Positions 1-64,000 of a stretch of 64,000 nt of DNA are shown in pieces. The stretch is taken from positions 1,597,339 through 1,661,338 of the forward strand of contig OX638329.1 of assembly GCA_951812755.1 (NCBI GenBank), given 5' to 3'. The DNA is from an uncultured Latescibacterota bacterium. GTDB lineage: Bacteria; Latescibacterota; UBA2968. The notes under the pieces were generated by a model. That model ran no database searches and was not told where the DNA came from. It saw nothing but the letters and a program-made list of their open reading frames with translations. A program made the position numbers and the translations under genes. Each line of letters starts with the position of its first letter. The first letter of the stretch is position 1.

Positions 1-1
1 T

Positions 2-763
2 GTGGATCAGATTGCTATGGGCGAGGTGTGTTGCGAGGCGGGTAGAGCAGCGGCTGAGTGGGTGATTTGCGCGGTTGATCTGGCGATGGCGAGTCGCATT
101 GACGGTATTGTGACGGCGCCTTTGAATAAGGAGGCGATGAATTTGGCGGGTTATCCCTACGCAGGGCATACGGAATTGTTGGCTGAGAAATCAGGTGCAG
201 GACGCGCACATCTCATGCTGGTCTCCAATCGCATGAATGTGTCGCATGTGACGGGGCATATTGCGTTGCACGAGGTTCCCGATAGGCTTACGGTCGATCT
301 GATTTACGATACGATTCGGCTGACCCGCGATGTGCTTATCGGCATGGGGAAATCAGATCCCAGGGTTGCGGTATGCGGGTTAAATCCACACGCGGGCGAG
401 AATGGTTTGTTTGGTAGCGAAGATGCGGAGATCGTGCGTCCGGCTGTTGAAAAGGCTTTGAGCGAAGGCTGGCGCATTGATGGGCCTCTGCCTGCGGATA
501 CGACTTTTTTGAAGGCCTACAATGGGCTGTACGATGGCGTGGTGGCGATGTATCACGATCAAGGCCATGTGCCCGCAAAACTGGTGGCGTTTGACGAGGC
601 CGTCAATGTGACTCTGGGCCTGCCGATTGTGCGGGCGTCTGTGGATCACGGTACGGCTTATGATATCTCGGGCAAGGGCGTTGCCAAATCCGTGAATATG
701 TTGCAGGCGATTCGCGTGGGGAGTAAGTTGGCGATTTATAGAAGTTTGAAGTGTGAAGTGTGA
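2..763 (+). CDS. pdxA: 4-hydroxythreonine-4-phosphate dehydrogenase, 5' end cut by window
   Basis: PdxA oxidises 4-phosphohydroxy-L-threonine in the cytosol during pyridoxal-phosphate synthesis. Only the last 253 residues are in the window; the family is about 330 residues, so the N-terminus lies upstream and the GTG at position 2 need not be the start. The three metal-ligand histidines of the family are visible: GHTELL (His56 counted from position 2), YHDQGH (His185) and DHGTAY (His216). The family segment GLNPHAGENG is also present. The ends of the active site are therefore complete. It is followed after a short gap by a convergent ridA gene. Identification is firm. Confidence 0.95.
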   Translation: MDQIAMGEVCCEAGRAAAEWVICAVDLAMASRIDGIVTAPLNKEAMNLAGYPYAGHTELLAEKSGAGRAHLMLVSNRMNVSHVTGHIALHEVPDRLTVDLIYDTIRLTRDVLIGMGKSDPRVAVCGLNPHAGENGLFGSEDAEIVRPAVEKALSEGWRIDGPLPADTTFLKAYNGLYDGVVAMYHDQGHVPAKLVAFDEAVNVTLGLPIVRASVDHGTAYDISGKGVAKSVNMLQAIRVGSKLAIYRSLKCEV

Positions 764-798
764 AGAAGCACCCGTCTGGGGGTGTTGGGTGGGCCTTC

Positions 799-1176
799 TC
801 ACTTCATACCTGCAATGACGTCGAGGAGTATGAGGTGTGCGCCGGTATCGCCGAAGATGGGCGTGCGTGTAGGGGCGTTGTCGGGGAAAAATTCGGCGTA
901 GGCGTCGTTGAAGTCCGAAAAGAGAGAGCGATCCTGGAGGATGACGGTTACTTTTAGAACGTTGTCGAGCGATGTTCCCGCGTCTTCGAGTATGCCCGCG
1001 ATATTGGTGAGTATGCACCGGGTTTGCGTTTTGATATCGTCTCCGACAATTTCATCGGTTTCTGGATCAACCGGGGGTTGAGCAGAGATGAAGATGAGAT
1101 CGCCGTAGATTATGGCTTGGGAGTAGGGGAATTTGGGGATGTTGCCGCGTTTGCTGGTGAAGGGTTGTTTTTTCAT
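799..1176 (-). CDS. RidA/YjgF family protein (reactive intermediate deaminase-like)
   Basis: This 125-residue protein has the length and fold signature of the RidA family, small trimeric cytosolic proteins that hydrolyse reactive enamine/imine intermediates formed by PLP enzymes. Visible features are the YSQAI segment near residue 18, the ISAQPPVDP segment and the C-terminal APTRTPIFG segment containing the family arginine. Its start is supported by an AAGGAG ribosome-binding site 6 bases upstream on the - strand. It converges on pdxA. The PLP link between the two is suggestive, but they are on opposite strands. Substrate cannot be read from sequence. Confidence 0.85.
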   Translation of the reverse strand: MKKQPFTSKRGNIPKFPYSQAIIYGDLIFISAQPPVDPETDEIVGDDIKTQTRCILTNIAGILEDAGTSLDNVLKVTVILQDRSLFSDFNDAYAEFFPDNAPTRTPIFGDTGAHLILLDVIAGMK

Positions 1177-1212
1177 TGTTGTCTCCTTTTGGGAATGAAT
1201 GGTGAACGTTTA

Positions 1213-1224
1213 AATATAATTCTC
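1213..1224 (-). promoter_or_regulatory. Possible promoter element upstream of the RidA gene
   Basis: On the - strand the sequence GAGAATTATATT contains a -10-like TATATT, 37 bases upstream of the ridA start. The identical 12-mer lies upstream of cysK (13867-13878). No convincing -35 box is visible, so this is a weak call. Confidence 0.3.
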
Positions 1225-1323
1225 TATGAAAAAAATAAAAGGTTTAGATATGGGATGGGAGATGGGAACGTTCTGGCGTATTGGGTGGTCTAAGGATTAG
1301 TGCTAAAAAAATAGGAATGCGCT

Positions 1324-1803
1324 TTGGATATTTCAACCCAACGATCTCGAAGAGAAGACGCCGACCTGCTTCGGCGTTTTGTTCTCGTTATTTTGATAAT
1401 GGGAATTGTCGGCACGGGAGCCGAGCTTGTTCTCCTTGAACATATAGAGGATTTCTGGCAGTGGGTGCCCCTCGTGCTCTTTGTGGCGGCACTTCCATGC
1501 GCCGGCTGGCTCTTTGTCTCGCCTGGCGTGGTGAGTGTCCGCGTTTTTCAGATTGTTATGGTGTTGTTCGTTGTTTCGGGTTTTGTCGGTCAGTGGCTTC
1601 ACTACAAGGGAAATGTCGAGTTCGAGTTGGAGATGTATCCATCCCGCAGCGGACTTGAGCTTGTCTGGGAAGCTCTGGGCGGTGCCACTCCGTCGCTGGC
1701 ACCAGGTACGATGACGCTTCTCGGATTGCTCGGTTTAGCGGTTTGTTTTCGCCACCCCGGTTTGAGGGCTGGCGGAATGGGAAATTCTCAGGAGGGAACA
1801 TGA
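1324..1803 (+). CDS. Hypothetical four-helix membrane protein
   Basis: I do not recognise this 159-residue protein. It starts at TTG and shows four hydrophobic stretches (about residues 16-36, 44-63, 69-89 and 123-145), so it is probably an inner-membrane protein with a short charged N-terminus. The segment between helices 3 and 4 contains a hydrophilic loop. Its stop codon overlaps the start of the next gene in an ATGA, so it is almost certainly translated together with the exported helix-hairpin-helix protein and the dioxygenase that follow. No catalytic motif is visible. Confidence 0.7.
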   Translation: MDISTQRSRREDADLLRRFVLVILIMGIVGTGAELVLLEHIEDFWQWVPLVLFVAALPCAGWLFVSPGVVSVRVFQIVMVLFVVSGFVGQWLHYKGNVEFELEMYPSRSGLELVWEALGGATPSLAPGTMTLLGLLGLAVCFRHPGLRAGGMGNSQEGT

Positions 1804-2471
1804 ATATTTGTGGAAGAAGCGTGAAGTTTATCAATATGGCGGTGTTACTCGTGTGTTTTTCGCTGGTCTGGGGTTTTGGTAGGTCGAATGCGGAAGAAGC
1901 CGCGAGTAGCGCGATGGTGGTTGTCAATCCGAATCTCGCGGGTGCCGATGATCTCGGCGCGCTTCCCGGGATGAGCAAAGGACTCGTTGACTCGATTATG
2001 GCGCAACGCCCGTTCCTCGGTATGGAAGCATTGCACCCGGTTGTCACACAGCATCTTGGCGAGGAGGAGGTTGAAAAACTCTACGTTCAGATGTTTATTC
2101 CGATTAATCTGAATACCGCCAGCGAGGAGGAGATTCTTCTGGTGCCTGGCGTGGGAAAACGGATGGCGCACGAGTTTGAGGAGTACCGCCCTTATACGGC
2201 TATCGCCCAATGGCGACGTGAGATAGGTAAGTACGTAGATGATACCGAGGTTGCGCGGATGGAGAAGTATGTTTTTGTGCCTATTGATTTGAACACCGCT
2301 ACCAGAGAAGAAATCCTCGCCGTTCCCGGCGTGGGAAGGCGGATGGCACGCGAATTTCAGGAGTATCGTCCGTATGTGAGTATGGAGCAGTTCCGGCGCG
2401 AGATTGGCAAGTACGTCGATGATGGCGAGGTCGCACGTCTGGAACGGTATGTAGAAATAAGGAGGCAGTGA
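1800..2471 (+). CDS. Exported helix-hairpin-helix repeat protein (ComEA-like)
   Basis: This protein of 223 residues has an N-terminal signal peptide (hydrophobic core about residues 12-25, ending near SNAEEA) followed by helix-hairpin-helix units of the ComEA type. The second and third units are a clear internal duplication of about 61 residues. Both carry an LNTA...EEIL..PGVG.RMA core followed by a nearly identical REIGKYVDD segment. HhH units usually bind DNA non-specifically through the backbone. The ATG at 1800 overlaps the upstream stop (ATGA), and its own stop shares one base with the downstream ATG. comEC is encoded 30 kb away, so a role in DNA uptake is possible but unproven. Confidence 0.75.
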   Translation: MNICGRSVKFINMAVLLVCFSLVWGFGRSNAEEAASSAMVVVNPNLAGADDLGALPGMSKGLVDSIMAQRPFLGMEALHPVVTQHLGEEEVEKLYVQMFIPINLNTASEEEILLVPGVGKRMAHEFEEYRPYTAIAQWRREIGKYVDDTEVARMEKYVFVPIDLNTATREEILAVPGVGRRMAREFQEYRPYVSMEQFRREIGKYVDDGEVARLERYVEIRRQ

Positions 2472-3166
2472 TGTCTGTTAATCGCCGACGTTTTCTTTAT
2501 CAATCCGCTGCATTGGGTGCGGCGGTTTTTGTGACGCCAGGGGTTTTTGCCGAGCAACTGACGCTTACGCCCCGGCAGACCGAGGGTCCGTTTTATCCGG
2601 ATAAGATGCCGCTGGATGTCGATAATGATCTCGTGATAATCAACGATGCGATTACGCCCGCAGTGGGGGAGATTACGCATTTGACCGGGCGCGTTCTGGA
2701 TGTGAATGCCAATCCCGTAAAGAATGCCATAGTGGAGATCTGGCAGGTTGATCGCAATGGCGTTTATATTCATACCGAGGCTCCGCGGCGCAATAGGCGG
2801 GACACAAATTTTCAGGGTTTTGGGCGTTTTGAAACGGGATCTACGGGTGAATACCGCTTTCGGACGATTAAGCCCGTGCGGTACAGGGGGTCGCGAACCG
2901 CTCATATTCATTTTGCGATTAATAAAAATGGGCACCGGATTTTGACGTCGCAGATGTACGTGAAAGACAATCCGGACAATGAGTGGGATTCTATATTCAG
3001 GAATACTGGTCGCGCGTCTCACGATTTGCTGTCCGTGCCGTTTAAGCCGTTGCCAGGATCTGAGGTTGGCGAATTGACGGCAAATTTTGATATTGTGATT
3101 GGCGAGACACCCGAAGATCGGGGAAATGACCGCGGACGACGAGGCCGGCGACGCGGGTGGTGGTAA
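2471..3166 (+). CDS. Tat-exported intradiol ring-cleavage dioxygenase
   Basis: Member of the protocatechuate 3,4-dioxygenase/catechol 1,2-dioxygenase family, which opens catechol rings between the hydroxyls using non-haem Fe(III). A twin-arginine signal (NRRRFLYQS) heads the 231-residue protein, suggesting export. The four expected iron ligands are visible: Tyr in RNGVYIH, Tyr in KPVRYRG, and both His of AHIHF. The ATG at 2471 is preferred over the in-frame GTG at 2468 because the AAGGAGG ribosome-binding site is then correctly spaced. The C-terminus ends in an unusual Arg/Gly-rich tail (RGRRGRRRGWW). The natural substrate is unknown. Confidence 0.85.
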   Translation: MSVNRRRFLYQSAALGAAVFVTPGVFAEQLTLTPRQTEGPFYPDKMPLDVDNDLVIINDAITPAVGEITHLTGRVLDVNANPVKNAIVEIWQVDRNGVYIHTEAPRRNRRDTNFQGFGRFETGSTGEYRFRTIKPVRYRGSRTAHIHFAINKNGHRILTSQMYVKDNPDNEWDSIFRNTGRASHDLLSVPFKPLPGSEVGELTANFDIVIGETPEDRGNDRGRRGRRRGWW

Positions 3167-3269
3167 AAAAATGCGTGTCTTGACGAAATAAGCGTTTTTG
3201 GCTATTCTTCTTGTGTTGATGGTTCACCCCGGCGACTTTGGTAAAAAGCTCTGACCAAGGATTTGCTTA

Positions 3270-3671
3270 ATGCAGAGAAAACCCGAGATTGTTTTCCGGG
3301 CAATGCAAGAGGATTCTGATGGTAAACCGCGGACGGGAAATTCGGCAATAACATTAGGAGTTCGCATTGAGGGAAGCCATGCTGATATTCTTATTGATAG
3401 TCAAGGACAAGTACATCCAGAGACAGGCGGGATGTCCGTAACGCCTGATGATTATAGACGACTACCGAACCACAGATTGCCTGAATCTCTGGGCGGCAGA
3501 GGACGCCATCCTATTTTTTCTTTTCAAGTCGCCAGTTTACCTTCTTCTTTAATGCTGCGTAGAGATAAACCAGGCCACGCGCTTGTTGAACCATCGAAGT
3601 TCTGTTTGTTCGGGGAATATGAGCAGAATTTACGTAGTACCAGAGAAGATTGGGTGAAATGTCATGAGTGA
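3270..3671 (+). CDS. Tse2-like putative toxin
   Basis: This 133-residue protein is not homologous to anything I can name with certainty. Its pattern P-x-TGG-x-SV near the middle, then LP.SL, a basic strand, an H..VEP segment and a Y...L.....W ending is reminiscent of the Tse2 family of ADP-ribosyltransferase-fold toxins. The preceding strand IEGSHADILIDSQGQVH also fits. It overlaps the next gene by 8 bases, as expected for a toxin-antitoxin pair. Both fold and function are inference from motif memory. Confidence 0.5.
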   Translation: MQRKPEIVFRAMQEDSDGKPRTGNSAITLGVRIEGSHADILIDSQGQVHPETGGMSVTPDDYRRLPNHRLPESLGGRGRHPIFSFQVASLPSSLMLRRDKPGHALVEPSKFCLFGEYEQNLRSTREDWVKCHE

Positions 3672-3951
3672 AGCTTTCAAGCGATATCGTTCTTTAGAAC
3701 GCGATCTCATTTATATCCGCTGGCAACATGCAGGATTTGAATCTGATGAAGAAGAGTCGATTTTGGAAGACATGGATGTGGTGTGGTATGAATTGAGCGA
3801 GGAAGAGCAGCAGTTACTATACAGTGAAGGGACGAAGTCTCTAATTCGCGATGCCAGCGCAACATTATCGCATAGCGATTGGGTCGGTGAAGATATCCGG
3901 AGAGATTCTAATTCCAGTACACCGGTTCGCACTCTTAGGGAGGTGGCCTGA
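3664..3951 (+). CDS. Putative antitoxin/immunity partner, helical
   Basis: Small acidic protein of 95 residues, predicted mostly alpha-helical (ERDLIYIRWQH, EEESILEDMDVVWYELSEEE). It overlaps the upstream Tse2-like gene by 8 bases, and its TGA shares one base with the downstream ATG. Small acidic helical partners are typical of Tse2-type neutralisers, but the order (putative toxin first) and lack of a recognised domain leave the role as inference. The C-terminal 25 residues look disordered. Confidence 0.5.
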   Translation: MSEAFKRYRSLERDLIYIRWQHAGFESDEEESILEDMDVVWYELSEEEQQLLYSEGTKSLIRDASATLSHSDWVGEDIRRDSNSSTPVRTLREVA

Positions 3952-4709
3952 TGTATCTTACCGCTCACCGCGTTTACAAAAAAAAACATAATATATGTGG
4001 TATCAACGCTTTCCTCCACCGGCACGAAGATCGTGGTTTTCCCGAAGATATGCGAGAAGATAACTGGGTCATTGACCAAGTCGCTAATGAAAATCCAGGA
4101 AGACCCATTGCGGAATCTTTAGACTTAGTGCCGGGAGGTAATGCAGTTCTCAGCTTTGTCGATATCGTTGGCAGGGAGGGTCTCGCCAAAGATCGCATAC
4201 AGTACTTCCTTGACCAAATGGAACGCGATATTGAACACTATTTTAACGAGACAGGTGTACCCATTACCAAATTTGAATCAGATATCGCCGTTAAATTTGG
4301 AGTCACTTATGGCTTAAATGGAAATGAGGTAAGAGAGTATAAAGCCCTCACGGAACGGGCGATGCGTCTTTTAGAATCGCCGGAGCCTCCCATTATGATG
4401 CAAAAAGCCCCATGGATAGAGATTATATGTACTATTTCCGATCAGAAACGAGTATACAGTTTATCACCAGAGACTGTCGAGAAACTCAAACAGATGCATA
4501 ATAAGTTTTGGGAACCAGTGAGGGTTTTGGATGGTTTAAATTACGGAACAGAGATTGCCTTTAAATCTCTGCACGGTGGCTCGATGAATGATATTGCAAC
4601 GAACTTAACCGGTTTAACGCTTGAACAGATTGATGCACAAGGGGGATTGATACTTTACAATCCAGCTACCCAAAAAAAAATTAAATGGCCTGAGTTGAAG
4701 GAAATATAG
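3951..4709 (+). CDS. Hypothetical protein, third gene of the coupled module
   Basis: A 252-residue soluble protein with no signal peptide, membrane segment or motif I recognise. It begins with a basic segment (VYKKKHNICG), is rich in charged helices around residues 80-140, and ends with strands and a Lys-rich tail. Its ATG shares one base with the stop of the gene before it, so the three genes are coupled. The local base composition is more AT-rich than the flanking operons, which fits acquisition as a module. It may be a regulator, a second effector or a modifier of the toxin pair; nothing visible decides. Confidence 0.55.
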   Translation: MYLTAHRVYKKKHNICGINAFLHRHEDRGFPEDMREDNWVIDQVANENPGRPIAESLDLVPGGNAVLSFVDIVGREGLAKDRIQYFLDQMERDIEHYFNETGVPITKFESDIAVKFGVTYGLNGNEVREYKALTERAMRLLESPEPPIMMQKAPWIEIICTISDQKRVYSLSPETVEKLKQMHNKFWEPVRVLDGLNYGTEIAFKSLHGGSMNDIATNLTGLTLEQIDAQGGLILYNPATQKKIKWPELKEI

Positions 4710-4734
4710 CTCAGGTAGAAATAGAGGATATTTT

Positions 4735-5085
4735 TTGCGACGTTTTACTCACATTGTTATTGTCGCACTGACGCTCATTGGAACGGTTGCGCCCTGTCTG
4801 TGCTGGGCGCATCAGGCTGCGATGCCAGAGTGTCATGCTGCGGCAGAGATGAAAGATTGCTGTTGCAGCAAAGAGGCGACAGTCGATCAGGAGATGCCGG
4901 CGGGCGATGTGGCTGTTTTGCCCGGTGGATGGCAATATCCAAAGTTGGATTTGACTTGTGTGACGTTGTATCCCGCTGTTGTTCTTTCCCAGAGTAATTT
5001 CCTTCCTTTTGTGGCGTATGATCGGCAAGATGTTCTGCGATCACCGCCCGATCTGTACCTTCTCCACGCTACATTTCTCATCTGA
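4735..5085 (+). CDS. Secreted Cys/His-rich protein, probable metal binder
   Basis: Starts at TTG with an AGAGG ribosome-binding site 7 bases upstream. A cleavable signal peptide (about residues 1-25, ending CLCWAHQA) precedes a cluster of potential soft-metal ligands: PECHAAAEMKDCCCSKE. The remaining 60 residues are unremarkable. Position immediately ahead of the CusCBA genes, and the Cys/His cluster, suggest a periplasmic copper or silver sequestering or sensing factor. I recognise no named family; function is inferred from context. Confidence 0.6.
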   Translation: MRRFTHIVIVALTLIGTVAPCLCWAHQAAMPECHAAAEMKDCCCSKEATVDQEMPAGDVAVLPGGWQYPKLDLTCVTLYPAVVLSQSNFLPFVAYDRQDVLRSPPDLYLLHATFLI

Positions 5086-5223
5086 TTTTTCCTTCCTGCG
5101 CTTAAATGGCGTTTGGGGATAGGTGTGTACAAATCGTTCCCCGATTGTCGTTTTTTCTATCGCATGTTTTACAGACTTTTTCCTTTTTAAATACTCTAAA
5201 TACAGATTCTTTGGAGGTGGCTT

Positions 5224-6483
5224 GTGTATGCAATTCGAGCCATGATCGGGCTATGCCTCATGGGTATATCTATTTTGCCTGTGCGGGCAGATGAACTGGA
5301 TCTGGATGCGCTGATTCAGGAGGCTTTGGAAAATAATCCCAATTTGTCGGTTTTGCGGGCGCGGTTGGCGGCTTTTGAAGCAAAAATTCCGCAGGCGGGC
5401 GCGCTGGAAGATCCGTCTTTTCGCTTTGAGGTGAGCAATGTACCGCTGAGTAATTTCAATTTGAGCAGTACGCCGATGAGCGGGAATCAATTTGTGCTCA
5501 GCCAGAAGTTTTCTTTACCGGGAAAACAGCGGGCGCGGGAGCGATCAGCGGAGTTTGCCTCAGATTCTGTTGCATGGCTGTTGCGCGATCGAGAACTGGC
5601 AATTGTCAATGCAGTCAAGCAGCCTTTTTTAGAGTTGGCGTATGTGACCCGCGCTATTGCTATAATGGAAAAGAATCGGGTGTTGTTGCAAGACCTGGTT
5701 CGCATTGCCCGCACGAAATACGCCGTTGGAAAGGGTTTGCAACAGGATGTGTTAAAAGCCCAGGTCTCGCTGTCAGCACTGGATACGCGGTTGATTGCGC
5801 TTCGGGCTGAGAAACAATTGGCAGAGGCGCGTTTGAATCTGGTGTTGAATCGGTCTCCACAAAGTCCTCTGGGCGCGCCGCCAGATACTATTGATCTTTC
5901 GGGCGTGCCGTTGACGGTTGATGCTTTGCAGGCGCAGGCCGATGAGGGGCATCCATCCCTGAAGGCGATGGAGCAATCGATTTTGATGTGGCAGGCGCAG
6001 GTTGAGGTCGCGCAAAAAAATGTTTGGCCGGATATGACGGTGAATTTGGGGTATCGCCAACGTGTATTTACGCCCAATGATCCGGTGAAAGGAAGCGATT
6101 TTATATCTGTTGGTGTGGGCATTCCACTTCCCGTGTTTGGCGGGCGCAAGCAACGCCAGCAGATTGCAGAAGCGCGGGCTAATATGCGAGAGGTTGAGGC
6201 TCAAAAGGCCGCTGAACGCCAGCAGATTCACTACGAGATTCAGCGTCTAATTATTGAGGTCAGGCAACACCGGGAGAGTGCCGAGTTGTTTCGCACGGCG
6301 ATGTTGCCTCAAGCAGAGCAGTCGCTGGCGTCGGCGTTGTCGGGATATCGGGTAGATAAGGTGGATTTTTTGACGTTGTTGAACAATCAGATGACGCTGT
6401 TGAATTTTGAGATCGCACATTATCGACATGTGATTGAGCATGAAAAACGGGTGGCAGATTTGGATGCGGTAGTGGGGCGGTAG
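5224..6483 (+). CDS. cusC: TolC-family outer-membrane factor of Cu/Ag efflux system
   Basis: A 419-residue outer-membrane efflux protein that would form the exit duct for the CusBA pump. It has a signal peptide (to about VRADE, residue 22) and two long helical repeats typical of OEP domains, with LDALIQEALENNPNL at the start of repeat one and the VGIPLPVF turn before the last repeat. The GTG at 5224 is preferred because a GGAGG lies 6 bases upstream; the in-frame ATG at 5242 is too far away. A short palindromic repeat separates it from cusB. Symbol assigned by operon context. Confidence 0.85.
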   Translation: MYAIRAMIGLCLMGISILPVRADELDLDALIQEALENNPNLSVLRARLAAFEAKIPQAGALEDPSFRFEVSNVPLSNFNLSSTPMSGNQFVLSQKFSLPGKQRARERSAEFASDSVAWLLRDRELAIVNAVKQPFLELAYVTRAIAIMEKNRVLLQDLVRIARTKYAVGKGLQQDVLKAQVSLSALDTRLIALRAEKQLAEARLNLVLNRSPQSPLGAPPDTIDLSGVPLTVDALQAQADEGHPSLKAMEQSILMWQAQVEVAQKNVWPDMTVNLGYRQRVFTPNDPVKGSDFISVGVGIPLPVFGGRKQRQQIAEARANMREVEAQKAAERQQIHYEIQRLIIEVRQHRESAELFRTAMLPQAEQSLASALSGYRVDKVDFLTLLNNQMTLLNFEIAHYRHVIEHEKRVADLDAVVGR

Positions 6484-6504
6484 GGGCAGGTTTTAAACCT
6501 GCCC
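6484..6504. repeat. Palindromic intergenic repeat between cusC and cusB
   Basis: A near-perfect palindrome with 10-base arms (GGGCAGGTTT and AAACCTGCCC) around one central base. It begins one base after the cusC stop and would form a strong hairpin in the operon mRNA. A second copy lies at 11187-11207. Confidence 0.8.
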
Positions 6505-6532
6505 GCCCGTCCGTTTAACAAGGAGTTGAGAC

Positions 6533-7933
6533 ATGAAATATCTCCTTCCAATTTTAGTATTGATCGCGGTATTGATCGCGGGATTTGTTGGCGGGGTCTG
6601 GATTTCGGGAGATACGCATATAGAGCAGGATCAGGCGTTGAAAACATATATTTGTCCGATGCATCCGACGGTGGTGTCGGATAAGCCCGGATCTTGTCCA
6701 ATCTGCGGTATGGATCTGGTGGAGAAGAAGATAGATGGTGGGCACGGTCATGAGATGCATGCGGATCGCGAAACATATATTTGTCCGATGCACCCGACGG
6801 TGGTGTCGGATAAGCCGGGCAGTTGTCCAATTTGTGGTATGGATCTGGTGGTGAAGGAGGCTGATGCGTCTTCCGCACAAAATGGAAGCGTGCAGATTGA
6901 TCCCACGACGATTCAGAATATTGGTGTGAAGACGATGGTGATGAAGAAACAGCCTTTGAAGCGTACGGTGCGCGCGGTGGGCAGGGTGGATTATGACGAG
7001 ACGCGGATTATGGATGTGAATAGCAAGATCGCCGGGTGGGTTGAGCAGTTATATGTGGATTATACCGGTCAGTGGGTGGAAAAGGGGCAGCCTTTGCTCG
7101 CGCTTTATAGCCCTGAACTGGTCGCGGCGCAGGAGGAGTATTTGACGGCTCTGGATTATGCGGAGAGAATGCGCGATGGTGCGGTCCGAGAGGTGGCTCA
7201 AAGCGCCGACGATCTGCTCGCTGCTGCGCGGCAGAGGTTGTTGTATTGGGATATTTCGGCGGGGCAGATTGCGGAGTTAAAAAAGATGCGACAGGTTGGG
7301 CGAACAATGCCCATTCTGGCGCCTCGGTCGGGCATTGTGACGCATAAAGATGTGCTGGAGGGCGCGTACATCAGGTCGGGTCAACATCTGTATCGCATTG
7401 CGGATCTGTCGGTGGTGTGGATTTATGCAGATGTGTATGAATACGAGATGCCGTGGATTTCCAAAGGGCAGCGCGCAGAGGTGTCGCTGTCTTATTTGCC
7501 GGGCGAGCAATTTGAGGGCAAAGTGGATTATATTTTTCCGTTTATGAATGAAAAGACGCGCACGGTTCAAGTGCGGATGATTTTTGACAATGCCGACGGT
7601 GCGCTTAAACCGGATATGTATGCCGATGTGGTGATTCGCTCCGAGGTGGGGCGTGAGGGCGTTGTGATACCAGTTCAGGCGGTGATTCATTCGGGGACGC
7701 GCAGGGTTGTTGTGATGGCTCACGGAGATGGCAGGTTTGAACCGCGCGAGATTCATACCGGGGTCGAAACCGAAGATGGCTATGAGGTGCTGCGCGGGCT
7801 AAATCCGGGGGAAGAGATTGTGACTTCGGCGCAGTTTTTGATCGATTCAGAGAGCAATTTAAAGGCTGCACTGGCGGGGATGCGTGGAGACCCTGTGAAA
7901 CATGGTGGACATGGCGGACATGGTGGACATTGA
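6533..7933 (+). CDS. cusB: RND periplasmic adaptor with duplicated heavy-metal-binding domain
   Basis: Membrane-fusion protein of 466 residues linking the pump to the outer-membrane duct. It has an N-terminal membrane anchor/signal (residues 4-24) followed by two nearly identical heavy-metal-binding domains, residues 39-63 and 82-106. Each has a CPMHP and a CPICGM motif, separated by a His-rich linker. The barrel-sandwich and beta-barrel regions follow, and the protein ends in a GGHGGHGGH tail. Most CusB-like adaptors have one such domain; the duplication, nearly identical at DNA level 126 bases apart, looks recent. AAGGAG supports the ATG at 6533. It sits between cusC and cusA. Confidence 0.9.
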   Translation: MKYLLPILVLIAVLIAGFVGGVWISGDTHIEQDQALKTYICPMHPTVVSDKPGSCPICGMDLVEKKIDGGHGHEMHADRETYICPMHPTVVSDKPGSCPICGMDLVVKEADASSAQNGSVQIDPTTIQNIGVKTMVMKKQPLKRTVRAVGRVDYDETRIMDVNSKIAGWVEQLYVDYTGQWVEKGQPLLALYSPELVAAQEEYLTALDYAERMRDGAVREVAQSADDLLAAARQRLLYWDISAGQIAELKKMRQVGRTMPILAPRSGIVTHKDVLEGAYIRSGQHLYRIADLSVVWIYADVYEYEMPWISKGQRAEVSLSYLPGEQFEGKVDYIFPFMNEKTRTVQVRMIFDNADGALKPDMYADVVIRSEVGREGVVIPVQAVIHSGTRRVVVMAHGDGRFEPREIHTGVETEDGYEVLRGLNPGEEIVTSAQFLIDSESNLKAALAGMRGDPVKHGGHGGHGGH

Positions 7934-7962
7934 AGCGCGTATTTTGAGGGGGTCGGAACGCG

Positions 7963-10900
7963 ATGTTAAATCGAATTATTGAAGCGAGTGTGAAGAATCG
8001 GTTTCTGGTGGTGATTGTCACTTTGATGGTGATTGGGTGGGGGGTGTATGCGATGTTGAATACGCCACTGGATGCGATTCCCGATTTGTCGGATGTGCAG
8101 GTGATCGTGTTTAGCGAATATCCGGGTCAGGCACCGCAGGTGGTGGAAGATCAGGTGACTTATCCGCTGACGACGGCGATGCTGTCCGTGCCCTATGCAA
8201 AGACTGTGCGAGGTTATTCGTTTTTTGGCATTTCTTATGTGTATGTAATTTTTGAAGATGGAACGGATATGTACTGGGCGCGCAGTCGGGTGTTGGAGTA
8301 TCTCAATTCCGCGTCTGATAGATTGCCGCAGGGGGTGACGCCGAAGCTGGGGCCAGATGCGACGGGTGTGGGCTGGGTCTATCAATATACGGTGCTGGAT
8401 ACGACTGGGAGATACGATCTTTCAGAGTTGCGGTCTATTCAGGATTGGTATTTGCGATATGAGTTGAGCAGTGTGCAGGGTGTGTCGGAAGTGGCGTCTG
8501 TGGGTGGATTTGTGAAGCAGTATCAGGTGATTGTGGATCCCAATCGCTTGCTGGCATACAATATTCCTTTGCAGAAGATTCGGACGGCGATTCAGCGCAG
8601 CAATAATGACGTGGGAGGGCGGCTGGTCGAATTGGCAGAGACGGAATTTATGGTGCGTGGATTGGGATATATCCAGTCTGTGTCGGATATAGAGCAGATT
8701 GCCCTGGGCGTGGATGAACACGGTACGCCAATTCGCGTAAAAGATGTTGCGACTGTGCAGGTGGGGCCAGAGCTTAGAAGGGGATTGGCCGAGTGGAATG
8801 GCGAGGGGGAGGTGGTAGGGGGTATTGTGGTGATGCGGTCTGGGGAAAACGCACTCAAAGTTATTGATCGGGTGAAAGAGAAGTTGGCGTCACTCAAACC
8901 CGGTCTTCCCGAAGGCGTGGTGGTGGTCGCCAATTACGACCGCTCGGCACTTATTCTGCGCGCGGTTGATCATTTGCAGAAGAAGCTGATTGAAGAGATC
9001 GCGGTGGTGGCTGTGGTGTGTATTGTTTTTTTACTTCATTTTCGCAGTGCTTTTGTGGCTGTTTTTACATTGCCGATGGGGATTTTAATTGCGTTCGCCG
9101 CGATGTATCACCAGGGCGTCAATTCGAATATTATGTCTCTTGGGGGCATTGCGATTGCAATTGGGGCGATGGTGGATGCAGCTATTGTGATGATCGAAAA
9201 TGCACATAAGCATATCGAACGCGATGGCGGGATAAAGTCGCATAGTGAGATGATAATTGCCGCTTCGAAAGAGGTGGGGCCTGCGCTGTTCTTTTCGCTG
9301 TTGATTATTACGCTGTCGTTTTTGCCGGTTTTTACACTGGAGGCGCAGGAGGGACGGTTGTTTAAGCCGCTCGCATATACCAAAACTTATGCTATGGCGG
9401 CGGCGGCATTTTTGGCGATTACGGTTGTGCCGGTGCTGATGACTTTTTTTGTGCGGGGCAAAATTCGGTCTGAGTCCGAGAATCCCATCAGTCGCGTTTT
9501 GATGTATCTGTATCGGCCTGTGATTGATTGGGTGTTGCGACATCGGGTGCTGACGATGGTGCTGGGCGGGCTGGTGTTGTTTGTGACTATATTTCCCTTT
9601 CGCGATATTGTGGTGTCGCGTTTTTCAGATCGGCCACAGAGTTTGACTTATAAAGCACTGGTGAAGTTGGACGCGCTGTTTCCTATGGAAAAAATTGGAT
9701 CTGAATTTATGCCGCCTCTGTACGAGGGCGATCTGTTGTATATGCCCACGACATTGCCGGGGATATCGATTACGAGAGCGCGTGCGCTGTTGCAACAGAC
9801 GGATAAGATTATTCGCACTTTCCCAGAAGTTGAACATGTATTTGGCAAAATTGGTCGGGCAGAGACTGCGACAGACCCGGCGCCGTTGTCGATGATTGAG
9901 ACGACGATTATGCTCAAGCCCGAGTCCGAGTGGCGAGAGGGCATGACGCCGCAAAAATTAATTCGGGAATTGAATCAGGCGGTAAAATTTCCGGGATTAA
10001 CCAATGCGTGGACTATGCCGATTAAGACGCGCATCGATATGCTTTCAACGGGTATTAAGACGCCTGTGGGTATCAAGGTGGTGGGGGATGATCTGGAGAC
10101 ATTGCAGATGTTGGGTGAGAAAATCGAGACGGTGGTGCGCGATTTGCCGGGTACGTTGAGTGTGTTTGCCGAGCGTGCAGTAGGCGGCAATTATCTGGAT
10201 TTTGAGATCGATAGGCGGGCTGCTGCGCGTTATGGACTGACGGTCGGGGATGTGCAGGATGTTATTATGTCGGCATTGGGCGGGATGAATATCACGCATA
10301 CTGTGGAGGGTTTGGAGCGCTATCCGGTGAATTTGCGTTATGGGCGAGAGTTGCGCGATAATTTGCCCGCGCTTCGGCGCGTGCTGGTGCCCACGCCGAT
10401 GGGGGCACAGATTCCCATTGGACAGTTGGCAGATCTACGCATTCGGAAGGGGCCGCCGAGTATTAAGAGCGAGAATGCGCGGTTAAATGCGTGGGTCTAT
10501 GTCGATATCGAAGGTGTGGATGTGGGGACTTATGTGGCGCGGGCGCAACAGGCGGTGTTGGAGCAAGTGCAGATGCCACCTGGGTACACCGCGATCTGGA
10601 GTGGTCAGTATGAATATATGTTGCGGGCAGAGAAAAAGCTGAAGGTTGTGGTGCCTGTGACGCTGGCGATTATTTTTGTGCTGTTGTATCTGAATTTTAG
10701 AAATGTGGCTGAGACCGCGATTGTGATGCTTTCACTGCCCTTTGCACTGGTCGGTGGGATATGGTTGATGTATATTTTGGATTACGATATGAGCATTGCC
10801 GTGGGTGTGGGGTTTATCGCGCTGGCGGGATTGGCTGCCGAGACGGGGGTGGTGATGCTGATTTATCTGGATCAGGCTTATGAGAGTATTAGACGTGAGA

Positions 10901-11172
10901 AAGGCGATGTATTGACGCTATCAGACTTAAATCGGGCGGTGATGTCCGGTGCTGTGGAGCGGGTGCGGCCCAAGTTGATGACAGTGTTTTCAACGATGAT
11001 GGGCCTGTTGCCGATTATGTGGTCAACGGGCACGGGGTCCGAGGCGATGAAGCGCATTGCAGCACCTATGGTGGGGGGGATGGTGTCATCGACGATTTTG
11101 ACGCTGCTGGTGATTCCGGCGATTTATGCGTTGTGGAAAGAGAGAAGGGTATCCGCAGATGGACGCAGATGA
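7963..11172 (+). CDS. cusA: Heavy-metal RND transporter, CusA-type
   Basis: Inner-membrane proton-driven pump of 1069 residues, the full length of the HME-RND subfamily, with twelve expected membrane helices. The TM4 proton-relay region reads GAMVDAAIVMIENA. Two of the three periplasmic methionines that bind Cu(I)/Ag(I) in E. coli CusA are conserved (Met644 in APLSMIETT and Met693 in RIDMLSTG). The third position is Leu (Leu759 in RYGLTV). The last residues and stop codon are encoded by a copy of the CCGCAGATGGACGCAGATG repeat, so the C-terminus was probably altered by repeat insertion. Substrate is most likely Cu/Ag. Confidence 0.92.
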   Translation: MLNRIIEASVKNRFLVVIVTLMVIGWGVYAMLNTPLDAIPDLSDVQVIVFSEYPGQAPQVVEDQVTYPLTTAMLSVPYAKTVRGYSFFGISYVYVIFEDGTDMYWARSRVLEYLNSASDRLPQGVTPKLGPDATGVGWVYQYTVLDTTGRYDLSELRSIQDWYLRYELSSVQGVSEVASVGGFVKQYQVIVDPNRLLAYNIPLQKIRTAIQRSNNDVGGRLVELAETEFMVRGLGYIQSVSDIEQIALGVDEHGTPIRVKDVATVQVGPELRRGLAEWNGEGEVVGGIVVMRSGENALKVIDRVKEKLASLKPGLPEGVVVVANYDRSALILRAVDHLQKKLIEEIAVVAVVCIVFLLHFRSAFVAVFTLPMGILIAFAAMYHQGVNSNIMSLGGIAIAIGAMVDAAIVMIENAHKHIERDGGIKSHSEMIIAASKEVGPALFFSLLIITLSFLPVFTLEAQEGRLFKPLAYTKTYAMAAAAFLAITVVPVLMTFFVRGKIRSESENPISRVLMYLYRPVIDWVLRHRVLTMVLGGLVLFVTIFPFRDIVVSRFSDRPQSLTYKALVKLDALFPMEKIGSEFMPPLYEGDLLYMPTTLPGISITRARALLQQTDKIIRTFPEVEHVFGKIGRAETATDPAPLSMIETTIMLKPESEWREGMTPQKLIRELNQAVKFPGLTNAWTMPIKTRIDMLSTGIKTPVGIKVVGDDLETLQMLGEKIETVVRDLPGTLSVFAERAVGGNYLDFEIDRRAAARYGLTVGDVQDVIMSALGGMNITHTVEGLERYPVNLRYGRELRDNLPALRRVLVPTPMGAQIPIGQLADLRIRKGPPSIKSENARLNAWVYVDIEGVDVGTYVARAQQAVLEQVQMPPGYTAIWSGQYEYMLRAEKKLKVVVPVTLAIIFVLLYLNFRNVAETAIVMLSLPFALVGGIWLMYILDYDMSIAVGVGFIALAGLAAETGVVMLIYLDQAYESIRREKGDVLTLSDLNRAVMSGAVERVRPKLMTVFSTMMGLLPIMWSTGTGSEAMKRIAAPMVGGMVSSTILTLLVIPAIYALWKERRVSADGRR
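11151..11171 (+). repeat. CGCAGATGGACGCAGATG-family repeat at the cusA 3' end
   Basis: Short repeat built on the unit CGCAGATGGA. It overlaps the cusA stop codon. Related copies are at 23515-23542 (same orientation) and 30110-30131 (inverted). Confidence 0.7.
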
Positions 11173-11186
11173 AAGGTAAGACGTAG

Positions 11187-11207
11187 GGGCAGGTTTTTAA
11201 CCTGCCC
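11187..11207. repeat. Second copy of the GGGCAGG palindrome
   Basis: Nine-base arms (GGGCAGGTT and AACCTGCCC) around three T. It lies between cusA and the HMA-domain gene and is the same element as at 6484-6504. A partial half-copy (GTAGGGGCAAACCCC) follows immediately. Confidence 0.8.
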
Positions 11208-11254
11208 GATGTAGGGGCAAACCCCAAGGTCATTCACTTATCAGGAGGTGTGTT

Positions 11255-11611
11255 ATGAAGTCTCGTATTTTTGCATTATTGGTCATTGGCGCGACAGCTA
11301 TAGGTATGGCGGGATGGGTCGGCTGTTCGTCAAAGTCGGAGGCGACGACTGTCGAGGTGAAGTTGTCCACGATGCAGTGTTCTATGTGCTCGAACACCAT
11401 AGAGGAAGCCCTGAAAGAGGTCGATGGCGTTCAGAGCGTGGAAGTCAATCTGGATGCGAAAACGGCGAAGGTGACGTTTGATGCGAAGATGACCGATGTT
11501 CCCGCTCTGGAGCAGGCTGTTGTCAAGGTGGGGTATGCGGCTAATGACAAAAAGGCCGATGCCGATGCGTATGCAAATTTGCCCAGTTGCTGCAAAGTTC
11601 CTGAGAATTAA
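11255..11611 (+). CDS. Exported heavy-metal-associated (HMA) domain protein
   Basis: A 118-residue protein with a hydrophobic N-terminus and Cys24 in a lipobox-like context (GWVGC, imperfect because Trp is at -3), so it may be a lipoprotein or simply secreted. An HMA domain follows with the metal-binding MQCSMC motif (Cys42, Cys45) and the expected ferredoxin-like pattern (EEALKEVDGVQSVEVNLDAKTAKV). A CC pair near the C-terminus may add ligands. AGGAGG precedes the ATG. As last gene of the Cus operon it probably acts as a periplasmic Cu(I)/Ag(I) chaperone feeding CusCBA. Confidence 0.8.
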   Translation: MKSRIFALLVIGATAIGMAGWVGCSSKSEATTVEVKLSTMQCSMCSNTIEEALKEVDGVQSVEVNLDAKTAKVTFDAKMTDVPALEQAVVKVGYAANDKKADADAYANLPSCCKVPEN

Positions 11612-11630
11612 TCTGCCGATTGTTGGATCA

Positions 11631-11669
11631 AAGCCCCGGATGTTTTGATGCGTTCGGGGCTTGTTTTTA
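11631..11669 (+). terminator. Rho-independent terminator after the Cus operon
   Basis: An 8-bp stem (AAGCCCCG at 11631-11638 with CGGGGCTT at 11655-11662) is followed by GTTTTTAT. It closes the metal operon and separates it from the convergent yeiH gene. Confidence 0.85.
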
Positions 11670-12806
11670 TAACTGTGCAACACCCAGCCCCAGCAATGCC
11701 AGAGTGATAGCTGATAAGACGCCCAATATCACCGGTTTTATACCGCCAGCTTTCATTGCAGCAAATGCCGTAGATAATCCCACCCCGGCCATCGCGCAGA
11801 TAATAATCCACTTGCCGCTCTGGCTCAATAAGCCAGCCAGATCAATATGCCGATCGCCTGCACCAAATACAAATTGCTCAGATAAATGTAATGTCACTTC
11901 CGGCAAAAAGCCCAGGGTTCGCAGCAGAGCCATTGCCAGAAACAACACGACAAAACCCGGTACCAGCCTGGAATAACGCACTGGCTCATCGATATAAATC
12001 GTCTGTCGCTGCGTATAAGCAAACCACGCCCCCAGCACAAATACTACAGGTCCCAAAAGTGAAATGCGCACCAGTTTTACAATGGTCGCCATTTCCCCCG
12101 CTGTCTGCCCATCTCCTGCATGCGCGAATCCCGCGGCAATTACCTGTGGTGTTGCGTGAATGCCCAACCCACACCAGATGCCATATATTTCTGCGTCCAG
12201 CATCGCCAGAGATCCAACCACTGGAAATAGCAGCATCGCCACTACGCCCAGCAGATTGATCACCCCAATCGAATATGTTATTTCTTCGTTGTTGGCTTTG
12301 ATCAGGGGCGCGAGGGCTACAATGGCAGAACTTCCGCAAATCCCTGTGCCCACACCAATCAACAGTCCTATTTTTTTTTCGATGTTAAACCAGCGCGACA
12401 TCAGATGGGTCAATACAACAATTACCGCAATCAACACAGTCGCACCAATCAGGACCTGCACTGCGACGCGAATCAAATCGTAAAAATCCAACCGCGCACC
12501 CAGGAGCACAATTCCAACGGGTAGCCACTTTTGCACCACCGTATCTATGCCGGGCTTCAATTTTGCTGTTGACGGCATCACATTGCACAATAGCATGCCC
12601 AATAACAATGCCAGTAATACTGCGCTCAGGGGATGTTGTCCCGAGGTCAGTGTAAATGGAGGAAAAGGCAATGTGTTTAAATATATTGCTGCCCACGACA
12701 AGATCACACATACCCCAATGCCTGGCCAGGCGCTTTCTTTGGGCCAGATAGAGATTTTTTTGCGAAATTGCGCTTCAAATGATCGCTCTTTCCCACTCAG
12801 ATTCAT
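11667..12806 (-). CDS. yeiH: YeiH/PSE-family putative sulfate exporter
   Basis: A 379-residue, strongly hydrophobic protein with about ten membrane segments. It matches the YeiH (UPF0324) family in length and in features such as GMLLCNVMP, GVGTGICGSSAIVALAPL and the GIHATPQVIAAG segment. Family members are annotated as putative sulfate or sulfonate exporters; the substrate is not proven. The gene lies 12 bases downstream of cysK on the same strand, which supports a sulfur-related role. It may export excess sulfate or sulfite when cysteine synthesis is limited, but that is inference. Confidence 0.85.
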   Translation of the reverse strand: MNLSGKERSFEAQFRKKISIWPKESAWPGIGVCVILSWAAIYLNTLPFPPFTLTSGQHPLSAVLLALLLGMLLCNVMPSTAKLKPGIDTVVQKWLPVGIVLLGARLDFYDLIRVAVQVLIGATVLIAVIVVLTHLMSRWFNIEKKIGLLIGVGTGICGSSAIVALAPLIKANNEEITYSIGVINLLGVVAMLLFPVVGSLAMLDAEIYGIWCGLGIHATPQVIAAGFAHAGDGQTAGEMATIVKLVRISLLGPVVFVLGAWFAYTQRQTIYIDEPVRYSRLVPGFVVLFLAMALLRTLGFLPEVTLHLSEQFVFGAGDRHIDLAGLLSQSGKWIIICAMAGVGLSTAFAAMKAGGIKPVILGVLSAITLALLGLGVAQL

Positions 12807-12818
12807 ACCTTCATTTCC

Positions 12819-13778
12819 TTATAGAAGCGCATTCACATTTTGCACTTCGTCGCGCCGAAAATATTCTTCAATACTGAAATATCGCGTTCCCGTATCACAA
12901 AGCACTGTCACGACTATGTCATCGCTCGAAAGTCTCTGGGCCACGCGCCGGGCTGCCAGTACATTTGCTCCCGAAGAAATCCCGACCAACAGTGCCTCTT
13001 CCCTCGCCAGAGTTTCCGTCATGTCAAATGCCTCGCGATCCTCTATTGTGATTACCTCATCCAGTATATTGCAATTTAAAATCGATGGAATAAATCCCGC
13101 TCCAATTCCCTCGATCGCGTGAGGACCCCGGTTTTTACCACTCAATACAGCCGAACCTGCAGGCTCAACAGCTACCACTTTTGCATTCGGTACTTCTGCC
13201 TTGAGGACCTCACCTACACCCGTAATTGTCCCTCCTGTCCCTACTCCCGACACAAAAGCCGTCACCTTTCCCCCTGTTGCTTTCACAATTTCTGGCCCTG
13301 TGGTCTGTCGATGAGCTTCTGGATTGGCCGGATTGTCAAATTGCTTTAACTCAATGCAATTTGCATTCTTTTTTACTATTTCCTGCGCCCGCTGTTTTGC
13401 CCCGTCCATATCGCCCGATCCGGGTGTGATGACCACTTCGGCTCCGTATCTGGTTACCAGTGCCCGCCGTTCAAAACTCATTGTCTCAGGCATTGTCAAT
13501 ACCAGCCGGTATTTGAGTTTGGCACACAACATCGCCAGACCGATCCCGGTATTTCCACTGGTCGCCTCTACAATGGTCATGCCGGGTTTGAGTGTTTTGG
13601 TCTTCTCAGCATCTCGAATCATATTCAGCGCAATGCGGTCTTTTACGCTGCCACCCGGATTGAAATATTCCATCTTGGCCAGAATGGTAGCGCCCCCCGC
13701 TGGCGACAAATTCTCTAACCGAATCATCGGCGTTCCACCAATGATATCGGAAACGCGACCCACAATAGTATCTGGCAT
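12819..13778 (-). CDS. cysK: Cysteine synthase A (O-acetylserine sulfhydrylase)
   Basis: A 319-residue cytosolic PLP enzyme that makes cysteine from O-acetylserine and sulfide. The PLP lysine lies in GGSVKDR, the substrate loop reads EATSGNTGIG, and the phosphate-binding GVGTGGTITG loop is complete. An AAGGGAGA ribosome-binding site precedes the ATG. yeiH is encoded 12 bases downstream, almost certainly on the same mRNA. No cysE is visible in the window. Confidence 0.94.
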   Translation of the reverse strand: MPDTIVGRVSDIIGGTPMIRLENLSPAGGATILAKMEYFNPGGSVKDRIALNMIRDAEKTKTLKPGMTIVEATSGNTGIGLAMLCAKLKYRLVLTMPETMSFERRALVTRYGAEVVITPGSGDMDGAKQRAQEIVKKNANCIELKQFDNPANPEAHRQTTGPEIVKATGGKVTAFVSGVGTGGTITGVGEVLKAEVPNAKVVAVEPAGSAVLSGKNRGPHAIEGIGAGFIPSILNCNILDEVITIEDREAFDMTETLAREEALLVGISSGANVLAARRVAQRLSSDDIVVTVLCDTGTRYFSIEEYFRRDEVQNVNALL

Positions 13779-13866
13779 AGCATTCTCCCTTGAAGGACGA
13801 GATCAATCCCGTGCCCGGTGTGCCGACGCGAAGGGTTGAGAAATACGAGGTGTGCGCCGGTGTGAC

Positions 13867-13878
13867 AATATAATTCTC
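13867..13878 (-). promoter_or_regulatory. Possible cysK promoter element
   Basis: The 12-mer GAGAATTATATT on the - strand is identical to the one upstream of ridA and contains a -10-like TATATT, 89 bases from the cysK start. No clear -35 box is seen. The remaining intergenic bases (13779-14034) show nothing else. Confidence 0.3.
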
Positions 13879-14034
13879 GGCGTTGAAAAATAAACAGGTT
13901 TATGGGTATTTGGGTTAGAGGCTGGGAGGTTTTGTGAATCAGTTGTTGAATTATTTTCAGGTGATGAGTATATTCGGCGTGAAATAGTCTTCTGTTTGGT
14001 GAGATGCCTGATGTGCAGGCTAAAGGAGGGGTTT

Positions 14035-14943
14035 ATGGCCCTTGCGATGACAGAGCAGCAAGAGAGAGATTTTGATGAGAAGGGATTTATTGTTCTTGAA
14101 GATTTTTTTTCTCAGGACGAGGTCAATCGGCTTTTGATGGCTATTGATGAGGTGGCAGAGCGGATTCGAGAGGCTGAGGGGTTGGGGCCTGATGATCCTT
14201 TTGCCGTGCGCAATGCCCTGTCGCAGCACGAGGCGTTTCTCGATTTGATCGATCATCCGCGCATGTTGCCTCTGGTGGTGGATGCGATTGGCTGGAATAT
14301 TCAGATACGAACGACGCACCTGGACTATCGACCACCGTATCCCGAGGGTTTGAAAGCGGGCGATGTTGGCGTTGGCAAGGGCGAAGATCAGGAGGTTGGG
14401 TACCGCAATGTTGCATGGCATCCCGATTTGGCGAGCGATATGCTGTTTCTGGGTCCTTCGCTCGATGGGCGTCTCCCGTTTATGGAGATCAAGGTTTTTT
14501 ATGTGCTTTACGACATGACCGAATCCAATTGTGGCAATCTGTGGTTGGTGCCGGGCAGTCACAAGCGCAAGCCCGAAGAGTTGCGGGAAATGGGGCGCGA
14601 GGTCAATCCAGAAGAGGCGGTTGAACTCAAGTTGCGGGCTGGTTCTGCGGTGTTGTGGCGAACCGCTGTTTGGCACTGCGTGGGTCCCAATTTGTCGAGA
14701 AAAACGCGAAAGATTATGCATGTGGGGTATAACTACCGGTGGCTTCGTCCAACTGATTATATCGAGCAAGATGCCGCGCTCATTGAACGGAGTTCACCAA
14801 TTCGGCGTCAGTTGTTGGGCGCGCTGGCATCGGGAAAAGACCCGCTTGGTCCAGAACCAGATTTTCACCCTTCGTCACAATACTGGCTGACAAAAAATTG
14901 GGATGATGTCCCGTTGCGAGCGTGGTCACAGGCGCGAGTTTGA
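14035..14943 (+). CDS. Phytanoyl-CoA dioxygenase (PhyH) family protein
   Basis: A 302-residue Fe(II)/2-oxoglutarate-dependent oxygenase of the PhyH family. The iron triad is visible as HPD (His129, Asp131) and the distal His214 in VWHCVGPN; an SRKTRK segment after it supplies the likely 2-oxoglutarate-binding arginine. A strong AAAGGAGG site selects the ATG at 14035 over upstream in-frame starts. The family is greatly expanded in uncultured marine lineages and acts on many small molecules, so the substrate cannot be named. It stands alone, with a terminator downstream. Confidence 0.85.
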   Translation: MALAMTEQQERDFDEKGFIVLEDFFSQDEVNRLLMAIDEVAERIREAEGLGPDDPFAVRNALSQHEAFLDLIDHPRMLPLVVDAIGWNIQIRTTHLDYRPPYPEGLKAGDVGVGKGEDQEVGYRNVAWHPDLASDMLFLGPSLDGRLPFMEIKVFYVLYDMTESNCGNLWLVPGSHKRKPEELREMGREVNPEEAVELKLRAGSAVLWRTAVWHCVGPNLSRKTRKIMHVGYNYRWLRPTDYIEQDAALIERSSPIRRQLLGALASGKDPLGPEPDFHPSSQYWLTKNWDDVPLRAWSQARV

Positions 14944-14960
14944 ATATTAAAAAAATAAAC

Positions 14961-14980
14961 CCCAGGAGCGTACTTCTGGG
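14961..14980 (-). terminator. Rho-independent terminator, mainly for the regulator gene
   Basis: CCCAGGAG pairs with CTTCTGGG (8 bp, one G-U) around a CGTA loop. On the - strand it is followed by GTTTATTTTTTT, placing it 32 bases after the response-regulator stop. It may also stop + strand transcripts from the PhyH gene. Confidence 0.75.
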
Positions 14981-15012
14981 ATTTGTGGTGTGTCAGGTGC
15001 TATTTTTGATTA

Positions 15013-15684
15013 TCAGGGTGGATCAAATTTGTAGCCGACACCGCGCACTGTGGTAATGGCTTTGCCGGATTCGCCGAGTTTGGAGCGCAGGCGGCGAATG
15101 TGGACGTCAACGGTGCGCATGCCGCCGTAATAGTCATATCCCCAGATGCTGTCGAGCAGGTCCGACCGGGTAAATACGCGGGCCTCGTGGGTGACCAGAT
15201 GCTTGAGTAGTTCGTATTCTTTGAGTGTGAGTTCGACAACACTGCCCTTGACGCGCACTTCGTAGCGCGCCATATTGATGACGAGGTCATCTATTTTGAG
15301 GGTGTGGTCGTCGGGGGGATTATCGTCGTTCCAAAGGGCCAGGCGCAAACGTGCTTCGAATTCGCGCAGGCTATAGGGCTTGATGACAAAATCTGAAATG
15401 CCGAGTGAAAAATCGAGATTGAGTGCGGTCATTTCATCGGTGATGACGAGCAGGGAACTGTCGTTGGTAGAATGTTGTTGTTGCAGGTCTGCAATGGCCT
15501 GTGCGAGACGATCGAGGGAGGATTCGGGGTCAATAATGGTCAAATCAATGCCATTGGTGGGTATGGGAGGCAAATTGCTCCGCCCGCGCAGGATCACATG
15601 TTCAACCTGATGCCCGATGTATTCGAGGTCTGATTTGAGACGCGCGCCGTAGGCTTCGTCTGCGAGAAGAAGAATATTTGCCAT
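15013..15684 (-). CDS. OmpR/PhoB-type response regulator
   Basis: A 223-residue two-domain regulator: an N-terminal receiver and a C-terminal winged helix. The receiver retains the phospho-accepting Asp52 (LTIIDPES), acidic residues 9-10, Thr82 and Lys102 (VIKPYS), so it should be phosphorylated. The winged helix shows TLKEYELLKHLV and RTVDVHIRRLRSKLG, and ends in RGVGYKF, all typical of the OmpR class. No histidine kinase gene is adjacent, so it is an orphan and its partner and targets are unknown. Confidence 0.9.
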   Translation of the reverse strand: MANILLLADEAYGARLKSDLEYIGHQVEHVILRGRSNLPPIPTNGIDLTIIDPESSLDRLAQAIADLQQQHSTNDSSLLVITDEMTALNLDFSLGISDFVIKPYSLREFEARLRLALWNDDNPPDDHTLKIDDLVINMARYEVRVKGSVVELTLKEYELLKHLVTHEARVFTRSDLLDSIWGYDYYGGMRTVDVHIRRLRSKLGESGKAITTVRGVGYKFDPP

Positions 15685-15783
15685 TAAAATTAAGAGAAAA
15701 CAGGATGTTATGCAGTTTAATGCGCCTCATTACCTGGAACCAGAAGATATTGCAAATTAGTGACCGCAAAGAATTTTGTCAAG

Positions 15784-15801
15784 GCGTATATAAGAATACG
15801 C
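15784..15801. promoter_or_regulatory. Inverted repeat upstream of the gamma-glutamyltransferase gene
   Basis: GCGTAT and ATACGC form a perfect 6-base inverted repeat with a 6-base spacer, 64 bases before the start codon and in the region between two divergent genes. It could be an operator for either. Evidence is the symmetry only. Confidence 0.3.
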
Positions 15802-15864
15802 ACACAGGCACTTATAAAGAGAGTAGCGAAACACTTTAACCAAAAACCGTCTCAGGAGTACATT

Positions 15865-17502
15865 ATGTCTTCCCCTCATGCTATTACCCATCCCGCCTTC
15901 AGGCCATCCATCATGAGCAAGAATGGCGTGGTCACATCGGGACACCATCTCGCTTCTCAAGCAGGTATCCAGATTATGATGGCCGGAGGTAATGCCATTG
16001 ATGCCGCCATTGCTACAGCTGCTGCGCTCGGCGTGGTTGAACCGCAATCTTCAGGCGCAGGCGGCGATGGTTTTATCTTGGTTTATTCAGCTAAGACGGG
16101 CACAGTATCTGCCATCAATGCCACGGGCGCAGCCCCAACAGGTGCGACCCGGGAGTTTTATCTCAAACGCGGTGGTATCCCGATGAAGGGTATTCTGAGT
16201 GTTTCCATTCCCGGCCTGGTAGATGGCTGGGTCGTTGCTCACGAGCACTTTGGCACGCGCCCGCTCGAAGATATTTTTGCGCCGGCAATCGCCCTTTGTG
16301 AAGAGGGCTTTCCCCTCAGTCACAAATTGGCGAATAGCTTGCGGGGGGAAACAAAACGCTTTGCATCTGATCCATATACGCGGGCGGTCTTCACAAATGA
16401 TGGTCAGCCCCTTAGCCCTGGAGATATTGTCTATCAAAAAGACCTGGGTAAGACTTTGCGGACAATCGCGGCAGAAGGACGCGACGCCTATCGCACGGGT
16501 GAAATAGCCCGAGCACTTGTTGCATTCAGCCAGTCGCGAGGTGGGTTGCTCACCGAAGCCGACTTGAAGAACCATCGCGCCCGCATTGGCGATCCCATTG
16601 CCGTGACCTACAAAGGTTATACTGTGTATGAAGCGCCGCCCAATTCGAGTGGGCATATTTTACTTCAAGAACTCAATATTGTCGAAAATTTTGATCTTCG
16701 GGCACTGGGTTGCAATACTGCCGAGAGTATCCACCTTATGGTTGAGGCGAAAAAACTCGCTTTTGCAGACCGCGAAAAATACGTAGCCGATCCAGATTGG
16801 GTCGATGTGCCAATTGATGGACTTCTTTCAAAAGATTATGCAAAAGAACGCGCCTCGTGCATTGACCTTGAACGCGCTGCTATCCATGTCCCGCCTGGTA
16901 TCCCGGAATCGGTAGAGGATACCACCTGTTTCTGTGTGGCTGACAGCGAGGGCAACGCGGTTTGTCAACTGCAGAGTATTCAATCTGGCTGGGGGTCAAG
17001 TCTTATTGCGGGTGATACTGGTATTCTCCTCAATAATCGCATGACGTACTGGCATCTCGAAAAAGATCATCCCAATTGTCTGATGCCCGGCAAGCGGGTT
17101 CGCCATACGATGAATCCCGTTATTGTTGCGAAAGACGACAAACCTGTTCTGATATGTGGCACGCCGGGCGCAGATACACAGGTGCAGACCAATTTGCAAC
17201 TGGTGACACATATTCTGGAATTTGGCATGACACCTCAAGAGGCTGTTGAAGCCCCTCGCTGGCGTTCTCTACAAAATCCTATGGAATCCACTGTTCCCCA
17301 TACTTGTGAAGATGTGCTGCAACTCGAAACCCGATTTCCCACAATTGAGTGCGAAGCTCTGGCTCGGAAAGGTCACGACCTTCGCTATCTCTCAAATTGG
17401 GGTGGTCCGGGAAATGCACAGGCCATTCAGATCGATCCCAAAACTGGTGCTCTGATGGGCGGTTCAGATCCCAGGCGAGATGGATATGCCATTGCTTTTT
17501 AA
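15865..17502 (+). CDS. Gamma-glutamyltransferase family protein (Ntn hydrolase)
   Basis: A 545-residue member of the GGT family, which self-cleaves to expose a nucleophilic threonine and hydrolyses or transfers gamma-glutamyl or acyl groups. The predicted nucleophile is Thr353 in DTTCFCVAD; the usual TTH motif is changed to TTC. Substrate-pocket segments such as PQSSGAGGDGF and the C-terminal RRDGYAIAF are present. An AGGAG ribosome-binding site selects ATG 15865. No signal peptide is visible, unlike classical periplasmic GGT, suggesting a cytosolic acylase-like role. It is followed 11 bases later by an enolase-superfamily gene. Confidence 0.87.
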   Translation: MSSPHAITHPAFRPSIMSKNGVVTSGHHLASQAGIQIMMAGGNAIDAAIATAAALGVVEPQSSGAGGDGFILVYSAKTGTVSAINATGAAPTGATREFYLKRGGIPMKGILSVSIPGLVDGWVVAHEHFGTRPLEDIFAPAIALCEEGFPLSHKLANSLRGETKRFASDPYTRAVFTNDGQPLSPGDIVYQKDLGKTLRTIAAEGRDAYRTGEIARALVAFSQSRGGLLTEADLKNHRARIGDPIAVTYKGYTVYEAPPNSSGHILLQELNIVENFDLRALGCNTAESIHLMVEAKKLAFADREKYVADPDWVDVPIDGLLSKDYAKERASCIDLERAAIHVPPGIPESVEDTTCFCVADSEGNAVCQLQSIQSGWGSSLIAGDTGILLNNRMTYWHLEKDHPNCLMPGKRVRHTMNPVIVAKDDKPVLICGTPGADTQVQTNLQLVTHILEFGMTPQEAVEAPRWRSLQNPMESTVPHTCEDVLQLETRFPTIECEALARKGHDLRYLSNWGGPGNAQAIQIDPKTGALMGGSDPRRDGYAIAF

Positions 17503-17513
17503 GAGGAACGATT

Positions 17514-18692
17514 ATGAAAATTAAAGATATTCGCGCAGTTGCCGTCAATATTTCTCCCGCGCAAAAAACAGAACCTCGCGTCCCGAAGCTGCCCACAGAT
17601 GGTTTTATAAGTCCTATGGCGCGGTATCCCGAATTTAAAAAATCGGAGTGGAATCCAAATTGGACCCGCGCAGCCTGTGTCGTGACCGCGCGAGACGGCA
17701 CATGGGGGGTTGGTTTTACCAATCACAGCGGCCCGGTGCTCAGTGTTATCAACGATCACTTCGCCCCTTTGCTCGAAGGGCAAAATTGCATGGCGACTGA
17801 AAAGCTATGGGACATGATGCGCCGCGCTTCTTCGCCTTATCATACGGCGGGTTTGTCCAGCTATGCCATCAGTGCCGTGGATAATGCCCTGTGGGACTTG
17901 AAAGGAAAAATTTTGCAGCGTCCTGTTTACGCGCTCTTGGGCGGTCCTCAAAAAGACAAAATTTTCTGTTATGCCAGCAATACAGATATATCTTATGGTA
18001 CGGAAAATAGCATTGAGTGGTTCCTCGAATTGGGTTTCAAGGCGGTCAAGCTCTTTGCGCGATACGGACCGGAGTCCGGTATTGAAGGTATAAATAAGAC
18101 TGAAGAGCTGGTTGCCAAAACGCGCGAGCAGATCGGCGATGATGTCGAACTCATGCTCGATGCTTGGATGTCGCTCAATGTGGAGTACACGGTTCGCCTC
18201 GTTGAAGTCCTGAAACCGTATCGCCTCAAGTGGCTTGAAGACTACGTGTTGCCCGAAGATATGGAAAGCTATATGAAGGTGCGCCGACGCGTCCCCGGGC
18301 AAATTCTCGCAACGGGCGAACACTGGTACACCATCCATCCCTTTGCCACAGCTGCGAGCCAGGGGCTTGTCGATATTTTGCAGCCCGATATTCAGTGGGC
18401 AGGTGGTGTAACGGCCTTGATGCGGATATGCCATATTGCCGAGGCGCATGGGCTAACAGTTATCAGCCACGCGGGTATGAATTATCCCTACGGGCAGCAC
18501 CTTTCTTATGCAATGCCAGCGATACAGTGGGGCGAGCGCTCTGAAGGGGTATCACCTCCGGGTGTTCCTCTGGAAGAACGCGTTGCGCTGCCGGGAACCC
18601 CTGTGATAAAAGACGGTTATCTCATTCCGAGCGATGCCCCCGGTTTTGGTCTTGAAATTTCGAAAGACTGGTTGGAACAAAAGGCTGTATAA
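17514..18692 (+). CDS. Enolase-superfamily dehydratase, L-rhamnonate dehydratase-like
   Basis: A 392-residue TIM-barrel enzyme of the mandelate racemase/enolase superfamily. The metal ligands are recognisable as Asp216 (LMLDAWMS), the Glu of KWLEDYV and the Glu of ATGEHWYT, and the catalytic His is in ISHAGMN. The order and wording of these segments resemble E. coli L-rhamnonate dehydratase (RhmD) closely, so dehydration of a sugar acid to a 2-keto-3-deoxy acid is likely. A GAGGA site selects ATG 17514. It is 11 bases from the GGT-like gene and 14 from a YkgJ-like gene. The exact substrate is not certain. Confidence 0.82.
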   Translation: MKIKDIRAVAVNISPAQKTEPRVPKLPTDGFISPMARYPEFKKSEWNPNWTRAACVVTARDGTWGVGFTNHSGPVLSVINDHFAPLLEGQNCMATEKLWDMMRRASSPYHTAGLSSYAISAVDNALWDLKGKILQRPVYALLGGPQKDKIFCYASNTDISYGTENSIEWFLELGFKAVKLFARYGPESGIEGINKTEELVAKTREQIGDDVELMLDAWMSLNVEYTVRLVEVLKPYRLKWLEDYVLPEDMESYMKVRRRVPGQILATGEHWYTIHPFATAASQGLVDILQPDIQWAGGVTALMRICHIAEAHGLTVISHAGMNYPYGQHLSYAMPAIQWGERSEGVSPPGVPLEERVALPGTPVIKDGYLIPSDAPGFGLEISKDWLEQKAV

Positions 18693-18706
18693 CTATTGGA
18701 GACGAT

Positions 18707-19252
18707 ATGGCGCAAGAGTGGAAACACTTGCTCAAGTTTCGCTGCACTCGCTGTGGAAATTGTTGTCGAGACCCTATTGTTCTGGTTACTGACGAAGATG
18801 TGCGCCGCATTGTTGAGGGCACAAATCAAGCGGCTTGTGATGTTGTCGATTTTTATAAACCCAGCGAGATTGAATGGGGCGAAGACCAGCCCGGCTGGAT
18901 ACGTCTGAGGTATGGCCAGCGCATTATGGGATTGCGCCGCACCGAGAGCGGATGCCAATATCTGGGTGAAGACGATTTGTGTACTATCTACGATTATCGC
19001 CCGGTGACTTGTCGAAGGTATCCATTTGATCTCGAGTTTGATGAAGAGGGCGATATCGAGTTGCTCAGCATTAGCCAATCTACCGATTGTCCGTATGAAC
19101 TCGATGGGTATAATCCATTGGGCGAAATTAAGGCTATTGCAAAATGGGAGACGTGGGAAGAAGAACCCTATTATGCCAGACTTGAAGCGTGGAACGCGCG
19201 AAAAGAGACGGGTGGAAAAAAGACTTTTCTCAAATTTATTGGGTTGGGGTGA
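18707..19252 (+). CDS. YkgJ-family cysteine-cluster protein
   Basis: A 181-residue soluble protein of the YkgJ (UPF0153) family, thought to bind zinc or an iron-sulfur centre through a conserved cysteine cluster. Visible are FRCTRCGNCCRDP near the N-terminus, then CQYLGEDDLCTIYDYRPVTC with the family spacing. Function in the family is unknown; proteins with this cluster often sit beside metabolic enzymes. It is the third gene of a run of five closely spaced genes. Confidence 0.8.
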   Translation: MAQEWKHLLKFRCTRCGNCCRDPIVLVTDEDVRRIVEGTNQAACDVVDFYKPSEIEWGEDQPGWIRLRYGQRIMGLRRTESGCQYLGEDDLCTIYDYRPVTCRRYPFDLEFDEEGDIELLSISQSTDCPYELDGYNPLGEIKAIAKWETWEEEPYYARLEAWNARKETGGKKTFLKFIGLG

Positions 19253-19282
19253 AATGGTCTGGATCAGGATGGAAGATAGTTT

Positions 19283-20152
19283 ATGAATCATAACATTTTT
19301 GATCGCGCTGAAGAATTTATCTATAACAATGCGCGGTTACTCGAGCGGCAGTTGTTTGCCTATCATTTCAAAGGGGGTTCGCGAGAGCAGGTACTTACCG
19401 CGCTTCGCGCCTATCAAAATGAAGATGGCGGATTTGGGCATGCGCTTGAACCGGATATTCGCTGTCCAGAAAGCCAACCTGTGCCGGTGCAGCACGCGCT
19501 TGAATTTCTCGATGCCGTGGGTTTGGATGTCGAGATGGTGCAGCGTGCCTGCGATTATCTGATGGCGATTGTGACGCCCGAAGGCGGTGTTCCGTGGTTG
19601 TTGCCTTCTGCACATCGCTATCCGCGAGCATCATGGTGGAATACAGTTGAAAATCCACCGGCGTCTCTGAATCCAACGGCCGCTATTGCCGGTTTGTTGC
19701 ACAAGAATTGTGTACAACACGCATGGTTGGATCACGCAACAGCGTACTGTTGGTCAAAGATAGCCGACCTGCAACCTGCAGAGATGCATGAAATGGGTGT
19801 GGTGCTGACGTTTCTCTATCATGTGCCGGACCGGGCGCGCGCAGAGCGCGAACTCGACCGTCTGGTCGGTGGGATGTTTTCTGCGGGTCTTGTCGCCGAT
19901 GCACATGCTACGGGCTATGTCCGCAAACCGCTCGACTGGGCGAATACGCCCGATCATCCCCTTCGCAAGTACTTTCGAGAAGAGGATGTTGCGGCAAATC
20001 TGGAGACAATTGTTGCGGGACAACAAGCAGATGGAGGGTGGAATATTACCTGGCAAGCCGTGAGTCCGAGTTGCGAACTCGAATGGCGCGGCTGGGTGAC
20101 GTTGGGAACACTGCTCACGCTACGGGCGAATGGGCGGTTGGTTGTAATATAG
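19283..20152 (+). CDS. Prenyltransferase/squalene-oxidase-repeat-like protein
   Basis: A 289-residue protein with repeated alpha-hairpin motifs of the alpha/alpha-toroid type seen in terpene cyclases and prenyltransferases. QNEDGGFGHALEPDI near residue 47 and QQADGGWNITWQ near residue 248 are the QW-like signatures. The acidic DXDD catalytic motif of cyclases is not visible, so enzymatic activity is doubtful and a binding or scaffolding role is possible. No signal peptide. The gene follows the YkgJ-like gene and precedes a RidA-like gene. Confidence 0.6.
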   Translation: MNHNIFDRAEEFIYNNARLLERQLFAYHFKGGSREQVLTALRAYQNEDGGFGHALEPDIRCPESQPVPVQHALEFLDAVGLDVEMVQRACDYLMAIVTPEGGVPWLLPSAHRYPRASWWNTVENPPASLNPTAAIAGLLHKNCVQHAWLDHATAYCWSKIADLQPAEMHEMGVVLTFLYHVPDRARAERELDRLVGGMFSAGLVADAHATGYVRKPLDWANTPDHPLRKYFREEDVAANLETIVAGQQADGGWNITWQAVSPSCELEWRGWVTLGTLLTLRANGRLVVI

Positions 20153-20165
20153 AGGTTGCGTTATC

Positions 20166-20915
20166 ATGTTGATTGCCAAGACCGAAGGACATTACCACTT
20201 TCTCAAGGGTATTGATCCCTATTCTTGCGGCGTTATTGCCGATTCCGGGTGGGAGATCGTCCATGTGACACTGGAACAGGTGCTGCCCTGGCGCCAGGGG
20301 TTTGACCAGGTCGAGGCGCATTTACGGGAGGTCGGGCGGGATCGGCAGGCATTGTGCGGCATGGAGTTGCGCTCGCCAGCGCCTTTTACTATGGCGGGGT
20401 TTATTGCCTTCAATCGGGATTATTGTCGGGTGCTCAGGGCATGGGACCTGTACGTGGGGGAATTGAATCCGGTGGCTCGCACCAATGTGGCACCGCTGTT
20501 CGATCCGCCCGGGGAGCCGGTGCTGCACGCATTTTCCTACACGGTGCCGGCAGCGGTTGATGCACCCCGGACTCTGGTGATCGCCGGTGCTGGGGAATTG
20601 CGCGAGGGAGTATTATTAGAGCAGGGCATTGTCCGCAGCGGGGATACCAGTGAAGAAGCTATGAGGGAGAAGGTTAGTTATGTGGTGGATGTAATGGTCG
20701 AACGTTTGTTCGGTCTGGGTGGATCATGGGAGATGATCAATGCGGTGGATGTGTACACGGTGCATTCTCTGGACGGGCTGGTAGAGGATATTTTGTTGAA
20801 TCGCATGGAACCTGCTCGGCGGCACGGCTTCCGCTGGCACTTTACCCGGCCGCCAGTGGTCGATATTGAATTTGAGATGGATATGCGCGGGGTGCGTCGG
20901 GATCTGGTGATATAG
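20166..20915 (+). CDS. RidA-like two-part protein of unknown function
   Basis: A 249-residue protein starting 14 bases after the preceding gene. The middle contains VARTNVAPLF and HAFSYTVPA, a pairing reminiscent of RidA-type folds, and its length would suit two RidA-like units, but no diagnostic arginine motif is clear. There is no membrane segment. I cannot name a function; the RidA link is tentative. Confidence 0.5.
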   Translation: MLIAKTEGHYHFLKGIDPYSCGVIADSGWEIVHVTLEQVLPWRQGFDQVEAHLREVGRDRQALCGMELRSPAPFTMAGFIAFNRDYCRVLRAWDLYVGELNPVARTNVAPLFDPPGEPVLHAFSYTVPAAVDAPRTLVIAGAGELREGVLLEQGIVRSGDTSEEAMREKVSYVVDVMVERLFGLGGSWEMINAVDVYTVHSLDGLVEDILLNRMEPARRHGFRWHFTRPPVVDIEFEMDMRGVRRDLVI

Positions 20916-20917
20916 GT

Positions 20918-20972
20918 GAATTAAGAATTGAGAATTGGGAGTAGGGCGGACTGACAACTGACAACTGACAGC
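20918..20972 (+). repeat. Short AATTGAGAATT and CTGACAA repeats
   Basis: Low-complexity intergenic DNA with an AATTAAGAATTGAGAATT-type block followed by three tandem CTGACAA-like units. A related block in inverse sense (CTCAATTTTTAATT units) lies at 51635-51668. Likely a dispersed repeat family; no function visible. Confidence 0.5.
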
Positions 20973-20988
20973 TAAATAATATTTTTTC

Positions 20989-21018
20989 TTGACATATTCC
21001 ACTGAGATTGCGTAAGTT
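20989..21018 (+). promoter_or_regulatory. Probable promoter of the ilvN-leu operon leader
   Basis: A perfect TTGACA -35 box (20989-20994) followed at 18 bases by a weak TAAGTT -10. It sits just before a leader ORF at 21066, the position expected for an attenuated amino-acid operon. The -10 is poor, so the exact start is uncertain. Confidence 0.5.
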
Positions 21019-21065
21019 ATTCAATCTAAGATACATTATTACTTCTATTCCCAAAGTCTTCTATT

Positions 21066-21227
21066 ATGCGCTCAATTTCCACATTGGCGATTTCCACAAT
21101 GCGAGGCGGTGTACAACTGTTCATCCGTTCTTCGCGCCTTTCTATTGCAGGTCGAGTAGATGCGCGTCTGCTTATTCTGCACCTTCTCCTGCTCGTGAGC
21201 CTTTTTCTATCTATTCTCACTCATTAG
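21066..21227 (+). CDS. Leu/Ile/Val-rich leader peptide (attenuation)
   Basis: A 53-residue ORF that ends in an extreme run of branched-chain residues: the last 20 residues include RLLILHLLLLVSLFLSIL, with 11 Leu, 3 Ile and 1 Val in 18. It sits between a promoter and ilvN-leuA-leuC-leuD, exactly where leu and ilv leader peptides lie in other bacteria. The Leu codons overlap an RNA segment that can pair with a downstream hairpin arm. The start codon is uncertain because no ribosome-binding site is obvious; ATG 21099 in the same frame is an alternative. Function is inferred from composition, position and RNA pairing. Confidence 0.65.
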   Translation: MRSISTLAISTMRGGVQLFIRSSRLSIAGRVDARLLILHLLLLVSLFLSILTH

Positions 21228-21280
21228 TTTCAGGCTCTTTCCCTACTCTTGCGACAACACCCATAAAAGGACAGAGCCTG
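21197..21280 (+). promoter_or_regulatory. Attenuator: mutually exclusive RNA hairpins
   Basis: The segment CAGGCTCT (21231-21238) can pair with AGAGCCTG (21273-21280) over 8 bp. Alternatively its core AGGCTC pairs with GAGCCT (21197-21202) inside the Leu-codon run of the leader peptide. The two pairings exclude each other, as in classical attenuation controlled by ribosome stalling. The distal hairpin lacks a U-tract, so it may work by Rho, by pausing or on translation rather than as an intrinsic terminator. Confidence 0.55.
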
Positions 21281-21328
21281 TGATTTACTCATAGGTCGTT
21301 GTCACCTCATGTATTCAGGAAATGTTTA

Positions 21329-21820
21329 ATGACTCAAAAACACACGATAAGTGCTCTGGTCGAAAACCATTTTGGCGTTCTGTGTCGCGTTGCTGGCCTT
21401 TTCTCCAGTCGCGGATTCAATATCGATAGTCTATCCGTTGGCGAGACAGAAGATCCCAGTATTTCTCGGATGACCATTGTCGTCGGTGGCGACGACAGTG
21501 TGCTCGAACAAGTGGTCAAGCAATTGGATCGCCTCATTGATGTCATTCGGGTGATCGATATTACGCAGGGCGCATTTGTCGAACGCGAACTCATGTTGAT
21601 CAAGGTCAAAGCCGATACAACAACGCGTGCAGAAATTATCCAAATTGCCGAAGTGTTTCGCTCAAATATTGTCGATGTATGTCCCAGATCGATGACCATA
21701 GAAGTTACGGGCAAAAATGATAAGATTCAGGCTATCATTGGCATGCTCAGTTCTTTTGGCATCGAAGAAATCGCGCGCACAGGCACGGTTGCCCTGTTGC
21801 GAGATTCCGCGATACAATAA
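21329..21820 (+). CDS. ilvN: Acetolactate synthase small (regulatory) subunit
   Basis: A 163-residue regulatory subunit with an N-terminal ACT domain ([25 protein letters not shown]) that binds valine for feedback control, then the conserved C-terminal domain. The ATG at 21329 is chosen because AGGAA lies 8 bases upstream and the family starts at this point; an in-frame upstream start would add ten residues. No ilvB (catalytic subunit) is in the window, so the partner must be encoded elsewhere. Followed by a small ORF and leuA. Confidence 0.93.
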
Positions 21821-21833
21821 GGAGGTGATGCAG

Positions 21834-21947
21834 ATGGATCCCGACCTCGGTGATCTTACTGAAGAACTCGCTCTTGTTTGGCAGATGGAAAAAGACAGCC
21901 AGAGCGTTCCATCTGCCCATTTCCACTTTGATTCTGGCATGTTTTAA
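21834..21947 (+). CDS. Small 37-residue protein between ilvN and leuA
   Basis: An ORF with a strong GGAGGT site 7 bases before ATG 21834, encoding an acidic peptide ending HFHFDSGMF. It lies 13 bases after ilvN and 9 bases before leuA, so it is probably translated in the operon. I recognise no homologue. It may be a real small protein or serve to couple translation into leuA. Confidence 0.5.
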   Translation: MDPDLGDLTEELALVWQMEKDSQSVPSAHFHFDSGMF

Positions 21948-21956
21948 GGAATAAAA

Positions 21957-23513
21957 ATGTCAAACGCCAAAAACAAAGACCGCGTCATTATTTTTGATAC
22001 TACTTTGAGAGATGCGGAACAGACGCCAGGGGCTTCGCTCGCGTTGCGCGAAAAAGTTGAAATTGCCCACCAACTCGCGCGGCTCAATGTCGATGTTATT
22101 GAGGCCGGATTTCCCATATCGTCCGATCAGGACTACAATGCTGTGCGGCGTATTGCACACGAGGTCGAAGGCCCTGTTATTTGCGGTCTGTCTCGCGCAA
22201 TTTTCAAAGATATTGACCGCGCAGGTGAAGCCCTGAAAGGCGCGCCAAGACCGCGCATACACACGTTTATTGGCACATCGCCGCTCCATATTTCCATGGT
22301 TGGCAAAACGCCCAATCAAGTTTTGCAAATGGCTGTTGATGCGGTTGCACGAGCCAAATCGCATTGCGAGGATGTGGAATTTTCACCAATGGATGCTGCG
22401 CGTACTGAGCCGCAATATCTCCACGATGTGATCGAAGCTACCATTGAAGCGGGTGCTACGACGATCAATATTCCCGATACCGTGGGCTACGCAGTACCCG
22501 ACCAGTTTGGTCGTATTATTCGCAATATTTGTGAGAAAGTGCCCAATGTCGATCAGGCTATTATCAGTGTCCACTGCCACGACGATTTGGGCATGGCGAC
22601 TATCAATGCTCTCGAGGCACTCAGAAATGGCGCGCGTCAGGTCGAATGCACCGTCAATGGATTGGGTGAACGCGCGGGCAATACCTCGCTTGAAGAAGTG
22701 GTCATGGCTGTCAAAACGCGCGGGGATTATTTCGACCTCTATACGGATATCAAAACGCGCGAAATCGTAAACACAAGCCGTCTGGTCAGCCGCCTTATGG
22801 GTATTGTCGTTCCGCCCAACAAGCCCATTGTAGGAGCCAACGCATTTGCACATAGTTCTGGTATCCATCAAGACGGGGTGCTCAAAGACCGCGAAAATTT
22901 TGAAATTATCGATCCCAGATCTGTGGGATGGGAAGAATCGAGTATTGTGCTCACGGCGCGTTCTGGCCGCCACGCATTGCGCCATCGCCTGGAAGAACTC
23001 GGCTATCATCTCAATCAAGATGAATTAAATATTGCTTATGAGCGCTTTGTCAAAGTTGCAGATAAAAAGAAGGAAGTGTATGACGAAGACCTCATGGCTA
23101 TTGTGGAAGATGAAATTCGAGATTTTCCCATGCGGTTCGTGTTGGACTATTTACATACTGTGAGCGGTACTGGCACGGTTCCCTCTGCGACGGTTCGCAT
23201 TGGTATTGACGGCAAAAATCACGTTCAGGAATCAGCTTGGGGCGATGGGCCGGTAGATGCAACGTATCGGGCGATTAAGAAAGCCACGGATAATACAAAT
23301 ACAAAAGTGGAAGACTATACTATCCGCGGCGTTACCGGGGGTGCCGAAGCAATGGGAGAAGTCACGGTCAATGTGTCGTGCAATGGTCGCATATCCAGGG
23401 GGCGCGGCGTTTCAACTGATATTATTGAAGCCAGTGCCAAAGCTTTTCTCGACGCTCTCAATCGCATGGCGATTCAGCAAGATAATCACAAGGAGCGAGA
23501 ACCAACCGTTTAG
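21957..23513 (+). CDS. leuA: 2-isopropylmalate synthase
   Basis: A 518-residue enzyme that condenses acetyl-CoA with 2-oxoisovalerate, the first committed step of leucine synthesis. The TIM barrel begins with FDTTLRDAEQTPG and contains the metal motif VHCHDDLGMA; GLGERAGNTSLEE is a family signature. The C-terminal LeuA regulatory domain for leucine feedback is complete (DGPVDATYRAI...). Length fits LeuA of the long type rather than homocitrate synthase. It lies in the operon behind ilvN. A second enzyme of the same superfamily, CimA, is encoded 2.3 kb downstream. Confidence 0.95.
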   Translation: MSNAKNKDRVIIFDTTLRDAEQTPGASLALREKVEIAHQLARLNVDVIEAGFPISSDQDYNAVRRIAHEVEGPVICGLSRAIFKDIDRAGEALKGAPRPRIHTFIGTSPLHISMVGKTPNQVLQMAVDAVARAKSHCEDVEFSPMDAARTEPQYLHDVIEATIEAGATTINIPDTVGYAVPDQFGRIIRNICEKVPNVDQAIISVHCHDDLGMATINALEALRNGARQVECTVNGLGERAGNTSLEEVVMAVKTRGDYFDLYTDIKTREIVNTSRLVSRLMGIVVPPNKPIVGANAFAHSSGIHQDGVLKDRENFEIIDPRSVGWEESSIVLTARSGRHALRHRLEELGYHLNQDELNIAYERFVKVADKKKEVYDEDLMAIVEDEIRDFPMRFVLDYLHTVSGTGTVPSATVRIGIDGKNHVQESAWGDGPVDATYRAIKKATDNTNTKVEDYTIRGVTGGAEAMGEVTVNVSCNGRISRGRGVSTDIIEASAKAFLDALNRMAIQQDNHKEREPTV

Positions 23514-23514
23514 T

Positions 23515-23542
23515 ATCCGCAGATGGACGCAGATGGACGCAG
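23515..23542 (+). repeat. CGCAGATGGACGCAGATG-family repeat after leuA
   Basis: Two and a half tandem units of AGATGGACGC directly after the leuA stop; same family as at 11151-11171. Confidence 0.7.
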
Positions 23543-23544
23543 AA

Positions 23545-23606
23545 AAAAACGCGAGTGAGCGGTGTACAACTGGCCGCCTCTCAGGCCAGTTCATTTGAGC
23601 GTTTTT
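23545..23606 (+). terminator. Terminator-like hairpin between leuA and leuC
   Basis: An inner 8-bp stem (AACTGGCC 23568-23575 with GGCCAGTT 23584-23591) sits inside an outer pairing of AAAAACGC with GCGTTTTT that ends in five T. It could reduce leuCD expression relative to leuA, or be a repeat-derived hairpin. A GGGCAG...CTGCCC repeat follows at 23622-23644. Confidence 0.45.
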
Positions 23607-23671
23607 CGCAGATGAAATACAGGGGCAGTGCCTCGTGCCTGCCCATAGGGTTTTAAGAAAAGAGGCCATAG

Positions 23672-25069
23672 ATGGGTCATAGTTTATTTCACAAAGTTTG
23701 GGACGCGCATGCGGTGCGAACGCTGCCATCGGGGCAAACGCAATTGTTTATCGGCCTGCATCTCGTTCACGAGGTTACCAGCCCGCAGGCTTTTGATATG
23801 CTCAGAGAGCGCGGTCTCACTATTGCATATCCAGAACGCACATTTGCCACGGTTGATCATATTGTACCTACAAGCGATGTTGCCCGTCCATTTGCCGACG
23901 GTATGGCCGAGGACATGATGATCGCCATTGAAGAGAATGCCCAACAGTTTGGCCTTTCTTTTTTTGGGCTCGACGACGAGCGTCAGGGTATTGTCCATGT
24001 TATTGGTCCCGAATTGGGCCTGACACAGCCGGGGATGACCATTGCCTGTGGCGATAGCCACACCTCAACGCACGGAGCTTATGGCGCCATTGCATTTGGC
24101 ATTGGCACCTCGCAGGTGCGCGATGTGCTCGCTACGCAGTGTCTGGCGATGGATCCTCTCAAAGTGCGCCGTATTGAAGTATCCGGCACGCTGGGTAATG
24201 GGGTTTACGCCAAAGATGTTATTCTCAATATCATCCGCAATCTCGGTGTAAAAGGCGGCACGGGCTATGCTTACGAATATGCTGGATCCGCTATTGAAGC
24301 TATGGATATGGAAGCGCGCATGTCGGTGTGCAATATGTCGATTGAAGGCGGCGCGCGCGCGGGGTACGTGAATCCCGATCAGACGACTTATGACTATCTG
24401 CGGGGACGCACTTATGCACCTTCGGGCGAAGCTTTTGATCGCGCGGTTTCCTGGTGGCGTTCTATGGCTTCCGATACCGATGCCGATTACGACGATGTTT
24501 ATCACCTCGATGGCTCTGCCCTCGAGCCTACCGTGACATGGGGTATTACGCCGGGACAGGCGCTTTTTGTATCAGAAAAAGTGCCTGCTTTGACGGATCT
24601 GCCCGATGATGAGCGCGATGTTGCAGCCGAAGCATATAATTATATGGACTTAAAGCCGGGCACGGCCATATCTGGTATGCCTATTGACGTGGCTTTTGTG
24701 GGTTCGTGTACCAACAGCCGTATATCCGACCTCAGAGAAGCTGCCAGAGTTGTCAAGGGACACAAGGTGGCCGATGGCATCAAAGCACTGGTTGTGCCGG
24801 GGTCCAAATCCGTTCTCAAGACAGCGGAAGCGGAAGGCTTGCACCACATTTTTGAAGATGCTGGCTTTGAATGGCGCGGTGCTGGGTGTTCGATGTGTTT
24901 GGCTATGAATCCCGACAAATTGCAGGGACGCGAAGTGTGCGCGTCGTCGAGCAATCGCAATTTCAAAGGGCGTCAGGGTAGCCCCACGGGGCGCACGCTC
25001 TTGATGAGTCCCGCAATGGTTGCAGCCGCGGCTATTGCCGGTGAGGTTATTGACGTACGCGCTATGTGA
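23672..25069 (+). CDS. leuC: 3-isopropylmalate dehydratase large subunit
   Basis: A 465-residue aconitase-superfamily subunit that isomerises 2- to 3-isopropylmalate with LeuD. The [4Fe-4S] ligands are recognisable: VGSCTNSRI and the paired cysteines of [24 protein letters not shown] and the substrate loop [11 protein letters not shown] are typical. Full length for the bacterial LeuC family. It lies 14 bases before leuD, separated from leuA by a 158-base hairpin region. Cytosolic; cluster assembly factors are not in this window. Confidence 0.96.
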
Positions 25070-25083
25070 AGGAAGGGTTATTT

Positions 25084-25677
25084 ATGAATTCATCTGTGAT
25101 CCAGTATGTAGAAGGGCGCGCGATTCCGGTTCGGGGAAATGACATCGATACCGATCGCATTATTCCCGCGCGGTATCTTCGCGCTATTACGTTTGAAGGC
25201 CTGGGTGAGCACGCCTTTGAAGACGACCGCAAATCAAATCCCGATCACCCATTTAATAATCCGCGCTATCAGGGCGCGTCCGTACTCATCGCCAATGACA
25301 ATTTTGGGTGTGGGTCTTCGAGAGAACACGCGCCCCAGGCTCTGATGCGCTGGGGGATTTATGCCATTGTGGGCGAATCTTTTGCCGAAATTTTTCTGGG
25401 TAATTGCACGGCTATGGGCGTGCCTTGTCTGACGGCTTCAACCGAGGATATTATCAAGATGCAGGACGCAGCCGAAGCAGATCCGCAACGAGAAATGGCG
25501 GTTGATCTCAAAGAAAAAAAATTGACATTTGGCGATATCGAAGTCGATCTGCAAATTGCCGAAGGCAATCGGCTCCAACTCATTGAGGGGGCGTGGGATG
25601 CAACGGGCATGCTCTTTGAAGGCAGAGATGCAGTGCGGGATATCGCCAACAAACTTCCCTATGTTACGGGCTTTTAA
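25084..25677 (+). CDS. leuD: 3-isopropylmalate dehydratase small subunit
   Basis: A 197-residue swivel-domain subunit partnering LeuC. Visible motifs: GNDIDTDRIIPARYLR near the N-terminus and NFGCGSSREHAPQAL, which contributes substrate contacts. AAGGAAGGG precedes ATG 25084, the start chosen over an in-frame GTG that would overlap leuC. An intrinsic terminator follows, ending the leu operon. leuB is not seen nearby. Confidence 0.95.
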   Translation: MNSSVIQYVEGRAIPVRGNDIDTDRIIPARYLRAITFEGLGEHAFEDDRKSNPDHPFNNPRYQGASVLIANDNFGCGSSREHAPQALMRWGIYAIVGESFAEIFLGNCTAMGVPCLTASTEDIIKMQDAAEADPQREMAVDLKEKKLTFGDIEVDLQIAEGNRLQLIEGAWDATGMLFEGRDAVRDIANKLPYVTGF

Positions 25678-25688
25678 TCTTTTTTACG

Positions 25689-25710
25689 CCCGCATCTCGC
25701 GGGTTTTTTT
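25689..25710 (+). terminator. Rho-independent terminator after leuD
   Basis: CCCGC/GCGGG stem around ATCTC, followed by seven T. It ends the ilvN-leuACD unit, so cimA is probably driven from its own promoter or by readthrough. Confidence 0.9.
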
Positions 25711-25757
25711 GCGAGTTATTATGCATTCTCACATGCGAACAGGCAGGAGATATTATC

Positions 25758-25776
25758 CGGGCACTCGTTGCCCGGA
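25758..25776 (+). promoter_or_regulatory. Hairpin in the cimA 5' region
   Basis: CCGGGCA and TGCCCGG pair perfectly around a CTCGT loop, 71 bases before cimA. It may be a 5' UTR element or a second barrier to readthrough; no known riboswitch is recognised. Confidence 0.35.
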
Positions 25777-25846
25777 GGCCATTGGTTTGGGCATTGGATT
25801 GTTTTGCATGACCCAACTTTTTTAATCCCAAACCAGAGGAAATCAC

Positions 25847-27427
25847 ATGTCTGAACTTGTACAAATCTACGATTCGACCCTTCGAGACGGCGCGCAGGCC
25901 GAGGGTATTTCATTTTCGGCTGAAGACAAAACCATGATTGCACAACATCTCGATGCTATGGGCATTCATTATGTTGAAGGCGGTTGGCCCAATCCGACGA
26001 ATCCCAAGGATCTCGAATTTTTTGACCGCGTGCGCGATCTCGAATTTCACAATACCAAAATTGTTGCTTTTGGCAGTACATGCAGGGTTGACAATCCGCC
26101 CGAAGACGATCCCACTCTCACCACTTTGCTCAGGGCAGGTACAGAAGTTATCACGCTCTTTGGGAAAAGCTGGACGCTTCATGTAACCGATGTGTTGCGG
26201 GCGACACTGGACGAAAACCTGCAAATTATCAGGGATTCTTGCGCCTGGCTCAAGGAAAACGGGCGAGAAGTTATTTACGATGCCGAACACTTCTTCGATG
26301 GTTACAAAGCCGATCCCGAATACGCACTGGAAACTTTGTTGGCCGCGCAAGAAGGCGGAGCCGAGGTGCTCGTCTTGTGCGATACCAATGGCGGCATGAT
26401 GCCGTATCAGATACAGGAGATTATCAGTGCCATTCAACCCAGGCTCGATGTGCCTTTGGGCATTCACACACACAACGACGCGGGAATGGCCGTAGCGAAT
26501 AGTATTGTCGCACTCGAAATGGGTGCTACGCATGTGCAGGGGACTATCAATGGTTATGGGGAACGCTGTGGCAATGCCAACCTGTGTTCGGTGATTCCCA
26601 ATATTGAATTTAAGTTGGGGATGAAAGCTATTGGCGCGAAAAATCTCAAAAGACTTATGGAATTATCGCGCTTTGTCAGCGAAATCGCCAATGTCTATCA
26701 CGACCACCGCCAACCTTATGTGGGTGAGAGTGCTTTTGCACACAAAGCAGGGGTTCACGTAGATGCGATGCTCAAACAACCCGTCGCGTATGAGCATTGC
26801 GATGCAGAAGCTGTGGGCAATCAGCGCCGGTTTTTGCTTTCAGAACAATCGGGTGGCGGGGCTGTTGCAGCAAAATTGGACCATTTGATTCCGGGTCTGG
26901 ATAAACGCCATCCAACTGTCCAAAAATTGTTGCAAAAAATTAAGCAGCTCGAACATGAGGGCTATGTTTTTGAAGCCGCCGAGGCGTCGTTTGAAATTAT
27001 CGCCCGGCAGATATTGGGTAGTATTCGCAAACCGTTTAAGCTCATCAATTACAGGACGATTAATCGCAAAAGTGCTGCAGGCTCTGAAGTGGAAGCCATT
27101 GTCAAGATAGAAATTGAGGGACAGATTTACCACACGGTTGGCGAAGGCGATGGTCCTGTCAATGCCCTCGACTCGGCATTGCGCCTGGCACTGGAACCAA
27201 AGTATCCCACGCTCAAGGATGTGCGCCTCGAAGACTATAAAGTGCGCGTGTTATCCAGTGCCGATGGCACGGCGGCCAAAGTGAGGGTGCTGATTGAGTC
27301 CTCTGACCGGCGGCGCGTGTGGAGTACTGTAGGTGTATCTGAAAATATCATTGAAGCCAGTTGGACAGCACTGGTCGATAGTTTGACTTATAAATTGTTG
27401 CTTGACGATATTATCGTTATTGACTGA
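25847..27427 (+). CDS. cimA: (R)-citramalate synthase
   Basis: A 526-residue DRE-TIM metallolyase that condenses pyruvate with acetyl-CoA to citramalate, opening the threonine-independent route to isoleucine. The family signature YDSTLRDGAQAEGISFS starts the barrel and GIHTHNDAGMAVAN supplies the metal ligands. The N-terminus and the GTINGYGERCGNANL motif distinguish it from LeuA. A C-terminal regulatory domain is present (GDGPVNALDSALR). An AGAGGAA site precedes the ATG. LeuCD, encoded upstream, can also isomerise citramalate, so the gene order makes metabolic sense. Confidence 0.92.
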   Translation: MSELVQIYDSTLRDGAQAEGISFSAEDKTMIAQHLDAMGIHYVEGGWPNPTNPKDLEFFDRVRDLEFHNTKIVAFGSTCRVDNPPEDDPTLTTLLRAGTEVITLFGKSWTLHVTDVLRATLDENLQIIRDSCAWLKENGREVIYDAEHFFDGYKADPEYALETLLAAQEGGAEVLVLCDTNGGMMPYQIQEIISAIQPRLDVPLGIHTHNDAGMAVANSIVALEMGATHVQGTINGYGERCGNANLCSVIPNIEFKLGMKAIGAKNLKRLMELSRFVSEIANVYHDHRQPYVGESAFAHKAGVHVDAMLKQPVAYEHCDAEAVGNQRRFLLSEQSGGGAVAAKLDHLIPGLDKRHPTVQKLLQKIKQLEHEGYVFEAAEASFEIIARQILGSIRKPFKLINYRTINRKSAAGSEVEAIVKIEIEGQIYHTVGEGDGPVNALDSALRLALEPKYPTLKDVRLEDYKVRVLSSADGTAAKVRVLIESSDRRRVWSTVGVSENIIEASWTALVDSLTYKLLLDDIIVID

Positions 27428-27447
27428 CCCTTTTCAAAGAGTATCGT

Positions 27448-28620
27448 ATGCAAATCAATTCTCGCCGGATTGAACGCTTGCCGCCCTATGTTTTTCACGA
27501 GGTCAATGCCCGCAAAATGTACCTGCGGCGTAAGGGCGTTGATATTATTGATCTGGGCATGGGCAATCCCGATCAGCCGACACCGCCACATATTATTGAC
27601 AAACTCACCGAAGTTGTCCGCGATCCCAAAACGCATGGATATTCTCCATCGGCGGGCCTTCCGGCTTTGAGGCGGGCGATTTGTCGCCATTACAAACGCC
27701 GTTTTGACGTTGATCTCGATCCGGAAACAGAAGCGATTGTCACTATTGGCTCGAAAGAGGGGTTGGCACATATTTGCCTCGCGCTTCTCGATCCGGGCGA
27801 TCTCGCCATTGTGCCAAATCCGGCGTATCCCCTGCATCTTTATGGCGTTGCGATTGCCAATGGCAATGTCTTCAGCATGCCTTTGCGACCGGAAAAAGAA
27901 TTTGTTCCAGACCTGCAAATGATCCCGCGGGAACTGTGGCCCAAACCCAAAGTGATGATTTTTAATTTTCCTCACAATCCTACGACAGCTACCGTTGATA
28001 TTTCTTTTTTTGAGGAGATTGTGGATTTTGCCCGCCGCCAAAATATTATTGTTATTCACGATATGGCATATTCGGATATCGCGTTTGACGATACCCGCGT
28101 GCCCAGTCTTTTACAGGTTAAGGGTGCAAAAGAAATCGGTGTTGAATTTTACACCATGTCCAAGTCCTACAATATGGCCGGTTGGCGCGTCGGATTTTGC
28201 CTTGGAAATCCAGAGGTGATTAAAGCACTTGCCATTATTAAAAATTACTACGACTACGGCGTTTTTACCCCTATACAGGTCGCAGCAATTTCCGCGCTTG
28301 ATGGACCGCAAGACTGCGTTCAGCAATCGGCCGCTATGTATCAGAGCCGCAGGGATACGCTGGTAGAAGGTCTCAATCGCATTGGGTGGCCCGTCAACAA
28401 GCCCAAGGCGTCGATGTTTGTTTGGGCGCCTATTCCAGAAAAATATCGGTATCTCGGTTCTATGAATTTTTCCCTCAAGCTCATGGAGGAGGCAGAACTC
28501 GCGGTTTCTCCGGGTATTGGTTTTGGCGATATGGGCGAGGGCTATGTACGCATTTCGTTAGTCGAAAATGAACACCGAATCCGCCAGGCTGTGCGCAATG
28601 TCAAACGCGCGCTTTTCTAA
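27448..28620 (+). CDS. alaC: Alanine transaminase, AlaC-type class I aminotransferase
   Basis: A 390-residue PLP aminotransferase very similar in segment order to E. coli AlaC: IERLPPYVF at the start, LGMGNPDQPTPPHI, TIGSKEGLAH and the PLP-lysine motif TMSKSYNMAGWRVGF. AlaC makes alanine from pyruvate and glutamate; related DapL-type enzymes act in lysine synthesis, which cannot be excluded. The TAA stop shares a base with the ATG of the following gene (TAATG). Location between cimA and argJ fits an amino-acid biosynthesis operon. Confidence 0.87.
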   Translation: MQINSRRIERLPPYVFHEVNARKMYLRRKGVDIIDLGMGNPDQPTPPHIIDKLTEVVRDPKTHGYSPSAGLPALRRAICRHYKRRFDVDLDPETEAIVTIGSKEGLAHICLALLDPGDLAIVPNPAYPLHLYGVAIANGNVFSMPLRPEKEFVPDLQMIPRELWPKPKVMIFNFPHNPTTATVDISFFEEIVDFARRQNIIVIHDMAYSDIAFDDTRVPSLLQVKGAKEIGVEFYTMSKSYNMAGWRVGFCLGNPEVIKALAIIKNYYDYGVFTPIQVAAISALDGPQDCVQQSAAMYQSRRDTLVEGLNRIGWPVNKPKASMFVWAPIPEKYRYLGSMNFSLKLMEEAELAVSPGIGFGDMGEGYVRISLVENEHRIRQAVRNVKRALF

Positions 28621-28637
28621 TGGAAAGAGGATCTCTT

Positions 28638-29834
28638 GTGACGATTAATGAAAAAATTATCTATTCCCCGAAAGGTTATAAGGCCGCTGGGCTGCATTGT
28701 GGTCTCAAAGAAGGGGATGAAAAAGACCTCGCCCTTATTATCTCTGATCGGGTGGCTTCGGCAGCGGGGATGTTTACGACAAATCGCGTGTGTGCAGCAC
28801 CCGTGCATCTCAATAGGGAACATTTGCGAAATGGACGGGCGCGAGCCATTGTGGTCAATAGCAAAAATGCCAATGCGTGTACTGGAGATCAGGGCATGGC
28901 AGATGCGCGCCAGATGGCGCAATGGGTGGGCAATGGATTGGATATTGCACCAGAAGACGCGCTCGTCAATTCGACGGGGGTCATCGGTGTGCCTTTGCCG
29001 ATGGGGTGCCTTGAAAGGGGTATTCAAAACATTATTCCGCAACTCGATGTTGAGGGATGGGACGATGCTTCAGAGGCGATTATGACTACGGATACTGTGC
29101 CGAAGAAAGCATCTGTGCGATGTGAAATAGATGGCTGTGAAATTACTATTGCCGGGATCGCTAAAGGCGCGGGTATGATTGCGCCAAATATGGCGACTAT
29201 GCTCGCTTTTGTGCTCACAGATGCAGCCCTTTCCTCTGGGGTACTGCAGGATGCGCTTTGTGAAGCTGTTACACAATCTTTTAATTGCATTACTGTCGAT
29301 GGCGATATGAGCACCAATGATACGGTTCTGGCTCTGGCAAATGGCGCGGCGAGCGAGCGCGAACTCACGGGCGCAGACCTTCGCACCTTCCAGAGTGCAC
29401 TCAATGCAGTCTGTATTAGTCTGGCCAAACAAATTGCTCGCGACGGCGAGGGGGCGACCAAACTTATCACGGTTCGCGTTGATGGCGCAGCGACCGGGGC
29501 TGATGCACGCACTGTGGGGCTGTCTGTCGCCAACTCAAATCTGGTCAAGACCGCTGTTTTTGGGCGCGATCCCAACTGGGGGCGAATTTTGTGTGCGGTG
29601 GGTTATGCTGGCGTGGCGGTGGATCCTGACCGCACAGCCGTTTCAATGGCCGACATCCCTATTTACGCCAATGGCAGTGGTCTTCCTTTTGACCAGGACC
29701 GCGCTATCGAAGCTCTAAGTGCTTCCGATATAGATATTGACATCAATTTGAATATCGGCGAGGCATCGGCCACTATTTATACGTGTGACCTGACTTATGA
29801 CTATGTTCGTATAAATGCGGAATACACGACCTGA
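28638..29834 (+). CDS. argJ: Glutamate N-acetyltransferase / amino-acid N-acetyltransferase
   Basis: A 398-residue Ntn-type enzyme that transfers acetyl from N-acetylornithine to glutamate in arginine synthesis. The autocleavage site lies in NSTGVIG; cleavage before the Thr frees the nucleophile. Conserved segments VVNSKNANACTGDQG and GRDPNWGRILCA are visible. GTG 28638 with AGAGG 7 bases upstream is preferred; ATG 28620, overlapping the alaC stop, would add six residues. Other arg genes are not in the window. Confidence 0.93.
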   Translation: MTINEKIIYSPKGYKAAGLHCGLKEGDEKDLALIISDRVASAAGMFTTNRVCAAPVHLNREHLRNGRARAIVVNSKNANACTGDQGMADARQMAQWVGNGLDIAPEDALVNSTGVIGVPLPMGCLERGIQNIIPQLDVEGWDDASEAIMTTDTVPKKASVRCEIDGCEITIAGIAKGAGMIAPNMATMLAFVLTDAALSSGVLQDALCEAVTQSFNCITVDGDMSTNDTVLALANGAASERELTGADLRTFQSALNAVCISLAKQIARDGEGATKLITVRVDGAATGADARTVGLSVANSNLVKTAVFGRDPNWGRILCAVGYAGVAVDPDRTAVSMADIPIYANGSGLPFDQDRAIEALSASDIDIDINLNIGEASATIYTCDLTYDYVRINAEYTT

Positions 29835-29860
29835 AATTTTCGTTTAAAGGAGCAAAACGT

Positions 29861-30088
29861 ATGGATATCAAACAAGCTGCAGAGCAGCTAAAGGATATGT
29901 ACAACAATGCACCGGATAGAGAGGCAGTAACATTCATCCACTTATTTGGAATCAAATACGCCAAAGAAATTATATCACTATCGGTTCCTGAATTGGTCAA
30001 AGAATCGGGAATTCGACAGTCGTATACAACTGAAGTCTATAAGGGCATTAGGCTGGCAAAATATGTGAATCTAAAGATAGATCTGTAA
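29861..30088 (+). CDS. Small protein of 75 residues, possible helix-turn-helix
   Basis: An AAAGGAG site precedes ATG 29861. The protein is helical and basic, with the segment SVPELVKESGIRQSYTTEVYKGIRLAKYV reading like a helix-turn-helix, but no family is recognised. Encoded between argJ and aspB in the same direction. It might be a DNA-binding regulator or an accessory insertion into the operon. Confidence 0.5.
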   Translation: MDIKQAAEQLKDMYNNAPDREAVTFIHLFGIKYAKEIISLSVPELVKESGIRQSYTTEVYKGIRLAKYVNLKIDL

Positions 30089-30109
30089 AAATAGACCGTT
30101 TTGATTGTT

Positions 30110-30131
30110 CCATCTGTGTTCATCTGTGGTT
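30110..30131 (-). repeat. Inverted copy of the CAGATGGA repeat
   Basis: CCATCTGTGTTCATCTGTGG upstream of aspB is the reverse-sense version of the CAGATG-type repeats at 11151 and 23515. It lies in the aspB ribosome-binding region; no good Shine-Dalgarno is left there. Confidence 0.6.
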
Positions 30132-30138
30132 ACTTTTT

Positions 30139-31344
30139 ATGCCTAATTCTCCTTTTGCACAGCGCGTTCTCAATATTCAGGCATCTGCGACGGTATCAGC
30201 TTTTGCCAGGGCAGGAGAACTGAAACGACAGGGTGTTGATCTCATTTCTCTCGTTGCGGGTGAACCCGATTTTGAGACCCCTGAACATATAAAAGATGCT
30301 GCGATTCGCGCTATTAAAGCGGGCCATACGCGATATTCAAATCCCGCGTCGGGTATTCCCGAACTCAAACTCGCGATATGCGACAAATTTGAGCGCGACA
30401 ATAATTTGCATTATACGCCTTCACAAATTATCGTGACATGTGGGGCAAAACAAACCATCTTTGACGCCATTATTGCTTTAATAGAGGAGGGAGACGAAGC
30501 CATTATTCCCGCCCCTTATTGGACGAGCTATGCCGATCAGGTGCGCTTAATGGGTGGTGATCCGGTCATTGTGCCGACTACACAAGACTCGGATTTTTGC
30601 ATGACGGCGCGGCAACTTCAAGATGCTATCACACCACGAACAAAATTTGTGCTCTTAAATAGCCCCTGTAACCCAACGGGAACGGTTTATGTCCGCGAGA
30701 ATCTGAATGCACTGGCCGATGTGATTGCGGGTGCTAATGTCTATGTGATTGCCGATGAAATCTACGAAAAGCTCCTCTACGAAGATGCCGAGCATATATC
30801 TATTGGCGCTTTGTTGCCGGAATTGGCAGACAGAACGCTGACTGTCAATGGCGTATCAAAATCCTATGCGATGACCGGATGGCGCGTGGGGTATGGCGCG
30901 GGTCCCCAGAATTTGATTGATCTGATGATCAAAGTTCAAACTCAGGAAACTACTAATACCTGTACCATTTCTCAATACGCCGCGTTGGAAGCACTTACAG
31001 GCCCTCAAGACTGCGTCGAAGTAATGCGGCGAGCTTATGTTAAACGACGCAATCAAATCGTTTCTCGCCTCAATCGGATGCCGGGTGTGTCTTGCAATAT
31101 GCCCCAGGGCGCGTTTTATGTTTTTCCCGATATCTCTGAATATATTGGCAAGTCTTCGTCTTGTGGGCGTGTTGACAGCGATGTTGCGCTTTGCAACTTC
31201 CTGCTCGAAGAAGCGCGTGTCGCCTGCGTTCCCGGCACGGGTTTTGGAGCGCCGGGATATCTGCGGTTTTCCTATGCCGCATCGCCCGAGCAAATTGCCC
31301 GGGGCATGGACCGCATTGAAGCGGCGTTGACCGCACTTTCATAA
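30139..31344 (+). CDS. aspB: Class I aspartate aminotransferase
   Basis: A 401-residue PLP aminotransferase of the AspB subgroup, which interconverts aspartate and oxaloacetate with glutamate/2-oxoglutarate. Visible: VAGEPDFETPEHI, TCGAKQTIFDAI, SPCNPTGTVY, the PLP lysine in GVSKSYAMTGWRVGY and the C-terminal LRFSYAAS with the carboxylate-binding arginine. Full length. Its start lies just after a CATCTGTG repeat with a weak ribosome-binding site. It precedes accA by 13 bases. Substrate specificity within this subgroup is variable. Confidence 0.87.
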   Translation: MPNSPFAQRVLNIQASATVSAFARAGELKRQGVDLISLVAGEPDFETPEHIKDAAIRAIKAGHTRYSNPASGIPELKLAICDKFERDNNLHYTPSQIIVTCGAKQTIFDAIIALIEEGDEAIIPAPYWTSYADQVRLMGGDPVIVPTTQDSDFCMTARQLQDAITPRTKFVLLNSPCNPTGTVYVRENLNALADVIAGANVYVIADEIYEKLLYEDAEHISIGALLPELADRTLTVNGVSKSYAMTGWRVGYGAGPQNLIDLMIKVQTQETTNTCTISQYAALEALTGPQDCVEVMRRAYVKRRNQIVSRLNRMPGVSCNMPQGAFYVFPDISEYIGKSSSCGRVDSDVALCNFLLEEARVACVPGTGFGAPGYLRFSYAASPEQIARGMDRIEAALTALS

Positions 31345-31357
31345 AGGACGATCATTT

Positions 31358-32326
31358 ATGAGCGACCGATCTTATCTGGACTTTGAACAGCCACTGGCCG
31401 AGTTAGAGAAGAAAATCGCCGCGCTTCGGGAACGGGCCAAAGCGGAAGGCCTGGATGTAACTGACGCAATTGAAGTTCACGAGAAACGCCGCGAGAAACT
31501 CGAACGCGATATTTTTCGCAATCTCACGCGGTGGCAAAAATACCAGCTATCGCGCCACCCTCAGCGACCGTATTCACTGGACTATATCGACCGTATAACT
31601 TCTGATTTTATCGAATTGCACGGCGATCGCTGTAGTGGGAATGATCGGGCGATTATCGGGGGGGTGGCGTATTTTGAAGACCAACCCATCGTCGTTATCG
31701 GGCAACAAAAAGGGCGCAATACGAGCGAGAATCTCAAGCGCAATTTTGGCCTTCCACATCCAGAAGGATATCGCAAAGCTCTGAGGTTGATGCAATTGGC
31801 TGCCAAATTTGGTCGGCCCGTGCTTTGTATGGTCGATACGCCGGGTGCGTTTCCCGGCCTGGCCTCGGAACAGCGAAGCATATCAGAAGCCATTGCGCGC
31901 AACCTTTTTGAGATGGCACGGCTACCCGTTCCCATTGTCGTTGCAATTATCGGTGAAGGCGCGAGCGGAGGGGCACTTGGCATTGGGGTAGGCGACCAAA
32001 TTCTCATGCTCGAAAATGCCTGGTACTCCGTGATCAATCCCGAATCCTGTTCGCTCATTCTCTGGCGCAACCGCGACAAACGCACAGAAGCCGCAGAAGC
32101 CATGAAAATTTCGGCCGATGATCTCCTGGACCTCGGTATTATTGACTGCATTGTACCAGAGCCTTATGGGGGGGCACATCGCAACTTTGATCTGGCCGCG
32201 CAAAATCTCAAAAAATCCGTTTCAGACGCTCTTGCAGAGATTGTTAAAATACCCGCTGAAAATCTTCCGAAATTACGGGTTGAAAAATTCAATCGAATGG
32301 GGATTTGGGAAGAATCTCATAAATAG
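31358..32326 (+). CDS. accA: Acetyl-CoA carboxylase carboxyltransferase subunit alpha
   Basis: A 322-residue subunit that with AccD moves carboxyl from carboxybiotin to acetyl-CoA, starting fatty-acid synthesis. The helical N-terminus (LDFEQPLAELEKKIAALRE), RHPQRPYSLDYI, the GQQKGR segment and GEGASGGALGIGVGD oxyanion region are conserved. AAAGGACG precedes the ATG. Last gene of the run; accD is not in the window. Confidence 0.96.
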   Translation: MSDRSYLDFEQPLAELEKKIAALRERAKAEGLDVTDAIEVHEKRREKLERDIFRNLTRWQKYQLSRHPQRPYSLDYIDRITSDFIELHGDRCSGNDRAIIGGVAYFEDQPIVVIGQQKGRNTSENLKRNFGLPHPEGYRKALRLMQLAAKFGRPVLCMVDTPGAFPGLASEQRSISEAIARNLFEMARLPVPIVVAIIGEGASGGALGIGVGDQILMLENAWYSVINPESCSLILWRNRDKRTEAAEAMKISADDLLDLGIIDCIVPEPYGGAHRNFDLAAQNLKKSVSDALAEIVKIPAENLPKLRVEKFNRMGIWEESHK

Positions 32327-32459
32327 CGGGATCGTACATCCAGCCTGCATATCCGTTCGGAAAACCCCGTAAATTTTTTTTTAGATAGCGATGTTCTTAA
32401 GTTTCAAGACCTTATTTAAATCACTCAAAAAAAACCGACATTAAAGGTCAATTTAGTAG

Positions 32460-32488
32460 TTGACGCGCGGACTTTCACAGTATATATT
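32460..32488 (+). promoter_or_regulatory. Strong sigma-70-type promoter
   Basis: TTGACG (32460-32465), 17-base spacer, TATATT (32483-32488): five of six matches in each box. It points into a stretch with no convincing gene that ends in a terminator at 32763-32792. Confidence 0.65.
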
Positions 32489-32494
32489 CTATGT

Positions 32495-32792
32495 GTGCTT
32501 TGAAAGAAATTTTTCCCATATCTTCATATTTTTAATATAGTTATGGGTATTTATGTTTTGGTGGATGAGGGTTGCTCTTACCTTCACCCCCTGAATTGGT
32601 CCAGGAGGAATTAGGGTTGGCCTTTAACGGTTAAACTATGGTATTACCGGGGGAGATAATACTATGGTAATGGCCGAAAAAATAAGGAAATTGCATCCCT
32701 GTTTCGATGTATCCCAATATGCGGAGGCTGATGGAAAAGACGCTTTCATCCACCATAAAAAAAAGCGGTCCTATATGGATCGCTTTTTTTTT
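32495..32792 (+). ncRNA. Candidate small RNA between promoter and terminator
   Basis: About 300 bases bounded by a near-consensus promoter and an intrinsic terminator, lying between convergent accA and comEC. It matches no RNA family I recognise. The middle has internal repeats (ACTATGGTA; TATTA/TAATA) able to form a small hairpin. A short peptide gene (ATG 32664 with GGGGGAG upstream) is the alternative. Confidence 0.35.
32763..32792. terminator. Bidirectional intrinsic terminator
   Basis: AAGCGGTCC pairs with GGATCGCTT (9 bp, one G-U) around TATAT. It is flanked by a run of A before and nine T after, so it can terminate both the + strand transcript and comEC. Confidence 0.85.
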
Positions 32793-32809
32793 GTTTTGTC
32801 CAATAATGC

Positions 32810-35182
32810 CTAAGGTTTATTATTTTTTATCCACGGCACGATATCGATGTGTCTGCGATCTATTCTCACTGCGATTGCACCCGAATGATCGGTTCGCCAA
32901 ATTTGTATCCCCATATCGCGAAAGCGCTGTACAACTTCTGGCGAAGGATGTCGGAACTTATTGTTTTTTCCGCACGAAATGGCCACAATGCTGGGCGTGA
33001 CACCCGCGAGAAACTCGGGTGTCGAGGAAGTGCGCGAGCCGTGATGCGCTGCTTTGAGGATGTCTGAGCGCAGGCGATGGCCCCAGCGCATCAGATCGCC
33101 ATCTGTCTCGTGTTCTATATCTCCGGTCAATAATATCGATGTTCCCCGATAGACGATTCGAATGACGACCGAACCATTATTCAAGCCATCAGGCGCCGAT
33201 CCCGAGTCGGAGACATAAGCCGATGTTGGATGTAGTACCAGACCGCCAATACCCACCAGACTATCTCCTGCAGCCACAGTGTGATATCTGATGCCTTTTG
33301 TCTTTACGACCTCTTGAAGCCGTTTGCCCGTAAAAGAATCGACGTGCTGTCCCGCATCGAGATAATGACCTACCGACATTTGTCCCAAAATGGATATCAG
33401 GCCACCAATATGATCGGCATGCGGGTGAGATCCCACCACGACATCTATATGATCAATACTCTGATTTTTGAGAAATGGCAAAATCACGCGCTCTCCCATG
33501 TCGGTGTATTGCGTGCGAATGCCACCATCGACCAGAAGTGTTAGTCCATTCGGATATTTAAAAAAAATAGCATCGCCCTGACCGACATCGAGGAAATAGA
33601 CTTCAAGGGCTGACTCTGTTCGCAAGATATTTTGCCAGATTCCGATATTTGCCAGAACAAGGGCGATTATGACACAATAAGTACCCCAAAGCCGTCTGGC
33701 AGCAGGGTGAATCAGAGGAATCAGGACCAGATAAATAGCAAATATAACCCAGGAGGGACGCGCAACTTCAAAGGCAGACCACTCTGGCTCGGCCATAAGT
33801 TCTGTACATTTGATTGCCCCGCTTAAAATTAGCCAATTCGCGGCGTTTAATATCGTCGCCATGGGTTCCCAACAGGCGAAAGCCAACACGGTCAGGAGTC
33901 CCAGTCCAACGCCAACGCCTATGAGTGGTACGACAATCAAATTTGCAATTAAGCCAATAACCGATACCAGACCAAAATATCCCACAATAAAGGGAAGAGT
34001 CGTTGCCTGAGCGGCGATAGAAACCGCCAGCGGTCCTGCGACACAAGTACTGTACCATCCCTTTTTTTCGGGTAAGAGATCACGCAATGGTCGATAAAAA
34101 ATCAAAATGCCACCTGTGGCTACAAATGATAGTTGAAAACCCACATCGAATAAGTCTTGTGGTCGCGCGATCAACAACCCCAAACCCGCTATGCCCAGGA
34201 TATTTCCACCGTCTATATCGCGTTGCCCCACCATACCCAAAAGAGCCACGCATCCCATTGTCGAAGCGCGTACGACCGAGGGGGGCAACCCGGTTATCAG
34301 CGCGTAAAATACCAGCGCACAGATCGTCAATGCGGCAGTGATACCTCGCCCAACCCCCAGTATCTTCAGCATAAAAAATACAGCTCCAGCAATCAATCCC
34401 ACGTGAAGTCCAGACACTGCCAGGACGTGATTGACGCCCGTTTGTGCAAATGTGGTTTTAACTTCTTCGGGCACCGCATGCTTTGCACCTAAGAGCACCC
34501 CTTTTAAGAGGCCAGCAGGCCCGCCGGAAAGATTTTGCTCAATTGCCCGGCGAATGAGATTTCTGGCGGGTAATACGATCAGCGCCCACCAGTCGTCTTT
34601 TTCTTGTCGATGTGCAATAATCTGAGCGCGTTTTTGCACCGTGCCCAAAGCATCAATGCCCCGTCGTTTCAGAAATTCACGGTAATCAAATGCGCCCGGA
34701 TTTCGCGGGGGATCCGGTTGATAAAGTTGTATCTGCAATTGCATTCGGTCCCTGTAGGCGGGCAATGCGGTACCCGCCTTAAATCTGATCAGTGCCCTGC
34801 CACTTACCGCGCGTGACGTGTCTTTGACGACGAGTTGAAGTACGTCAAAGACGATGCGATAATCGCCGTCGATGCGTTCGGGGTCCGATGAGACCAATCC
34901 CTCGACTTCGACAAGTGTGCGGTCTGCGGGTAAGAACTGGGCAAAGTGATCTGCAGGGCGTTCCAGACTCTGCGCGCCGTTCAATGCGCCCAGCAAAACG
35001 ATAAGGACCGGGAAAAGGATGCTCATCTTTCCCTTATTCCAGTGCCACCACAGCCCCACGCCGCAAAGACAAATAACCGCAAAGGCGCAGAGCATGGTGG
35101 GTACTGGAGATATTCCAACATATCTGTTTAAACCGATTCCCAAAGCAAAGTACAGCGCAGTCCACAATGCGGGTCTTCTCAT
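32810..35182 (-). CDS. comEC: ComEC/Rec2 family competence protein
   Basis: A 790-residue inner-membrane protein expected to carry single-stranded DNA into the cytosol during natural transformation. It has an N-terminal DUF4131-like region, a central ComEC membrane domain (NHVLAVSGLHVGLIAG at the family signature) and a C-terminal metallo-beta-lactamase domain. The latter begins LDVGQGDAIFF and contains SHPHADHIGG with the metal ligands. GAAAGGA precedes the ATG. Other competence genes are absent except a ComEA-like HhH protein at 1800-2471, 30 kb away. Confidence 0.93.
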   Translation of the reverse strand: MRRPALWTALYFALGIGLNRYVGISPVPTMLCAFAVICLCGVGLWWHWNKGKMSILFPVLIVLLGALNGAQSLERPADHFAQFLPADRTLVEVEGLVSSDPERIDGDYRIVFDVLQLVVKDTSRAVSGRALIRFKAGTALPAYRDRMQLQIQLYQPDPPRNPGAFDYREFLKRRGIDALGTVQKRAQIIAHRQEKDDWWALIVLPARNLIRRAIEQNLSGGPAGLLKGVLLGAKHAVPEEVKTTFAQTGVNHVLAVSGLHVGLIAGAVFFMLKILGVGRGITAALTICALVFYALITGLPPSVVRASTMGCVALLGMVGQRDIDGGNILGIAGLGLLIARPQDLFDVGFQLSFVATGGILIFYRPLRDLLPEKKGWYSTCVAGPLAVSIAAQATTLPFIVGYFGLVSVIGLIANLIVVPLIGVGVGLGLLTVLAFACWEPMATILNAANWLILSGAIKCTELMAEPEWSAFEVARPSWVIFAIYLVLIPLIHPAARRLWGTYCVIIALVLANIGIWQNILRTESALEVYFLDVGQGDAIFFKYPNGLTLLVDGGIRTQYTDMGERVILPFLKNQSIDHIDVVVGSHPHADHIGGLISILGQMSVGHYLDAGQHVDSFTGKRLQEVVKTKGIRYHTVAAGDSLVGIGGLVLHPTSAYVSDSGSAPDGLNNGSVVIRIVYRGTSILLTGDIEHETDGDLMRWGHRLRSDILKAAHHGSRTSSTPEFLAGVTPSIVAISCGKNNKFRHPSPEVVQRFRDMGIQIWRTDHSGAIAVRIDRRHIDIVPWIKNNKP

Positions 35183-35304
35183 GTTTTATCCTTTCTCGAA
35201 CCCGTATTGTGGCAATTTTCGTGCCATCTCTCATGGCGCGCTCATTTCGCAATTTCAAGAAAAAATTGTTCACATGTCTGAAAAAAATGTTCCCCTTTTC
35301 GTCA

Positions 35305-35333
35305 TTGACTTTCCCCATGTGAGATGGTATATT
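35305..35333 (+). promoter_or_regulatory. Promoter of the truA operon
   Basis: TTGACT (35305-35310) and TATATT (35328-35333) separated by 17 bases, about 70 bases before the truA ATG. Confidence 0.65.
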
Positions 35334-35401
35334 TGCAAAACTATATGCTTTTGGTAGAAGTTGGAATTGTTCTCTTTTTGCGTTTGGTGCAGGCCGTTAT
35401 C

Positions 35402-36142
35402 ATGCAGATTCGCCTGACGCTCGAATACGATGGAACCGACTTTAAGGGCTGGCAAATTCAGCCCGACCAGCGCACGGTCCAGGGCGAACTTCAGGCACGC
35501 CTTGAACAACTCTATAGCGCACCGGTCTCGGTTATGGCGTCTGGTCGCACAGATGCAGGTGTTCACGCACTCGGGCAGGTCGTCAATTTCGCGCCTACAC
35601 GCGATATTCCGCTTGATCGCTTGCAGCATGCACTCAATGGCATGTTGCCACCCGATGTCGCTGTCAAAAGAGCCGATTATGTCGGCCCTGACTTTCACGC
35701 GCGTTTCGATGCCCTGCGCCGTCATTATTTTTATCGCATTCGGCATAACAAACAGCCCATCGGCCGGCACTATGCGTGGTATATGCGCAGTGAACTCGAT
35801 CTGAATGTGATAGAACGGGCGAGCAAAATTCTCATTGGTCGGCACGACTTCACGTCTTTTTGTGTGGCGGCCTATGAAAAAGAAAATCGAGTCTGTCATG
35901 TTTATACCTGCGATTGGCAACGGCAGGACGACGGACTCATATTTCATATTTCCGGTAATCGTTTTTTACGCGCAATGGTGCGCAGTATCGTTGGCACCCT
36001 CGTAGAAATGGGTCGAGGGGCGCGGCCAGCCGAATCTATGCACGATATTCTCGGTGCTCGTAACCGCCAAAGTGCCGGAGAATCCGCTCCTGCTCAGGGC
36101 TTGTTTCTCGAAAGGGTGATTTACGACGATGAACTCCCGTGA
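35402..36142 (+). CDS. truA: tRNA pseudouridine(38-40) synthase
   Basis: A 246-residue enzyme that makes pseudouridine at positions 38-40 of the tRNA anticodon stem. The catalytic aspartate is in SGRTDAGVHALGQV, and the N-terminal LTLEYDGTDFKGWQIQP is typical. ATG 35402 is chosen to match the family N-terminus; the frame is open 78 bases further upstream but would add a hydrophobic extension not found in TruA. Its stop overlaps the next start (GTGA). Confidence 0.94.
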   Translation: MQIRLTLEYDGTDFKGWQIQPDQRTVQGELQARLEQLYSAPVSVMASGRTDAGVHALGQVVNFAPTRDIPLDRLQHALNGMLPPDVAVKRADYVGPDFHARFDALRRHYFYRIRHNKQPIGRHYAWYMRSELDLNVIERASKILIGRHDFTSFCVAAYEKENRVCHVYTCDWQRQDDGLIFHISGNRFLRAMVRSIVGTLVEMGRGARPAESMHDILGARNRQSAGESAPAQGLFLERVIYDDELP

Positions 36143-37263
36143 GGATGAGTGCCGTGAAGCACCCTCTGCTGATTTTGCTATTGGGCCTGTGCATTGGTCT
36201 GGCACTATTTCCTCTGCTCAATCGGTCTTCGTCCAACACGAGCGCGGTAAGTACAAGTATTGAGACTTCGCGCCGAAATGCCATTGTTCGAGCGATTGAA
36301 GATGTGGCGCCAGCAGTCGTTAGCATCAATACGGTTTACGATCGGAATTATCCCCGATATCGCGATCACTTTTTTGAACCCTTTGAACCCTTTTCCGACA
36401 GGCGACGCATTCCCGGAATCGGCTCGGGGTTCGTGATCCAGACCGATGGTTATATCCTGACCAGCAGCCATGTTGTCGATGGTGCTAAGGAAATTTTTGT
36501 AATTTTTCCCGACGGTCGTGGTTTTGATGTTCTCGACGTTTTTATAGATCGTCAATGGGACCTCGCAGTTGTGCAGATCGATGCCGATAGCCTCTATGTT
36601 CCCGAGATTGGGACATCTGAAAACGTCATTATTGGCGAATGGGCAATCGCGCTTGGAAATCCTTTTGGCTTGCACTTTGAAGATCTCAACCCCACCGTTA
36701 CGGTTGGTGTCATTAGTGCAGTAGATCGCATTGTTCGCCCAGAGCAAAACGAACGCGCGTACAAAGGTATGATTCAAACGGACGCTTCAATTAACCCGGG
36801 CAACAGCGGCGGTCCTCTGGTAAACAGCCTCGGTCGAGTTATTGGCGTTAATTCGTTTATTTTTTCTCAGGGCGGATCGTTGGGTATCGGTTTTGCAGTG
36901 CCCATTGATCGCGCAATCCAGGTGGCCTGTCAGCTCATTGACCAGGGTAGCCGCGAGTTCTGGACCGGCCTGGATATTCACAACCTCAACCCGCACATTG
37001 CTCGCACCCTTGGAGTTTTGACAATTAAAGGTGCTTTGATCACCGTCGTCGATCCTCTCAGCCCAGGCGAAAGTGCTGGATTGTTGCCCGGCGATGTGAT
37101 TGTGATGGTCAATGACAAAAATACCAGTAGTGCCGATGATGTCGTAGATGCTTTTCGATACGCGGCTGTTGGCGATATATTTAATCTCAAGATTTTGCGC
37201 GGTCAAGGCCGCGTATTTGATGCCCAACTCGTCTTAGAAGCCGACCCGCGCAATAATGAGTAA
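36139..37263 (+). CDS. HtrA/DegP-like membrane-anchored serine protease
   Basis: A 374-residue envelope protease: N-terminal membrane anchor (residues 9-26), trypsin-like domain and one C-terminal PDZ domain. The catalytic triad is visible as SSHVVD (His), DLAVVQID (Asp) and GNSGGPL (Ser). With a single PDZ it resembles DegS more than DegP. It overlaps truA by four bases; GTG 36139 is the coupled start, and ATG 36145 is an alternative. It likely cuts misfolded or signalling proteins in the periplasm. Confidence 0.88.
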   Translation: MRMSAVKHPLLILLLGLCIGLALFPLLNRSSSNTSAVSTSIETSRRNAIVRAIEDVAPAVVSINTVYDRNYPRYRDHFFEPFEPFSDRRRIPGIGSGFVIQTDGYILTSSHVVDGAKEIFVIFPDGRGFDVLDVFIDRQWDLAVVQIDADSLYVPEIGTSENVIIGEWAIALGNPFGLHFEDLNPTVTVGVISAVDRIVRPEQNERAYKGMIQTDASINPGNSGGPLVNSLGRVIGVNSFIFSQGGSLGIGFAVPIDRAIQVACQLIDQGSREFWTGLDIHNLNPHIARTLGVLTIKGALITVVDPLSPGESAGLLPGDVIVMVNDKNTSSADDVVDAFRYAAVGDIFNLKILRGQGRVFDAQLVLEADPRNNE

Positions 37264-37278
37264 TCCTCAATTGGAGCT

Positions 37279-38025
37279 ATGTTAATGAATGCCAAAGCAG
37301 CCCTGCCCAGCCTGTTTACCATTAGCAGTTTGTTTTGTGGCTTTTTATCTATGTACTATGCTGTGAATGGGCGTTTTATCGGTGCAGCCCTTCTCATCGT
37401 TATTGCGGGATTTCTCGATGCGTGTGATGGGAAAATTGCGCGATACTTTCATACGTCCAGCAACTTTGGCGTCCAATTTGACTCCATTGTCGATGTCTGC
37501 TCTTTTGGCGTGGCTCCGGCGCTACTCATGTTGTACTATCTCAAGCCGTACTATCTCAATGCCTTGCCGGCTATTCCCTGGCTGCATTTTGTCGTTTGTT
37601 TTTTATTTCTCTTGTGTGGTGCGCTCAGGCTGGCGCGTTTCAATACACAATTAAAGGGATTTGAGAAAGAAAATTTTTCTGGCCTCCCGATTCCAACGGC
37701 AGCGGGTACCCTGGCCGCATATATTCTTTTTACAGAACGTGTGTGGCAAAGTAGCACACACGCACCTCATCTTGCTATCGGCCTGTGTGTTATACTCTCA
37801 CTTCTCATGATCAGCACAATCGAATACAGCGCGTTTTCGAGGTTATCAATCGAAACCAGACGCGGTCGCGTCCGCTTGATTTTTTTGCTATGTGTTATTG
37901 TGCTCATGGTTTTTTATACTTATGAAGTATTCTTTCCCATAGCACTCGCCATTTCCCTATCTGGCTTGTTCAGATGGTTGTATTATGCCATCACAGATCG
38001 TGAAGTGGCAGATGTACGGGACTAA
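37279..38025 (+). CDS. pssA: CDP-diacylglycerol-serine O-phosphatidyltransferase
   Basis: A 248-residue inner-membrane enzyme that makes phosphatidylserine, the precursor of phosphatidylethanolamine. It bears the CDP-alcohol phosphotransferase motif in DACDGKIARYF followed by VQFDSIVDV with correct spacing. Several hydrophobic helices follow. No psd (decarboxylase) gene is adjacent. It lies 15 bases after the protease gene. Confidence 0.9.
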   Translation: MLMNAKAALPSLFTISSLFCGFLSMYYAVNGRFIGAALLIVIAGFLDACDGKIARYFHTSSNFGVQFDSIVDVCSFGVAPALLMLYYLKPYYLNALPAIPWLHFVVCFLFLLCGALRLARFNTQLKGFEKENFSGLPIPTAAGTLAAYILFTERVWQSSTHAPHLAIGLCVILSLLMISTIEYSAFSRLSIETRRGRVRLIFLLCVIVLMVFYTYEVFFPIALAISLSGLFRWLYYAITDREVADVRD

Positions 38026-38057
38026 GAGTTTACCTGTTTTATTTTGAAAGCGTGGTT

Positions 38058-38336
38058 ATGGGGCGAAGAAGTCTGGGAATTCTCATTGTTGCGATCTTGA
38101 TCGGCATTCTTGCCGGCAATGTAGTTGGTCAGGTTCTGGCTGTTATTTTTGACGGTCTTGGCCTGGATAATAATGTGGTCGAAAAAGTACTTATTGATTC
38201 TTATGTCTATAAGCTCAAGCCCATTGAGGTCAACTTGATCGTTATGACCCTTACATTTGGTTTTTCGCTCAACTTCAATGTGTTGAGCTTTCTCGGTATT
38301 GGGATAGCCTGGTACTACGTCAAGTATTCCTATTGA
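38058..38336 (+). CDS. DUF4321-like small membrane protein
   Basis: A 92-residue protein with two hydrophobic stretches (about 6-26 and 58-86). The pattern GILAGNVVGQ and LTFGFSLNFNVLSFLGIGIA matches what I remember of DUF4321 proteins, which are uncharacterised and common beside tat and cell-envelope genes. ATG 38058 is preferred to GTG 38052. It precedes tatA by 21 bases. Confidence 0.65.
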   Translation: MGRRSLGILIVAILIGILAGNVVGQVLAVIFDGLGLDNNVVEKVLIDSYVYKLKPIEVNLIVMTLTFGFSLNFNVLSFLGIGIAWYYVKYSY

Positions 38337-38357
38337 GTTTATTTCTGGAGGTGTGAC

Positions 38358-38585
38358 ATGTTTGGCATGGGACCGTGGGAAATCGTATTGATTTTGGTCG
38401 TTGTCCTGCTGGTGTTTGGTGCAAAACGCATTCCCGAAATTGCCCAGTCCCTCGGCAAGGGCATTACCGAATTTAAGCGCGGCGTAAAGGACGTTCAGAG
38501 TGAAATAGAAAATAACGTCAATACTGCTCCGCCCCCCGAACCACAACCCACACAGACGACATCGGGTACAGAAACAAAATCGTGA
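38358..38585 (+). CDS. tatA: Sec-independent translocase protein TatA
   Basis: A 75-residue protein with one membrane helix (WEIVLILVVVLLVFG), a conserved amphipathic helix (KRIPEIAQSLGKGITEFKRG) and a disordered, Pro/Thr-rich tail. It forms the pore for folded proteins with twin-arginine signals, such as the dioxygenase at 2471. No tatC is adjacent. GGAGGTG precedes the ATG. Confidence 0.92.
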   Translation: MFGMGPWEIVLILVVVLLVFGAKRIPEIAQSLGKGITEFKRGVKDVQSEIENNVNTAPPPEPQPTQTTSGTETKS

Positions 38586-38597
38586 CCTGGAGGTAGG

Positions 38598-40055
38598 GTG
38601 GCTGACGATTCTGTTTTTTCCGCCCAAACAGCGCGGGGGCTTGTACACGGCATTCGCAGGGAAAAGTACACGGCCCGCGAAATAACGGAAAAGATCCTCG
38701 CGCATATCCAAAATACAAATCCCGATATCAATGCCTTCATCACCGTTGATGAAGCAGGTGCACTCGAAGCAGCGGATGCCGTCGATCAAAAGGTAGCAGC
38801 GGGCCAGGCCCTCGGCCCTCTTGTCGGCGTTCCGATAGCGCTGAAAGATGTGTTGTGTACCAAAGGGCTACGCACGACCTGCGCTTCAAAGATTCTCGAC
38901 AATTTTGTCCCGCCTTATGATGCAACCGTTGTTACCCGCCTGCGTCAGGCCGATGCAATCATCCTGGGCAAACTCAATATGGATGAGTTTGCCATGGGCT
39001 CTTCCAGCGAAAATTCCCATTTTGGTGCGGTCAAAAATCCACGCGATCAAACCCGTGTGACAGGCGGATCCAGCGGTGGTTCTGCTGCGGCTGTCGCTGC
39101 CGGTCAGGCTCTTATGACCCTGGGATCTGACACAGGGGGTTCTGTTCGTTTGCCCGCATCTTTCTGCGGTGTGGTGGGCCTTAAACCCACTTATGGTCGC
39201 GTTTCTCGTTATGGCTTGATCGCCTATGCCTCTTCGCTCGACCAAATTGGCCCATTTGCACGTACTGTCGAAGATACGGCCACTCTGCTCGGTGTCATTG
39301 CCGGGCACGATCCTCGCGATTCTACTTCTGCCCATGTACCGGTACCCGATTATCTTTTGGCTTGTCAAAGAGGCGTTGATGGCCTCACCATTGGTTTGCC
39401 GACAGAATTTTTTGGCGCAGGTCTGCAATCCGATGTTCGCGATGCTGTTATGCAAGGGATTGAGGTTTTGGAAAAAAATGGCGCGTCTATTCGCGAAGTT
39501 TCGCTGCCAACTGCTGGACATCCCGCGTTTGCAATTGCCGCCTATTATATTATCGCCACGGCTGAAGCATCGTCAAATCTGTCGCGTTATGATGGGGTGA
39601 AATACGGCTTTCGCGATGAGGCGGAAAGCCTGATTGATATGTATGTTCAAACGCGCAGCAAGGGTTTTGGCGCAGAAGTTAAGCGTCGCATTATGCTGGG
39701 GACTTACGCGCTGAGTGCGGGTTATTACGATGCGTATTACCGCAAAGCGCAACAGGTGCGCACGCTTATTCGTCGGGATTTTGACCGCGCGTTTGAATCC
39801 TGCGATCTCCTCGCTTCGCCCGTATCGCCTACCCCGGCGTTTAAGCTGGGTGAAAAACTCGACGATCCGCTTCAGATGTATCTCTCCGATATTTATACTG
39901 TTTCCGTTAATCTCGCTGGTATTCCCGGTATTTCAGTGCCTTGTGGCACATCGACCGAAGGCTTGCCCATAGGCTTGCAGTTGCTCGGCAATGCCTTTGC
40001 CGAAGAAACCATTTTGAGCGCGGCTGCGGTTGTGGAAAGAGAATTGGCGTCATGA
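38598..40055 (+). CDS. gatA: Asp-tRNA(Asn)/Glu-tRNA(Gln) amidotransferase subunit A
   Basis: A 485-residue amidase that liberates ammonia from glutamine for transamidation of misacylated tRNA. The Ser-cisSer-Lys triad is visible: ALKDVL (Lys), [10 protein letters not shown] and [15 protein letters not shown]. Start GTG 38598 with GGAGG upstream. It overlaps gatB by four bases. gatC is not seen in this window. The presence of GatAB suggests that Gln-tRNA and/or Asn-tRNA are made indirectly in this organism. Confidence 0.96.
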
Positions 40056-41503
40056 CTTACGAATCTGTCATCGGTCTGGAAGTACACGCCCAACTTGCAA
40101 CCACTACCAAAATTTTTTGCGGATGCAGTGCCGAATTTGGCGCCGATCCCAATACCCATGTCTGTCCGGTGTGTTTGGGCTTGCCGGGTGCGCTTCCCGT
40201 GCTGAATCAGAATGTGGTTGAAATGGCGATGCGCATTGCGCTGGCCGCAGGTTGTACGATTCAACCGCGCAGTCGTTTTTTGCGGAAAAATTATTTTTAT
40301 CCCGATCTGCCCAAGGGGTATCAGATCTCGCAGTTTCAATCGAATGAAGAAATGCCACTGGCCACTGGTGGGGGTGTTGATGTGCCCTCGGCTGACGGCG
40401 GTACAAAGACTATTCGCCTCACGCGTATCCACATGGAAGAAGATGCTGGTAAGAGCATCCACCAGGAAGCCTTTGTGGCTGCAGGGGAGTCTCTCGTCGA
40501 TGTCAATCGCTGTGGCGTGCCGCTTATCGAAATTGTGAGTGAGCCAGATCTCTCGACGTCCGAGGAAGTTTTTCACTATCTGACGAGTTTGCATCAACTG
40601 CTGGTGTACACGGGTGTTTCTGAAGGCGATATGGAAAAAGGACATATGCGGATTGATGCCAATGTGTCGATTCGGCCCGTTGGAGAAACCCAACTTGGCA
40701 CGAAGGTTGAGATCAAGAATGTCAATTCTTTTCGCAATTGTCAGCGCGCTATAGAGTCCGAGATCCAACGGCAGATTGATTTGCTCGAAACTGGCGGTGA
40801 GATTGAACAGGCGACGATGCTCTACGATCCCGATCGCAATATTTTGCGGGCTATGCGTACAAAAGAAGAATCGGACGATTATCGCTATTTTCCCGATCCG
40901 GATCTGGTTCCTCTTGTCGTAGATAGTGCCTGGGTCGCGCGCGTTCAGAGCCAGATTCCAGAGTTGCCAGAGGTCAAGCGCGTGCGTTTTGCAGAAGATT
41001 ACGATATTTCTGCCGATCAGATCGATGTGCTTACCGCAGATCGAGATGTTGCCGATTATTTTGAAGCTGCGGTTGCGGCGGGTGTGCAGAGCAGGCTCGC
41101 TGCCAATTGGATACAGGGCGATGTGATGCGCGTTCTGAATGATCGGAAGATTGCGATTGGCGATTTGCGTGTTTCAGCCGAAGATCTCGCGGAATTGATT
41201 GGTTTGGTCGATAAGGGCGATATTAGCACCAGTATCGCCAGAACGGTTTTCGACGATATGGTGGAGACAGGGGATAGTCCTGCGGCTATTGTTGAGAAAA
41301 AGGGGCTTGTGCAGATCAGCGATACGGGTGAACTCGATGGCGTGCTTGATCAGATTATTGCCGATAATCCCAAAGAGGTTGAGCGGTTCAAAGGCGGGGA
41401 CCAAAAGCTTATGGGTTTCTTTATGGGCCAGCTTATGAGGGCTACAAAAGGCCAGGCGAATCCCCAAAAAGCCAGTCAGTTGTTGCGGGAGAAGTTGGGA
41501 TAA
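40052..41503 (+). CDS. gatB: Asp-tRNA(Asn)/Glu-tRNA(Gln) amidotransferase subunit B
   Basis: A 483-residue subunit that binds the tRNA and phosphorylates the misattached residue. It begins [13 protein letters not shown], includes FCGCSAEFG and CPVCLGLPG, which form a zinc site, and ends in the YqeY-like tail domain. ATG 40052 overlaps the gatA stop (ATGA); longer upstream starts are shadows inside gatA. Length is normal for the family. Confidence 0.96.
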
Positions 41504-41557
41504 AATACGCGGAAATATCAGGGTGCGGTTTGTCGTACGGCTGTTGAGGAGGGACTT

Positions 41558-43091
41558 ATGGGCCTCGAGTTAAAAATTCAGAATTTTGGGCCTATTGACG
41601 AGGCGACCATCCAGGTGGGCCGGTTCACGGTCTTTGCTGGACCAAACAATACTGGCAAGACCTTTGTGGCGAAGATGCTCTATTCGGTGCTTGGGGCGAT
41701 AAACGCGAATCATGCGCTCGTGTTTTTTGAAGTGCACGCCAGTATGATTTATCGCGTCTTAGAAGCTGTTTTAAAATTAATACCTGATGTTACGCATGTC
41801 CGGCGTTTTGTCATGCTGAGCGTAGCCGAAGCATCTTTTCCACCTGAGTTGGTAAGAGATTCTTCGACTCCGCTGCGCTCCGCTCAGAATGACAGTGCAA
41901 TAGAGCATAGCTAAGAAGGGGCAAAATGAGTTTTAAAACAGCTTCTTAGAATTGAATAGAGATTTTGGTGCGACAGGAGAACGCGCCAGGTCTGTTATTA
42001 GAAGGGCATTGCAAAAAATTGAATCTCTCTTGCGGGAAGCGGCCTCAAGTCGTGTGAGCCAAAATGAACTTGATGTGTTCAAGTCGGTGCAACCCGAAAT
42101 GATAGATGAAATCGAGGCGATGAAGACCCATTTCCAAATCCTGAAAAACAATATTGAAAGAGAAGAAAACCGCTCTGAGGTATTACAGCTTCACGGATAC
42201 ATCAAAGATAGCATAGATAATTTGGACAAGACTTTCAGAGATGCGGAACTGGCGATTTATAAAGGATGGTTCTGGAAGTTTCTCCGGAACGTAAGCGGAA
42301 ATTTTCAAGTATCTGATATTTCACAGCTCAAAGGATCTGATGATACCCCCTTGTTTTTTAGCGTCCCAGGATTGGGGGATTTGGAAGAAGCAAATGATTT
42401 CATGTTCAGTCCCGATCCGCAAATCGTTCAAAATTCGCAATCATTTTCCAAAGCCTTCTATTTAGAGTCCCAACTCTATTGGAAGCTGAAAAATCCTCTG
42501 GAATCAATTAAGCTCGACTCGCGTTCCTCTCCCTCGGTCTCCTTGAACGGAGTCCCATCTTATTTTTACGATGTGGTCGTCGCTCTCAGAAGACAGCGCG
42601 TTGATCATTCTTTCGCCGAGATTCACAAAGGTCTGCACAATGCGATTGGAGGGAAAATTGTGCTGAGTGAGGCGGGCGATCTCGAATTTCAAACAAGCGG
42701 CAAGTCATTTCCGCTCTCTCTTACGTCGGCTGGGGTTGCTAACTTGGGTATGCTGGCGTTGCTAATTGAACGAGGGGCATTAGAACCCGATTCTTTCCTG
42801 TTCATTGATGAACCCGAGGCGAATCTGCATCCAGCCTGGCAGGTTGAGATGGCGGAGTTCCTTTTTGAGTTGGCTCGTAGGGGAGTCCGGGTGGTGATCT
42901 CCACCCACAGCATGACGATCCTCAAGTGGCTTGAGGTGCATCTAAAGAAAGAATCGAAAGACCGGGCACTCGTCAGGTTGAATAAGTTTCCGCCAGATGC
43001 CGAATGGAATGACGATATGGACGCGGTGATGGCAGAGGCCAAACAATCGTTGACTCAGCCTTTCTCCGACCTCTACATCACGGGGTTGTAG
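41558..43091 (+). pseudogene. AAA ATPase gene split by a 187-bp MITE
   Basis: The N-terminal part (41558-41764) carries the Walker A motif GPNNTGKT; the C-terminal part (41952-43091) has a TSAGVANLG signature region, the Walker B SFLFIDEPEANLHP and the switch His in VVISTHSMTIL. Removing the 187 bases between two copies of TCTTAGAA restores one frame of 448 residues, a normal length for a single AAA_15/21-type ATPase without a nuclease domain. Such ATPases occur often in anti-phage operons. As it stands the product would be truncated after about 118 residues. The downstream half might start at TTG 41952, but without Walker A it should not work. Confidence 0.75.
41757..41951. mobile_element. 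MITE-like element inserted in the ATPase gene
   Basis: A non-coding insertion with perfect 15-base terminal inverted repeats (GAAGCTGTTTTAAAA at 41762-41776, TTTTAAAACAGCTTC at 41931-41945) flanked by TTA on each side. The inside is a second imperfect palindrome of TGTCATGCTGAGC/GCTCAGAATGACA type. The 8-base sequence TCTTAGAA is present at both borders and marks the reconstructed site. Length 187 shifts the frame by one. No transposase inside; its ends do not resemble those of the IS630 copy downstream. Confidence 0.75.
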
Positions 43092-43092
43092 A

Positions 43093-43311
43093 ATGCGCTT
43101 ATCCCAATTTACTGAGGAAATTAAGTCTGTCAGCGGCTTCAAAGCATATCGGATGGACAACACAGCAAACGACATGCGCGGCGCCGCCGGGCTTGGAACC
43201 TGTGAGTGCTGCGACTATGTGACGGTCAGCAAAGATGGACAAAGCGTTGTTTTGATTGAGGAGACCGATTTAGGGCGGACGATAGTTGATTTCAAACAAA
43301 GACATGACTAG
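43093..43311 (+). CDS. Small hypothetical protein, perhaps truncated partner of the ATPase
   Basis: A 72-residue ORF beginning two bases after the ATPase stop. It ends in a strand-rich segment (SVVLIEETDLGRTIVDFKQRHD) that looks like the N-terminal part of a longer domain, and the stop lies exactly where the antitoxin-like gene begins. Cysteines cluster in TCECCDY. I recognise no family. The spacing suggests it was encoded with the ATPase and may have been truncated when the toxin-antitoxin pair arrived. Confidence 0.45.
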   Translation: MRLSQFTEEIKSVSGFKAYRMDNTANDMRGAAGLGTCECCDYVTVSKDGQSVVLIEETDLGRTIVDFKQRHD

Positions 43312-43540
43312 CTCAATAGGCGCAACAAAAGTTGCCGATTTAACAATTGATGAGTTTAGAGAACTTGTGCAGGAAGTTGTCATACAAACACTCTCAGAAA
43401 TGATGAGCGATCCCGATGAAGGGCTGGAATTGCGCGATGACTTCGTCGAAGAGATGAAGCAATTCCTTGCTGATGTGAAAGCTGGTGGCAAAACTGTACC
43501 TGCACAGAAAGTCGCTGAAAGACTGGGACTGATCTGGTGA
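43304..43540 (+). CDS. Antitoxin-like protein of a RelE/ParE-type pair
   Basis: A 78-residue acidic, helical protein (DLTIDEFRELVQEVV, PDEGLELRDDFVEEMKQFL, PAQKVAERLGL) typical of antitoxins paired with RelE/ParE toxins. Its stop overlaps the next ATG by one base (TGATG). There is no good ribosome-binding site, and translation may be coupled to the preceding ORF, which it overlaps by 8 bases. The toxin gene beside it is broken by an IS. Confidence 0.55.
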   Translation: MTSSIGATKVADLTIDEFRELVQEVVIQTLSEMMSDPDEGLELRDDFVEEMKQFLADVKAGGKTVPAQKVAERLGLIW

Positions 43541-43590
43541 TGTATGGTGTGGAATTTACGTCCAATGCCGAATCCGATTTTTGTTTCTAA
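43540..43590 (+). pseudogene. RelE/ParE toxin gene, cut after 16 codons by IS630
   Basis: The ORF begins MYGVEFTSNAESDFCF, which fits the first strand of RelE/ParE toxins. Its TAA stop is formed at the left border of the IS630 element. No remaining toxin sequence is found beyond the element, so the 3' part is deleted or lost. Confidence 0.55.
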
Positions 43591-43632
43591 GTAGTCATTC
43601 AAGAGTTTTTTAGTATAATGGGAGTCTGAAAA

Positions 43633-44223
43633 ATGGCTATATTCAAGAGCCATAGCTCCCTGTCTGCGCCCTTCAGGGGTAAAGACTTATCCACTCTTAT
43701 TGATGAGGTCGTTATGAAAGTTGCCACGAAATTTGTCTCTGCGTTGACGCCTGAAGAGATGAGGCACTTGCAGCATCTTCTCGACACAGCGGTCGCCAAA
43801 CGGGTTCGCAGACGTGCCCACAGTATTTTGTTAAGTTCACAAGGTCAAAGCATAGATGAGATTGCCCGCATTTACCGCGTGCATCGAGACACGGTATCTG
43901 CTTGGATCGATAGATGGACCACATCTGGGCTATCAGGCTTGTATGATCAGCCTCGCAGTGGCGGTCCTCCCAAGCTGAATGAGCAAGAACAAGCCGTTGC
44001 CCAGGCCCTCATTCAGGCACATCCGCAAGCTCCCAAGACAGTCTTGGGACTCTTAGCGGAAAAGACCGGGAAAACCATCAGCAGTTCCAGCCTGCGGCGG
44101 ATTGCCAAACGAAGCGGTTTACGTTGGAAACGCGTGCGAAAATCTGTGAAATCCAAGCGAGATGAACAGGCGTTTCGCACCGCGCAGCAAGAGCTTGAAA
44201 CATTAAAAAAAACATCGCGTTAA
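43633..44223 (+). CDS. IS630 transposase, N-terminal DNA-binding part
   Basis: A 196-residue product with two helix-turn-helix domains (RARSILLSSQGQSIDEIARIYRVHRDTV-like; residues about 60-100, and 120-165) that recognise the IS ends. The frame ends just after a run of eight A (44205-44212), and the catalytic domain continues in the +1 frame. An in-frame product would need frameshifting or transcriptional slippage. Confidence 0.8.
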   Translation: MAIFKSHSSLSAPFRGKDLSTLIDEVVMKVATKFVSALTPEEMRHLQHLLDTAVAKRVRRRAHSILLSSQGQSIDEIARIYRVHRDTVSAWIDRWTTSGLSGLYDQPRSGGPPKLNEQEQAVAQALIQAHPQAPKTVLGLLAEKTGKTISSSSLRRIAKRSGLRWKRVRKSVKSKRDEQAFRTAQQELETLKKTSR

Positions 44224-44722
44224 AGCCATTGACCTCTTCTACTTTGATGAGGCTGGCTTTTCGCTTGATCCGGCCATTGCTTATGCCTGGCAACCTGTGG
44301 GGCAAACGCTGGAAATTCCGGCCGCAAAAGGCAAGCGTCTCAATGTCTTAGGATTTTTCAATCTCGACAATGATCTGATCTCCTTTTGTGCGGCAGGCTG
44401 TGTCAATACCGACCTTGTGATTGGATGCTTTGATGCGTTTAGTCAAACGCTGAAGCGAAAAACCATCGTTGTCCTTGATAATGCGTCCATCCATCGGTCA
44501 GCGGCCTTTCAGACACAGGTGCCGATTTGGGAGGCGAAAGGGCTCTTTCTTTACTTTTTACCCGCGTATGCGCCAGAATTGAATCTCATCGAAATCCTGT
44601 GGCGTTTGATCAAGTATTCTTGGCTCCCCTTTTCGGCTTATGTGAGTTTCGATGCCCTCAGCAAGGCTGTTGCTGATATTCTCGTGCAGGTGGGCACGCA
44701 ATATCAAATTGCTTTTCAGTAA
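44207..44722 (+). CDS. IS630 transposase, C-terminal DDE domain
   Basis: Open from 44207 in the +1 frame, about 170 residues. The three DDE residues are recognisable: FDEAGFS, VVLDNASIHRS and NLIEILW. Joined to the upstream part at the A8 run the protein would be about 360 residues, normal for IS630. A GTG at 44297 could start a shorter product lacking the first catalytic Asp. Confidence 0.8.
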   Translation, partial: KKHRVKAIDLFYFDEAGFSLDPAIAYAWQPVGQTLEIPAAKGKRLNVLGFFNLDNDLISFCAAGCVNTDLVIGCFDAFSQTLKRKTIVVLDNASIHRSAAFQTQVPIWEAKGLFLYFLPAYAPELNLIEILWRLIKYSWLPFSAYVSFDALSKAVADILVQVGTQYQIAFQ

Positions 44723-44773
44723 CGTCTTCATTATACCATAAAACTCATGGTTAGATACTTAATGTAAAAATAA

Positions 44774-44801
44774 GGGGCTACGAGAATTCACTCGTAGCCC
44801 C
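44774..44801. terminator. Strong hairpin terminator after the sulfatase gene
   Basis: An 11-bp perfect stem (GGGGCTACGAG with CTCGTAGCCCC) around AATTCA. On the - strand it is followed by TTATTTTTA and ends the sulfatase transcript. On the + strand TTGTTGTGTTT follows. Confidence 0.85.
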
Positions 44802-44846
44802 TTGTTGTGTTTGGTTGCAAATGGATACTGGACTTGCGTCATCTCC

Positions 44847-46361
44847 TTAAGCCATCATCGGAGCACTCCGGCCCTCGCGCTCATACTTTTCCAACAAGGC
44901 CGTCAGTTCTGCTACCACTTCGGGATGTTCTTCATACACATTCGTGGTTTCTTCTTTGTCTGTTTCCATATTGTAAAGCTGGCCCTCAGTCTCAACCGTG
45001 CGATCGGTCTGCCCCCCCGACTCCTGTCCCAACACCAGCTTCCACTTGCCCTTCCTGATTGCAAACATCCCCTGACCGGAGTGATGGACCGTCGCCTCTC
45101 GAATCGGTTTCTCAATTTCTTCGCCCAACATCAGTGGCAATACATTATAGCTGTCCTCACCCGCATCTTCAGGCAAAGTCTCGCCCAAAAGTGTCGCCAC
45201 AGTCGCCAGCATATCCGTCATGCAAATCGTTTCATCACAAACTGTTCCCGCCGTCACCTTACCTGGCCAGCGTACCAAAAAAGGTACGCGGTGTCCGCCT
45301 TCATATATATCTGTTTTATAACCAAAAAACTCTCCGTTGCACCGATGGCTATACGTCAAATGTTTTCTTCCGCGCACATTGTGAATCCCTTCATCGATTC
45401 TACCCAACAATTGCTGGGATGGCCAAACCTGACCATACCCATTGTCCGCCAATTCCTGCAACGCTTGCTCGGGATCGCCTGCAAGCGCACCGTTATCACT
45501 TGAAAAGATCACCAGCGTGTTATTGAGTACGCCGTGTTTTTCCAATTCTCCTAACAAACGCCCGACAATATCATCTAATTCTGCGACCTTATCACCTCTC
45601 AATCCCGCCTGACTTTTTCCAATCCACTTATGGGATGGCAAACACGGACGATGGATCGCCGACGATGGAAAATACAAAAAGAAAGGATCATCCTGCCGCT
45701 CTTCAAAATGCGTATTTAGCCACGCTTTTGCTTTGCTAAACAAAACCTGATCAATTTTCTCCGACGTATAATCCGGCGACATCAATCCCACAGGCGATTC
45801 GGTGTCATACACTGGCCACTTCCGCTCATCCGGTTCTAAAACTGCGCGATCATTTTCAATAAAACAATACGGCAGCATATTGTTTGACGCGTTCAACCCA
45901 AAAAAATAATCAAATCCGTGATCCAGTGGGCTTCCCTTTAATGGTTTGGTAAAATCAATCGCATCAATCTGATGCGGTGTCCAGACCTCTGGATCAAACG
46001 TCTCGCCATCTTTGGCCTGCCACCCCAAACCCAGATGCCATTTGCCAACCGCTGCGGTCGCATATCCATGCGACTTTAAAAGCGACGCCAGCGTCATTCG
46101 TCCTTCGTCTATCAGTGGTTTCGAAAAGTGTGGCAACACGATCCTCTTTAACCAGGTGCGCCACGCATACCTTCCCGTCATCAATCCGTATCGCGTAGGC
46201 GAACACATCGCCGAATTGGTATGCGCATCAGTAAACCGCATCCCTTCCGCTGCTATCCGATCCAGATTTGGTGTTGGAATCTTCGACTCGGGATTATTTG
46301 CTCGTACATCACCAAACCCGAGGTCATCTGCGAGAATAAAAACGATATTGGGTTTACTCAT
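44847..46361 (-). CDS. Sulfatase (arylsulfatase-type)
   Basis: A 504-residue formylglycine-dependent sulfatase that hydrolyses sulfate esters. It has NIVFILADDLGFGD with two metal-binding Asp near the N-terminus, and the modification motif CSPTR (in SAMCSPTRYGLMTGR) where Cys becomes formylglycine. AGGAG sets the start at 46361. No signal peptide is visible at that start, so it is probably cytosolic or exported by an unseen signal. The neighbouring gene also encodes a sulfatase, and the two probably act together on sulfated polysaccharides. Exact substrate unknown. Confidence 0.9.
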   Translation of the reverse strand: MSKPNIVFILADDLGFGDVRANNPESKIPTPNLDRIAAEGMRFTDAHTNSAMCSPTRYGLMTGRYAWRTWLKRIVLPHFSKPLIDEGRMTLASLLKSHGYATAAVGKWHLGLGWQAKDGETFDPEVWTPHQIDAIDFTKPLKGSPLDHGFDYFFGLNASNNMLPYCFIENDRAVLEPDERKWPVYDTESPVGLMSPDYTSEKIDQVLFSKAKAWLNTHFEERQDDPFFLYFPSSAIHRPCLPSHKWIGKSQAGLRGDKVAELDDIVGRLLGELEKHGVLNNTLVIFSSDNGALAGDPEQALQELADNGYGQVWPSQQLLGRIDEGIHNVRGRKHLTYSHRCNGEFFGYKTDIYEGGHRVPFLVRWPGKVTAGTVCDETICMTDMLATVATLLGETLPEDAGEDSYNVLPLMLGEEIEKPIREATVHHSGQGMFAIRKGKWKLVLGQESGGQTDRTVETEGQLYNMETDKEETTNVYEEHPEVVAELTALLEKYEREGRSAPMMA

Positions 46362-46375
46362 TATTATCTCCTTTC

Positions 46376-47734
46376 TCAACCGCGCAACCAGGCTCCTTCT
46401 GTGAATCTCTCGCCTAACCGACGGCCCAGTTCGTTCACTATATCTGGGTTTTCACGCGCGATATTGTTCAGCTCATGCGGATCATTTTTTAGGTCGTAAA
46501 GCTCATTCATATCGTTTTGGTTTTCGACCAGTTTGTGTGTTTTCGTGCGGATCAATCTGAAATTGCGAATTTGGCTGACCGATTCTGTGCGGTGATCATC
46601 CGTCTCGCCTCTCAAAACGGGTCCCAGTGACTGTGCGTCGATATTTTCCTGTGGTGGCAACCCGGCCCATTCGCAGATCGTCGCGTTGGTATCGATCAAT
46701 TCTACGGGTTCATCCGATACCCTGCCCCCTTCAATACCAGGTCCGGCCACAATAAGCGGCACGCGCAACGAAGCCTCATAGGACACGCTCTTGCCATAGA
46801 GCCCGTGATCGCCCAGCATTTCACCGTGATCACTGGCAAAAATAATGTACGTGTTGTCCATCATCCCCCGCTTTTCAACCGCGTCTAATATTTCGCCAAT
46901 TTGAGCGTCAATCAGTTCGATATACGCACAATATTGCCGTCGCGTCTTTAGAATCTCGGCCTCGGTCAGACCTTTTCTGCTGCTTTCAACATTTCTGGGT
47001 TTATCTTTGCCCGTTGCTGGAATCGGCGCTGGCATTTCGGTGTTGCGATATCGTTCGGCATATTCGGTCGGTGGATCAAATGGACTGTGTGGCCCCACAA
47101 AGCTCACAAACAAATGATAGGGGAAATCGTCGGGAATGTCTTCAATCCACTGTACAGATCGCTGTCCGATGTACGTATCTGCAAACGCTTCGGTCGGCAG
47201 TACCGAATCATGACTTGTTCTGGGACCACTTCGCGCCGAATAATCATCGACAAACGCATCGAGTAATCCTTTTTCCTTTAAAAAATGATTATAAGGTCCC
47301 TGGGGAATTCTGCCCCTACCAGCATGGCTTTTGCCTTCGACTTCAACGGGGTGTGTAAACCCCCACATATACGTAGCTGGCCTGTCGCCATCGCGTCCGT
47401 TGTACCCATCGGGTTTTGCCAGATCCAGTTTGCCCACGCAGCCTACGTAGTAATTGTGGTCGCGTAGCCGTTGATAATACGTTGTGGTTGTGCGTGGTAG
47501 AAAATTGTTGTTCCCCAGCGCGCCCAGGCGAACGGGTTGCAGTCCCGATGCGACCGCAATGCGAGATGGCGCGCAAACCGGGCAATTTGTTGTACATTGT
47601 GTAAACTGAATGCCGCGCTCGGCCAGCTGGTCCAGATTGGGCGTTTTGACAAAATCAGCGCCCATTGATCCCAGATAATCCCATCGGTGCTGGTCGTCCA
47701 TAATGTAGAGAATATTCGGTCGATTTTGAGACAT
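46376..47734 (-). CDS. Sulfatase (choline-sulfatase/heparan-type)
   Basis: A 452-residue sulfatase with NILYIMDDQHRWDYLG metal ligands and the CAPSR formylglycine motif (in CPVCAPSRIAVASGL). It begins 14 bases upstream of the second sulfatase on the - strand. AAGGAG precedes the ATG at 47734. The C-terminal part carries ASDHGEMLGDHG, the remaining metal ligands. Its type resembles enzymes acting on choline-O-sulfate or glycan sulfates; which one cannot be read off. Confidence 0.9.
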   Translation of the reverse strand: MSQNRPNILYIMDDQHRWDYLGSMGADFVKTPNLDQLAERGIQFTQCTTNCPVCAPSRIAVASGLQPVRLGALGNNNFLPRTTTTYYQRLRDHNYYVGCVGKLDLAKPDGYNGRDGDRPATYMWGFTHPVEVEGKSHAGRGRIPQGPYNHFLKEKGLLDAFVDDYSARSGPRTSHDSVLPTEAFADTYIGQRSVQWIEDIPDDFPYHLFVSFVGPHSPFDPPTEYAERYRNTEMPAPIPATGKDKPRNVESSRKGLTEAEILKTRRQYCAYIELIDAQIGEILDAVEKRGMMDNTYIIFASDHGEMLGDHGLYGKSVSYEASLRVPLIVAGPGIEGGRVSDEPVELIDTNATICEWAGLPPQENIDAQSLGPVLRGETDDHRTESVSQIRNFRLIRTKTHKLVENQNDMNELYDLKNDPHELNNIARENPDIVNELGRRLGERFTEGAWLRG

Positions 47735-47919
47735 AGGTTCTCCTTTGGGGTTGAGAGAGAGACTCAATAATTTGATTTTTAGATCTTTTTCCGGTACTAT
47801 GTCCATTGGCTTTGTTATGATACAAAAATTTGGTGTTTGCGTAAACTGCCTATCAATGCGACAATGGTGAGATGAAGCATTGGGGTAGTGTTGGATGGTA
47901 CTTCAACTTCACACTTCAC

Positions 47920-48597
47920 ATGACATCTCTAATCGTCTTTGTCAAAAATCCAATTCCCGGAGCGGTTAAGACCCGCTTGCAGACGCGCTATGCACCCGAT
48001 CAGGTTGCAGCCCTTTATACCGCGTTTGTGCGCGATGTGCTGGCGCGGACAGAGAGTATTGATGTCGATAGACGGGTGATCGCTTTTGATCCGCCCGATG
48101 CAGAGTCCGAGGTTCGCGCACTTTTTGGTGGTGGGAAGGCTCAATGGCAGTACGTTCCCCAGGTGCAGGATGATCTCGGTGCTCGCATGCGAGAAGCACT
48201 TGTTCAACAACTCGACGCAGGTGCATCGGCAGCGGTTCTCATTGGTTCGGATATCCCTTCTCTGCCAGCCTACCATATTACACAGGCATTCGATCTGTTG
48301 CGTACAAAGGATGTTGTTTTGGGTCCGAGTACAGATGGCGGATACTATCTCGTTGGTGTCTCGAGACCTATACCGGAAATTTTTGAGGATGTGGAATGGA
48401 GCACGCCCAGTGTTCTGACGCAGACCATTGACCGGGTTCAACGCGCGGGGAACACGCTCGGTCTCGTTTCCCCCTATTTTGACGTGGATACGCCCGAGGA
48501 GCTCGATTTTCTTCTCGCCCATGCGCGCGCTACAATACTCGCTACAGGTATAGATCCCCTACCATACACCCATGCCTGCTTGTCTGGCTTGACTTGA
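47920..48597 (+). CDS. DUF2064/TIGR04282-type glycosyltransferase-like protein
   Basis: A 225-residue GT-A-fold protein of a family annotated as arsenosugar-biosynthesis glycosyltransferase. Family markers: FVKNPIPGAVKTRL near the N-terminus and GPSTDGGYYLVGV in the middle. ATG 47920 is chosen by family N-terminus; an in-frame ATG 48 bases upstream exists without a ribosome-binding site. No arsM is seen nearby, so the arsenosugar role is uncertain. Confidence 0.8.
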   Translation: MTSLIVFVKNPIPGAVKTRLQTRYAPDQVAALYTAFVRDVLARTESIDVDRRVIAFDPPDAESEVRALFGGGKAQWQYVPQVQDDLGARMREALVQQLDAGASAAVLIGSDIPSLPAYHITQAFDLLRTKDVVLGPSTDGGYYLVGVSRPIPEIFEDVEWSTPSVLTQTIDRVQRAGNTLGLVSPYFDVDTPEELDFLLAHARATILATGIDPLPYTHACLSGLT

Positions 48598-48649
48598 TCT
48601 TTTTGGGCGCGTATCTTGCGAAGCCATCATTTCGAGATAGGAGTTCTCA

Positions 48650-49618
48650 ATGATTATTCGCTATGTTCTCGTGCTTTTCTTTGTCTTTTCTTGCCTGCAT
48701 CCCTCAATCGCTCAGGAGCGCTACAAATTTGCTTTTGTCACGCATGGTGGGCCGGGAAATCCATTCTGGAATGTCGTGATCAAGGGTATGGAAGATGCGG
48801 CCAAACGCTATGACGTGGATGTGCAATGGCTGAGCAATCCCACATTTTCTATTGCGGATATGCCCAATTTTCTCGACGACGCTATTGCAAATAAGGTCAA
48901 TGGCATTGGCATTACGTGCCCGGATCCGGAGGCTATTCGGGAGAGCGTTGAGCGCGCACACGCGGCGGGTATTCCCATTATTGTGCTCAATACGGCGGAT
49001 CCCAACGCGGGGGGAGATCACGCACTGCCCACGCAATTTTACGTGGGTGCCAGCGAGTATCTCGGCGGTCAATCCAATGCAAAAGCCATTCTCGCCGAGG
49101 CGGAAAAGCGCGGTGTCTCGGTTCAACGCGCGGTATGTCCCATCCAGGAACTCGGGCACAGTGGTCTCGAAGCGCGGTTTGCCGGATTTTCGAGCATTTT
49201 TGAGGAAAGGGGCGTTGTCGTTGATGGTTTGACCATATCTAATGATGTCGAGCAATCTGCGGGCTTGTTGCGCGACTATTTTCTCGGCCATCCACAAACC
49301 AATGCCATCGCTACTTTGGGACCACTGCCAGCAGATGCTTTTTATCTTTTTGTGGAGGAAGAGGGGAAAGAGGCTGGCGAAATTTTGCATGTTACCCACG
49401 ATACGAGTACGTCTATATTTGACCATATTCAGAGGGGATATACGGTGCAGGCTGTCGATCAACAGCCCTATTTGCAGGGCTATCTGACAGTTTCTTTTCT
49501 GTATTTGAACAATGCTTATGGTCTCACCCTCGCACAGGATGTGCTCACAGGTCCGTTCGCCATCAATGCAACAAATGTTGACCGCATTGCCAGATTAGTG
49601 GCCGCAGGTTATAGATAG
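48650..49618 (+). CDS. Sugar ABC transporter substrate-binding protein
   Basis: A 322-residue periplasmic binding protein of the ribose-type (periplasmic binding 4) class. Signal peptide of about 22 residues (ends SIAQER). Then FAFVTHGGPGNPFWNVVIKG starts the first lobe. It is the first of three genes for a ribose-like ABC importer, 9 bases before the permease. Family members bind pentoses, hexoses or inositol; ligand unknown. Confidence 0.88.
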   Translation: MIIRYVLVLFFVFSCLHPSIAQERYKFAFVTHGGPGNPFWNVVIKGMEDAAKRYDVDVQWLSNPTFSIADMPNFLDDAIANKVNGIGITCPDPEAIRESVERAHAAGIPIIVLNTADPNAGGDHALPTQFYVGASEYLGGQSNAKAILAEAEKRGVSVQRAVCPIQELGHSGLEARFAGFSSIFEERGVVVDGLTISNDVEQSAGLLRDYFLGHPQTNAIATLGPLPADAFYLFVEEEGKEAGEILHVTHDTSTSIFDHIQRGYTVQAVDQQPYLQGYLTVSFLYLNNAYGLTLAQDVLTGPFAINATNVDRIARLVAAGYR

Positions 49619-49626
49619 GATTTCTG

Positions 49627-50805
49627 TTGAAGCGTTATGACGCCATTCGCACCCGCCTTGCGCGCTCTCCCGAAGCTGGCGCTGCAGCGGGTTTTTCCGT
49701 TATATTTTTGGTTTTCGCACTCGCTACGCCAGATACATTTCTCTCCCATAGCGCGATTTCATCCATTCTCAATAGTCAGGCCGTTCCGGGCATCCTCGCT
49801 ATCGGTATTACGCTTTTGATGATTTCTGGAGAATTTGACCTTTCAGTTGGCTCTATTCTGGGGGTGTCATCTCTCGCTTTTCTCTATGCAACCGTAAATG
49901 ATGTGCCTATTTTACTCGCGGCAGCCATTGGATTAGTTATCGGCTGTCTGCTCGGTCTGATCAACGGCTTGCTTCTCATATCGACGGGCATTCCTTCTTT
50001 TATTATTACGCTGGGGACGATGCTCGCTTATCGCGCCATTCCACTTACGGTTATTTCTGGGGGGCGCATTATTCGATACGCGGACTATTCGCGCGAGTCT
50101 CCAGTTCTCGAAGTGCCCGGTCTTGTATTTTTTATTCTGACGCTCGCACTTTTTTTTCTTGTTCTGTGGATAGCGCGGGATATCTGGCGGGCGAGAAATC
50201 AATCCATAAAGTCCAAAATCCTGCTTGCTGCCGCGATTCTTTTTTCTGCCTATCTCCTCCTTCAGGCACTTGTCCCCCATCCTTTGACGCCGGTTAAAAT
50301 TGATTTTTTTGACGCGCTCAACGGGCGCGTTGGGACGGGTAATTATCGCACCAGCATTCTGTGGTGGATAGGGCTTACTTCAGTTTTTGCAATCGCGTTG
50401 AGTCAAACGCGTTTTGGGAACGCTGTTTTTGCCACCGGAGGCAATGCCCAGGCGGCGCGTTTGCAGGGTATTCGTATTGACCGCGTGCGCGTAATCAATT
50501 TTGTCATTTCGGGATTTCTCGCCGCACTCGCGGGTATTATTCAGGTCGCACGTCTCAAGAGCGTGGATCCGTTGCGCGGCACGGGGTTGGAGCTTGAGGT
50601 TATCGCTGCGGTCGTCATTGGTGGGACGCTGCTTACAGGGGGTTATGGCAGTCTGATTGGTTCGGCTATTGGCACTGCGCTGACGGGCATGTTGCGCACG
50701 GGGCTTGTTCTCATGCAGATTCCTTCCAATGCTTTTAGAGGTGCTATTGGCGCTATTATGATCGCGGCTGTTGTGATTAACAATTTTGTGCGAAAAGAAC
50801 GCTGA
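49627..50805 (+). CDS. Sugar ABC transporter permease (RbsC-like)
   Basis: A 392-residue permease of the BPD_transp_2 class with 8-10 membrane helices; GEFDLSVGSILG is the family motif. It is about 70 residues longer than RbsC because of an insert with a charged hairpin around residues 140-250. Starts at TTG. It is 9 bases downstream of the binding protein and 8 upstream of the ATPase gene. Confidence 0.87.
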   Translation: MKRYDAIRTRLARSPEAGAAAGFSVIFLVFALATPDTFLSHSAISSILNSQAVPGILAIGITLLMISGEFDLSVGSILGVSSLAFLYATVNDVPILLAAAIGLVIGCLLGLINGLLLISTGIPSFIITLGTMLAYRAIPLTVISGGRIIRYADYSRESPVLEVPGLVFFILTLALFFLVLWIARDIWRARNQSIKSKILLAAAILFSAYLLLQALVPHPLTPVKIDFFDALNGRVGTGNYRTSILWWIGLTSVFAIALSQTRFGNAVFATGGNAQAARLQGIRIDRVRVINFVISGFLAALAGIIQVARLKSVDPLRGTGLELEVIAAVVIGGTLLTGGYGSLIGSAIGTALTGMLRTGLVLMQIPSNAFRGAIGAIMIAAVVINNFVRKER

Positions 50806-50813
50806 GGCTATAT

Positions 50814-51563
50814 TTGGTTTTACTTGAGCTAAAAAATATCGGTCGTCGCTTTGGGCATATTGTCGCGCTGAAAGGCATTGATTTCACGCTCGAGGATGGC
50901 GAAGTTCTCGCGCTCTTAGGTGATAATGGGGCGGGTAAATCTACGCTGATTAAGGTGATTACGGGTGTTTATCCGCCAAGCGAAGGAGATATGTATTTCG
51001 GGGACGAGGTCATTCGGTTCGACTCGCCACAGGATGCCCGAGATCAGGGGATTGAGACCGTTTATCAGGACCTCGCGCTCGTGCCGAGCATGAGTATTTC
51101 GCGCAATTTTTATCTGGGTAGAGAACTCGTCAAGCGGCTCGGTCCGTTCACGCTTTGCGACCAGGCGGCGATGGATACAGGCGCGGCTGCGGCGCTGGGT
51201 GAGATAGGTATTCACATCCGCAATGCGAGTGAATCCGTTGCCCGTCTTTCCGGTGGCGAGCGACAATCGATTGCCATAGCCCGCGCCCTTCACTTTGGGT
51301 CTCGCGTGCTCATTCTCGATGAACCGACTTCTGCGCTTTCCGTTGGCGAAACGCGCAAGGTGCTCAGCTATATTACGGCTGCTAAAAAAAAAGGTATAGG
51401 TGTTGTTTTTATTACCCACAATATTTCCCATGTGTTTGAAGTTGCCGACCGGGCAACTATTCTCAGCCACGGTGAAAAGGTCGGCGATTTTTCGATTTGT
51501 GATGTCACGCAGGACGATATCGCAGCTATGGTGATGGGACAGGGTATCCCCGAACATCTTTAG
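50814..51563 (+). CDS. Sugar ABC transporter ATP-binding protein
   Basis: A 249-residue single ABC domain. Walker A GDNGAGKST, signature LSGGERQSIAIARA, Walker B LILDEPTSAL and the His switch (VFITHN) are visible. Unlike RbsA, which has two ABC domains, this has one, so it would have to work as a homodimer. Start at TTG. Confidence 0.9.
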   Translation: MVLLELKNIGRRFGHIVALKGIDFTLEDGEVLALLGDNGAGKSTLIKVITGVYPPSEGDMYFGDEVIRFDSPQDARDQGIETVYQDLALVPSMSISRNFYLGRELVKRLGPFTLCDQAAMDTGAAAALGEIGIHIRNASESVARLSGGERQSIAIARALHFGSRVLILDEPTSALSVGETRKVLSYITAAKKKGIGVVFITHNISHVFEVADRATILSHGEKVGDFSICDVTQDDIAAMVMGQGIPEHL

Positions 51564-51634
51564 ACGAATGGGAGACTCCCCCAACCCCAGCCTTTTTTTG
51601 TGACTGCCTTTAATGAGTTGCTATGCAGTTACCA

Positions 51635-51668
51635 TTCCTCAATTTTTAATTCTCAATTTTTAATTCCC
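51635..51668 (+). repeat. CTCAATTTTTAATT tandem repeat before the MATE gene
   Basis: Two near-copies of CTCAATTTTTAATTC, the inverse-sense relative of the block at 20918. It replaces a normal ribosome-binding region. Confidence 0.55.
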
Positions 51669-53051
51669 ATGTCCAAACCACTCGAAACGACAATAGAACC
51701 CACCGGGCGCAAAGTCGATCTTTCGCTTACCCGCAAGATTCTCTGGATGACCATCCCGGTTGCTCTGGGAGGCCAGATCGAGAGTATTGTACTGATGGTT
51801 CAACTCATTTTTATCGGGATGCTCGGTCCGGCCGCCCTTTCTGCGGTGGGTATTGCCCAGGTGTTTACGCGCGTGCTCTTTACCGCGATGATGTCTATTT
51901 CGAGGGGCGCGCTGACGATGGTCGCACAGGCGATTGGCGCAGATTCTATGCGCGAAGCCAGTGCAGCGGCGAAGCAGGCGTTTTCCCTGCTTTTTTTGTT
52001 TAGTATTGCTTTTGGCCTGGGCAGTTTGGCTCTTTCGCCTTTTTTGATTCCACTGATGACCTCTGATCCGAAGGTAGCAGCTATGGGAACGCCATATTTG
52101 CAGGTCTTTTTTATCGGTGTTCCTTTTATGACGCTGAATCGCGCGATTGCGAGTTGCTTTCAGGGTGCTGGGGATACGCGCACGCCTTTTTATTTAAGCG
52201 TTATCAGTAGTAGCATTCAAATTGTAATGTGTTATCTTCTCATCTTTGGTTACTGGGGTTTGCCAGAATTGGGTGTTGTGGGGGCTGCTGTTGCCGGTCT
52301 TTTGGGGCGCAGTACGGCAACTTTAATTGGGCTTGGGTGTCTTTATAGCGGGCGTTTTGCGCTCACACTTTTGCCCGATACGTCCTACCGGTTTGATTGG
52401 GGAGTTGCGCGCCGCATTCTCAAAATTGGCGTGCCTTCCGGGCTTCAGGGGATTTTGCGCAATGGCTCAGGTGTGGTTTATCTCAAACTCATTGCCATGT
52501 CCACATTATCTACAACTGCGGTTGCAGCTTATACCATTGGGAATCAAGTGGAACACATTTTGCGGCGAACCGGGCTGTCTTTTGGTACGGTTGCAACGGC
52601 TATGGTGGGGCAGCATTTGGGGGCGAAAGAGCCCGAAGGTGCAGAGCGCCACGGTTGGACTATTCTCTTTATTTCTGTTGTGACCAATATCGCCCTGTCG
52701 CTGCCCGCCGTGCTGTTTGCCGGGTTTTTCATGTCGGTATTTACGGATGCACAAGAGGTGATCGGCACGGGTATCATTTATCTTTATGCGATGGTTATTG
52801 CCGAACCCTTTTTGTGTGCTGCCAATACGAGTAGCGGTAGTCTCAGAGGTGCCGGCGATACGATGCCTCCGATGTATTATACTCTGATCGCCCAGTGGCT
52901 GGTTCGCCTGCCCGTGGCCTATGTTCTGGGGTTTATTCTTGGGTTTGATATCTATGGTATCTGGGCCGCGCTCATTGTTTACAGTATTGTACAGGGCACG
53001 CTTACCGTTCGCAAATTTGCCCAGGGCCATTGGAAAATGCACCAGATTTAA
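51669..53051 (+). CDS. MATE family efflux transporter
   Basis: A 460-residue, twelve-helix antiporter of the NorM/DinF type. It begins with a hydrophilic stretch then IPVALGGQIESIVLMVQ; GLGSLA and FQGAGDTRTPFY are family segments. The ATG at 51669 is preferred because the upstream in-frame stretch is encoded by an AATTTTTAATTC repeat. It exports drugs or organic cations; the substrate is unknown. It is followed 93 bases later by the czcCBA operon. Confidence 0.85.
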   Translation: MSKPLETTIEPTGRKVDLSLTRKILWMTIPVALGGQIESIVLMVQLIFIGMLGPAALSAVGIAQVFTRVLFTAMMSISRGALTMVAQAIGADSMREASAAAKQAFSLLFLFSIAFGLGSLALSPFLIPLMTSDPKVAAMGTPYLQVFFIGVPFMTLNRAIASCFQGAGDTRTPFYLSVISSSIQIVMCYLLIFGYWGLPELGVVGAAVAGLLGRSTATLIGLGCLYSGRFALTLLPDTSYRFDWGVARRILKIGVPSGLQGILRNGSGVVYLKLIAMSTLSTTAVAAYTIGNQVEHILRRTGLSFGTVATAMVGQHLGAKEPEGAERHGWTILFISVVTNIALSLPAVLFAGFFMSVFTDAQEVIGTGIIYLYAMVIAEPFLCAANTSSGSLRGAGDTMPPMYYTLIAQWLVRLPVAYVLGFILGFDIYGIWAALIVYSIVQGTLTVRKFAQGHWKMHQI

Positions 53052-53060
53052 CTTTTTACA

Positions 53061-53098
53061 AATTGTATATAGACAATTGGGCGGTTTGGTGATATAAT
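53061..53098 (+). promoter_or_regulatory. czcCBA promoter with overlapping inverted repeat
   Basis: TAGACA (53070-53075), 17-base spacer and perfect TATAAT (53093-53098). An inverted repeat AATTGT(53061-53066)-N6-ACAATT(53073-53078) covers the -35 box, the place for a metal-responsive repressor. Consensus-quality -10 suggests high expression when derepressed. Confidence 0.7.
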
Positions 53099-53144
53099 TA
53101 ATTTTCCGGATTACCTTTGATTGTCACCGTTAAGAGGATGATTG

Positions 53145-54398
53145 ATGCTCAAACTATGCTATCGACACGCCTTCGTATTGTGTGGCCTGATATTGATGTC
53201 ATGGACGACACTGGTCGCTGAGACAACGGTGCTGGGAAATGCCCGGGCCAGTGTCGCGTTAACGCGTTTTGTACAAGCTGTTGTCGATTCCAATCACCGC
53301 GTGCAGGCGGCACGCGCGGGTTTAGAAGCGAGCAGTGCGCTTAGGGATGCGGCGTCGCGTCCCATCTACAATCCCGAGTTTGCGTTCGAAGATGAAAATT
53401 TAGGGCGCAAGTTGCGCTTATTCGCAATTAGTCAGACGCTGGACTGGGGCGGCAAAGGCAAGGCGCGTACCGCAGTGGCGGAGTTGGATCGTCTCGTTGC
53501 CGAGATGGAGTATCTGGATGTCCGATGGATGGTTGCGATAGATTTGCTCAATGGTCTCGCGCAATACCAGACAGGCGTTGAACGCAATCGCCTGGCCGAG
53601 ACGCGCCAGCAGTTGATAGAGGAGTTTGCGATGTTGGCGCAGCGTCGGTTTGAGGTCGGCGAATTAAACCAGGTGGAACTCGATCTGGCTCTCCTTGCTT
53701 CGACAGAGGCGCGCATTCGAAAAGCAATGACGGCCGCCGATCTGGCCGAGGCGCGGCAAGCGGTGTACAGGCTTGGTCCGCGCATACCCGAGGCGCAGTG
53801 GCCCCCTCTTCCCGAAAAACTACCGGAGGTAATTGAGCAGAGTGCTGACCCACAGGTGCTGGTGCAGGCATTACCCGGGGTTGTCGCCGCGCGGCACCGG
53901 GTCGATATGGCTGATGCTGTAGTTTCACTGAGGCGCCGCGAACGTCGCCCAGACCTGACGCTGGGTATCCACACTGGTGCCGAAGACGAAGACAGGTTTT
54001 TTGGCCTGGCTCTGTCCATTCCGCTACCTATCCGGAATCGCTTTACACATGAAGTTACCGCGGCCATGGCAGAGCGCGTCCAGGCGCAACAACTCGCCGA
54101 TGACGCGATGAAGATGGCACACGCCTCCCTGACCAGTGCGGCAGAGCGCTACCAGTTATCGCGCTCTGCCTGGGATGAGTGGGAACATACAGGGCGGAAA
54201 AGGCTGGACCGACAAAGCGAGCAACTGCGCCAACTCTGGCAAGCCGGGGATCTCAGTACAGTCCACTATTTGGCGCAATTGGAACAAACGATACAGGTGC
54301 GAGAAAGTGCCATCGAGTTGCACGAGCAGGTCTGGCGTGCCTGGTTCGGGTGGCTTCTCGCAGCGGGCCAGGTGGATGCCTGGGTCGGTCTTAAATGA
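53145..54398 (+). CDS. czcC: TolC-family outer-membrane factor of CzcCBA-type system
   Basis: A 417-residue outer-membrane efflux protein: signal peptide (to about LVAET), then two long helical OEP repeats with VGELNQVELDLALLAS in repeat one and SIPLPIRNRF in repeat two. AGAGG sets ATG 53145 rather than TTG 53142. The stop overlaps ATG 54395 in the next gene's frame. It is the duct for the downstream RND pump. Confidence 0.82.
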   Translation: MLKLCYRHAFVLCGLILMSWTTLVAETTVLGNARASVALTRFVQAVVDSNHRVQAARAGLEASSALRDAASRPIYNPEFAFEDENLGRKLRLFAISQTLDWGGKGKARTAVAELDRLVAEMEYLDVRWMVAIDLLNGLAQYQTGVERNRLAETRQQLIEEFAMLAQRRFEVGELNQVELDLALLASTEARIRKAMTAADLAEARQAVYRLGPRIPEAQWPPLPEKLPEVIEQSADPQVLVQALPGVVAARHRVDMADAVVSLRRRERRPDLTLGIHTGAEDEDRFFGLALSIPLPIRNRFTHEVTAAMAERVQAQQLADDAMKMAHASLTSAAERYQLSRSAWDEWEHTGRKRLDRQSEQLRQLWQAGDLSTVHYLAQLEQTIQVRESAIELHEQVWRAWFGWLLAAGQVDAWVGLK

Positions 54399-54433
54399 AT
54401 TACAACACACAAAGAACCGCATTGGAGGCCCTG

Positions 54434-55534
54434 ATGACAATGTTGAAATTTTGGGCGGTGTGTCTGTGTTTGATACTGATTCAACCGGTGTATGCCGAGG
54501 ATGCTGGTCATGATGCGGCAGTTGAGCTGAGCGCAGAAGAACAGCACGCGACGGGCATTGTTATTGGCACAGTTGAACCGCGTGCGCTCAACGAGACCCT
54601 TCGGATTCCGGGCGAGGTTGTGATCAATGCGTACCGGTCTGTGCTCGTTACTCCGCGCATTACCGCACAGGTTGTGGCGCGTCATGCGAAACTCGGCAAT
54701 GAAGTCGAAGTCGGTCAACCTCTGGTGGCGCTCTCGAGTATTGAGATGGCCGAAGCGCAAGGGGCATTGATTCTCGCGAATCGAGAATGGCAACGTGTCA
54801 AGACCCTCGGTCGGCAAGCCGTGTCTGAGCAGCGCTATACCGAAGCGCATGTTGCACAACAACATGCGCTCGCCAAAGTTCTCGCTTACGGTATGACTAT
54901 GGCTCAGGCAGAGGCGCTTATGCAATCGGGAGACGCCAGCAAAGCGACCGGTACCTTTGACTTGCTCGCCCCACAGGCGGGCACGGTGCTACAGGACGAT
55001 TTCATCGTCGGTGAATTGATCGAGCCTGGTCGGGTACTCATCAATATCAGCGATGAGTCGGTGATGTGGGTGGAAGCACATATGGTGCTGACCGCGTCAC
55101 CCAAAATCGATATTGGCTCCAATGTGCGGGTCAGCGCTGATGGTATCAACTGGTTTCAAGGCACGGTCATTCAACGCCATCACCACCTCGACGAAAAAGT
55201 TCGAACTCAGGGCTTGCGCATTGAGGTGCCCAACACGGCTCATAGCTTGCATTCGGGTCAGTTCGTCGAAGTAGAGGTTGTCACCGCGACGCGCACACCA
55301 GAACTCGCTGTGCCGAGTGCGGCATTGATAATGATCAAAGGCTCACCGAATGTATTCAAGATCGAGGACGGACACGAGTTCCATGCCGAGGCTATTGAGG
55401 TCGGTTCCACGGTGGGAGAGTGGACGGTCGTTCGCGGTGGGCTTATTGCGGGTGATGAGATCGCTGTGTCTGGCGTTTTCCACCTCAAGTCATTGATGCT
55501 CAAGTCTTCGCTTGGTGCAGGCCATGCACATTAG
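54434..55534 (+). CDS. czcB: RND periplasmic adaptor (CzcB-type)
   Basis: A 366-residue membrane-fusion protein with a signal peptide (LKFWAVCLCLILIQPVYAED). GGAGG 5 bases upstream supports ATG 54434; ATG 54395, overlapping the czcC stop, would put 13 extra residues before the signal. The barrel-sandwich hybrid domain (LGNEVEVGQPLVALSSIE) and beta-barrel follow. No heavy-metal-binding domain of the CusB kind is present, which argues for Zn/Co/Cd substrates. Confidence 0.85.
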   Translation: MTMLKFWAVCLCLILIQPVYAEDAGHDAAVELSAEEQHATGIVIGTVEPRALNETLRIPGEVVINAYRSVLVTPRITAQVVARHAKLGNEVEVGQPLVALSSIEMAEAQGALILANREWQRVKTLGRQAVSEQRYTEAHVAQQHALAKVLAYGMTMAQAEALMQSGDASKATGTFDLLAPQAGTVLQDDFIVGELIEPGRVLINISDESVMWVEAHMVLTASPKIDIGSNVRVSADGINWFQGTVIQRHHHLDEKVRTQGLRIEVPNTAHSLHSGQFVEVEVVTATRTPELAVPSAALIMIKGSPNVFKIEDGHEFHAEAIEVGSTVGEWTVVRGGLIAGDEIAVSGVFHLKSLMLKSSLGAGHAH

Positions 55535-55543
55535 GAGAACTGC

Positions 55544-58500
55544 ATGCTACAAGCACTGGTAGAAACTTCTCTGCGTTATAAATTCCTGGTGTTGATCGCC
55601 TTTGGTATCGTGGCTTTTTTGGGTTGGCGCGCAGTTGTCACCGTGCCGATCGATGCGTTTCCAGATGTGACACCCGCTCAGGTCAATATCTATACCGAGT
55701 CGCCCGGGCTTGCCGCTGAGGATGTGGAGCAGCTTCTCACTTTTCCCATTGAGTCCGGCATGGCCGGGTTGCCAAAGGTGAAGGAGATCCGCTCGGTGAG
55801 TCTCTTCGGCTTGTCCTATGTCGCGGTCTATTTTGAAGACGATATGGATATTTACTTCGCGCGGCGTCTGGTGATGGAGCGGTTACAGGAAGTAGGGGAG
55901 CGTATCCCAGAAGGTTATGGCACGCCCGAGATGGGTCCCAACTCGTCCGGACTCGGTCAGGTTTTCTGGTACACACTGGAACGGGCGGATGAAAAGCTCA
56001 ATGCGGCGATTACCGATATGGACTTGCGGACGCTGCACGACTGGAATGTGCGTTTGATTTTGCGAACTGCTTCCGGTGTTGATGATGTCATTTCATGGGG
56101 GGGGCAGGAGCGACAATTTCAGGTCGTGATGGATCCCCTGAATCTCATCAAATACGACCTGACCTTCACCGATGTCATGGAAGTGATTGAGGCCAACAAC
56201 CGCCAGGTTGGCGGTCAATATATTAATCTTGGCTCAGAGCAATACCTCGTGCGCGGCCTGGGCTTGGTCAGAAACGAGCGCGACATCGGCGATATGGTCG
56301 TCAAGGTTGAAGGCGGCGCGCCGGTATATTTGCGCGATATCGCCGAGATCCGGCAGGGGGGCGCACTCCGTTTTGGTGCTGTGACACGCGATGGCAAGGA
56401 GGTTGTCCTCGGGATGGTGCTTTCGCGCATCGGTGAGAATGCCGCCCGGGTGGTTGAAGCGACGAAGGAAAAGGTCGCCATTATCGATCAGTCGCTGCCA
56501 GATGGCGTCGTCCTGCGACCCATTTATGAACGCACCGACCTCGTTGAAAAGGCAGTGGGTACGGCTACGAATGCATTATTTCAAGGCGCGATTCTGGTGG
56601 GTGTTATTCTGTTTTTGTTTCTCGGCGAATGGCGACCAGCGGTGGTTGTGATTGTCTCTATTCCGCTCACGATGCTCATTGCATTTGTGTTCATGGACGA
56701 AGCGGGTCTCTCCGCCAACCTCATGTCACTTGCCGGCCTCGCCATTGGTATTGGCATGATTGTCGATGGTGCAGTGGTCGTCGTGGAGAATTCATTTCGC
56801 GTTATGGCAGAACGCAGGGCAGAGACAGAGAGGGTCAACCGCACTGATGCGGTATTGGCTGCTGCCCGCGAAGTCGTGAATCCGATGACTTTTGCTATCT
56901 TGATTATTATGGTGGTATTTCTGCCTTTGTTTGCGCTCGAGGGACTGGAGGGCAAGCTGTTCAAGCCGATGGCGTTTAATATCACGTTTGCCATGGGTGG
57001 AAGTTTATTGCTCGCGCTGACACTGATTCCCGTGCTCGCGGCCTTGTTGTTAAAACCGCAAAGAGAACGCGAAACATGGCTCGTACGGGTTATTAAACCG
57101 CGCTATCTATCCTTGCTTACCTGGTCATTGGCGAATAGAAAAGTGGTGGTTGGCTGTGCCGTGGGTTTGCTCGTTGCGAGCATGGCGCTGTTCCCCTTCC
57201 TCGGAAAAGAGTTTATGCCGCAACTGCAGGAAGGGTCAATTATGTGGCGCGTGACCTCGATCCCTTCGGCTTCGCTCCAGCATTCAATCGAGATTTCCAA
57301 GGATATCGAGAACGCGCTGTCGAAGTTTCCAGAGGTTGAAACCACCGTGGCAATGATCGGCCGTGCCGAGAAAGGCGAAACCGCCGACGCCAATTACATG
57401 GAGATTTATACGGCACTCAAGCCCGAGAGCGAATGGCCCGGAGACCGCGATATCAAAGAGCTTGCCGAGGCCATGCGCGAGAAGTTGGAAGTGGTAGTAC
57501 CGACGGCTGTTGTCGCTTTTACCCAGCCGATTCAGATGCGCGTAGAGGAACTGATCTCAGGGGTTCGCGCCACGCTTGCCGCCAAGATTTACGGTGAGGA
57601 TCTGGCAGTGCTCGATCAGTTGAGCGAGGAGGTCAAAGACGTCATTGCCGAAGTTGAGGGTGTGGCGGATCTCTCGATTGAGGCCAATGTCGGTAAGCCT
57701 CAGATCCGCATTCAGGTCAAGCGCGAACAACTCGCCCGGTTTGGGGTGAATGCAGACGATGTGTTGTCCGTTGTGCGCACCGGCATCGGCAATGAGCCAG
57801 TTACTACTATGATTGATGGCGTGCGCCGATTCGATATTACAGCGCGATTCGATGATCGATCAAAAGCGTCGGTGCAGTCGATTCAGCGCATTCCATTGAA
57901 AACAAGCGATGGGGCGATTGTTCCTCTCGCGACTGTTGCTGATGTCAGTGTTGCGGAAGGCTACTCTTTTGTGCGCCGCGAGCAATTGCAGCGTTACGCA
58001 GTGATCCAGATGGATGTACGAGGGCGCGATGTCGATGGTTTTGTGCGCGATGCCAATGCGGCTATCGATGCACAGATTGACTTGCCTCCGGGCTATTGGA
58101 TCGAGTGGGGTGGCGCGTTTGAGAATCAACAGCGGGCGTTGGCGCGTTTGTCGGTGATTGTGCCGTTGACGATCTTTTTTATTTTTGTGTTGCTCTATAC
58201 TGCATTTAATTCGGTTAAGTACGCCGCGCTGATTATTGCCAATGTGCCGTTTGCAGCAATTGGAGGGATGGTGGTCCTTTTTATTAGTGGGCAATACGTA
58301 TCTGTGCCTTCGGCGATTGGATTTATCGCGGTGTTTGGCGTGGCGATGTTGAACGGTATTGTGCTGGTGAGCTTTATCAATGAGTTGCGCGAAAAAGGAC
58401 TCGGTGTTGCAGAGGCCGTGCGACGGGGGGCGGAGTTGCGTTTGCGTCCTGTTTTGATGACCGCGAGCACGTCCATTCTCGGATTGGTGCCTTTGTTGTT

Positions 58501-58633
58501 GGCGACGGGTGTTGGTGCAGAAACGCAGCGTCCGCTCGCTTCGGTAGTGGTCGGTGGTTTGATCACTTCGACGTTGTTGACGCTCGTGTTGCTACCGGTG
58601 ATCTACGAGTGGATTGAAACGCGGCGGCAGTAA
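55544..58633 (+). CDS. czcA: Heavy-metal RND transporter, CzcA/CnrA-type
   Basis: A 1029-residue pump of the HME-RND class. The TM4 proton-relay motif reads GMIVDGAVVVVENS, and SQPIQMR-like AFTQPIQMRVEELISGVRA is the CzcA-type periplasmic segment; it lacks the CusA methionine triad. So it should export divalent cations (Zn, Co, Cd or Ni). It ends 68 bases before an IS1380 element, and the permease-SPFH gene begins beyond that. Confidence 0.9.
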   Translation: MLQALVETSLRYKFLVLIAFGIVAFLGWRAVVTVPIDAFPDVTPAQVNIYTESPGLAAEDVEQLLTFPIESGMAGLPKVKEIRSVSLFGLSYVAVYFEDDMDIYFARRLVMERLQEVGERIPEGYGTPEMGPNSSGLGQVFWYTLERADEKLNAAITDMDLRTLHDWNVRLILRTASGVDDVISWGGQERQFQVVMDPLNLIKYDLTFTDVMEVIEANNRQVGGQYINLGSEQYLVRGLGLVRNERDIGDMVVKVEGGAPVYLRDIAEIRQGGALRFGAVTRDGKEVVLGMVLSRIGENAARVVEATKEKVAIIDQSLPDGVVLRPIYERTDLVEKAVGTATNALFQGAILVGVILFLFLGEWRPAVVVIVSIPLTMLIAFVFMDEAGLSANLMSLAGLAIGIGMIVDGAVVVVENSFRVMAERRAETERVNRTDAVLAAAREVVNPMTFAILIIMVVFLPLFALEGLEGKLFKPMAFNITFAMGGSLLLALTLIPVLAALLLKPQRERETWLVRVIKPRYLSLLTWSLANRKVVVGCAVGLLVASMALFPFLGKEFMPQLQEGSIMWRVTSIPSASLQHSIEISKDIENALSKFPEVETTVAMIGRAEKGETADANYMEIYTALKPESEWPGDRDIKELAEAMREKLEVVVPTAVVAFTQPIQMRVEELISGVRATLAAKIYGEDLAVLDQLSEEVKDVIAEVEGVADLSIEANVGKPQIRIQVKREQLARFGVNADDVLSVVRTGIGNEPVTTMIDGVRRFDITARFDDRSKASVQSIQRIPLKTSDGAIVPLATVADVSVAEGYSFVRREQLQRYAVIQMDVRGRDVDGFVRDANAAIDAQIDLPPGYWIEWGGAFENQQRALARLSVIVPLTIFFIFVLLYTAFNSVKYAALIIANVPFAAIGGMVVLFISGQYVSVPSAIGFIAVFGVAMLNGIVLVSFINELREKGLGVAEAVRRGAELRLRPVLMTASTSILGLVPLLLATGVGAETQRPLASVVVGGLITSTLLTLVLLPVIYEWIETRRQ

Positions 58634-58701
58634 ATATCCTTATTTTTATTTCTTGCAGTACGGGAGATATTATCTTATAATCCGATATTAGACTTTTCTA
58701 A

Positions 58702-60409
58702 CCCGACTAATTCATGAACAGTAATGTTTGGTTGTGTATGGCAGTCGGCGTGGGTTCCAAGCATCAAAATTAGGGCGTTTGCAGTCTTGTCTGCCTGCAT
58801 AGGCGTGTTCATAAGGTGCAAGCCGCCCAGCATCATCACCTGCCCGTCCCTGACGGTGTCAAAAAGTACAGACTCGCCCTTGCCTGCTCTTTGTGTGGAG
58901 CGGTCGGTGTATTTGTAAAGTCAGCCAATGATGGTGCAGCCCCCTTCCCCTCCCCGGTTGACAAGTTATGGCACAGCTTTTGCCAGATTGCTCAGGATTT
59001 TATCATACAAGTGTGGCAATGGAAATGACATAGGCAGATGGAAGGTGATCTTGGTTTTCAACTCACAGACGCGTCCGGCGACTTTAAGGAAGCGATTTTG
59101 GAGTGTATCAAACTGTGCGTTTATCCACATTGTGCCTTGTAATCCGATGTGCGCTAAGGTGTGCAACAAGACATAGGCAGCCGAATGGAGGAAGAGGCGA
59201 AACTGATTGGCTCCAAAAGCGTGACAGGATGTGCGGTCTGAGTGGAGAAAGGTCTTGTGATTTTTAATGAAGTTTTCCATCTGTCCGCGCGCACAATAGA
59301 TGTTTTGGTAGATAAAGGAGGCCCTTGAACTTTCAAGGTTGGTCACGACAAAGCGTGTGTTTTGGCCTCGGGTGGTGATTTCAGCTTTGCAGATGATGCG
59401 TCTGGCACAGGCCCAAGTCTGGGCTTGGTAATAAAATGAGGTAAAAAGTCGCACCGGTTGCCCGGTATCTGCATACAGGCTTTTGGCCTGATCTATAAGG
59501 GGCTTTGCCAAGGTTAAAAGTCGGGTATTGGCGGTCTGTCCGAGGATAAAATAGAGGTCCTTTGTCGCACAGAAGTCCTGGACTTCTGGACTTGAGAAGT
59601 GGGCATCGCCTCGCAAAAAGAGTGCCACATGAGGCCAAGCCTGACGAATATAAGCGACTAACCGCTTGAGAATCGTGACAATCTGTTTGCCATCAGGACG
59701 CACACCCGGACGCAAAATCGTCGTGATTAGCTTACCCGATTGCCCTTCGTAAATGTGCAAGGGTTGGTAGGCGTAGGCACCCAAATACCCATTGAATAAG
59801 GACAACTGCTGCGTCCCATAAACCGTGTCTTGTGTATCATCTATATCTAAGATGATCGACGAAGGCGGCTTTTTATACGAGGCAATAAAACAATCGAGGA
59901 AGGCACGCGCAACGCGATACAAATCGCTTCTGCTCATCTGATTCTCAAACCGACTCATCGTGGGTTGACTACTCAGATCTTTCCCCTGCAAGGGCAAGCG
60001 ACCACACGCCGCCTTGAAGCCGGGATCGCTTTTTAAGGCATCGCAATCATTGGCATCTTCATACCCGCAGGCGATTTGAAACACCCGCTGCTTGACCAAC
60101 TCTGACACACTGTGAGCCACATAACTTGGATGCCGACGGTCTTTGACCGCCTCAATGATGCGTGATAAAATGCCGGTTTTGGCCTCCACTTCTCTCAGCA
60201 ATAAGACACCGCTATCGCTGGTGAGAATACCCCCATCAAAGGCGAGGTCGAGACGTTTTCCGAAAATGCTTGCCAAAGGAACCTTGCTATGATTATCTTG
60301 TGTGCTCACGGTAGTTTCTCCCAAGTTTATTGTTCAATGGTTATGCGTGTAACCTAATATAATACAATAACTTGAATAGGGAAACTACCTTTTTTATGAA
60401 TTTTTCGGG
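58702..60409 (-). mobile_element. IS1380-family insertion sequence
   Basis: A 1,708-bp element, the usual size for the family. Ends are CCCGACTAATTCATGAA on the left and the inverse of CCCGAAAAATTCATAAA on the right (about 13 of 17 matches). A 4-base target duplication, CTAA, lies at 58698-58701 and 60410-60413. The region 58634-58701 before it and 58702-58965 inside it carries no supported gene. Confidence 0.85.
58966..60309 (-). CDS. IS1380-family transposase
   Basis: A DDE transposase of about 447 residues. It begins with an FDGGILTSDSGVLLLRE segment typical of the family; the catalytic core includes SIILDIDDTQD and FLRGDAHFSSPE, and the C-terminal RGQMENFIKN. GTG 60309 with GGGAG upstream is preferred; TTG 60324 would add five residues. 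It is complete, so the element may be active. Confidence 0.88.
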   Translation of the reverse strand: MSTQDNHSKVPLASIFGKRLDLAFDGGILTSDSGVLLLREVEAKTGILSRIIEAVKDRRHPSYVAHSVSELVKQRVFQIACGYEDANDCDALKSDPGFKAACGRLPLQGKDLSSQPTMSRFENQMSRSDLYRVARAFLDCFIASYKKPPSSIILDIDDTQDTVYGTQQLSLFNGYLGAYAYQPLHIYEGQSGKLITTILRPGVRPDGKQIVTILKRLVAYIRQAWPHVALFLRGDAHFSSPEVQDFCATKDLYFILGQTANTRLLTLAKPLIDQAKSLYADTGQPVRLFTSFYYQAQTWACARRIICKAEITTRGQNTRFVVTNLESSRASFIYQNIYCARGQMENFIKNHKTFLHSDRTSCHAFGANQFRLFLHSAAYVLLHTLAHIGLQGTMWINAQFDTLQNRFLKVAGRVCELKTKITFHLPMSFPLPHLYDKILSNLAKAVP

Positions 60410-60494
60410 CTAAAGACGATATATCGTCTATCTTGGACCATTTTACAAAAATAAAAATATTCTGTAATCAAACATATCCTTCCCATCAGAGGAG

Positions 60495-62864
60495 GTGAGG
60501 GCTATTGATGCTCCAATTAGTACAAGTATTGGCTTAATACAAGCAGTGACCAGTTTCTTTGATTTTCTTTTGATGTCGTTCCTGTTATTAGCACCTATGC
60601 TAATGCTGGGGCTATTTCTGTCTGGTCTGATTCACGTATTTATCTCGCGTGAGGCCATTCTGAGGTGGTTGCGCGAAGATAGCTTGAAATCCGTGAGTAC
60701 GAGTGCGGCCGTTGGTGTGCCCGTGCCGCTTTGTAGTTGCTCGGTTGTGCCAGTAGTTGCCGAGATGCGCAATAAGGGCGCGTCCCGTTCGTCCTGTATG
60801 TCTTTTTTGATAACGGCGCCGGAAACAGGTGCGGACTCGATTCTGGTCACGAATGCGTTTTTTGGATTCATCGCTGCTATTGTCAGGCCCTTCATCAGTT
60901 TTATTACCGCGGTGGTAGCTGGTATCTTTTGCATTGGTCTCATACGAGATGATAGCGACGAGGCCAGGGCGAGAGATCACGACCATGATCACGACCATGA
61001 TCACGATCATGATCACGACCACGATCACGATCATGATCACGACCATGATCACGACCATGATCACGACCATGATCACGGCCATGACCACGATCACGATCAT
61101 GGGCACGAGCCTCTGGTGCCCGGAAGCGATGATTGCTACGTCAGTCCCTCACAGTTGAAGGCATTATTTTATTCCTATTTGAAAGGGCTTACTGAGACGG
61201 TCAGCCAGCACAAACTCGGATCATGGGTAAAACCGGATTTTTATCGCGACATGATTCCGGCCGACGACAAACAAACTTCTGAGGATGACCCGTCCAAATA
61301 TAAACACGATCTGGATTTTAAGGAGATCGTCAGGCATATTTTCCGCTATGGCTTTGTCGAAATAGCGGATGATATTTTGTTTGCGCTGCTCGTGGGCGTG
61401 GCACTGGGAGGTGTGCTCTTTCTGGTGATTCCGAGCGATTTGATGTCAAATGAGTATGCGCGCTGGCTGTCCTACCCCGTTATGGTGCTGGTTGGTGTTC
61501 CTCTCTATATTTGCGCGTCTGCGAGTACTCCAATAGCTGCCGCGCTGGTCGCCAAGGGGTTCAGCCCCGGAGCGGCGATGATTTTTCTTATGACTGGGCC
61601 GGCGACCAATACGGGTACTATTGCGATTATCGTCAGTCAGTTTGGGGCGCGCTTTGCGACCATCTATGTGTCAGCGGTGATCGCTGTTACCGTTGCTCTG
61701 GGCATTGTAATCGATATTGTACTTCTCGCCATCGGCGTGACGGTGCCCCTGTACCTCGGTCCCTCGGAGTCAACGACTATTCAGCTCATACAATGGGGCA
61801 GTGCTTTTGCCCTGATCGCCCTGATCATCTGGCGGTTCCGCGCAGGTGCTTTTAAGAGCGGTTATGAGGATTTGCTGCTCAATCTCCGCCCTGTGGCCGA
61901 ACCCTGTAAAGCGTTCTGGGGACGCGTGACGCGCAACCGGTCTTTTATGGGCATTTTCACTCCCGCCACGCCGTTGGGAATGACGTTTTACGGTTTGCTG
62001 ATCGCTCTATTCCTCGGTAGCGGTTTTACTGTGATTCCTCCGGGCCATGTCGGCTATGGGCGTCTGTTTGGTGCGGTTTATTGGCAGGACTTGCAGCCGG
62101 GATTGCAATATCTCGCGCCTCGTCCCTTTGTGCAGGTGGATAAATGGCCGGTGAAAGAAGTGAAATACATTACAAACGCGAGCCCGTACGAATTGATTTC
62201 GGGCGATCTGAACATCCTCTCTCTTACCATCAATGCGCAGTACCGTGTAAAGGATCCCTATATTTATCATTACCAGATCCAGAATCCGACAGAGATCATC
62301 AAAGATGCCATCAAGGATCATCTGCGCGAGTTTGTATCTGCCCGCAATCTGGATCATCTGCTCAGTGTTCATCGCGCAACCCTGGAGCAGCATATCAGAC
62401 AGTTGTTTGCGGGCACTGTCGAGGCGTCGCGCCCGGTGTTCGAGAGCGTTGAACTGATTGATGTAAATCTGGTAAGTATTAACCCGGCGGCAGAAACAAT
62501 GAGTGCTTTCCGGGAAATCTCGAGTTCTCAGGAGGATCGAGAGCGAATCATCGTCAATGCCCAGCGTTTCTTGACGTCGTTAGTTCCCCGTGCACACGGA
62601 AATGCGATTTACGAAGTGGAGCAGGCGAACGGCGAGGCGTTCAGGAAAGTAACCACTTCTGCCGCTGAAGCAGATGCGATAAAAGCCGTGGCTAATGCAG
62701 TGCAGCGTGCGCCCAATGTTCTCCAGACCATGCTGTGGCGAGAGAAGCTGGAAACCGCGCTTTCTGGCAATGCCAAAATTATCGTTCCCAACAAGCGGAG
62801 CCTGGAAAAGGTCGCGCTGTGGAAGAGTAAGCCGGCGAAGACAAACGCGAACGCCCAGCACTGA
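60495..62864 (+). CDS. SO_0444-like metal permease fused to Asp-His repeat and SPFH domain
   Basis: A 789-residue fusion. Residues 20-150: first permease half, with the family CSCSVVP motif (Cys80, Cys82) and SFLITAPETGADSI. Residues 161-204: 44-residue Asp-His repeat, likely a metal-binding loop. Residues 280-425: second permease half with CASASTPIAAALVAKG and TGPATNTGTI. Residues 495-512: membrane helix, then an HflK-like SPFH domain (TVIPPGHVGYGRLFG, VKEVKYITNASPYE, coiled tail). Known SO_0444 Cu/Zn exporters are about 400 residues without SPFH. The start is uncertain: GTG 60495 overlaps its own GGAGG, ATT 60504 is better spaced. hflC- and hflK-like genes follow. Confidence 0.8.
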   Translation: MRAIDAPISTSIGLIQAVTSFFDFLLMSFLLLAPMLMLGLFLSGLIHVFISREAILRWLREDSLKSVSTSAAVGVPVPLCSCSVVPVVAEMRNKGASRSSCMSFLITAPETGADSILVTNAFFGFIAAIVRPFISFITAVVAGIFCIGLIRDDSDEARARDHDHDHDHDHDHDHDHDHDHDHDHDHDHDHDHDHGHDHDHDHGHEPLVPGSDDCYVSPSQLKALFYSYLKGLTETVSQHKLGSWVKPDFYRDMIPADDKQTSEDDPSKYKHDLDFKEIVRHIFRYGFVEIADDILFALLVGVALGGVLFLVIPSDLMSNEYARWLSYPVMVLVGVPLYICASASTPIAAALVAKGFSPGAAMIFLMTGPATNTGTIAIIVSQFGARFATIYVSAVIAVTVALGIVIDIVLLAIGVTVPLYLGPSESTTIQLIQWGSAFALIALIIWRFRAGAFKSGYEDLLLNLRPVAEPCKAFWGRVTRNRSFMGIFTPATPLGMTFYGLLIALFLGSGFTVIPPGHVGYGRLFGAVYWQDLQPGLQYLAPRPFVQVDKWPVKEVKYITNASPYELISGDLNILSLTINAQYRVKDPYIYHYQIQNPTEIIKDAIKDHLREFVSARNLDHLLSVHRATLEQHIRQLFAGTVEASRPVFESVELIDVNLVSINPAAETMSAFREISSSQEDRERIIVNAQRFLTSLVPRAHGNAIYEVEQANGEAFRKVTTSAAEADAIKAVANAVQRAPNVLQTMLWREKLETALSGNAKIIVPNKRSLEKVALWKSKPAKTNANAQH
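60975..61106 (+). repeat. Asp-His codon tandem repeat (132 bases)
   Basis: Forty-four codons of alternating Asp and His with two Gly (22 His, 20 Asp), built largely from GATCACGACCAT units. Inside the metal permease gene. Such repeats expand and contract by slippage without frame loss when the unit is six bases. Confidence 0.9.
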
Positions 62865-62879
62865 TAGGGAGAAAAAATT

Positions 62880-63767
62880 ATGACTTTTAAAAGAATTGTC
62901 ACAGCCATTGTCGTGGTTTTGGTTGGTGTAATCGCGTATAGCTGTTTTTACACCATCCATGAAACGCAACAAGGCGTGTTGACCCACTTTGGCAAAATCT
63001 CGCCGCCCGTCAAAGGACCCGGGCTGCAGGTCAAATGGCCGTGGCCAATATCGAAGATATACAAGGTTGACCGGCGCATACAGACACTCAACGGCCTTAC
63101 CCACGAGTTGATTACGGAAGACCAGAAGAATGTCCTGGTTGACGGTTATACGATGTGGCGTATTGATGATCCCATCAAGTATGTCGAAGCTATCCGAACC
63201 GATGTAAATGCCGTTGATCGTTTGCGGGAGCTCTATTTTGCAAGTAGCGGTATTGTCATCAGCAATAGGGCACGCGATGCGTTCATCAGTCTGGGGTTGG
63301 AACACGAAGACCTGCATGAGGCGTGCCGCGAAATGCACAACAGAATCGCGCCAATCGCCAAAGCCAACTATGGGATTGAGGTGATACGGGTCGGTATTGT
63401 CGAATACACCTTGCCGGTGGAGAACCGCCCGAGCGTGATCCAGCGAATGATTTCCGAGCGTGCGCGCATTGCCACCCGCTATCGCAGCGAGGGAGAAGAG
63501 AAGGCGATAACTATCGAGGCTCTTGCCATTAACGAGCACGAAAAAATTATGGCTGACGCCCATGCAGAAGCGACGACTATTCTCGGCATTGCCGAGGCTC
63601 AGGCAATGGCAGTGCTGGGCAAAGCCTATCGGGAAGATCCGGAGTTCTACAAGTTTATCCGCGCACTCGACAGCTACGATCTGATTATTGACAAAAACAC
63701 GACGCTCATGTTGCCGGCAGACAGTGAATTATTCAAATATCTGGATAGCAAATCTATACCCAGGTAA
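62880..63767 (+). CDS. HflC-like SPFH/Band 7 protein
   Basis: A 295-residue inner-membrane protein with one N-terminal helix (residues 6-25) then an SPFH domain. HETQQGVLTHFGK, GPGLQVKWPWPI and the DQKNVLVDGYTMWRI segment are HflC-type, as is the long helical part with AEATTILGIAEAQA. HflC with HflK forms a ring-shaped assembly that regulates FtsH. Here it is 15 bases after the permease-SPFH gene and 9 before an HflK-like gene. Which partner it uses is unknown. Confidence 0.85.
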   Translation: MTFKRIVTAIVVVLVGVIAYSCFYTIHETQQGVLTHFGKISPPVKGPGLQVKWPWPISKIYKVDRRIQTLNGLTHELITEDQKNVLVDGYTMWRIDDPIKYVEAIRTDVNAVDRLRELYFASSGIVISNRARDAFISLGLEHEDLHEACREMHNRIAPIAKANYGIEVIRVGIVEYTLPVENRPSVIQRMISERARIATRYRSEGEEKAITIEALAINEHEKIMADAHAEATTILGIAEAQAMAVLGKAYREDPEFYKFIRALDSYDLIIDKNTTLMLPADSELFKYLDSKSIPR

Positions 63768-63776
63768 GATGGGGCT

Positions 63777-64000
63777 ATGACGATGAACGAACAACAACCA
63801 TTACCGCGCAGTACGCGCATGATCTATGCCGCCTTTGATTTCGTTGGGCAGTATCCCAAAAGGCGGATCCTCACAGTGCTCACCGCGATTGTCCTCGCTG
63901 TGGTGTTGGGCAGTGGTTTCTACGTTGTAAAGAAAGAGGAAGAGGCTGTGGTTCTGCGTTTCGGGAAGGTCGTGGCTACAGACGTCGGTCCCGGTATACA
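63777..64000 (+). CDS. HflK-like SPFH protein, 3' end cut by window
   Basis: Only the first 74 codons are present: a short cytosolic N-terminus (MTMNEQQPLPRSTRM), a membrane helix (LTVLTAIVLAVVLGSGFYVV) and the start of an SPFH domain (KKEEEAVVLRFGKVVATDVGPG). This resembles HflK. It starts 9 bases after the HflC-like gene and continues beyond the window. Confidence 0.75.
   Translation, partial: MTMNEQQPLPRSTRMIYAAFDFVGQYPKRRILTVLTAIVLAVVLGSGFYVVKKEEEAVVLRFGKVVATDVGPGI

Follow-up and report, generated by a model that had tools for sequence, protein, structure and literature searches.

A probable leucine-responsive attenuator, mostly lacking a U-tract, ahead of ilvN or ilvC in a class of Latescibacterota

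Here, we describe a leader upstream of ilvN-leuACD in a Latescibacterota genome that probably acts as a ribosome-mediated attenuator, tying expression of these genes to charged leucyl-tRNA with isoleucine and valine contributing, and whose targets in sister lineages are probably ilvN-ilvC-leuA or ilvC-leuA. The parts of the leader are conserved across the class, and two of its helices, which exclude each other, carry compensatory changes. More tentatively, we propose a class-wide group of leucine-codon attenuators that kept the switch and do without the U-tract, in which a stalled ribosome may control Rho or a hairpin pause, while ilvB of the same genus would keep the intrinsic form.

Architecture of the leader

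The window, that is, the whole 64,000-nt stretch of DNA that was analysed (G000:C1:1597339-1661338), comes from a 6.53-Mb single-contig genome (G000). The leader and the genes behind it are arranged in it as follows.

20989..21018, + strand: putative promoter, with TTGACA at 20989-20994, an 18-nt spacer and the -10 element TAAGTT at 21013-21018
21066..21227, + strand: leader peptide ORF, 53 codons, ATG to TAG (stop codon 21225-21227)
21165..21224, + strand: regulatory codon run, the final 20 codons, with 10 Leu, 2 Ile and 1 Val
21197..21202, + strand: region 1, GAGCCU (GAGCCT in DNA), within the Leu codons; pairs with region 2
21231..21238, + strand: region 2, CAGGCTCT (also given as CAGGCUCU), beginning 3 nt past the stop codon
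21239..21272, + strand: linker, 34 nt, C-rich and G-poor, a possible Rho loading stretch
21273..21280, + strand: region 3, AGAGCCTG (also given as AGAGCCUG); helix 2:3 is the putative antiterminator
21276..21296, + strand: hairpin 3:4, GCCUGUGA-UUUAC-UCAUAGGU, in terminator position, no U-tract behind it
21329..21820, + strand: ilvN, acetolactate synthase small subunit, the first controlled gene (NCBIfam PRK11895.1, E 1.7e-68)
21957..23513, + strand: leuA, 2-isopropylmalate synthase
23672..25069, + strand: leuC, isopropylmalate dehydratase large subunit
25066..25677, + strand: leuD, isopropylmalate dehydratase small subunit
25847..27427, + strand: citramalate synthase gene (TIGR00977, E 2.2e-216)

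The original prediction had placed a 53-codon ORF between a TTGACA promoter and ilvN, and the ORF is present as described; by eye, no clear Shine-Dalgarno sequence precedes it. TTGACA is also in place, and 38 of 41 loci have the exact hexamer 5' of their leader; the site is a probable promoter, with a -10 element that is weak in this genome and a position that a simple promoter scan did not list. Directly 5' of it lies a short tandem repeat, ctgacaactgacaactgacag (window 20951-20971), that is missing in most of the other genomes compared, and the gene directly upstream (window 20166-20915) matches CnbZ, 2-amino-5-chloromuconate deaminase (NF049982, E 8.8e-91).

The branched-chain residues had been overcounted, as 11 Leu, 3 Ile and 1 Val in 18: the final 18 residues of the leader hold 9 Leu, 2 Ile and 1 Val. 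Among the 713 window ORFs of 25-120 aa, it alone has at least 13 I/L/V within the last 20 residues, and dinucleotide shuffling of these 60 nt rarely yields such a run (p = 0.002). A chance origin of the leader was ruled out by this census, the shuffle tests and the covariation of helices 2:3 and 3:4.

Region 2 has two partners, region 1 inside the Leu run or region 3, at the sites that had been proposed. The proposal had overlooked a fourth region: GCCTGTGA (21276-21283) pairs with TCATAGGT (21289-21296) in an 8-bp hairpin of -9.6 kcal/mol, followed by the tail CGTTGTCA with 3 T in 8. Helices 2:3 and 3:4 both use GCCTG and are mutually exclusive. The order of the parts, from the Leu codons through the stop codon, region 2 and the linker to regions 3 and 4, and the two exclusive covarying helices match those of a trp-type attenuator. 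Taken by itself, the fold of the window leader is weak evidence (z -2.3 over 286 nt and -1.05 over 161 nt); the case for an attenuator rests on comparison.

Downstream of the leader, the gene order is ilvN, leuA, leuC, leuD, citramalate synthase, aminotransferase and argJ, and the spacing suggests that the citramalate synthase gene probably belongs to the ilvN-leuACD operon. The best ilvB match of the genome is far away (G000:C1:5742718-5744430). An in-frame TTG at 21299 (window 21299-21328) would lengthen IlvN by 10 codons; the ATG at 21329, with AGGAA ahead of it, looks the better start.

We infer the logic of the ribosome, and likewise the stopping of transcription by 3:4, from this anatomy. 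When leucine is ample, the ribosome would run to the stop codon and cover region 2, leaving region 3 free to form 3:4, and most transcripts would stop ahead of the operon. When leucine is scarce, the ribosome would stall within the Leu run, over region 1, so that region 2 could pair with region 3, 3:4 would be blocked and transcription would continue. The signal may be mixed, as Ile and Val codons belong to the run.

Conservation across the class

Of the 47 genomes of the class, 43 have this layout, 20 of them before ilvN and 23 before ilvC. We found ilvN in 19 of the 21 genomes of the order (G000-G020) and in one further genome of the class (G021), and in all 20 upstream regions there is a leader ORF whose end is rich in I/L/V, the coding frame holding more I/L/V than both other frames. 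Against dinucleotide shuffles, the run is significant at 19 of these loci (p at most 0.0115); in the remaining genome, G014, it is weak (p 0.14) and Ile outnumber Leu.

A covariance model built from the 20 ilvN loci (R1) and run over 64 genomes of the phylum also matched 15 genomes of family f4, and each time an I/L/V-rich leader ORF ends at the start of the match and ilvC lies downstream. Six further f4 loci were recognised by reading them by eye, and those of G040 and G042 were found with R2, a 41-locus model that had neither in its training set, which brings the leader before ilvC to 23 of 25 f4 genomes. The E-values of both models are rough, training loci match by construction and the relatives are mostly draft genomes. 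IlvC was identified by family search for G027 and G040, and by the conserved protein start, as a matter of judgement, for the others. In G011 and G012, ilvC sits between ilvN and leuA, a layout intermediate between the two gene contexts that argues for a single inherited element. Thus, the relatives keep the ORF, the run and the pairings, whose absence was what the original prediction had named as its refutation.

The class genomes in which no locus was found are G019 and G020, where neither ilvN nor leuA was hit at E<=1e-80, G023, which has another gene before leuA (presumably reductoisomerase-like), and G038, in which leuA is close to a contig end. Outside the class, R1 and R2 over the 64 phylum genomes gave weak hits only (R2: E 0.0076 and 0.018). 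The low-scoring hits in G044:C88, G007:C109, G048, G054, G050, G019 and G044:C61 were read by eye and rejected; the remaining weak hits are those of R1 at E 0.1-1 and the R2 hits G032:C211 and G034:C237. Among the loci inspected, family f4 has no leader immediately before leuA and none evident before ilvB, and in other classes of the phylum ilvN follows closely behind ilvB with no leader in between.

Several observations on these genomes stand apart from the leader itself. Matches to ilvC (TIGR00465, E<=1e-60) were obtained in just 3 of the 21 genomes of the order (G011, G012 and G019), the window genome not among them, despite the presence of ilvB, ilvN and leuACD; the threshold may have excluded a divergent reductoisomerase. 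At the f4 ilvC loci L196-L216, a box, CTATG[CT]C, lies roughly 10 nt past hairpin 3:4 in 18 of 21 (counted by eye), and could serve for pausing or release, as a start codon or in some other way. A contig of a close relative with 99% identity in IlvN, JAPPIE010000009.1 (L032), carries the title Gemmatimonadota bacterium; its sisters go under Latescibacterota, and the difference is probably a labelling mismatch.

Covariation of the alternative helices

In an alignment of the 20 ilvN loci (A1), helix 2:3 is paired in 86.0% of cells and helix 3:4 in 87.9%; the covariation scores of both exceed those of all 500 shuffles, and pairing is far above that in slid registers. Adding the ilvC context gives an alignment of 41 loci (A4; 40 distinct rows, G040 and G042 not included), in which 2:3 is paired in 88.9% of cells, 20 of them changed on both sides, and 3:4 in 77.1%, with 17 both-side changes over four pairs. 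At the innermost position of the 2:3 core, all 40 distinct rows pair, 26 as C-G and 14 as U-A. For both helices, paired cells and covariation score exceed all 500 shuffles of A4, a comparison that kinship alone can win; slid registers, which preserve kinship, pair at most 64.6% (2:3) and 51.7% (3:4), while the covariation score of 2:3 is 0.175 in slid register +2 against 0.162 in the true one. A register count made without MAFFT gives 88.4% paired compared to a shuffle mean of 81.9%, with none of 5,000 shuffles as high, and RNAalifold, with no structure supplied, recovers 2:3 in both gene contexts.

Covarying stems, which had been named as something to look for in relatives, are 2:3 and 3:4. 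Helix 1:2 is paired in 96.5% of A1 cells with zero compensatory change, and has no covariation support because its sequence hardly varies; it is doubtful in f4, where region 1 was identified in only part of the loci. Across the 41 aligned loci, the GGCT of region 2 is invariant, and the stop codon overlaps region 2 or precedes it by 0-11 nt; in f4, region 2 begins with the TAG stop codon. The 3:4 stems of the 20 ilvN loci range from -6.5 to -11.3 kcal/mol, with a poor helix in family f2 and most of it missing in G017.

The missing U-tract and the termination step

The distal hairpin had been said to lack a U-tract, as a hint at a variant mechanism, and this is true of 3:4 in the window and well beyond it. 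Only one of 43 loci has a U-tract after 3:4 (G011, 8 T of 8, behind the same hairpin); at the remaining 19 ilvN loci, 2-3 of the 8 positions are T, and the 23 ilvC loci lack a tract. As the tract is lacking at 42 of the 43, termination probably needs help.

The same genus has an intrinsic-type leader elsewhere. In all 11 of its genomes (L170-L178, L180 and L181), ilvB is preceded by a Val/Ile leader that has a U-tract terminator, from which the lineage appears to use leader-peptide attenuation and the lack of the U-tract appears to be a property of the leucine leader, not of the organism. In the window genome, this probable second attenuator (L172, G000:C1:5743800-5745400, minus strand) encodes a Val/Ile-rich leader, MTHQITTSHIAITTAVVGRVVVLVPM, followed by the arms GATG..GGGA/TCCCGTCATC and a terminator-like hairpin with 5-8 or more T. 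Val-rich leaders with T-tract hairpins also occur before ilvB in G011, G015-G018 and G019. About 300-400 nt upstream of trpE (L223, G000:C1:5296510-5297877, minus strand), an aromatic-rich short ORF, MNAFATYFWYFWRRFDGRYYYYRRPSKSVVCPAC, precedes a U-tract hairpin and is possibly a third attenuator, and a search of the same genome for runs of His codons gave nothing leader-like.

Rho is a plausible terminating factor at the leucine leader. Rut sites are described as C-rich, G-poor and unstructured in the accessible part of PMC8346122, and in the linker C outnumbers G at every one of the 41 loci (490 to 167); since the 110 nt of leader coding sequence 5' of region 1, taken as a control, likewise have more C than G in 20 of 20 (784 to 479), this richness is weak evidence for Rho. 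C and G are about even in the ilvB antiterminator loops, and a rho gene is over the cut-off in 19 of the 21 genomes of the order. For the last step, we give somewhat less than an even chance to Rho that loads onto the C-rich linker and catches a polymerase slowed by 3:4; an intrinsic terminator that works without U residues is a weaker candidate, and a translational readout is unlikely.

That 3:4 might simply terminate unaided despite its poor U-tract, as a degenerate form of the conventional intrinsic attenuator, would fit the stability of the stems at the 20 ilvN loci and the U8 behind the same hairpin in G011. We nevertheless think it unlikely, as the absence of the tract is itself conserved over 42 loci and four families with the hairpin retained, and the same genus employs U-tracts before ilvB. 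The missing U-tract would also suit translational control of the kind described for the actinobacterial LEU element, in which the Shine-Dalgarno sequence ahead of ilvN or ilvC would be paired with the CUCCU-like Leu run until a stalled ribosome opened it. A base stem of this type is described for Actinobacteria in the accessible text of PMC1262725; here, UCCUG within the Leu run is paired with CAGGA ahead of ilvN in the window fold, and the stem is predicted in some loci, with a mean pairing of the Shine-Dalgarno sequence with the Leu run of 0.30 over 41 loci. When fixed stretches were folded thermodynamically with parts masked, the Shine-Dalgarno sequence had a mean accessibility of 0.37 in the free leader, 0.43 when the Leu run was covered and 0.44 when the ribosome sat at the stop codon. 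Masking of the Leu run increased it by more than 0.05 at just 19 of the 41 loci and decreased it at 5. Fed and starved states being alike, sequestration of the Shine-Dalgarno sequence lacks folding support, and the translation-based variant that had been suggested gains nothing from this test. It would also leave the covarying 2:3/3:4 switch unexplained, and we regard it as quite improbable.

The product of the ORF could instead be a small functional membrane peptide, with no regulatory role for the leader, since its hydrophobic run of roughly 20 residues resembles a transmembrane helix and single codon changes show some synonymous bias (407 synonymous, 449 non-synonymous). Summed over groups, codon differences at positions 1, 2 and 3 number 418, 394 and 561, only a mild third-position excess. 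The peptides diverge widely between genera save for their I/L/V content, the stop codon stays beside region 2 and either ilvN or ilvC always follows the element, which makes a membrane peptide highly improbable. Attenuation of the leu/ilv type, as originally read from the window, is the reading that the layout kept in relatives and the covariation of 2:3 and 3:4 support.

Comparison with known systems

Proteobacterial attenuators of the trp, leu and ilv type combine a run of cognate codons, a stop codon that lets the ribosome cover region 2, mutually exclusive helices 2:3 and 3:4, and a cognate operon. Attenuators of this kind are also the subject of PMC1183508. All four parts are present in the Latescibacterota leader. 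It differs from that type in lacking a U-tract at 42 of 43 loci, in its longer peptide of 53 codons, in its phylum, in preceding ilvN or ilvC and in having no Rfam match: against Rfam 15, with the Leu, ilv and other leader families and T-box compared at their gathering cut-offs, neither the window leader (to E 10) nor the loci of 15 relatives (to E 1) gave a relevant match. Thus, the element works like a trp-type attenuator in our reading, but we stop short of counting it as a full member, because an intrinsic terminator was looked for and not found at 42 of 43 loci.

Related systems are the ilvB-OMG, ilvB and ilvB-II motifs, which, in the portion of PMC10272879 available, have I/L/V-rich upstream ORFs and switching stems at branched-chain genes, as the Latescibacterota leader does, and of which ilvB-OMG was found in several phyla. 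In the same source these motifs precede ilvB, and ilvB-II has an intrinsic terminator; our leader has no Rfam hit. The actinobacterial LEU element likewise places a Leu-rich leader ORF before leucine genes, with no obvious terminator according to the accessible text of PMC1262725, but is defined there by a pseudoknot and a base stem to the leuA Shine-Dalgarno sequence, in place of the 1-2-3-4 switch seen here. The ilv-leu leader of S. aureus (PMC5794164, in part) also sets a Leu/Ile leader peptide over branched-chain genes outside Proteobacteria; it lies before ilvD, has a poly-U terminator and uses other alternative pairings.

A different likeness appears if the Rho model holds. A Rho-dependent leader with a leader peptide is tnaC. 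In mgtL, also Rho-dependent, a leader peptide, C-rich and G-poor RNA and the lack of a U-tract are described in the accessible part of PMC8346122. Leaders of the mgtL and tnaC type sense Mg2+ or tryptophan, not the end product of their operon, and the role of Rho in our leader is putative.

A 2010 survey states, in its available portion (PMC2965389), that, until its own Firmicutes case, Proteobacteria and Actinobacteria were the only groups in which leader-peptide systems had been demonstrated, and that a single Rho-dependent attenuator was known at that time. The lineage had been put forward as one in which such attenuation was undescribed, and our literature search for leader-peptide attenuation in Latescibacterota or Latescibacteria, which left most subscription papers outside its reach, found no report. 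The leader extends leader-peptide attenuation of branched-chain genes to a phylum for which no report was found. A switch lacking a U-tract beside a canonical one in the same genus makes a natural pair for probing the role of the hairpin, and screens that require poly-U would overlook such leaders. Leader-peptide attenuation of branched-chain genes is already well known; what appears to be new is its occurrence in Latescibacterota and the lack of a U-tract at nearly all loci.

Follow-up and report, generated by a model that had tools for sequence, protein, structure and literature searches.

Every domain of life has SPFH proteins, among them stomatin, prohibitin, flotillin, and HflK/C, and to our knowledge the role of most of them is unsettled. 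Among the described cases, HflK/C cages enclose FtsH (PMC12048511), and in red cells a stomatin dome encapsulates AQP1 and UT-B (PMC12407830). In Pseudomonas, the genes PA2434–PA2439 encode HmtA and three SPFH proteins; their expression rises when zinc is depleted (PMC4542158, PMC11761036), and Zur binds their promoter region in vitro (PMC8531726). In PA14, the reported assays revealed no more than subtle phenotypes after deletion of the three SPFH genes (PMC13086221). The permease SO_0444 is required under Zn/Cu stress, and it is the one member of its family for which Cu/Zn efflux is known, from the mutant phenotype (PMC3219624).

The present study concerns a gene in which a metal permease is joined to an SPFH domain and which heads a triad of SPFH genes. 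It lies in a window of 64,000 nucleotides (the whole stretch of DNA analyzed; contig OX638329.1, positions 1,597,339 to 1,661,338) from an uncultured Latescibacterota bacterium. The original prediction, which knew of no described system of this kind, had overlooked PA2434–2439, which is a partial precedent. Like the window, the Pseudomonas locus (PaFlo5-7 in PA14) has genes for polytopic SPFH, HflC-like, and HflK-like proteins in that order together with a metal transporter gene, but there the transporter gene is separate and HmtA is a P-type ATPase that imports Zn/Cu; in the window operon no P1B-type ATPase was found, and a ZIP transporter and the permease are present instead. Moreover, the Pseudomonas SPFH sequences are very divergent. 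The window triad shares homologous SPFH subunits and, we infer, the same topology with the HflK/HflC–FtsH system of Escherichia coli, from which it differs in having three different subunits, one of them with a metal transporter. With the SO_0444 family (NCBIfam NF033936) the fusion shares the permease and the CSCS motif, whereas the stand-alone members have no SPFH part. The stomatin complexes combine an SPFH dome with a transporter, as is proposed here, but they are eukaryotic and noncovalent, contain one SPFH type, and involve no metal.

The permease–SPFH gene and its operon

The fusion gene is read in one frame with one stop as a single protein, and its putative start codon is a GTG immediately preceded by AGGAGG (Table 1). 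Pfam places ArsP_1 at residues 21–407 (150 bits) and Band_7 at residues 513–684 (57 bits), and the protein scores 322.7 bits against NF033936, above the curated cutoff of 300 that three further loci (L117, L112, and L174) also pass. The SPFH part scores 129.5 bits against the HflK family TIGR01933, below its cutoff of 159.4. The HflC-like product of the next gene exceeds the cutoff of hflC (TIGR01932; 175.7 versus 134.4 bits), while the third SPFH protein, at 153.1 bits, lies below that of hflK. Thus, the Pfam and NCBIfam assignments and the reading frame confirm what had been read from the sequence: an SO_0444-type permease, an Asp-His tract, and an HflK-like SPFH domain in one gene, followed at short gaps by two more SPFH genes. 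A monomer model of the fusion was of moderate quality (pLDDT 68, pTM 0.49), and HflK/C were the top matches in a fold search of the PDB. Beyond the window edge, the operon continues with genes for an orphan periplasmic binding protein, a small membrane protein, and the ZIP transporter.

Table 1. Features of the locus, in window coordinates unless stated otherwise
Feature	Position	Strand	Description
czcC, czcB, czcA	53142..58633	+	metal RND efflux genes, upstream of fusion
σ70-like promoter	58653..58681	+	TTGCAG-N17-TATAAT, 3′ of czcA; sequence read directly
IS transposase	58966..60324	−	between czcA/promoter and fusion
Fusion gene	60495..62864	+	789 aa; SO_0444/ArsP_1 permease, linker, SPFH transmembrane helix, HflK-like SPFH domain
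Permease	residues ~13–450
Cytoplasmic linker	residues ~451–490
SPFH transmembrane helix	residues ~496–514
HflK-like SPFH domain	residues ~515–775		with coiled coil
PLCSCS motif	60726..60743	+	residues 78–83
Asp/His(/Gly) tract	60975..61106	+	residues 161–204, exactly 44, in loop between two permease halves
HflC-like SPFH gene	62880..63767	+	295 aa; 15-base gap after fusion
Third SPFH gene, HflK-like	63777..64000, on to genome position 1662437	+	440 aa; 9-base gap

An assembly join, raised at the outset as a possible source of the fusion, or a nonfunctional chimera has a negligible probability. The contig is a closed chromosome of 6.53 Mb, the intact fusion is present in seven genomes of the genus (the window included) and in 14 of the class, and among the window-genus genomes dN/dS is 0.01–0.31 in every part of the fusion, the linker included, where it could be estimated. 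A join or a pseudogene is thereby ruled out, recurrence alone refuting the former, and by these ratios every part of the fusion is under purifying selection.

The residues expected at a transport site are retained. C80 and C82 are invariant in 21 fused homologs, and the ArsP fusions keep C80, C82, and C340 as well as GPATN. The Asp/His tract varies in length at a constant position among near homologs; in stand-alone permeases of the window clade the same loop is short and often contains Cys. Because the tract is absent from the CDF-type and most of the distant ArsP-type triads, the design does not depend on it, and His-rich tracts were rejected as a general mark of these systems, long ones occurring only in the window clade and in Pseudomonas, where the HflC-like protein has a His-rich N terminus. 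Summed over 31 proteins, Lys and Arg number 161 before the SPFH helix and 85 after it.

Recurrence and phylogeny of the triad

An initial contig scan yielded no named fusion, its only informative loci being a stand-alone permease (L024) and the Pseudomonas triad (L033), and the literature searched contained no transporter–SPFH fusions. Domain-wide scans led us to reject a triad confined to the phylum of the window. The permease–SPFH fusion occurs in 13 unrelated genomes, and fusions of a CDF transporter to SPFH head the same triad in 13 sampled genomes and on the conjugative plasmid NZ_CP018172.1; a CDF–SPFH fusion is also carried by one Gammaproteobacterium. Among the carriers, Aquibium oceanicum B7 is culturable. 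CDF transporters of the YiiP/FieF type share with the CDF–SPFH proteins a transmembrane domain with HxxxD pairs, which most of the fusions have, but their cytoplasmic ZT_dimer domain was not found in the CDF fusions scanned, in which a transmembrane helix and SPFH domain take its place. A P1B-type P-type ATPase fused to SPFH heads a triad in a single case, and with one found in 386 genomes it was rejected as a common form. Outside the window clade, 27 of 29 fusions are followed by HflC-like and then HflK-like genes, and in many fusion loci the triad genes overlap by 4 bases. All fetched SPFH genes of at least ~560 aa in the homolog list carry a metal transporter, and a ZIP transporter adjoins ArsP-type triads in several unrelated lineages. 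As originally suggested, metal transport and an SPFH assembly are now likely to be functionally linked, since unrelated genomes share the fusion and the triad and fill its transporter slot with different metal transporters; the notion of export covers only part of this, as ZIP transporters are neighbors and HmtA imports.

In the SPFH trees, sequences cluster by triad position. The 28 transporter-bearing sequences, whatever their transporter, form one branch (SH-aLRT 96, in a quick tree supported by SH-aLRT values without bootstrap). Besides the fusion itself, the sequences show a conserved gene order, three positions that are orthologous across unrelated bacteria, and a transporter domain (ArsP/SO_0444 permease, CDF, and once a P1B-type ATPase) that has been exchanged on a single, monophyletic SPFH subunit. 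The system appears to be an ancient assembly of three SPFH subunits, the first of which bears an exchangeable metal transporter.

The grouping of position 2 with HflC and of position 3 with HflK, along with the cages around FtsH and the one FtsH of the window genome, speaks for FtsH-linked quality control, which is the main rival explanation. Here, a triad of HflK/C variants would recruit FtsH to the transporter or exclude it, and proteolysis would set the amount of transporter by metal status. We regard this as rather unlikely. The window triad is distinct from the canonical, housekeeping hflK–hflC pair that the same genome already has at 6.13 Mb, triad sequences do not belong to the branches of canonical HflK and HflC, and no ftsH was noticed adjoining the triads, whose neighbors are partly annotated. 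The equivalent of E. coli HflK R193 points both ways: 19 of 30 position-1 domains retain it, in favor of this rival, and all 29 position-3 domains have lost it, against the rival; the published FtsH contact is Arg191, in a numbering that does not match MG1655.

The SPFH module can also be lost. In two species of the window genus (G001 and G007) the SPFH block is gone, and their stand-alone permease nests inside the fused clade. That these species keep the permease fits an SPFH ring that serves as scaffold or allosteric partner only, clustering or stabilizing the transporter in a lipid microdomain in the manner of stomatin, with no enclosed metal space. Different transporters on one scaffold, and stomatin with AQP1 and UT-B, agree with such a role. 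However, a scaffold alone explains neither the restriction of the sampled fusions to metal transporters nor the His-rich segments that adjoin SPFH parts in Pseudomonas and the window clade, and we hold this role to be improbable.

In the tree, the Pseudomonas position-2 protein groups with HflC, while those at positions 1 and 3, on branches of 3.2–3.9, have no firm place. The position-1 membrane domain has no Pfam family match and no recognizable transporter motif; a degenerate CDF was rejected (probability 0.8% in profile comparison), and the AlphaFold model of the domain (pLDDT 52) was too poor for a fold search. Such a domain would suit a transporter-like sensor that responds to metal by switching an SPFH stress assembly and transports little itself. 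Transport-site residues are conserved in both the ArsP and the CDF fusions, however, and the stand-alone relatives are transporters, so that this reading is very unlikely.

A proposed metal transport assembly

We give about an even chance to a three-subunit assembly of the HflK/HflC type that brings a metal transporter into its ring, with transport taking place under or beside a periplasmic dome. The fusion would carry the transporter into the SPFH ring, which the HflC-like and HflK-like subunits would complete. The C terminus of the transporter would be cytoplasmic, the extra helix would span the membrane, and the SPFH part would form a periplasmic dome as in HflK/C. With that topology, both the His-rich loop and the pathway for transport would open under or beside the dome. 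The dome may keep the transporter within a delimited patch of membrane and retain metal on the periplasmic side for buffering or handover, in place of free diffusion. Candidate partners for handover are the ZIP transporter, the binding protein, and, in the window genus, CzcCBA. A chamber purely for export is disfavored because ZIP and HmtA are importers, and the loss of the SPFH module from the permease in two species of the window genus counts against the assembly. More tentatively, the assembly may be an ancient three-component compartment with an exchangeable transporter, a domed periplasmic chamber that encloses flux at the inner membrane as Zn/Cu-type ions are moved in or out, of which the Pseudomonas HmtA/SPFH operon would be a split, import-directed form.

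The occurrence of this layout in many unrelated bacteria suggests that metal transport can be placed at a membrane protein cage, or within one, in a way not yet described. Here the cargo of an SPFH subunit is identified by a natural covalent link as metal transporters of three unrelated families, which makes the question of whether SPFH domes enclose and control transporters directly testable in bacteria. It also provides a hypothesis of function for database entries named “FtsH protease activity modulator HflK,” such as WP_072608301.1, a CDF–SPFH fusion from a conjugative plasmid, and may account for the link of the Pseudomonas SPFH genes to Zn.

The upstream region

The czcCBA operon does lie upstream of the fusion, as first described, and on the same strand, but this adjacency, which is kept across the window genus and absent in the sister family, recurs in only one other family of the window's class. 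A 16-bp palindrome upstream, AGACGATATATCGTCT, was rejected as a metal operator: of its two genomic copies, the second lies at a locus without a recognized metal gene, and its core was found in only two sister genomes. In the window genome only, the IS parts the σ70-like promoter from the fusion; the sister species are without the IS, and a site matching the promoter also lies 3′ of czcA in the aligned sister genomes.

Architecture of the fusion and its operon

The permease, Asp/His tract, and SPFH domain that the original prediction placed in one gene do share one open frame, 789 aa long: Pfam matches ArsP_1 at residues 21–407 and Band_7 (SPFH) at 513–684, and the 44-residue tract spans residues 161–204. 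Against NCBIfam, the permease part scores above the cut-off of the SO_0444 Cu/Zn family (322.7 vs. 300), the SPFH part comes near the HflK cut-off but stays below it (129.5 vs. 159.4), and the next gene passes as hflC (175.7 vs. 134.4). The predicted gaps of 15 and 9 bases, between the fusion, the HflC-like gene, and a third SPFH gene, were measured as claimed. Purifying selection acts on the permease, loop, linker, SPFH part, and two next genes, with dN/dS of 0.01–0.31 between the window and relatives where estimable. The closed host chromosome (6.53 Mb) has seven Band_7 places, among them a housekeeping hflK–hflC pair that lies apart from the triad, at 6.13 Mb; the genome has one FtsH.

Read past the window edge, the third SPFH gene is HflK-like and codes for 440 aa. 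The operon then continues with a Peripla_BP_6 (LivK-like) binding protein gene that has no ABC partners, a gene for a 163-aa membrane protein that Pfam does not match, and one for a ZIP transporter bearing an Asp/His loop of its own. The orphan binding protein and the three-helix 163-aa protein accompany the six-gene version of the triad. This six-gene arrangement is conserved in seven genomes of the same genus, five of another family in the order, and one (G044) of the class, although some companion genes are uncalled in single loci and the G041 locus meets its contig end after the second gene. It is also found in G312 and is partly visible in G338, both outside the genus, the sister family, and the class members; in G175 the triad is present and the companion genes are not called. 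The cassette is 60–77% identical in protein sequence between such distant hosts, which suggests horizontal transfer. The CzcCBA operon predicted to precede the fusion does so in the window's genus. It also lies ahead of the fusion, though farther off, in G041 and G044, whereas the sister family lacks this arrangement. A CDF gene and CzcA flank the operon in G044. The G338 fusion bears an extra Gly/His/Lys-rich C-terminal tail of ~130 residues.

Upstream of the fusion, the promoter TTGCAG-N17-TATAAT is common to sister genomes, where a short spacer alone stands in place of the IS element found here. Because the IS lies between this conserved promoter and the fusion, operon expression in the window's strain may be altered. 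A perfect 16-bp palindrome, AGACGATATATCGTCT, also precedes the fusion; it occurs just twice in the 6.5 Mb genome, and two sister genomes have its 14-bp core in front of their fusion gene.

Coordinates of the operon and related features (window positions unless a locus or genome is named)
Feature	Location	Remark
Region with promoter, IS, and palindrome	58653-60429	
Transposase of IS element	58966-60324	minus strand
Palindrome	60414-60429	upstream of fusion
ArsP-SPFH fusion	60495-62864	
HflC-like gene	62880-63767	
Third SPFH gene	from 63777	
LivK-like and 163-aa protein genes	L008:7081-8819	genome 1662418-1664156
Fusion with C-terminal tail	L176:5685-8417	G338
Plasmid CDF-SPFH fusion	L076:9001-10548	WP_072608301.1
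CDF-SPFH fusion outside a triad	L121:4271-6085	G154
Split Pseudomonas position-1 gene	G609:C1:934961-936876	

Recurrence and descent of the triad

Both the fusion and the triad (fusion at position 1, HflC-like at position 2, HflK-like at position 3) recur in unrelated genomes, headed by ArsP, CDF, or, once, a P-type ATPase. A first search for relatives returned long SPFH genes in unrelated genomes; in G087 and G098 a CDF (Cation_efflux) domain is fused to Band_7 and followed by HflC-like and HflK-like genes. The same triad, annotated plainly hflK, hflC, hflK, lies near heavy-metal P-type ATPase, PCuAC, and SCO genes on the Aquibium oceanicum plasmid NZ_CP018172.1, which PLSDB types as conjugative; the label of its fusion, "FtsH protease activity modulator HflK," conceals the transporter domain. 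In 386 genomes (one per species, many of them kin of the window and many drafts), a domain-wide scan with the CDF-SPFH profile found 13 genomes, from 11 families, with full-length CDF-SPFH fusions; a scan with the ArsP-SPFH profile found ArsP-SPFH fusions in 13 genomes of 9 families outside the window's class and in 14 within it. A P-type ATPase-SPFH fusion of 1040 aa heads a triad in G328, a genome with two triads (loci L115 and L130), one ATPase-SPFH-headed and one CDF-SPFH-headed. Pfam matches bore out the ATPase fusion as well as four CDF-SPFH and a further seven ArsP-SPFH fusions, and a sample of 185 Gammaproteobacteria contained one CDF-SPFH triad. Among the CDF-SPFH matches listed, every SPFH gene of at least ~560 aa that was fetched carries one of these three metal-transporter families; in a 513-aa SPFH protein of G011 no N-terminal domain was recognized, and a long frame in G088 is misleading, the actual gene being 402 aa. 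Median RpoB identity among fusion hosts and named references is 55%, so the hosts are mutually very distant, and the synteny repeated across genomes makes contamination an unlikely source of the fusions.

HflC-like and then HflK-like genes follow 27 of the 29 fusions outside the window's clade (13 ArsP and 13 CDF from the sample, the plasmid, G495, and the ATPase fusion). The exceptions are G300, cut by a contig end, and G154, where the two SPFH genes are absent and a trigger-factor gene lies directly upstream. Many triad junctions have 4-base overlaps, as expected under translational coupling. In a 110-row SPFH tree, sequences group by position rather than by genome: position 2 with HflC, position 3 beside canonical HflK, and position 1 in additional branches on the HflK side. 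Once L121 and the very long rows of Pseudomonas are set aside, all 28 position-1 rows (ArsP, CDF, and ATPase) fall in one branch (SH-aLRT 96) and canonical HflK in another (93); these are quick trees without bootstrap, and the test does not reject one clade that unites positions 1 and 3 to the exclusion of canonical HflK (p-AU 0.68). The simplest reading of these trees would be one ancient triad whose position 1 kept a metal transporter while its type was exchanged. In agreement, the permease tree has fused permeases at three or more separate points among the stand-alone ones.

Two genomes of the window's genus (G001 and G007) have a stand-alone 416-aa permease with ZIP directly after it; none of the three SPFH parts is present, nor are the binding protein and the small membrane protein. 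Since the permease tree puts their permeases within the fused clade, sister to that of the window, the SPFH block was most likely lost. In this clade, stand-alone loops hold at most 3–6 His per 20 residues, often with Cys in a short loop, vs. 10–12 in fused permeases, an observation from few events.

Topology, metal context, and possible function

Lys/Arg residues number 161 in the 25-residue stretches ahead of the SPFH helix vs. 85 after it (31 proteins; the helix was misplaced in L128), an excess that points to a linker probably in the cytoplasm and an SPFH part in the periplasm, as in HflK/C. CDF proteins have six helices and P1B ATPases eight; on this basis, and from the model in the case of the permease, each of the three transporter types should finish on the cytoplasmic side, ahead of the SPFH helix. 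Hydropathy predicts six crossings from the His-rich loop to the SPFH domain, and AlphaFold secondary structure four or six; as both counts are even, the loop would be expected on the side of the dome. The AlphaFold monomer is moderate (pLDDT 68, pTM 0.49), its top PDB fold matches are SPFH proteins with HflK first, and a sequence search of the PDB found no solved relative of the permease part.

Transport residues are retained: C80, C82, C340, and GPATN are conserved in 21 fused permeases, and HxxxD pairs appear in most CDF fusions by a simple pattern, which overlooked a small number of rows, among them some whose starts are shifted. ZIP genes adjoin ArsP-SPFH triads in three genomes unrelated to the window (G129, G181, and G318). 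Growth under Zn or Cu stress requires SO_0444 (PMC3219624), and Cd and Cu induce a member of its family (PMC10092412).

A relative with separate parts is known in Pseudomonas. Locus L033 has a triad whose position-1 protein (644 aa) has six predicted helices ahead of the SPFH part and whose HflC-like protein has a His-rich N terminus; unlike in the fusion triads, the metal transporter, a P-type ATPase, is a separate gene, after the HflK-like one. We equate it, by gene content and annotation rather than PAO1 sequence, with PA2434–2439 of Pseudomonas aeruginosa (HmtA and three SPFH genes), which rise 5.6–14.4-fold under zinc depletion (PMC4542158, Table 2), with their proteins also elevated (PMC11761036). 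Zur together with zinc shifts the PA2439 promoter, although in that study added zinc did not repress hmtA (PMC8531726); the words "hmtA" and "transporter" do not occur in the main text of a 2026 study of these three SPFH genes, there named PaFlo5–7 (PMC13086221). Of 59 sampled Pseudomonas genomes, 39 carry position 1, with the His-rich tail wherever the HflC-like gene was called. Across the genus (L179–L193) this N terminus is strongly His-rich and position 1 carries a conserved domain with six helices and of unrecognized kind; in one genome that gene is in two open frames, split at the membrane-domain/SPFH junction.

We favor an SPFH dome that has a metal transporter built in: position 1 would set the transporter at the dome base, positions 2 and 3 would supply the rest of the ring, and metal that passes through the membrane would enter or exit a confined periplasmic space. 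Stomatin around AQP1 and UT-B offers the nearest structural parallel (PMC12407830). Of this picture, the sequences show the architecture, the gene order, the orthology of the positions, the swapping of transporter types, and selection, whereas metal confinement, membrane side, and ring formation are inferred. FtsH-linked quality control and a plain scaffold are real rivals to the dome. The proposal of metal export with an SPFH assembly agrees with the fused exporters, but the importers ZIP and HmtA are neighbors, so clues to direction are mixed. The claim that no such system had been described stands for the fusion and for the triad as a family, of which we found no report in the open-access literature searched, but not for the split Pseudomonas relative; because that relative is known and the SPFH parts are clearly HflK/C-related, the triad is better seen as a variant of an HflK/C-type assembly than as categorically new. 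Extra hflK–hflC pairs on plasmids of Vibrio, Roseibium, and Methylophaga (L079, L077, and L080) adjoin or lie near Na+/H+ or cation:proton antiporter genes, a possible second association of SPFH proteins with ion transporters.
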